DNA of 21,940 bases from a virus. This document shows, piece after piece, positions 1 through 21,940 of the stretch; the first letter of the stretch is position 1, and every line of letters begins with the position of its first letter. Where the stretch lies: the IMG/VR virus record IMGVR_UViG_3300043436_000848, positions 1 to 21,940 of that record, one strand, 5' to 3'. A model generated the notes under the pieces. The model saw only the letters and a list, made by a program, of their open reading frames with translations. It ran no database searches and was not told where the DNA came from. The position numbers and the translations under genes were made by a program.

Positions 1-16
1 AATAAAACACGAACAA

Positions 17-217
17 ATGAAAACAGATAGAATAGTAATACAAGTACTCCACCAAATCGCAGAACGTAGCGAAAAGGGACTTGAAAAATACGGAACTAAC
101 TTAGAAAGAACAGACCTTGAAACCTTAGATTGGGTACAACACGCACAAGAAGAGGCAATGGACTTATGCCTATATTTAGAAAGAATTAAAGAGCAAATTA
201 AAAACAAACAGTTATGA
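17..217 (+). CDS. Small phage protein, possibly MazG/DUF5664-like
   Basis: A 66-residue, largely helical, charged protein. The pattern KYGTNLERTDL, then HAQEEAMDLCLYLER, resembles short phage proteins whose KYGT and EEAxDxxxYL motifs recall nucleotide-pyrophosphohydrolase (MazG-type) helices, where Glu/Asp residues bind metal. Only one such helix is present, so enzyme activity is doubtful. It is the first complete gene of a run of overlapping small genes. Its TGA overlaps the ATG of the next gene (ATGA at 214-217), which implies translational coupling. The family link is from recall of the motif, not from a search. Confidence 0.6.
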   Translation: MKTDRIVIQVLHQIAERSEKGLEKYGTNLERTDLETLDWVQHAQEEAMDLCLYLERIKEQIKNKQL

Positions 218-450
218 GTTACGAACACAAAGCAAACACGGGTACCCTTTTCCCTAACAACAAAAAGGCGGACAATCACCCGGACTACAAAGGTAAGATT
301 AAGGTAGGCGAACAAGAGTACGACATCGCAGGGTGGGTTAAGACAACTGACAAAGGACAATTTTTGTCTCTTAAACTTTCAGAGCCGTTCAAACCAGAAC
401 CGCAGAACACCAGCGAAAAAATTGCTAACTCTTCAGGTCTTCCGTTTTGA
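214..450 (+). CDS. Small DUF736-like phage protein with SSB-like C-terminal tip
   Basis: A 78-residue hydrophilic protein. The N-terminus (SYEHKANTGTLFPNNKKADNHPDYKG) and the later GWVKTTDKGQFLSLKL follow a pattern common in small phage and mobile-element proteins related to DUF736, a predicted small beta-sheet fold. The last residues, GLPF, resemble the C-terminal tip of single-stranded-DNA-binding proteins (DDxPF), although the preceding acidic residues are missing. It is coupled by 4-nt overlaps to both neighbours. A role in phage DNA metabolism is an inference. The molecular function is unknown. Confidence 0.7.
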   Translation: MSYEHKANTGTLFPNNKKADNHPDYKGKIKVGEQEYDIAGWVKTTDKGQFLSLKLSEPFKPEPQNTSEKIANSSGLPF

Positions 451-677
451 GAGTAGCAGAACTCACCGCGCTCAATGGCTTTCTTCGGGAGGCTATTGGG
501 TCGCGCTTGGAAACTGAAAGTATGCGGTCTTTTTGCAGACGGTCTAAAGTTCAGTCAAGCCAAGTTAAGAAACTACTAAACAACGAAGGCGGACTAAACA
601 CCACAACAGTACAACGAATAGCACACGCACTAATAGATAGCAGATATGAAGCAGACAGCAGTACAATGGTTTTTTAA
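447..677 (+). CDS. Putative helix-turn-helix DNA-binding protein
   Basis: A 76-residue basic protein. Residues about 25-63 (SMRSFCRRSKVQSSQVKKLL, then GLNTTTVQRIAHAL) fit an XRE/Cro-type helix-turn-helix: helix, short turn, recognition helix (SSQVKKLL), and a final helix typical of this class. It is about the size of a Cro protein. The chosen start is TTG at 447, which overlaps the upstream stop (TTGA). An internal ATG at 522 would remove the first helix, so TTG is preferred. The 3' end overlaps the next gene by 32 nt. It is likely a phage transcription regulator; its target cannot be read from the sequence. Confidence 0.6.
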   Translation: MRVAELTALNGFLREAIGSRLETESMRSFCRRSKVQSSQVKKLLNNEGGLNTTTVQRIAHALIDSRYEADSSTMVF

Positions 678-933
678 CCAACTTGAAGGTATAAAAGATT
701 ACGAGAATTTTTACACTCGCAATTATATGGAAATAGACGCTTTATTCAATGAAGCTAAAAGAATGGAGATTGAACAAACTAAAATCTATTCTATTGACAA
801 GGAGTTATTTAAGCGTTTGCCAATAGAAGCGGTTAATTACGCTTCGTGTAGTGTTACACATTCACAGTATTTCACAACTAAAATGCACCTTGATAAATTC
901 AAAGCAAATTATGAAGCGCAGGAAACCAATTGA
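646..933 (+). CDS. Hypothetical phage protein (MKQTAVQW family)
   Basis: A 95-residue protein beginning MKQTAVQWFFNQLEG, an opening often seen in short uncharacterised proteins of Bacteroidetes phages. A helical segment with many Glu and Lys residues follows (FNEAKRMEIEQTKIYSIDKELFKRL). There is no catalytic motif, signal peptide or membrane segment. It overlaps the upstream HTH gene by 32 nt and the next small ORF by 23 nt, as expected for a compact early operon. Function unknown. Confidence 0.65.
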   Translation: MKQTAVQWFFNQLEGIKDYENFYTRNYMEIDALFNEAKRMEIEQTKIYSIDKELFKRLPIEAVNYASCSVTHSQYFTTKMHLDKFKANYEAQETN

Positions 934-1036
934 CAAGAACCATGTCAAATATCGTAGTCAAAGACGGACTAAAACCGATTACACCCGTTTCATCTTTCAA
1001 TTACCAGCTTTCGAGCGACTGAACCCCGAAGAGTAA
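911..1036 (+). CDS. Very small basic protein
   Basis: A 41-residue ORF from the ATG at 911, rich in Lys/Arg (MKRRKPIDKNHVKYRSQRR) and ending just before a hairpin terminator. The same frame is open further upstream to an ATG at 851, but that start lies deep inside the previous gene, so 911 is preferred. It is supported by its position between gene end and terminator with an ordinary short overlap, and by a strongly basic composition that could suit nucleic-acid binding. No family recognised. Confidence 0.4.
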   Translation: MKRRKPIDKNHVKYRSQRRTKTDYTRFIFQLPAFERLNPEE

Positions 1037-1048
1037 CGGGGTTTTTTT
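1022..1048 (+). terminator. Rho-independent terminator after first gene run
   Basis: The inverted repeat ACCCCG ... CGGGGT (1022-1027 with about 1036-1041) encloses an 8-nt loop and is followed directly by seven T residues (1042-1048). The left arm lies within the last codons of the small ORF ending at 1036. It separates the first gene run from the promoter and operon that follow. Confidence 0.8.
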
Positions 1049-1075
1049 GTTGGTTAAAAAATAATTGTATATTTG
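1046..1075 (+). promoter_or_regulatory. Host-type Bacteroidetes promoter (TTG / TAnnTTTG)
   Basis: TTTG at 1046-1049 and TATATTTG at 1068-1075 match the Bacteroidetes -33 and -7 elements (TTG or TTTG, then TAnnTTTG), with an 18-nt gap. The site lies in the only clear intergenic gap of this region, directly after a terminator and 17 nt before the ATG at 1093. It should drive the operon holding the sigma-like and terminase genes using the host RNA polymerase. Activity is inferred from consensus match and position. Confidence 0.65.
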
Positions 1076-1092
1076 ACCAAAAAATTAACCAC

Positions 1093-1350
1093 ATGGAATA
1101 TATCTTTTTAATTGCTTTGGGATGGTTTATACAAGAGTTTGAGCCGTTTAAATATTTAGCTGATTACATCTACACTAAATTAAAGCCTAACAGCCTTATT
1201 GAGTATGTCTTCGGCTCGTTGGAGTGTTGGCAATGCTGTACATTTTGGAGTGCCTTAGCTATTACTTGGTCCTTTGAAAAGGCGGTTGTAGCTTCCTTTA
1301 TTACTTTTGCCCTACAAATGCTACACGAAGGATGGATGCGCAGGAGATAA
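1093..1350 (+). CDS. Small membrane protein with Cys motif
   Basis: An 85-residue hydrophobic protein. Two or three membrane segments can be seen: about 2-18 (YIFLIALGWFIQEF), about 50-60 and about 62-80 (VVASFITFALQML). Between them is CWQCCTFWSALAITW, a CxxC-type pattern followed by FW that recalls small DUF1360-like membrane proteins of phages. It is the first gene of the operon behind the host-type promoter. Its end overlaps the next gene by 19 nt. Function unknown; the Cys cluster could bind metal or form disulphides. Confidence 0.65.
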   Translation: MEYIFLIALGWFIQEFEPFKYLADYIYTKLKPNSLIEYVFGSLECWQCCTFWSALAITWSFEKAVVASFITFALQMLHEGWMRRR

Positions 1351-1535
1351 GCCTATTTGAAACCCTTTACGACGAGTTTAACTCAGGCAAGGTTAATAAA
1401 GTGACCATTGTACGGGTGCGAGATGTTTATAACAAGTATGCAGATAAGCCCGTGAACTATTGCATGTGTTCGAGCGTTCAAAGACGAATATACGCTAAGG
1501 ACTTTTTAACGTGGTATGCGGAGTTTAATAGATAA
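1332..1535 (+). CDS. Hypothetical protein with CMCSS motif
   Basis: A 67-residue protein. The central sequence NYCMCSSVQRRIYAKDFLTWY (given in part) has two cysteines one residue apart, followed by a basic and aromatic stretch. The N-terminal part is helical. Similar short proteins are found next to terminase regions of Bacteroidetes phages, but I know of no function. The start at 1332 lies inside the previous gene, and the end overlaps the sigma-like gene by 20 nt, so the three genes are probably translationally coupled. Confidence 0.6.
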   Translation: MDAQEISLFETLYDEFNSGKVNKVTIVRVRDVYNKYADKPVNYCMCSSVQRRIYAKDFLTWYAEFNR

Positions 1536-2019
1536 GTTCTATACTGACAACTATACATTGTTGGTGAGTGCTGCGAAAAGACGAATAACGCAGTTAAAGA
1601 AATCTATTGAGCCCGAAAGCCTTGTTTCATCGTCCTATTTGTACTTAGTAGGTAAAGCGGACACAATCCAAGAAGAAGAAATTGAGCGTCTTGCCTTTGG
1701 GTTTATTTACTTTGAATTGATGCGATACAACTCACAAACGAATTTAAAGGAGCGGGTAAACTCAGTGGATTTAGAATTTGATATTTCAGACATGAATAAC
1801 CAATCGAACAATATACTACTTAAAATAGATGTAAGCGACTTTGAAAACACGTTGGATAGAGTAGATGCAATACTTTGGGGGGTATATTATAACAAGGGAA
1901 TAACTACAAAGCGAGATTTAGCGGACCATTTTAACATTGACCCGTCAAGTGCATTGATTTACATTAACGAATTGAAGCAAAAATTTAGAAATTATGTTGA
2001 AGATAAAAGAGAATTATGA
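1516..2019 (+). CDS. Sigma-factor-like transcription protein
   Basis: A 167-residue protein with the layout of a small sigma factor. The N-terminal helical part (about 8-80; SLVSSSYLYL, then IERLAFGFIYFELMRY) resembles sigma region 2. A linker follows. The C-terminal part (about 115-165) contains GITTKRDLADHFNIDPSSAL and INELKQKFRNYVED, a helix-turn-helix arrangement like region 4. It sits behind a host-type promoter and upstream of the terminase, where late-gene regulators are common. No other protein in the window looks like an RNA-polymerase-binding factor, so it is the best candidate to recognise the four TAACCA-N13-TTACTTAT elements. The assignment is by pattern; a general HTH regulator is the alternative. 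Confidence 0.6.
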   Translation: MRSLIDKFYTDNYTLLVSAAKRRITQLKKSIEPESLVSSSYLYLVGKADTIQEEEIERLAFGFIYFELMRYNSQTNLKERVNSVDLEFDISDMNNQSNNILLKIDVSDFENTLDRVDAILWGVYYNKGITTKRDLADHFNIDPSSALIYINELKQKFRNYVEDKREL

Positions 2020-2230
2020 AGATGTAACAATTGAATACTCATTGAATGGAGTTCGGGTTACGAAAAAACTTAAAGACATTACAGAACAGGAAATTGAATC
2101 GGCTGAGAAATGTGGGGTTCATTTGGCTAAGTACTTTGAAAAGACGGTTGAACCAACCGAAGAACCAACCGAACTACCAACTATAGCATACGAAGGTATA
2201 GAGGTTAAACCTAAGCGCAAAAGAAAATGA
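1994..2230 (+). CDS. Hypothetical acidic protein with basic tail
   Basis: A 78-residue protein. The N-terminal half alternates charged and hydrophobic residues (VTIEYSLNGVRVTKKLKDI), suggesting a small beta-alpha fold. A low-complexity linker follows with the repeated unit EPTEEPTELPT, and the tail is very basic (KPKRKRK). Such tails often contact nucleic acid. It overlaps the sigma-like gene by 26 nt, and its stop overlaps the next ATG (ATGA at 2227-2230). Function unknown. Confidence 0.6.
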   Translation: MLKIKENYEDVTIEYSLNGVRVTKKLKDITEQEIESAEKCGVHLAKYFEKTVEPTEEPTELPTIAYEGIEVKPKRKRK

Positions 2231-2397
2231 AAATTAGCAACGTATTCGCTTTTTTAGTCGCTTGCCTTACGTTCACCGCAGCGTTGAGTTTGATTTACCA
2301 CGAGACCGACTTAGTAATGACATTTTCGGGATGGTCACTTATAAGTTACATTTGTTACCTAATTGCCATAACGGGCGAAAACGAACACAATGGCTAA
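2227..2397 (+). CDS. Tiny two-helix membrane protein
   Basis: A 56-residue ORF that fills what would otherwise be a 159-nt gap. The translation starts MKISNVFAFLVACLTFTAAL, a clear hydrophobic segment, followed by a polar turn (YHETDLV) and a second hydrophobic segment (about 33-49, FSGWSLISYICYLIAI), with a polar end. It couples to its neighbours by ATGA upstream and an 8-nt overlap downstream. Two short membrane helices with a small loop could be a small inner-membrane or holin-like protein, but the position away from the lysis genes argues for an unknown role. Confidence 0.55.
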   Translation: MKISNVFAFLVACLTFTAALSLIYHETDLVMTFSGWSLISYICYLIAITGENEHNG

Positions 2398-2584
2398 TTA
2401 CTACCTACTCGACGCAGGGAAGAACATGACACGCTTTGCAATGGCTCTTGAAAGTGAACTAAAAGCCCATGAAGCCCATGTAGTGATGTATTTAACCGAT
2501 GTGGACGGATTGATGTGTTTAGAGGAAATAAGCGAAGATGAATTTTTAGACCATTATAGCAACAAAAAGACGAAAGAGAAATAA
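2390..2584 (+). CDS. Hypothetical small acidic protein
   Basis: A 64-residue protein with a predicted alpha/beta mix: MANYYLLDAGKNMTRFAMAL, a helix, a strand (HVVMYLTDVDG), then an acidic stretch (EEISEDEFLDHY). No motif is recognised. It sits directly before the small terminase gene with one intervening base, in the same operon, so it is likely expressed with the packaging genes. Confidence 0.55.
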   Translation: MANYYLLDAGKNMTRFAMALESELKAHEAHVVMYLTDVDGLMCLEEISEDEFLDHYSNKKTKEK

Positions 2585-2585
2585 T

Positions 2586-3023
2586 ATGGGAAAGCCTAAA
2601 TACATAGATACACCAGAAAGACTACTAGAGTTATTCAAAGACTACGTAAAGCACGAAGCAGATAACCCCATGTACAAAGTCGAGTATGTAGGTAAGGACG
2701 GAAGAATAGAAAAGACCCCACTACCAACCCCGATTACATTTGAGGGCTTTGAGTGCTACCTATTCGAGTTGGAAATAATTAACGATTTAGGGGATTACGC
2801 AAGTAATAAGGACGGGAGATATTCTGATTATGCCACCATCATCACGCATATTAGAAACCATTGCTTCGTTCACAACTTCAAAGGGGCAGCCGTTAAATTA
2901 TTTGACCCGAATTTGATTGCACGTAAACTCGGAATAAAAGACGGAACGGACGTAACTACGGGAGGTGACAAACTTAACCAACCAATCACGGTTAAGATAG
3001 TAAGCAATGGAGATGCAAATTAA
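2586..3023 (+). CDS. terS: Terminase small subunit, P22 gp3-like
   Basis: A 145-residue protein that matches in layout the DNA-packaging protein gp3 of phage P22: an N-terminal helical part (RLLELFKDYVKHEADNPMYK), a central variable stretch with PITFEGFECYLFE, and the C-terminal pattern GAAVKLFDPNLIARKLGIKDG, which parallels the P22 pattern GAAADLLNANIIARDLGLKE. In P22, gp3 forms a ring that recognises the packaging start site and regulates the large subunit. The usual partner lies close downstream, separated only by one tiny overlapping ORF. The family call rests on recalled similarity. The packaging (pac or cos) site itself cannot be identified here. Confidence 0.75.
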   Translation: MGKPKYIDTPERLLELFKDYVKHEADNPMYKVEYVGKDGRIEKTPLPTPITFEGFECYLFELEIINDLGDYASNKDGRYSDYATIITHIRNHCFVHNFKGAAVKLFDPNLIARKLGIKDGTDVTTGGDKLNQPITVKIVSNGDAN

Positions 3024-3168
3024 TATAATGTGCGCCAAGGTTGAAGAGTACATTTTTCAGCGTAAAGGCGTTAATGTAACTATTGACCGCTTACAAATGA
3101 TTGACCCCCGTCAGTTTTCGATGTTGGTGCAAGCCTACCAAATAGCAAATGGAAATACAAGCGACTAA
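3007..3168 (+). CDS. Tiny ORF bridging the terminase genes
   Basis: A 53-residue ORF (begins MEMQINIMCAKVEEYIFQRK) that starts inside the small terminase gene (17-nt overlap) and ends inside the large terminase gene (20-nt overlap). It exactly fills a 125-nt gap in a region where every other gene is packed the same way. The product is helical and moderately charged, with no recognised motif. A role in coupling translation of the two terminase subunits is possible. Support is positional only. Confidence 0.5.
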   Translation: MEMQINIMCAKVEEYIFQRKGVNVTIDRLQMIDPRQFSMLVQAYQIANGNTSD

Positions 3169-4297
3169 TATCTTCGCCCGTAATTGGGACGCACTAAACA
3201 GCGACAAACGTTTTATCATAAATCAGGGAGGGTCAAGGTCAAGTAAGACATATTCGCTTTGTCAAATGATTATCGTTTACTGCGTTCAAAACCCTAACAA
3301 AGTGGTAAGTATAGTTCGTAAAACCTTCCCAGCGTTGAGGGCTACGGTTATGCGGGACTTCTTCGAGATTATGAAGGACTTGGAGATTTACGAAAAGTCG
3401 AACCATAATATGTCAGAGAATATATACTTCTTTCCTAATGGGAGTATAGTCGAGTTCTTTTCAGTCGATAATGAGCAGAAAATACGTGGTAGAAAAAGGG
3501 ATTTAGGGTGGTGCAATGAAGCTAATGAGTTATGGTTTGAGGACTTTCAACAGTTAAACATGAGAACCGAAGAAAAGTTAATCTTTGACTACAACCCGTC
3601 GGATAGTTCAAGTTGGCTATACAAGTTACCGCCTGAAGAAAGCGTACTAATCAAGTCTACATACCGTGACAATCCTTTTTTGCCCGAAAGCATTAAACGA
3701 CAAATTGAAGACCTTAAACGAACCGACGAAGCCTTATATCAAATTTACGCACTTGGTGAAAAGGCAATAAGCAAATCTAACATATACAACAACTGGACGT
3801 TCTTAGGTAGGAAGCCTCAACGCTTTCAGTCCTACGTTTACGGGCTTGACTTCGGTTACAATCACCCCACCGCTTTAATAAGGGTCTATTGGTCCGACGG
3901 TGACATTTGGATAGAACCTGTAATTTACGAAAGCTACTTGACCACGTCCGAACTAATCGAAAAGTTTAAGCAACTGGAGATTGAAAAGACGGTAGATATT
4001 TTAGCGGATTACTCACGCCCTGAAATAATAGCCGAACTTCAAAACGCAGGTTACAACGTGAACAACGCTAACAAGGCGGTTAAGATGGGTATAAACTTCG
4101 TCAAGACCTTTGGGGTTTATTGTCAGGAAGACGAAGCCTTAAAAAAGGAATACGAAAACTACAAATGGAAAAAGGTAGGGGACATCATTACGGAGGAACC
4201 CGTTAAGCTATACGACGATGCAATGGATGCCGTAAGGTATGCTACAACCTACATTAAAGAGATGTACTATACCGACGACCAATACTTCGCCTTCTAA
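3149..4297 (+). CDS. terL: Terminase large subunit
   Basis: A 382-residue packaging motor protein of the PBSX/Terminase_3 type. The N-terminal ATPase domain has Walker A GGSRSSKT (27-34), a Walker B region near DLGWCNEANE (118-127, with the catalytic Glu probably 124 or 127) and a motif III-like IFDYNPS (145-151). The C-terminal RNase H-fold nuclease has the expected acidic residues: D234 in YGLDFGY, D287 in ILADYS, and D356/D357/D360 in LYDDAMDAVRY. Both domains are complete, though total length is at the short end for the family. It pumps DNA into proheads through the portal and cuts the concatemer. It ends this operon. Confidence 0.93.
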   Translation: MEIQATNIFARNWDALNSDKRFIINQGGSRSSKTYSLCQMIIVYCVQNPNKVVSIVRKTFPALRATVMRDFFEIMKDLEIYEKSNHNMSENIYFFPNGSIVEFFSVDNEQKIRGRKRDLGWCNEANELWFEDFQQLNMRTEEKLIFDYNPSDSSSWLYKLPPEESVLIKSTYRDNPFLPESIKRQIEDLKRTDEALYQIYALGEKAISKSNIYNNWTFLGRKPQRFQSYVYGLDFGYNHPTALIRVYWSDGDIWIEPVIYESYLTTSELIEKFKQLEIEKTVDILADYSRPEIIAELQNAGYNVNNANKAVKMGINFVKTFGVYCQEDEALKKEYENYKWKKVGDIITEEPVKLYDDAMDAVRYATTYIKEMYYTDDQYFAF

Positions 4298-4330
4298 TAA
4301 CCACAAATTACAATCCTTACTTATTAGGGT
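4298..4330 (+). promoter_or_regulatory. Bipartite late-promoter-like element, copy 1
   Basis: TAACCA at 4298-4303, a 13-nt spacer, TTACTTAT at 4317-4324, then TAGGGTA running into the ATG at 4331. It is identical in both boxes and spacing to three other intergenic copies (8413, 10220, 12774). It precedes the tail-tip unit. It does not match TAnnTTTG, so it probably uses a phage factor. The short distance to the ATG implies a leaderless or nearly leaderless mRNA. Confidence 0.7.
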
Positions 4331-5737
4331 ATGGCAATGACACTAATAGCAGCACCGCAGGAATTTACACCCGCATTTAATCCGTGTAAGTTTATATTCA
4401 ACTCGACGAATAATAACAACGAAGGGTTTAGATACATATTTGATATTTACATACAAGGCACGGCAAACAAAATAGCTGAGTACCGAGTACTTCCAACGTA
4501 CGGGACGGGTTTCGGTGAAATCGATTTAAGTAAGTTACTAAGTTCAAAAGTAGCCCCCGATTTTCAACCTACAAACTATTCAGAAAGTGACACGCCCATT
4601 TCACGATTTAACTATGATGTAAAGGTAGGCGAAGAGTACATAGTAACTTACACTTACTTAGCTAACTTAGTCGATAACGGCGGGAACGTTAAGATAACAC
4701 CAACGGTAGCACACACGTTTCAGGTAGGCGACCAAGTTGTAATGAATGCAGGAACTAACACTTTAATCACGGGGCTTTGGACGGTGGTGGCAATCACGGG
4801 AACTACCGACTTTACTATTTCGGCTTTGTGGTCCAACGTGACGAACCCCGCAGCAGATGGGACGGTAACTTATGCGGACAAGAGAAAGACGGTTATAAGG
4901 GACATTGAAAGCGAATTAAACTATTGGGTATTTAACGGGGCGGTGTCATGGACTAAATTTAATGGGTATAATCTTAATCAATATTTATTAAACAATTCAA
5001 GTGCTTTATTACTTACGTCTTTTCCGTATAGGGACATGACAATAACACCTAACCAAGAACTTTGGTTTAATGGCTTTAACAATGCCGTGACGGGTCGGAT
5101 GGTATTTAACAACTCAAACGGCGACTCATTTTATTACGATGTTACGAATACTGAAATAACTACCCAGTTATGCGTGGCAAGTCCTTTTTTAAATTTGACG
5201 GTGCTTAGTGGTACGTTGCCTTTGATTAAACCTAATACAACGTCTTATGAAGTTTATTTTATTGACGATACACCACCTACCGACTCGCAAACGTACACTT
5301 TCAATATTGACCAACGCTGTGCAATCAATGACTATTATTTAGTGTTTTTGGATAGGATGGGTTCTTGGGGTTCGTTTGCATTTCAACTTAGAGCATACGA
5401 AAACGGGACAAGCGCAAAGCAATCATTTAACAAAGATGTACAAGGTTTTGTAAGTGGTGGTGAATGGTCATACGAAAGTTATGAAGCGGGGCTTACCACG
5501 TATTCAAGTACGGTGGAAAAGACGTATACGCTAAACAGTAATTGGATGAGCGAAGACATGGCGGTTTACTTTCAGGAACTCATTACATCGCCTGTAGTGT
5601 ACTTTTGGGACGGTGCTAAATACTTGGCTTGTATAATTCAAGAAACTTCGTTTGAAGTGGAAAAGCAACGCAATAAGAATCTAATAAAAAAGACGGTCAC
5701 AATTAAGCTGGCAAACCAAGACAAGGTAAATATATGA
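4331..5737 (+). CDS. Tail-tip / minor tail structural protein
   Basis: A 468-residue, beta-rich virion protein. The start (MAMTLIAAPQEFTPAFNPCKFIFNST, in part) is typical of a large uncharacterised tail protein family of Bacteroidetes phages. Residues about 112-183 form what looks like an inserted domain: GNVKITPTVAHTFQVGDQVV, then TGLWTVVAITGTTDFTISAL and GTVTYADKRK, a small beta-barrel pattern also found elsewhere as a repeat in phage tail proteins. It is first in a two-gene unit behind late-element copy 1 and is coupled (ATGA) to the next large tail gene. By context it is a distal tail or baseplate component. Exact role unknown. Confidence 0.65.
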   Translation: MAMTLIAAPQEFTPAFNPCKFIFNSTNNNNEGFRYIFDIYIQGTANKIAEYRVLPTYGTGFGEIDLSKLLSSKVAPDFQPTNYSESDTPISRFNYDVKVGEEYIVTYTYLANLVDNGGNVKITPTVAHTFQVGDQVVMNAGTNTLITGLWTVVAITGTTDFTISALWSNVTNPAADGTVTYADKRKTVIRDIESELNYWVFNGAVSWTKFNGYNLNQYLLNNSSALLLTSFPYRDMTITPNQELWFNGFNNAVTGRMVFNNSNGDSFYYDVTNTEITTQLCVASPFLNLTVLSGTLPLIKPNTTSYEVYFIDDTPPTDSQTYTFNIDQRCAINDYYLVFLDRMGSWGSFAFQLRAYENGTSAKQSFNKDVQGFVSGGEWSYESYEAGLTTYSSTVEKTYTLNSNWMSEDMAVYFQELITSPVVYFWDGAKYLACIIQETSFEVEKQRNKNLIKKTVTIKLANQDKVNI

Positions 5738-8415
5738 ATGTAAAAATACAACTTGAAACGGGCTATCTTGACGTAAAGGATGGCACGGCTTTCCCTTTGA
5801 ATTTTGGTGTTGCTGATATTCGGGACGTGTCTAAAAAGTCGGGGGCGTTTTCAAAGACGATTACTTTAACGGGTACGGCTAACAATCACAATTTACTGAA
5901 TCACTATTACGACGTAAATATTCAGGCGGGAACGTTTAACATAAACACCTTAACGAGATGCTCAGTTATTCAGAACGGCATTCCTGTTTTAGAGTCGGGT
6001 TACCTTCAATTAATTTCTGTAAACAAAAGTCAGGTCACAGCCGATTACGAGAATGAAGTTGAATACGAGGTACTAATAAAAGACGAATCTTCTGACTTCT
6101 ATACTAAGTTAGGAAATAAGGAACTTACTGACTTGGATTTTAGCGACCTTAACCACGAATATCGGGCGGTTAATGTAGTCGATACTTTTGCTAACACGCA
6201 AGGCGACGGGTATAAATACTTAGTACCGTTTAAGGACTCAAACGAATATTTTTTGCAGGAGATGAAACCTGCTATTTATGCCAAGACTTATTTCGATAGG
6301 ATATTTAGTAACGCAGGATTTAGCTATACATGGGACACGCTTACGGCTGCGCACTTTGATAAACTTATAATACCTTTTAACGGTGACGGTCCGTTAGTAG
6401 ATTATAGCGACTATTTAGTAGAGGCAAATAATGCATTAACTTTAAGCGGTCCAAATGCTACGTTTACAGATGATATTACAGGTTGGACTGAGGTCACGGA
6501 TGCGCAAAGTTTATTTAACCCAACTACGGGAACTTATACCCCACCTTTCAACTTATTAGGCAATGACAATGTAAGTCTACAAATTACGTTTAATGCAGAT
6601 GTTAATTTAATAAACACTTCAGCAGGCACGGCGTACTATGTTGATATGTCATCTTCGATTATAAATTATTTTAGTAGTTATTTGCCAAATCTAAAAGTTA
6701 CAAAAAACGGTAACATTATAATAAACGTTTCAAGTGCGTCTGCTCCTATATTAGTTAATGAAGGTGACACGCTGGCAGTTGGTACAAATACAATAGGGAA
6801 TTTTGATATAACAACTACGGTTTTAATAGGCAATGCAATTTTAACGGATGCCATAAATATTTTAGGCGGTCTTGGTGTTACTTTAAACAATAACCTTCAA
6901 TGGTTAAACGGACCAACAACGGCAGGCAGCCCTGTAACGGTTACGAGTGAAATTGTATTTAATAGTATAAATATTAGATTACTTCCGTCTTCGTCAATAG
7001 TTGGTTACGGGGCTTTGATTGATATGAATAACGCCGTCCCGAACAAGGTCAAACAAGCGGATTTTATCAAGTCAATTTTTACGATGTACAATTTGTATGT
7101 CGAGCAGGACACCGATGTAGCAAACAACCTCATCTTAATGCACCGTGACGACTATTACGATAGTGGTGCAGAGTTGGACTGGACGTATAAACTTGCAAAG
7201 GACAAAGAACAATCTTTGAACTTCCTGCCTGAGTTGAGCGCAAAGAAATTGATTCTGACTTATAAGAATGATTCTGATGACCCGAACAAAATATATTACG
7301 AAGCTACCAAAGAAATATACGGGCAACTTGAATTTATATTCGACAATGAATACGTCAAAGGAATAGACACAAAAGAAATTCTATTTTCACCAACTCCCGT
7401 TACTAAAAGCACGTTTAATGCGTACCTTCCGATGCTTTCAGGTGCGCCAAAAGTAAACATTAGAATATTACACGATGGAGGTGAGGGCATTTGTGATTCT
7501 TATAACATTTATAACTATGGAAACACGGGAGAGATTGGCATAACTACCTACCCAATATTGCACCATTGGGACAACCCAATAACCCCGACCTTTGACATTC
7601 TATTTGCACAGCCTGACTATATGTTTTATGAAGGGTATTCGATTACGAATAACAACCTTTACAACCTATATTGGAGACGTACTGTAAATCAGATTAACGT
7701 AGGCAAAATGCTCACGGCTTACTTCAATCTAAAAGAAGATGATATTCACGGCTTAAAGCTAAATTCTAAAATCCGCATTGATAATAGTTGGTGGACCATT
7801 AATAAAATAATTGATTACGACTGCAACGCTAACAACTTAACGAAAGTTGAGTTAATGAGTGCAGACACGGAAATAGATTTGGCACCATTCAAGAAGCAAA
7901 TTGTAATACCGACTACAACAGGAGACACGGCAAGCCATACGGGTAGTATACATTGGGATAATACTTTTGTAGGTAACGTTGTGGCGAGTACTTCGGTTGC
8001 TGATGTGTACGGGCGTGGTAACGTAATACAGCCAAACGTAAACGGAATCGTTATAGGCAATAATAGGGTACTTGACCAAACGGGAATAAGTACCGAAAGG
8101 ATAACGGCAGACGTTGGTGACATTAAGTCTTTAAGTTTGTCGGGTGGTATTCAATACCCGTATAAAAAAACAATCGTAAATTATTATATAACTTCAAACG
8201 ATTATTTTATACTTTGTACAGGTGTTAATATTTATTTACCCCCTTCAAATAAAGACAATAAAGGTCAAGTTTATGTTATTAAAAACGAAAGTGGAACAAG
8301 TGTGGTTTATCCTTTTGGCTCAAATCTCATTGATTTAGTAACTTCAATTACCTTATTAGCGTCTAATAGCGTTACTTTAATTTCTAATGGGGGCACGGGT
8401 TGGTATATTATTTAA
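5734..8415 (+). CDS. Large tail-tip protein with fibre-like C-terminal domain
   Basis: An 893-residue protein. The first ~130 residues (LNFGVADIRDVSKKSGAFSK, then TITLTGTANNHNLLN) resemble N-terminal tail-tip domains that assemble on the tail end. The middle contains a DWTYKLAKDKEQSLNFLPELSAKK-type stretch (in part) and many aromatic beta strands. From about residue 700 there is a Gly/Asn/Thr-rich stretch (VYGRGNVIQPNVNGIVIGNN). The last ~85 residues (KKTIVNYYITSNDYFILCTG ... GQVYVIKNESGTSVVYPFG) match a common fibre-tip module. That final module is much more AT-rich (about 29% GC in 8161-8400) than the rest, which suggests swapping. It probably combines hub and host-contact functions. Confidence 0.65.
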   Translation: MNVKIQLETGYLDVKDGTAFPLNFGVADIRDVSKKSGAFSKTITLTGTANNHNLLNHYYDVNIQAGTFNINTLTRCSVIQNGIPVLESGYLQLISVNKSQVTADYENEVEYEVLIKDESSDFYTKLGNKELTDLDFSDLNHEYRAVNVVDTFANTQGDGYKYLVPFKDSNEYFLQEMKPAIYAKTYFDRIFSNAGFSYTWDTLTAAHFDKLIIPFNGDGPLVDYSDYLVEANNALTLSGPNATFTDDITGWTEVTDAQSLFNPTTGTYTPPFNLLGNDNVSLQITFNADVNLINTSAGTAYYVDMSSSIINYFSSYLPNLKVTKNGNIIINVSSASAPILVNEGDTLAVGTNTIGNFDITTTVLIGNAILTDAINILGGLGVTLNNNLQWLNGPTTAGSPVTVTSEIVFNSINIRLLPSSSIVGYGALIDMNNAVPNKVKQADFIKSIFTMYNLYVEQDTDVANNLILMHRDDYYDSGAELDWTYKLAKDKEQSLNFLPELSAKKLILTYKNDSDDPNKIYYEATKEIYGQLEFIFDNEYVKGIDTKEILFSPTPVTKSTFNAYLPMLSGAPKVNIRILHDGGEGICDSYNIYNYGNTGEIGITTYPILHHWDNPITPTFDILFAQPDYMFYEGYSITNNNLYNLYWRRTVNQINVGKMLTAYFNLKEDDIHGLKLNSKIRIDNSWWTINKIIDYDCNANNLTKVELMSADTEIDLAPFKKQIVIPTTTGDTASHTGSIHWDNTFVGNVVASTSVADVYGRGNVIQPNVNGIVIGNNRVLDQTGISTERITADVGDIKSLSLSGGIQYPYKKTIVNYYITSNDYFILCTGVNIYLPPSNKDNKGQVYVIKNESGTSVVYPFGSNLIDLVTSITLLASNSVTLISNGGTGWYII

Positions 8416-8445
8416 CCAATTAAAACACGAATTACTTATAAGGAT
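8413..8445 (+). promoter_or_regulatory. Bipartite late-promoter-like element, copy 2
   Basis: TAACCA at 8413-8418, a 13-nt spacer, TTACTTAT at 8432-8439, then AAGGATA running into the ATG at 8446. It overlaps the stop codon of the preceding tail gene and heads the single-gene unit 8446-8919. Confidence 0.7.
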
Positions 8446-8919
8446 ATGCAAGGCTCATTCAAAATAAAATACAAGACCCGTTATAAGCTACAAAAAGCTA
8501 TACAACAAACAATCATGAGTATAGGTTTTAATGAGTCAGGTGAGGGCACGGGGACTATGCATGATTCAATAAGAATATCGGCTGCAACTGGGGACCTTAA
8601 CCAATTGTACGTTACGATTAATGCTATTTACTATTATATGTTTTTGGACAAGGGAGCGAAACTTACAAACGGTGGTATAATCAATCCTTATTTCATAACT
8701 CAAAAGGCTATCGAGTCGCCGATGGGTCAGCAATTTATTTCGGATGCCGTAGGTGAGTACTTAGTTTGGATGCAGGAAAACTACCCTATTCTTGACGTGG
8801 CAACAATTAACGTAACGCCTGACAATATCAAACTAAACATTCAATATAATTTGTTTGGAGCGGATGGGGGCAAATGGAATGGTACTTTTGATTACGCCTC
8901 TAATTGGTATAATTGGTAA
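8446..8919 (+). CDS. Putative head-tail joining protein, HK97 gp10-like
   Basis: A 157-residue protein. The pattern GTGTMHDSIRISAATGDLNQ, then LYVTINAIYYYMFLDKGAK, resembles the HK97-gp10/tail-completion family, where a basic N-terminal helix is followed by a 'DSI ... VxxxAxYYxxxxxGT' strand pair. Such proteins join neck and tail. It is a monocistronic unit with its own late element, ending tail-to-tail with the minus-strand pair with no spare base between the two stop codons. The family call is moderate; the C-terminal half is unassigned. Confidence 0.55.
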   Translation: MQGSFKIKYKTRYKLQKAIQQTIMSIGFNESGEGTGTMHDSIRISAATGDLNQLYVTINAIYYYMFLDKGAKLTNGGIINPYFITQKAIESPMGQQFISDAVGEYLVWMQENYPILDVATINVTPDNIKLNIQYNLFGADGGKWNGTFDYASNWYNW

Positions 8920-9657
8920 CTACGCCTTGTTTAGTTGTAGTTCTTCGACCATTGACAGCATATTAAACACGAACACCAACGGAAGGTCTGTAACCTCATC
9001 AATTTTAGTTAGGTCTTGATTTGATAAGTCGTAAAGTAATTTTTCCCACGACCATTTGTTAAATACTTTTTCTTCGGCTTCGGCTTTGATGTCTTCGGGG
9101 TCAAGTTCGACTTCTTCGTCTTCGTCAATTACTGGATTGAATAGGTTTTCGTATCGTTGCTTAAAGTCATTTGAATAAAGAGCGTAATTATTTACAGCCC
9201 CAAATACTTCGTTTATACTTACGTCTTGAAACGTATCTTTACGGCTCATTATACTATACGAATACGGCTCAAAAACAAGGTTGCCCCATTCGTCACGCTT
9301 CCATCGTTTATATAATATACTAAGTAAAAGCGTAAAGTTTTGAACGTTCTGACTAATATAGTGTTCTAAGTCTATGAATTCCCCTAAGGTGAGCGCATCC
9401 AACGGCTTTAACATAAAACCTTTCACGGCTTGTTTAGGCTTATTAGACGGCTCACGCTTAATAAAAGATACTTCACTGGCAAGGTCAATGAGTTCTTCGG
9501 GAGAAAGCTCTTCCAACTCTTCGGGGTCTGTATCGGAGAGGATAGAAATAGCTTCTAAGGTGTGCAAAAACACGCTGTTAAATTCGTTAGGGTCTATCGA
9601 ATTAAGTTCGACCCATTGGCTAACCGTTACTTCGTTCCAGCTCTTCGGTAGTTTCAT
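8920..9657 (-). CDS. Minus-strand protein, tail-assembly-chaperone candidate (second)
   Basis: A 245-residue acidic protein that starts at ATG 9657 (a TTG at 9660 is also possible). The N-terminus (KLPKSWNEVTVSQWVELNSI) and the first product's ELTVEQFDHLNKI share a '(S/N)EVTVxQwxxL' pattern, suggesting related domains. The C-terminus (WSWEKLLYDLSNQDLTKIDE, then LPLVFVFNMLSMVEELQ) is helical and similar to tail-chaperone ends. It overlaps the upstream gene by 38-41 nt in the +1 (equivalently -2) frame, as in tail-chaperone pairs made by programmed frameshift. There is no slippery site I would vouch for. It may be an ordinary overlapping gene. Confidence 0.55.
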   Translation of the reverse strand: MKLPKSWNEVTVSQWVELNSIDPNEFNSVFLHTLEAISILSDTDPEELEELSPEELIDLASEVSFIKREPSNKPKQAVKGFMLKPLDALTLGEFIDLEHYISQNVQNFTLLLSILYKRWKRDEWGNLVFEPYSYSIMSRKDTFQDVSINEVFGAVNNYALYSNDFKQRYENLFNPVIDEDEEVELDPEDIKAEAEEKVFNKWSWEKLLYDLSNQDLTKIDEVTDLPLVFVFNMLSMVEELQLNKA

Positions 9658-10177
9658 CAACTTTCTTTTCGGTTATCTTGGTTATCTTTTGTAAAATATC
9701 GAGAATATACGGGAATGCAATTTCTGCGGTTTGTTTCTTGAATAGATTAACCTTTAATTTCAGGTGCGCAGGTGCGTAGTGTTCAGTTCTTGTAAGGTCC
9801 GTTCGTTTGAATAAGATTGAAAGCGTTTGAGCCGTAAAGTTTTCGTCTTGACTTCGGTAGATTTTCTCAATCATTCCTAAATCTTTAACCCCTATTTGTT
9901 CATTTGCCTCATAAGTGTATTTATCAATGACAATTTGCGTCACCTTTTCAGTGCTTGGTATGTCGGACTTGTTGAACTCTTTAATGTAGTTAGCGAACTC
10001 GTCAAGTTCCATTGAATCGAACGCCTTTTCTTCAACACCTAAGTAGATAAATTTTTCAATCCACTTTTCAATGGTATCTAATTCGGTGTTATTCTCGATT
10101 TTGTTGAGGTGGTCGAACTGCTCAACAGTTAGCTCGTTTAGTTGGTTTGGAATTTCGGTCCCGTAAATTTGTATCAT
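9620..10177 (-). CDS. Minus-strand protein, tail-assembly-chaperone candidate (first)
   Basis: A 185-residue acidic helical protein: MIQIYGTEIPNQLNELTVEQ, then FDHLNKIENN and IEKWIEKFIYLGVEEKAFDS. It has no signal peptide, membrane segment or enzyme motif. The tail assembly chaperone idea rests on its pairing and overlap with the gene that follows, its acidic helical make-up, and its position among tail genes that otherwise lack a chaperone. Such proteins bind the tape measure before tail-tube polymerisation. It is read from a host-type promoter facing away from the protease/capsid unit, so its timing may differ from that of the other virion genes. Confidence 0.55.
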   Translation of the reverse strand: MIQIYGTEIPNQLNELTVEQFDHLNKIENNTELDTIEKWIEKFIYLGVEEKAFDSMELDEFANYIKEFNKSDIPSTEKVTQIVIDKYTYEANEQIGVKDLGMIEKIYRSQDENFTAQTLSILFKRTDLTRTEHYAPAHLKLKVNLFKKQTAEIAFPYILDILQKITKITEKKVDETTEELERSNG

Positions 10178-10192
10178 TGCTTAGATTTTAAT

Positions 10193-10226
10193 CAAAGGTA
10201 AAAAATAATGTTGAAAAATTAACCAA
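10193..10226 (-). promoter_or_regulatory. Host-type promoter for the minus-strand pair
   Basis: On the minus strand, TACCTTTG (10200 down to 10193) matches TAnnTTTG, with TTG at 10226-10224 about 23 nt upstream, the long end of the range for Bacteroidetes -33/-7 spacing. The ATG of the first minus-strand gene is 15 nt downstream. The TTG overlaps, on the other strand, the TAACCA box of late-element copy 3, so the two promoters would compete. Confidence 0.5.
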
Positions 10227-10253
10227 AAATTTTAGGCATTACTTATGTAGGTA
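10220..10253 (+). promoter_or_regulatory. Bipartite late-promoter-like element, copy 3
   Basis: TAACCA at 10220-10225, a 13-nt spacer, TTACTTAT at 10239-10246, then GTAGGTA, with the ATG at 10254. It heads the protease/capsid/tail-tube unit. The TAACCA box overlaps the -33 element of the divergent minus-strand promoter. Confidence 0.7.
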
Positions 10254-11207
10254 ATGGATGGACTACCGACTTACAAAATTACAATAGACGAAGCATACAA
10301 CGACGGGACGGAACCGCTTGGAGTAGATGCAATAGCGTTCACCGCAAACCCTGCAGTTTTAGTTAAGGGCGTAGCGTTTAAGTCACAAGCTAAAAGCCAC
10401 TTCGCAGACGAAAAGAAATATCGTATCACAGCACCTGCCATGATTCCTATGGACATCTATCGACGTGATGACGAGATGGGTGAGTACTATGTACAATTTA
10501 GCGAAACCGAAATAGACACTATTTTCAAAGACTTCATGCTGAATCTGAATAATAGAAATTTATTCAACTTAGAACACGAGGGCGACAAGATAGTGCCTGC
10601 GTATATTCTTGAAGCGTGGCTTGTAGATAACCCCGAAGCGGACAAGGCTAAAAGTACTTTCGGTATTTCAGTACCTAAAGGGACTTTAATGGTCACGGCT
10701 CAAATCACGGACACGGACTACTATAATAAGTTAGTTGAAGCAGGTCAAGTTGGTTTCTCTATTGAGGGCTTTCTTGGTCTTAAATTAAGCAACCAAATAA
10801 ATACAAATAATATGTTACCAGACGGCACACACACGCTCGAAGATGGAACGGTTATCGTTATCAAAGACGGTCAAATCGTAGAAGTTCAAGAGCCAATGGC
10901 TGAGGAACAAGTAATGGAAGTTGAAGCGTCTACGGAAGTGGAAATGGCGGACACAACCGAAGTAACCGAAGAAACCGTAAAGGAAGAGGTTGTTGAAGTT
11001 GAAGCAGCTATTGACCCTGCAGCGGATGCGGAGGCTATCTTAGCAATCGTTAGCCCTTTATTAGAGCAACGTATTTCTGAGGTGTTACAAGTTATCGCAG
11101 ACCTAAAGAATGAACTAACTGAAACGGAAGAAGCTGCACCCGTTGAAGAAATCAAAATGACAGCGGCGCAAAAGTTTAACCAAGTAATTGACTTCTTAAA
11201 AAAATAA
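10254..11207 (+). CDS. Prohead protease fused to scaffold domain (XkdF/S78_2-like)
   Basis: A 317-residue protein. Residues about 55-175 resemble the XkdF-like putative serine protease domain (Peptidase_S78_2): NLFNLEHEGD, with a likely catalytic His108, then FGISVPKGTLMVTAQITD and GQVGFSIEGFLG, with a likely nucleophile Ser169. Residues about 205-300 are extremely rich in Glu, Val and Thr and look like a scaffold with coiled-coil character (EAILAIVSPLLEQRISEVLQ). Protease and scaffold in one chain, placed two bases before the major capsid gene, suggests self-cleavage during prohead maturation. ATG 10254 fits the late element; an in-frame alternative is not needed. Confidence 0.8.
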   Translation: MDGLPTYKITIDEAYNDGTEPLGVDAIAFTANPAVLVKGVAFKSQAKSHFADEKKYRITAPAMIPMDIYRRDDEMGEYYVQFSETEIDTIFKDFMLNLNNRNLFNLEHEGDKIVPAYILEAWLVDNPEADKAKSTFGISVPKGTLMVTAQITDTDYYNKLVEAGQVGFSIEGFLGLKLSNQINTNNMLPDGTHTLEDGTVIVIKDGQIVEVQEPMAEEQVMEVEASTEVEMADTTEVTEETVKEEVVEVEAAIDPAADAEAILAIVSPLLEQRISEVLQVIADLKNELTETEEAAPVEEIKMTAAQKFNQVIDFLKK

Positions 11208-11209
11208 AG

Positions 11210-12151
11210 ATGGCTAAAAAGTACAAATTCGATTTGACAGTAGACGCAAGTGCGTTACTTCAAGCAAACCCAAGTGAATATTATTCGCTTCTTTACGGAA
11301 TGGAAAACGCAGTAACTAATTACCGTGTTTTACCGGGAATTAAAAACAAAACTAAAATCGCTACGGTTGTTTTCGCAAACGTACTTGCTGAGGCAGGATG
11401 TGATTTTAACGCTCAAGACGGTACTGTTTCTGCAGTTGAAGTAGATGTTTGTGCATTGACTTCACAAGCGTCTGTTTGTCAGTACGACCTTGAACAATCA
11501 TGGTTGGCTTTGGAAATGGCTAAAGGTTCTAACTCAGACTTTTCGGTTGCTTCTTTCATGAACTTCTTTTGGGGTCAAATGGCAAAGAAAGCACACCAAG
11601 AATTGGCTTTGTTGATGTGGCAAGGTGACATAGCAGCAGAAGGTGCTTTAAATCTTTGTAATGGTTGGTTAAAGCGTTTGTGTGACAACTCTGACTATAT
11701 TAATGGAACAGTTCCTGTTGGTGGGTTTACATCTTCAAACATTCTTGCAAACGGTTTTGCACAAGCACTTGGTTTGGCTACATCTGAAATGTTGGTGAAC
11801 CCTGCAAATATGCAGTTTAAAGTTTCCCCTGACGTTGCTGCTTACTACCGTATCGCTACAGCGTCACAAAACAACGTAACAAACGTAACTGAAGGTTTGG
11901 CTTTGACTTACTTGGATATTCCAGTTGTTGTTGAGTACGGACTTCCTGCTAACTCAATTATCCTTTCTGACTATACTAACTTTATCTATGCTTTGGATAT
12001 GGAAGGTGATGTAGATAACTTGCAAATTGTAGACTTCAGCAAAACTACTTTGGACCGTCGTATCGGTGCAAGAGCAGACTTCAAAGCAGGTTTCTATACT
12101 GTGAATGACACGCAAATCGTTTGGGTAGGTGGTGACGCTTATTGCGACTAA
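11210..12151 (+). CDS. Major capsid protein
   Basis: A 313-residue protein placed directly after the protease/scaffold and before a strong terminator, as expected for the main shell protein. It contains a long helix-like stretch (FMNFFWGQMAKKAHQELALL), an E-loop-like early part (FANVLAEAGCDFNAQDGTVS) and a P-domain/A-domain-like beta-rich C-terminal half ending DTQIVWVGGDAYCD, consistent with the HK97 fold. Codon use shifts here to TTG, GCT, GTT and ACT and away from the ACG and CGG common in neighbours, as in highly expressed genes. The leader is A-rich (AAAAAATAAAG before ATG). The exact capsid family is not assigned. Confidence 0.8.
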   Translation: MAKKYKFDLTVDASALLQANPSEYYSLLYGMENAVTNYRVLPGIKNKTKIATVVFANVLAEAGCDFNAQDGTVSAVEVDVCALTSQASVCQYDLEQSWLALEMAKGSNSDFSVASFMNFFWGQMAKKAHQELALLMWQGDIAAEGALNLCNGWLKRLCDNSDYINGTVPVGGFTSSNILANGFAQALGLATSEMLVNPANMQFKVSPDVAAYYRIATASQNNVTNVTEGLALTYLDIPVVVEYGLPANSIILSDYTNFIYALDMEGDVDNLQIVDFSKTTLDRRIGARADFKAGFYTVNDTQIVWVGGDAYCD

Positions 12152-12169
12152 TCAATTTATTTAGATAGT

Positions 12170-12196
12170 AGGGGGTTTAACCGCCCCCTTTTTTTT
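12170..12196 (+). terminator. Terminator after major capsid gene
   Basis: AGGGGG (12170-12175) pairs with CCCCCT (12184-12189) around an 8-nt loop, and the T-run extends to 12196. Partial read-through would supply the tail-tube gene downstream, which has no clear promoter of its own. Confidence 0.85.
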
Positions 12197-12217
12197 AACT
12201 TTTAAACACTAAATAAA

Positions 12218-12724
12218 ATGGCTTGTAGTACATTAACAACAATTCTAAAGGGTTGCGATAACAATATAGGAGGGATTACTTCAATTTATATCAATGACAT
12301 GGATAATATTACAGGTCCAATCGTTGAGGCTAACTGGATTATTTCTGACTTTGGTACACTTGCAGACCCTTTCATTCCTTTCGAGTTCAGACGTAACACG
12401 GGAATGTTTACCGAAGAGGCGGCTATTGACCTTGTAAACGGTTCTTCATTTATTACGCAAACAGTTACTTTGATGTTTCACCGACGTGAAGCAGCTAAGT
12501 CTAAGTCTATTAAAATACTTGGCGAAGGTCAAAGAGACTTGGCACTTGTAGTTGGTGACGCAAACGGAAAGTATTGGTATTTTCCAAACGCACAATTAAC
12601 TGCGGTTGCTGAAGGGTCTGGAACGGCTAAAGCCGATGGTTCTAAGTACTCAATTACGTTTGTAGCTGAAAACGAAAACCTTGCTTTTGAAGTTGCAGCG
12701 GCTGAAATTCCTAACATTATCTAA
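12218..12724 (+). CDS. Putative major tail (tail-tube) protein
   Basis: A 168-residue, beta-rich protein with well-spread hydrophobic residues: SIYINDMDNITGPIVEANWI, then SSFITQTVTLMFHRREAAKS, KSIKILGEGQRDLALVVGDA and DGSKYSITFVAENENLAFEV. Alternating strands, a long middle loop and the final 'Y-x-I-T-F-x-A-E-N' strand are typical of tail-tube proteins. Small size, position after the major capsid gene, its own terminator and codon use like the capsid gene all point to an abundant virion protein. A head decoration protein is the main alternative. Confidence 0.65.
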   Translation: MACSTLTTILKGCDNNIGGITSIYINDMDNITGPIVEANWIISDFGTLADPFIPFEFRRNTGMFTEEAAIDLVNGSSFITQTVTLMFHRREAAKSKSIKILGEGQRDLALVVGDANGKYWYFPNAQLTAVAEGSGTAKADGSKYSITFVAENENLAFEVAAAEIPNII

Positions 12725-12743
12725 TTAGATAACTCAGATTTTT

Positions 12744-12770
12744 AAGGGGTGGCTTCGGTCACCCTTTTTT
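12744..12770 (+). terminator. Strong terminator with UUCG tetraloop
   Basis: GGGTGGC (12747-12753), loop TTCG, GTCACCC (12758-12764), then six T residues. Flanking A/T pairs extend the stem. The C(UUCG)G tetraloop is unusually stable. It closes the capsid/tail-tube unit immediately before late-element copy 4. Confidence 0.9.
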
Positions 12771-12773
12771 ATT

Positions 12774-12809
12774 TAACCAACTTTTCGAATGGTTACTTAT
12801 TAAGGTAGT
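12774..12809 (+). promoter_or_regulatory. Bipartite late-promoter-like element, copy 4
   Basis: TAACCA at 12774-12779, a 13-nt spacer, TTACTTAT at 12793-12800, then TAAGGTA and GT before the ATG at 12810. It heads the longest unit, from here to the terminator at 21892. It directly follows a strong terminator, which supports independent transcription. Confidence 0.75.
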
Positions 12810-13157
12810 ATGATATACTTAGAAAAAAATTCACTCAATATTTTTGCCTTAACGCTTACAGAAAGTGCGACTATTTCGAGTCCTGTTTGGTTGTTTAAAT
12901 TCGTGTGGGAAATGGACGTAACACAAGACCCTATTTATTGGGTGGGTGTGGACCATTCAAGTTACCCAAACCGTTATAATTTATTCCGTTTAGAAGAGGG
13001 CGTAGAGGTGACGTTTAGAATAGGGCAATACAGATATTTTGTTTACGAAAGTCCCGACCCTATTGCAGTGGACGAAAACACCAACGAACTTGGTTTAACA
13101 CTTGTTGAAGAAGGGCGTATGGTGGTCGAAGGTGTATCAAATTCAATTTATGACTAA
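12810..13157 (+). CDS. Hypothetical virion-associated protein before portal
   Basis: A 115-residue beta-rich protein: MIYLEKNSLNIFALTLTESA, TISSPVWLFKFVWEM, then YNLFRLEEGVEVTFRIGQYR, FVYES and GLTLVEEGRMVVEG. This alternation is common in a family of short virion proteins of Bacteroidetes phages, known to me only as uncharacterised. The stop overlaps the portal start by one base (TAATG), so the two are translated together. A small adaptor or decoration role is an inference. Confidence 0.6.
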   Translation: MIYLEKNSLNIFALTLTESATISSPVWLFKFVWEMDVTQDPIYWVGVDHSSYPNRYNLFRLEEGVEVTFRIGQYRYFVYESPDPIAVDENTNELGLTLVEEGRMVVEGVSNSIYD

Positions 13158-14473
13158 TGGGTTTATTTGGAAAATTTAAAAAAGACGAAAGTCTTAAGGT
13201 AGTGGACACGGGTTATCAAAGTTTTAGCACACCGTTCTTGAAAGTACCAAGCGGAAATTTATCTTTACCTCGTATTGATGTACGCTATACAACACAGGGT
13301 TACGTTCGTTTTGGTGATGACAATCTTTACCCGCAGTACTTGAATCAAATGTACTTTATGAGTCCATTACATGGTTCTGTTGTAGACTTTAAAACAAACG
13401 CTGCAATCGGTGGGGGTTATTCATTTGATGAGTCTAAACTCACGGACATGGAAAAGGTAGTTTTGTATTCATTCGGTAAGAAAATCGGATTGAAAGGTAC
13501 TATTAAAGCTATCACAAAAGACATTATTTTGCATGACCGTTGCTACTTTCACGTCGAATTAAAGGCTGGTAAGGTGTTTAACGTGTACCGGATAGCCCCT
13601 GAAAAGGTACGAATAAACCAAACCAAAACTATCTACGCAGTAAATGAGGATTGGGAATACGGACTTCAAATAAAGACTTATTTACCATACCACCCCGAAC
13701 ATAAAGACGGGTGTTATTTACTGGCTTATGAAGGTCAGTCAGTTGGACAAGACTATTACCCACTTCCACAGTACACAAGTGCGTTAAACTTCGCCTTTTT
13801 GAGTGGTGAACTTAGCTACTTGCAGAAATCAAACATACAAAATAGTATTTTCCCGTCGTTTGCTATGATGTTTCCTAAGAAACCGCAAGGACCTGAAGAA
13901 ATGCAACTAATAAAAGACACGGTAAACAAATTAAAAGGAGCTGAAAATAGTGGTAAAGCGGTTGCCTTCTTTGCTAATAACAAAGAGTCACTTCCTGACT
14001 TGGTAAACGTACCTACAAATTCTAACGACGAACTTTTCAAGGGGGTTTCTGAATTAAATACAGAGCAGATTTGTTTTGCGCATACCATTGACCCAATATT
14101 ACTTGGAGTTAGAACCACGGGTTCGCTTGGTTCGGGTTCGGACATTAAACAAGCCTATGTAATTTTCGAGAAAAATACTATTATTCCTTTGCGTGAAACG
14201 GTAGCAGATGTATTTAACCAACTATTAAAAGTTGTAGGTATTAATACTCATATCGAAATTACTAATTACCAAATCGTAAACGAAACGATAACGGCTGTTG
14301 AGGACGAAGGTAGCCAAGTAACCAACGCATTAAACGCAATGAGTCCGCTTGTAGCTACAAAGGTACTTGAATCAATGACAATAAATGAAATACGAGCGAT
14401 GGCAGCCCTTGCACCTGTACCTGATGGTGACGTTGTTAAATCTCAAATCGGATTAATACCACCTGCATTATGA
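13157..14473 (+). CDS. Portal protein
   Basis: A 438-residue protein with portal features: an N-terminal part with YVRFGDDNLYPQYLNQMYFM, PLHGSVVDFKTNAAIGGGYS (the usual 'S-x-x-D-x-K-x-x-x-x-G-x-G' core), an inner RIAPEKVRI segment, the stem/wing stretch QICFAHTIDPILLGVRTTGS, and LGSGSDIKQAYVIFEKNTII (in part), a C-terminal clip/crown region with a long helix. It forms the dodecameric ring at the capsid vertex that docks terminase and connector. It lies well downstream of the terminase, capsid and tail-tube genes, an unusual position. It overlaps the next gene by 4 nt (ATGA). Confidence 0.85.
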   Translation: MGLFGKFKKDESLKVVDTGYQSFSTPFLKVPSGNLSLPRIDVRYTTQGYVRFGDDNLYPQYLNQMYFMSPLHGSVVDFKTNAAIGGGYSFDESKLTDMEKVVLYSFGKKIGLKGTIKAITKDIILHDRCYFHVELKAGKVFNVYRIAPEKVRINQTKTIYAVNEDWEYGLQIKTYLPYHPEHKDGCYLLAYEGQSVGQDYYPLPQYTSALNFAFLSGELSYLQKSNIQNSIFPSFAMMFPKKPQGPEEMQLIKDTVNKLKGAENSGKAVAFFANNKESLPDLVNVPTNSNDELFKGVSELNTEQICFAHTIDPILLGVRTTGSLGSGSDIKQAYVIFEKNTIIPLRETVADVFNQLLKVVGINTHIEITNYQIVNETITAVEDEGSQVTNALNAMSPLVATKVLESMTINEIRAMAALAPVPDGDVVKSQIGLIPPAL

Positions 14474-14985
14474 TTTATTTCGTAACTGAAAACTACTTAA
14501 AAGTAAACACACCAATCACGGCAAATGTGGACGTAACGGACGTTTTCCCGTACGTTAAACCTGCTTCCGATATGCGAGTACAAGCTATACTCGGAAGTTA
14601 CTTCTACGCTTATTTATTGGGTGCTTATAACGCTCAGACTTTGAACAACGACGAAGAAACACTTGTTGAGAAAATACAACCCGTTGTAGCGTGGAGGGCA
14701 GCCGAACAGGCAGCTTTCGGACTTACTTACCAACTTAAGAATAAAGGTATTCAAACGCAATTTGGTGACTACTCAAATAACGTGAGTCAAGGTGAAACGG
14801 CATTCGTCATGGACCACTACGGACAGATGGCAGCCTTTTACGAAAAGCGACTTACTAACTACCTACTAACTAATAAGGCTTTATTCCCTGAGTTTACGAG
14901 TGACTTAAACACGGACTCAGATATTAAGCCTGTTGGAGGTTGCGGAAATAGAGGGGACTATGATAACACAATGATGGTTATTTAA
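14470..14985 (+). CDS. Head-tail connector / head-completion protein candidate
   Basis: A 171-residue, mainly helical protein: VFPYVKPASDMRVQAILGSY, then FYAYLLGAYNAQTLNND and VAWRAAEQAAFGLTYQLKNK. The pattern resembles DUF6712-like proteins found beside portals in Bacteroidetes phages and probably acting as adaptors below the portal. It lies between portal and tape measure with minimal overlaps (ATGA upstream, TAATG downstream). Family recall is moderate and no biochemical role is visible. Confidence 0.6.
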   Translation: MIYFVTENYLKVNTPITANVDVTDVFPYVKPASDMRVQAILGSYFYAYLLGAYNAQTLNNDEETLVEKIQPVVAWRAAEQAAFGLTYQLKNKGIQTQFGDYSNNVSQGETAFVMDHYGQMAAFYEKRLTNYLLTNKALFPEFTSDLNTDSDIKPVGGCGNRGDYDNTMMVI

Positions 14986-16967
14986 TGGCAGACCAGGAAA
15001 TAAATATAAAACTTAACGGTATTGCACAAATCCGTTCTGAGTTAAAAGCCTTAAAAGGGGAACTTGCCAACGCAACCGACCCTAAACAAATGGCTGCCCT
15101 TGCAGAACAAGCGGGTGCATTAAGTGACCAACTTAAAGACGCCAACGAACGGGCTGCTGTCTTCGCTTCGGGGTCACGTTTCGAACAGACTTCAAATGCT
15201 TTCGGGTTAATGAAGTCCCAACTCATGGACATGGACTTTGAGGGGGCTGCCGAAAGTGCTAAGTTGTTCGCTGGGAACTTAGGAAAAATTGACGGCAAAA
15301 CTATTTCGAGTTCACTTAAAGGGCTTGGCTCAACTATTGGCTCGGTTGGTGGTGCGTTTTTAAAGTTAGGGGCGCAACTATTAATCAATCCTATCTTTTT
15401 ACTTGTTGCTGTTATTGGTGCCATTGTAGCGGGTCTTTATATGTTAGCGGACCGCTTAGGGTTCGTTACTAAATTTGTAGACTTTTTAACACAAGCCTTT
15501 AAGCCTTTAATTGACATGATTAAATGGTTTTTAGACTTGATGGGTTTAACGTCTTTTGCAGCCGACGAAGCACTGGCTAAAACTACAAAGGCACTTGAAG
15601 AGGAAAAAGAAAAGCGTCAAGAGGTCTTGGGTGTTATGGACCAAAAGATAGCCTTGTTAGATGCCGAAGGAAAAAGCACTTTAGCGTTAAGAATAGAACG
15701 TAATAAATACCTTCAAGAAGAAATCAATAACAACCTTAAGTTGTTGGAGATTATGGACAATAATTTCTTGAACCAAACCAAGCTATACAAAGACACGGTC
15801 AAAGAGAATAAAGCCAAAGCACAAGAAATAAAAGTTGAAGAAATAAAGTTACAAAGTGAAGTCAGAGCCGAAGCAAAAAAATCAGCCGAAGCCCATGAAC
15901 AATTTTTAGCGGATAGGTTAGCAGCCACACGTCTTATTCAAGACCTTGAAGTCGGAGTGATGCAGGACGGTATTGAAAAGGAACTCAAAGCGAACCAATA
16001 TAAATACGAAAGGTTACAAGAAGACCTTTTAAAGAATAAGAAATTTAACGAAAAAGAACGCATTGCTTTAAATGCTCTTTACGTTCAGGAAGCCGAACAA
16101 ACGGCAGCTGACATAAATAAAAAATACGTTGATGCTGAGGTTAAGAAACAAGAAGAACTTGCAGCTAAACGTTTAGAAGAACAAACAAAAATAATCGAAC
16201 AAGAAGACGCTTTGTTTGCCATGCGTCAGGCATTAACTCAAACACAACAAGAAGCAGCCATTGCTCAAATAGTTGCTGAAAGTGAAGCCAAGTTAGCACT
16301 TGCAGGAATAACGGCAGCCGATGAGGTTTTAATTGCGCAAGACACAGCAAACAAAATAGCGGCTATTGAAGAGGAAGCAGCAAAAAAACGTGAAGAACAA
16401 AGGCAAAAAGAACTTCAAGACAAGATTAAAATAGCCGAAGACTATACAAATTCTGTTAATAGTTTAGCCGAAACGGCGTTTACTTTGTCAAATGTTTTTG
16501 GAAAACAAGATGAAATAAATAAAGAGAAACGGGCAAAGCGTCAATTTCAAATTCAAAAGACTTTACAACTTTCATCTGCTATTCTTGACGGATATAAAGC
16601 GGCGGCGGCTTCAATAGCTGCAAACCCCCCTGTAACTCCGTTGGGTATTGCTGCCCTTATTGCTACAATTTCGGCTTCGGTTGCTACTATTACAAAGATA
16701 GCAAGTACACAATACGGAAGTAAAAGTACGGGCGGGGGTGGTGCAGGTGGTTCGAGTGCGCCAATGGGCGGAGGTGCAACACCAAGCACGGGGGGTACCC
16801 CTTCTTTTGCCCTTTTTGGACAAGGAAATAACATGAACACAACGGGCGGACCAAAAGACGTAGAAAACAATTCAAACCAACTTACAGTTAAAGCGGTTGT
16901 AGTTGAAAGTGACGTAACGTCTACTCAAAATAAGGTTAAGAAAATGCAGGAAAACGCTACATTATGA
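14985..16967 (+). CDS. Tape measure protein
   Basis: A 660-residue protein. Order: an N-terminal helical part; two hydrophobic stretches about 122-156 and 163-190 (ALIGs and Ile-rich: LLINPIFLLVAVIGAIVAGL); a very long charged coiled-coil region about 195-515 rich in Glu, Lys and Ala; a second hydrophobic segment about 545-590 (IAALIATISASVATITKIAS); and a Gly/Ser-rich linker about 592-640. Together these are typical of a siphovirus tape measure. By the usual rule of about 1.5 Angstrom per residue the tail would be near 100 nm. The hydrophobic parts probably enter the host envelope. Confidence 0.85.
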   Translation: MADQEINIKLNGIAQIRSELKALKGELANATDPKQMAALAEQAGALSDQLKDANERAAVFASGSRFEQTSNAFGLMKSQLMDMDFEGAAESAKLFAGNLGKIDGKTISSSLKGLGSTIGSVGGAFLKLGAQLLINPIFLLVAVIGAIVAGLYMLADRLGFVTKFVDFLTQAFKPLIDMIKWFLDLMGLTSFAADEALAKTTKALEEEKEKRQEVLGVMDQKIALLDAEGKSTLALRIERNKYLQEEINNNLKLLEIMDNNFLNQTKLYKDTVKENKAKAQEIKVEEIKLQSEVRAEAKKSAEAHEQFLADRLAATRLIQDLEVGVMQDGIEKELKANQYKYERLQEDLLKNKKFNEKERIALNALYVQEAEQTAADINKKYVDAEVKKQEELAAKRLEEQTKIIEQEDALFAMRQALTQTQQEAAIAQIVAESEAKLALAGITAADEVLIAQDTANKIAAIEEEAAKKREEQRQKELQDKIKIAEDYTNSVNSLAETAFTLSNVFGKQDEINKEKRAKRQFQIQKTLQLSSAILDGYKAAAASIAANPPVTPLGIAALIATISASVATITKIASTQYGSKSTGGGGAGGSSAPMGGGATPSTGGTPSFALFGQGNNMNTTGGPKDVENNSNQLTVKAVVVESDVTSTQNKVKKMQENATL

Positions 16968-17599
16968 CAAGCTATATAACACTACTTTCAAAAATAGAGC
17001 AGTTTTGTAACGCTCACTTGCAAATCAAAAAATACGGGGGTGAATTTCGGGAGCAGATGCCGAACTTTTCTACTAAAGATGAAAAGTACCCTGTGGTTTT
17101 TGTTGAGCCTGTAAGTGATTTAGAGGACTTAAACACGAATCAATTTAGCATTAACGTTTATTGTGTCGATATAATCCAAAAAGACCGTGCAAACCTTAAC
17201 TCAATAGTATCGGACTGCCAACTCATCTTAAAAGATATGTACGTTTATTACACCAACGACATGGATTTACAGTTGGATGTGGTGGGTACGTCTACAATGA
17301 CCCCTGTAAATAACCTTGACAGTGACTATGTAGCGGGGTGGGTTATGTCAATAACGTTTGAGGTGGCAACTTACGGACCTTGTGAAATACCAATGAACCC
17401 GATAACACCCGAACCGCCCGTAGAATGTCAAGATGGTAGCGTCGAAAACTCAAATGGAAGCTATACGGCAACCGTTCCGAGTGGTGGTTTACTTATATTA
17501 CCAGACACAACTTACAACGTCTATTTAGATTCTATTTTAGTAGCAACTGAAACAGCGGTAACTTTAGCAAATTTTGATATCAATATAGTATGGCAGTAA
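16964..17599 (+). CDS. Tail terminator-like protein with C-terminal beta domain
   Basis: A 211-residue protein. The N-terminal ~145 residues (LLSKIEQFCNAHLQIKKYGG, then YPVVFVEPVSDLE and FSINVYCVDIIQKDRANLNS) fit a tail-terminator/tail-completion fold, with a pattern of 'YP-x-x-F', strand, 'V-x-x-D', helix. The last ~55 residues (NGSYTATVPSGGLLILPDTT, then YNVYLDSILVATE) form a small Ig-like beta module that recurs in Bacteroidetes virion proteins. It follows the tape measure (ATGA) and overlaps the fibre gene by 10 nt, which fits a late tail component. The split into two domains is my reading. Confidence 0.6.
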   Translation: MTSYITLLSKIEQFCNAHLQIKKYGGEFREQMPNFSTKDEKYPVVFVEPVSDLEDLNTNQFSINVYCVDIIQKDRANLNSIVSDCQLILKDMYVYYTNDMDLQLDVVGTSTMTPVNNLDSDYVAGWVMSITFEVATYGPCEIPMNPITPEPPVECQDGSVENSNGSYTATVPSGGLLILPDTTYNVYLDSILVATETAVTLANFDINIVWQ

Positions 17600-18777
17600 A
17601 TATAAATATACCTTCACAAGTATCTCAAACAATTACGGATGGGGTTACGGACAAAGCACCAAGCGAGAACGCAGTTAATGACGCTTTAGCACTCAAAGCG
17701 AACACCGCAGACTTAGGGGCAACGGCTTTTTCAAATGATTACAACGACTTATCAAACTTGCCTACTTTACCAAGTGGCACAGTTACATCGGTAGGTTTAA
17801 CCATGCCGAGTGCGTTTAGTGTAGCCAATAGCCCGATAACATCAAGTGGTGACATTGCGGTAACGGGTGCGGGTATAGCAAGTCAATATGTTCGTGGTGA
17901 TGGTTCTTTGGCTAACTTCCCTACAACAAGCGGTGGCGGTTCTTCAGTTAATTACTATTTGAATGGTAGTGTATCTCAGGGAACTTTTGGAGGTAGTGCA
18001 TACTATGAATTGAGTAAAACACCAGTTATTGGAGCTGGAACTAATTTCACACGAACTAATGCACAAGGGAATGGCTATATTGCTTCATTTATCACTGATG
18101 CTGGAGACCCTAATTTATTGAATATACCTGGTGGCAATTGGAATCTTGAATTTTATTTCAATAGCTCATCAAATGGTGGAAGCCCATCATTTTATGCTGA
18201 ACTTTACAAAGTTGATTTGAGTAATGCATTCACGCTAATTGCAAGTGGTGTGACCAACCCAGAAGGTATCACCAATGGTACAACTGTAGACCAATATTTC
18301 ACATCTATTCCTGTTCCACAAACTACAATTTTAGCAACAGATAGAATTGCCATTCGTATCTTTGTCATTCCAGGTGGTAGGAATATCACCTTGCATACTG
18401 AGGATAATAATTTAAGCCAAATAATCACTACATTTTCAACTGGTTTGAATGCTTTAAATGGTTTGACTGAGCAAGTGCAGTATTTTGCTTTAGGTCAATC
18501 TGGAAGTGTTGTAAATTGGTCATCGGTAGGCTCAACTCATACTTTAAATATTCCTATAAAATACACTATCGAACTTGTCGCTGCATTAACAGTTGACTTT
18601 TATGCGCCTTATAATTTATCAATAGGTTCGATTACAAATATTTTAAACGCTCCAACTATAACCATTCAAGACGACAATGTAGCCTACACGTTAGGAAACA
18701 CAATAGCGGTTGGTAGTAAAGTAACAGTAACGGCAAATACTGCTTCAGTAGTAACATTGAATGTAACAAGATTATGA
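17590..18777 (+). CDS. Tail fibre protein
   Basis: A 395-residue protein with a modular fibre layout. Residues about 1-55 form an anchor (SQTITDGVTDKAPSENAVND, then ALALKANTADLG). A repeat-type segment, GTVTSVGLTMPSAFSVANSP, with GAGIASQYVRGDGSL, is common in fibres of Bacteroidetes phages and related elements. After a Gly/Ser linker (TSGGGSS) comes a central globular beta domain about 118-320 that is AT-rich and has different codon use, then a C-terminal beta tip (TIELVAALTVDFYAPYNLSI). The centre is the likely host-contact part and looks exchanged. It is coupled (ATGA) to the DUF1566-like gene that follows. Confidence 0.75.
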   Translation: MAVNINIPSQVSQTITDGVTDKAPSENAVNDALALKANTADLGATAFSNDYNDLSNLPTLPSGTVTSVGLTMPSAFSVANSPITSSGDIAVTGAGIASQYVRGDGSLANFPTTSGGGSSVNYYLNGSVSQGTFGGSAYYELSKTPVIGAGTNFTRTNAQGNGYIASFITDAGDPNLLNIPGGNWNLEFYFNSSSNGGSPSFYAELYKVDLSNAFTLIASGVTNPEGITNGTTVDQYFTSIPVPQTTILATDRIAIRIFVIPGGRNITLHTEDNNLSQIITTFSTGLNALNGLTEQVQYFALGQSGSVVNWSSVGSTHTLNIPIKYTIELVAALTVDFYAPYNLSIGSITNILNAPTITIQDDNVAYTLGNTIAVGSKVTVTANTASVVTLNVTRL

Positions 18778-19406
18778 TAAACGATTTATACATAAAAGCG
18801 GTTGCGCCTTCATCGTCTGCGCCCGTTGGTGCAACGTTAATGAAGACAGGGCAAACTACTTCTTACCGCACTGGTGACGATGGAGATATAGAAGCAGGAA
18901 GACCTACTTCATTTTTTGTTCTTCCTTCAAATAATCCTTTCGGAAATACGAACAGATTTACTGATGAATTAGGAGGTCAAACATATACAAATAATATAGT
19001 AATAGACTGGAGTACCTATAATAACTCATCTGTATTGGGTTACTCTAAAGCTACTCATATAAATAATTTAGTAACATGGAATTCTGCAATAGATAATGCT
19101 TTAGCTTATTCAGTAGGAAGTTATATAACTGGATGGAGATTGCCAAATATATTTGAACTTATGAATATTTGCTATTATGGAAATGCAGGAGGTTCATCAA
19201 ATCAAGTCCTTTCATATCCTTCTCCGTATGCTTCAGTTTTTAGTATTGGTTCTAATGTATTTTGGGCATCTACTACTTTAGGAAGTTCTACTAGTGCTTT
19301 TGTACTAGCCACAAATTCAGGAGAATTTTATTTTTACGCCAAAACGAATACTAGAAGAGCTATGTATTGTAGAACATTTACAGTATCAGGAACAACTTTA
19401 TCTTAA
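18774..19406 (+). CDS. DUF1566-like (C-type-lectin-fold) receptor-binding protein candidate
   Basis: A 210-residue protein. A short N-terminal part is followed by DELGGQTYTNNIVIDWSTYN, YITGWRLPNIFELMNICYYG, VFWASTTLGSSTSAFVLATN and NTRRAMYCRTF. The 'GWRLPxxxEL ... FWAST ... R' order is the signature of DUF1566/Lcl domains with a C-type-lectin fold, which display variable surfaces in some phages and bacteria. Hand-counted GC is about 31% over 18961-19380, clearly below neighbours near 40%, so the gene is probably a recent acquisition. Being next to the fibre suggests a tip adhesin. No template repeat or reverse transcriptase is visible here, so targeted diversification is not shown. Confidence 0.65.
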   Translation: MINDLYIKAVAPSSSAPVGATLMKTGQTTSYRTGDDGDIEAGRPTSFFVLPSNNPFGNTNRFTDELGGQTYTNNIVIDWSTYNNSSVLGYSKATHINNLVTWNSAIDNALAYSVGSYITGWRLPNIFELMNICYYGNAGGSSNQVLSYPSPYASVFSIGSNVFWASTTLGSSTSAFVLATNSGEFYFYAKTNTRRAMYCRTFTVSGTTLS

Positions 19407-19411
19407 TAATT

Positions 19412-19639
19412 ATGACTTATAAATTTGAACAATTTAATGTAGAGATTGTGAATCCTACAATCGAAGTAATAACAATTCATGACACCATAGCACAAAGGAC
19501 GTGCAGTGTAGACGTATTACTTACCACCGAAAGCGCAAATTTTGGCGTAACACTTTCAGGGTTCACATATGAGAATGACTGGAATGATGAAGAGGTCGAG
19601 ATTTGGACAATGGTCGAACTGAGTAAGTACGCTGTATGA
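19412..19639 (+). CDS. Hypothetical small protein between fibre and lysis genes
   Basis: A 75-residue protein with alternating strands (KFEQFNVEIVNPTIEVITIH, then CSVDVLLTTESANFGVTLSG) and an acidic end (NDWNDEEVEIW). No motif recognised. Short beta proteins of this kind commonly follow fibre genes in Bacteroidetes phages, possibly as fibre accessory proteins. Five bases separate it from the DUF1566-like gene, and its stop overlaps the holin start (ATGA). Confidence 0.55.
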   Translation: MTYKFEQFNVEIVNPTIEVITIHDTIAQRTCSVDVLLTTESANFGVTLSGFTYENDWNDEEVEIWTMVELSKYAV

Positions 19640-20049
19640 AATATTTAATTACAGGATTAGTCGCCGTCTATTCGTTTTTTGCACCTATTCAGGTCATCTT
19701 ATTAGTGATTGGGTTAGCAATATTTGTGGACACTTTTGTAGCTGTCCGTTTGACCCCTGAAAAGTTTTCAAGTCGCCGACTTCGACAGGGCTTAGTAGGT
19801 AAAATGATTACATACCAAAGTGCGGTTATTCTTTTTTTCCTTATCGATTACGCAATGGTAAATGAGATGGTCAAGACCGTCTTTTCGGTGGATTATACTT
19901 TGACTAAATTAGTCGGTTTATTCCTTGCCGGTATCGAGGTTGTAAGCATTGACGAAAAAATACGTTTAAAATACGGTGATGATAAAGGTTTTATTGCCCG
20001 TTTCAAGTCTTTTATAAAAAAGGTTAAAGCAATCAAAGATTCATTTTAA
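19636..20049 (+). CDS. Holin
   Basis: A 137-residue membrane protein with about three hydrophobic segments: 4-35 (LITGLVAVYSFFAPIQVILL, with VIGLAIFVDTFVA), 62-78 (AVILFFLIDYAM) and 88-106 (LTKLVGLFLAGIEVV). The pattern 'VDT ... SSRRLRQGLVGK ... Y ... D ... K ... EVVSIDEK' resembles phage_holin_4-type proteins. The C-terminus is basic. It heads the lysis cassette (holin, spanin, endolysin) and probably forms the membrane lesion that triggers lysis. The spanin gene begins at its last base (TAATG). Confidence 0.8.
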   Translation: MKYLITGLVAVYSFFAPIQVILLVIGLAIFVDTFVAVRLTPEKFSSRRLRQGLVGKMITYQSAVILFFLIDYAMVNEMVKTVFSVDYTLTKLVGLFLAGIEVVSIDEKIRLKYGDDKGFIARFKSFIKKVKAIKDSF

Positions 20050-20507
20050 TGAAGTATTTATTTCTCCTATTATTGGTGTGTAGCTGCTCGGTCAATTACC
20101 ACCTCAACAAAGCGTTTAAAAAGGGTTACCGTTGCGACACTATTACGGACACTATTCGAGTAGTTAAAGTGGATAGTTTCTTAGTAGTTAAACACGACAC
20201 GACCTATTGGGAAAAAATAATAACGTCAAAAGATACTATTATAAAGTACAAGACTTCCTACATACCAAAAACACGCTATGAAATTAGATTCGATTATAGA
20301 CGTTTTAACGATAGTTTACAGTCAATTCGATTAATGTATAAAGACAGCCTAAGATATGCGCTTAAAACGGCTAGAAATGATATTAAACGTGAACGCATAA
20401 CACAACGCAAGTCACCACTAAACCAAGTAAAGAACTATTTACTTATTTCATCCTTTATTCTATTCATAATATTGATGTTTATTTTGTTGCGAAAAATTGT
20501 ATTTTAG
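20049..20507 (+). CDS. Putative unimolecular spanin (u-spanin)
   Basis: A 152-residue protein with a hydrophobic N-terminal signal (MKYLFLLLLVCSCSVNYH) ending in a Cys-rich site resembling a lipobox. The best lipidated Cys is 13 (V-C-S-C), which is not perfectly canonical. A beta/charged periplasmic part with repeated D-T-I units follows (about 30-70), then helices rich in Arg/Lys (about 80-120), and finally a membrane segment about 129-147 (YLLISSFILFIILMFILL) with a basic end. Outer-membrane lipoprotein signal plus C-terminal membrane helix in one chain is the layout of T1 gp11-type unimolecular spanins, which fuse inner and outer membranes. It sits between holin and endolysin. Confidence 0.65.
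   Translation: MKYLFLLLLVCSCSVNYHLNKAFKKGYRCDTITDTIRVVKVDSFLVVKHDTTYWEKIITSKDTIIKYKTSYIPKTRYEIRFDYRRFNDSLQSIRLMYKDSLRYALKTARNDIKRERITQRKSPLNQVKNYLLISSFILFIILMFILLRKIVF
20420..20446 (+). promoter_or_regulatory. Degenerate late-element copy upstream of endolysin
   Basis: AAACCA (20420-20425; one mismatch to TAACCA), a 13-nt spacer, TTACTTAT (20439-20446). Spacing is identical to the four intergenic copies, but it lies inside the spanin gene, 74 nt before the endolysin ATG, and lacks the downstream RGRTA part. It may be a weak internal promoter or chance. Confidence 0.3.
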
Positions 20508-20520
20508 CCAAAAAAACCTT

Positions 20521-21084
20521 ATGAATTTAGAAACCTACGTGAAATTTATTAAGAAATGGGAAGGCGGTCTTTCAGGTGACCCGTCAGACTCCTGTTCTTC
20601 GATGTATTGCCCTACTTTATTCAAGGGTAAAATGTACCATACAAACATGGGTATTTGTTACAGTACTTGGTCCGGTACTTTCGGCACTACAAATGACCAA
20701 CGATTTTTAAATATGAACTCAGAGGATTGGTTTAAAATCTTTAAAAAAGGATATTGGGACCAATGTAAAGCCGACGAGTTTAAGTGTTTTTCCGTTGGTG
20801 TTATCGTTGCGGGTATGGCTTGGGGGTCAGGTCAGCATAGGGCAATCATTACATTACAACAAGCGTTAAACAATTTAGGCAAACACGTTTCAATAGATGG
20901 GAAAATCGGACCAATGACATTAAAGGCTGCCAATGAGTTGGATGATACTATTTTATTTGATGAGTTAATCCGACTTCGTGAGGCTTTCTTTGTTGCAATA
21001 TCAAAGCCCGGAATGAAAAACGCTAAATTTCGTAAAGGTTGGTTAAATAGGTTAGCCGATTATAACAAAACATTCAGACCATGA
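20521..21084 (+). CDS. Endolysin, GH108-type lysozyme with peptidoglycan-binding domain
   Basis: A 187-residue muralytic enzyme. The N-terminal part, KKWEGGLSGDPSDS, holds the 'EGG ... DP-D' signature of GH108 (ZliS/N-acetylmuramidase) with likely catalytic Glu14. The pattern continues with HTNMGICYSTW and FKKGYWD. From about residue 108, TLQQALNNLGKHVSIDGKIG, then PMTLKAANELD, matches a PG_binding_3-type domain. ATG 20521 is preferred over the in-frame TTG at 20497, which would add eight residues that lie in the tail of the spanin gene. No signal peptide is seen, so release through holin lesions is expected. It overlaps the exonuclease gene by ATGA. Confidence 0.88.
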   Translation: MNLETYVKFIKKWEGGLSGDPSDSCSSMYCPTLFKGKMYHTNMGICYSTWSGTFGTTNDQRFLNMNSEDWFKIFKKGYWDQCKADEFKCFSVGVIVAGMAWGSGQHRAIITLQQALNNLGKHVSIDGKIGPMTLKAANELDDTILFDELIRLREAFFVAISKPGMKNAKFRKGWLNRLADYNKTFRP

Positions 21085-21854
21085 CACGCAAAAGACTATT
21101 TTTCGACATTGAAACAAGCCCGAATATAGTCACAAGCTGGCGAATCGGTTACAACCTTAATATAAGCCATGATAATATAGTAAAAGAACGTGCTATTATT
21201 TGCGTATGTTGGAAGTGGGAAGGCGAAGATAAAGTTCACGCTTTGACGTGGGACAAAAAACAAGACGATAAGACCCTACTAAAAAAGTTCATTCAAGAAC
21301 TCAACAAAGCAGACGAAATAATCGGACACAACGGCGACAGGTTTGATATTAAATGGCTTCGTACACGCTGTATATTTCATGACATTGAAATGTTCCCTAC
21401 ATACAGAACTATAGACACGCTTAAATACGCTAAAAGTGGCTTTTACTTTAACTCAAATAGACTTGATTACATAGGTAAATATTTGGGGGTTGGTGGCAAA
21501 GTAGATACGGGGGGTTTTGATACTTGGAAAAAGATTATTTTCGACAAAGACCCTGATGCTTTAAATCACATGGTTGAGTATTGCAAAAATGACGTAGTGA
21601 TTCTTGAAAAAGTATTTGATAAATTACGCCCATACTCTAAACACAAAGTAAACTATTCTACTTTAAGAGGTGGTGAACGGTGGGAATGCCCTAACTGCGG
21701 AACCCCTAACATACGACTAAGTAAAACCTATACAACTTCAGCTGGGACAATAATGCATTCGTTACAATGTAAGGACGGTTGCCGTTCGGCTTACTCAGTA
21801 AACAATAAAGTTTACATGGACTGGCTACAATATAAAATGATAAATAATATTTAG
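21081..21854 (+). CDS. DEDDy-type 3'-5' exonuclease-like protein with zinc ribbon
   Basis: A 257-residue RNase H-fold protein. Exo I: FFDIETSP (D9, E11). Exo II: IGHNGDRFDIKWL (D89). Exo III: YCKNDVVILEKV, with Y167 and D171 spaced as YxxxD, so DEDDy type. All four acidic residues and the tyrosine are present. Residues 203-234 form a probable zinc ribbon (CPNC and CKDGC), likely to grip nucleic acid. No polymerase domain follows. It resembles the proofreading exonuclease of family B polymerases as a stand-alone phage protein. It is coupled (ATGA) to the endolysin and ends the long unit, which is an unusual place for a DNA-metabolism gene. Confidence 0.8.
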   Translation: MTRKRLFFDIETSPNIVTSWRIGYNLNISHDNIVKERAIICVCWKWEGEDKVHALTWDKKQDDKTLLKKFIQELNKADEIIGHNGDRFDIKWLRTRCIFHDIEMFPTYRTIDTLKYAKSGFYFNSNRLDYIGKYLGVGGKVDTGGFDTWKKIIFDKDPDALNHMVEYCKNDVVILEKVFDKLRPYSKHKVNYSTLRGGERWECPNCGTPNIRLSKTYTTSAGTIMHSLQCKDGCRSAYSVNNKVYMDWLQYKMINNI

Positions 21855-21891
21855 TATCTTCGTACCTACTTCTTTTTCATGTTAGGTTTAA

Positions 21892-21925
21892 GCGGGGCTT
21901 TCTTTCGGGTTAGCCCTGTTTTTTT
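21892..21925 (+). terminator. Terminator ending the long late unit
   Basis: GGGCT (21895-21899) pairs with AGCCC (21912-21916) around a 12-nt loop, extended by a G-T wobble and a C-G pair, followed by seven T residues (21919-21925). It lies 40 nt after the exonuclease stop. Confidence 0.75.
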
Positions 21926-21940
21926 GTAAGGTTATTCTTG

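Follow-up and report, generated by a model that had tools for sequence, protein, structure and literature searches.

A 21.9-kb virus record from a tailed phage (IMGVR_UViG_3300043436_000848, positions 1–21,940; all 21,940 nt are hereafter called the window) very probably encodes the phage's own sigma factor in ORF 1516–2019, judging from sequence comparisons and structural models. We estimate the probability at about 0.9 that this protein is a two-domain, ECF-type phage sigma factor, which would be made by the host transcription machinery and would then switch the polymerase to four late elements in the same record. The observations behind this reading are a sigma-like fold, late elements with conserved spacing, the universal co-occurrence of gene and element among the relatives, and their co-variation between lineages.

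The genes on the + strand are arranged as early genes (to approximately position 1036), a hairpin, a host-type promoter, ORF85, ORF67, the 167-aa gene, small genes and the two terminase subunit genes, the last of which ends at position 4297. The terminator-like hairpin with a T-run, located immediately upstream of the sigma operon (1021–1044), is a consensus match only, and terminator-like sites overall in the window showed no excess over the shuffle expectation. The candidate promoter of the sigma/terminase operon (TTTG-N18-TATATTTG, 1046–1075) has the pattern of Bacteroidetes primary-sigma promoters, consistent with the proposal in the preliminary description that the sigma gene is expressed from a host-type promoter. 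The first gene of the operon, ORF85 (1093–1350), encodes a putative membrane protein with a CWQC motif, and ORF67 (1332–1535), which overlaps the start of the sigma gene, encodes a small CxC (CxCS) protein; both are conserved in 105 of 108 relatives. Farther downstream are the genes of the small terminase subunit, TerS (2586–3023; phrog_606, 1.6e-15), and the large subunit, TerL (3149–4297; phrog_2, 3.3e-37; Terminase_3, 5.8e-28), the latter being the last gene ahead of the first late element. Many TerL relatives sit on contigs of approximately 29–30 kb; among annotated terminases, the closest (31–33% identity) belong to Parabacteroides, Phocaeicola and Flavobacterium phages. The promoter type and this TerL similarity are the two features that point to a Bacteroidetes-type host; TerL searched against 84,980 species gave neither a prophage nor a host genome.

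The 167-aa ORF was present as reported earlier, with an ATG start on the + strand, and the region 2-like and region 4-like helical parts previously noted in it were borne out by an AlphaFold2 model (mean pLDDT, 77). The predicted helices span residues 2–27, 33–46 and 53–77, followed by residues 106–112, 115–126, 132–139 and 143–165. This corresponds to a sigma2 domain at approximately residues 1–77, a linker modeled with low confidence at residues 74–103, and a sigma4 domain at approximately residues 104–165, of which residues 143–165 form the putative recognition helix. The layout was the same in the AlphaFold2 model of L073, a relative sharing 24% identity with the window protein. ECF (group IV) sigma factors have sigma2, a short linker and sigma4, but no sigma1.1 or sigma3, and the models of both members have this architecture: a three-helix N domain, a flexible linker and a four-helix HTH C domain.

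When these two models were searched against the PDB using Foldseek, the named matches were overwhelmingly sigma factors, mostly of the ECF type, and no match reached E ≤ 0.001 for either model; the VIA Z values of 7–9 were modest for a helical protein. Whole-chain rmsd values were large in the PDB superpositions of both models because neither model fixes the position of one domain relative to the other. Single domains superposed well: the C domain superposed on region 4 of SigR (2.4 Å over 65 residues) and on region 4 of E. coli sigmaE with its –35 DNA (2.9 Å over 66 residues), and the N domain superposed on the N-terminal domain (region 2) of SigR (2.5 Å over 69 residues) and on RpoE (3.2 Å over 78 residues). 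In a fold search of a viral library, most of the named matches were phage sigma or ECF factors, including the ECF sigma of phage GAP52. The structure comparison suggested in the preliminary description thus returned a sigma-like prediction, and a non-sigma fold did not emerge.

The relationship to sigma factors was exposed by the family alignment only, and not by single-sequence searches. The window protein alone gave no convincing family match in Pfam or PHROGs, and tblastn against 50,697 phage records was without a match, as were tblastn searches with two of its relatives; no sequence link to the phage sigma factors gp47 and gp36 appeared in these searches. Homologues were located upstream of TerL in the viral collection and 40 were aligned; 16 of these matched the NCBIfam sigma70-ECF model TIGR02937 at E ≤ 1 (best, 4.5e-5), and nine matched phrog_351, a sigma factor family of PHROGs (best, 1.2e-5). 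In a genome scan, one relative aligned with positions 4–161 of the 165 positions of the ECF model (7.2e-6), scoring 20 bits against a curated cut-off of 42.9 bits that no family member exceeded. We call the protein ECF-like because its predicted fold is of the ECF type but this curated sequence cut-off is not reached. A profile search of PDB sequences gave chance matches only, an hhalign comparison of the family with E. coli RpoE alone gave no significant result, and the only HMMER alignment of the family to E. coli RpoE, a weak one, fell in region 2.2. The earlier statement that the window encodes no other candidate polymerase-binding factor holds in general, with the reservation that ORF 447–677 gave a weak Cro/C1-HTH match in the part of the ORF/library pairs searched.

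The four promoter-like elements of the preliminary description are real: TAACCA-N13-TTACTTAT occurs as an exact match with identical spacing at four positions, all on the + strand. Element A (4298–4324) lies 6 nt upstream of the ATG at 4331, element B (8413–8439) lies 6 nt upstream of the ATG at 8446, element C (10220–10246) precedes the gene at 10254 and the 313-aa gene at 11210, and element D (12774–12800) precedes the genes at 12810, 13157 (portal) and 14985 (tape measure). Element D is adjoined on its 5′ side by a terminator-like hairpin (12744–12767, + strand). With up to two mismatches allowed, the window contained six matches, compared with a mean of 0.56 in shuffled sequences, and none of 100 shuffles reached six. 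The two beyond the exact copies, at 1797 and 20420, fall inside ORFs: that at 1797–1823, with two mismatches, lies in the sigma gene and recurs in relatives of the window lineage, and was discounted as well-conserved coding sequence, and that at 20420 was absent from the relatives listed and was also rejected. The putative late promoters precede operons with portal, tape measure and further virion genes, and are confined to late operon starts rather than present at every gene. A scan for the window pattern across the viral collection gave many single chance matches; the loci with at least two ATG-proximal copies numbered nine, all in the phage group of the window. Promoters of the E. coli sigma70 type were not above chance in the window.

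Some other features of the late region were also observed. Two – strand genes (8920–10177) lie between elements B and C in this otherwise + strand region, and the intergenic sequence at 10178–10253 contains a – strand TACCTTTG box that resembles the host-type –7 element. Between the 313-aa gene at 11210 and the 168-aa gene at 12218, a strong hairpin with a T-run (12160–12200) has no late element behind it, and a hairpin like it recurs upstream of the equivalent gene in many relatives.

Element variants were then read in the records of 34 relatives at the equivalent late-operon starts. Their general form is AAC-N16 followed by a –10 part, and the 16 nt after AAC are kept almost everywhere. All lineages examined have the AAC core at their late operon starts, with a TAC variant at some sites in one lineage. 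The version in the window lineage is AACC..TACTTA/T, and those in other lineages are AACAA..TACAATTA, AACTA..ACCAAGTT, AACA..CATTAT, AAC..AATATAG, AACA..TATTAT, AACA..TATTCT, AAC..ACAATAT, (A/T)AC..ACATTATAAG and AACA..GCAATATAAG. Each version occurs at three to five equivalent operon starts and is altered in concert within a genome; in G030, an identical A-to-C change in the –10 part is seen at all four sites. The patterns of a genome's own lineage mostly gave three to six ATG-proximal matches per genome, compared with approximately 0–0.07 expected, and few matches in other lineages; these patterns were written after viewing the data, and the comparison is a description of consistency rather than an independent discovery test. 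In two lineages (G015 and G022), the 3′ end of the sigma gene also carries an element, immediately upstream of the next ORF, possibly providing feedback onto the downstream genes, including the terminase.

The sigma gene was found within 4.5 kb upstream of TerL in 163 of 179 TerL loci (including duplicates of the same contigs; the 161 proteins correspond to 108 distinct sequences). The remaining 16 loci end too close to TerL, and the gene was present in all 163 loci with enough upstream DNA. In this co-occurrence check, which had also been proposed earlier, no relative kept the element without the gene, and no second sigma-like gene was seen among profile matches across the 179 loci.

Element divergence was correlated with sigma divergence (r = 0.77). 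The partial correlation between element and sigma given TerL was 0.54, compared with 0.14 between element and TerL given sigma (permutation P = 0.0005), values that rest on perhaps 8–10 independent changes in a few lineages, with Mantel-type P values that ignore phylogeny. After controlling for sigma, the partial correlations with the element were –0.12 for TerS, –0.10 for ORF85 and –0.09 for ORF78, which served as controls of comparable divergence from the same operon. The sole control gene that nearly matched sigma was ORF67 (r = 0.74; partial correlation after sigma, 0.19). These results suggest that the divergence of the element follows the sigma-like protein rather than the terminase or most neighboring genes. 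ORF67 and ORF85 are conserved neighbors of the sigma gene, and ORF67 is a possible sigma partner or anti-sigma factor.

Some residues also differ with the type of element. An IKxxxxW motif in the third helix (a region 2.3/2.4-like part) is present in lineages with ATA-type –10 parts and absent from window-type lineages. Position 147, in the recognition helix, is L or Y in proteins that go with AACC. It is F in the lineage whose element is AACTA-ACCAAGTT and W in that with AACAA-TACAATTA; elsewhere it is mostly H. Position 147 and the IKxxxxW motif may be paired with particular letters of the element, a correspondence drawn from few independent changes.

Evidence from the relatives also bears on the promoters used by the two gene classes. 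In 62 of 104 relatives, the orthologous first gene was preceded by the pattern TA..TTTG, compared with an occurrence in 4.7% of random 75-nt windows, and a stricter two-box host pattern was found upstream of the sigma gene in 40 of 151 loci. At the late sites, the host –7 box (TAnnTTTG) was found in 0 of 104, which argues against the late elements being Bacteroidetes primary-sigma promoters (TTTG/TAnnTTTG). The host-type promoter of the sigma operon, together with late sites without TA..TTTG, suggests that the host polymerase makes the sigma factor and terminase, and that the sigma-loaded polymerase makes the virion gene products. The two-step programme put forward earlier, with sigma as the reader of the late elements, is accordingly well supported by comparison (fold, co-occurrence, co-variation and the lack of a host –7 box). 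The host polymerase with its own sigma would transcribe the operon at 1093–4297 from the TTTG/TAnnTTTG promoter, and the phage sigma thus made would bind the host core polymerase. At each of the four late operon starts, the –35 part with its AAC would then be read by the recognition helix of sigma4, and the –10 part, which differs by lineage, by sigma2, directing transcription to the virion genes. Core binding, promoter activity, the temporal order of the two steps and the residue–base contacts of the phage sigma are all predictions of this scheme.

The protein might alternatively be a sigma4-like HTH activator or an RNAP-appropriating co-factor that aids the host holoenzyme at the late elements, without replacing the host sigma. 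Its C-terminal part does give weak HTH matches (HTH_24, MarR and UPF0122), the NCBIfam search also returned RinA-like activator matches, and ORF67 could act as a partner. However, this is improbable given that the N-terminal three-helix domain superposes on sigma2 of SigR and RpoE, as described above, that the ECF models match across both domains, that no late site has the host –7 box, and that the –10 part varies between lineages, which is incompatible with a host sigma.

We regard it as quite unlikely that the elements are read by another phage protein (ORF67, or a regulator encoded outside the window) and that the sigma-like protein has its role elsewhere. ORF67 is just as universal and tracks the element, but most of the signal of each neighbor tested disappears once sigma is controlled for, no other sigma-like profile match occurred in the 179 loci, and the two-part layout of the elements, in which an AAC –35 core is followed by a –10 block immediately ahead of the TSS region, is that of a sigma-type target. 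The near-fixed distance of the elements directly upstream of start codons might also suggest translation-start or other conserved non-promoter signals, the resemblance to sigma being incidental. This can hardly be reconciled with elements that occur only at late operon starts, that have two parts separated by a constant 16-nt spacer, that change together from one lineage to the next, and one of which adjoins a terminator hairpin on the 3′ side of the latter.

If the elements are read by the phage sigma as late promoters, their position has a consequence for the mRNAs. The AAC-to-ATG distance was 29–35 nt in 96 of 104 late sites, and exactly 30 nt in 40 of the 97 distinct sites listed. With only a few nucleotides between the end of the –10 part and the ATG, late transcription is predicted to start at or near the AUG. 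In phages 7-11 and phiEco32, transcription starts 6–9 bp from the promoter element (PMC8948821); if this distance applies, late transcription would begin at the A of the ATG or a few nucleotides away from it. The late mRNAs should thus be leaderless or nearly so, and the ATG is located 5–14 nt farther downstream of the element in some lineages, so that very short leaders would also occur. In Flavobacterium psychrophilum, leaderless mRNAs account for 5.5% of those with mapped starts (PMC9723704). In L088, L083 and their relatives, a host-type TAnnTTTG box lies approximately 4 nt upstream of the ATG of the ORF85 equivalent, a placement from which leaderless transcripts might arise outside the late class as well. 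A broader proposal, for which we consider the chances even, is that the whole phage group expresses its virion genes from leaderless or near-leaderless mRNAs with the promoter fused to the start codon at a fixed distance (30–35 nt from AAC to ATG in most cases), the sigma factor setting the start of both transcription and translation; the approximately 10 lineages would then form an orthogonal sigma/promoter series, with ORF67 as a possible dedicated partner.

The protein is identified by no public phage record examined (tblastn), nor by Pfam or PHROGs, so this uncultured phage group lacked a recognised transcription switch; a literature search found no paper describing this sigma family or its promoters. 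With these pairs, one can test how the specificity of an ECF sigma and that of its promoters shift together at several sites while function is kept. They likewise open to testing leaderless late mRNAs in phages of a phylum without Shine-Dalgarno signals, where such mRNAs are a small minority, and could serve as orthogonal expression parts for Bacteroidetes.

Among known systems, bacterial ECF sigma factors (E. coli RpoE, Streptomyces SigR and Mtb SigH/SigL) likewise consist of sigma2, a linker and sigma4 only, and their domains superpose on those of the models. The sigmaE-type –35 sequence GGAACTT contains an AAC core, as does the –35 part of the elements described here. ECF sigma factors are commonly, though not universally, controlled by a cognate anti-sigma factor or another signal. 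The phage family differs from them in its very low identity, its scores below the curated ECF cut-off, its different –10 parts and, so far, the lack of an identified anti-sigma gene. The top structural match for both models was the guide-RNA-directed sigma of an RNA-guided transcription complex (PDB 9n9q); the likeness is one of sigma domains only, with no sign of an RNA-guided partner in the window group.

Phage phiEco32 encodes the middle/late sigma gp36, which uses tAATGTAtA promoters (PMC8948821). The window protein is predicted to act similarly in redirecting the host core to non-early genes, but gp36 has no region 4 homologue and a single-element promoter, unlike the window protein with its clear sigma4-like domain and –35 part. 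The late sigma of phage 7-11, SaPh711_gp47, uses GTAAtg-(16)-aCTA promoters before late genes; phiEco32 and 7-11 have different sigmas and promoters at corresponding positions, more such pairs have been predicted, and GAP52 is grouped with 7-11 (PMC8948821). The present system resembles that of 7-11 in its region 4-bearing phage sigma, probably made initially from host-sigma promoters, and in its putative bipartite late promoters with a 16-nt spacer ahead of late genes. As between 7-11 and phiEco32, promoter positions are conserved among the relatives while promoter sequence and sigma differ. Unlike the window group, 7-11 has gammaproteobacterial hosts, a sigma of another lineage and eight promoters with another consensus, whereas the window group has approximately 10 lineage-specific variants with elements placed against the ATG. 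Phage-encoded late sigma factors, as in 7-11 and phiEco32, are thus already known; new here are an unannotated family in Bacteroidetes-type phages, approximately 10 naturally diverged sigma/promoter pairs, and a promoter positioned close to the ATG.
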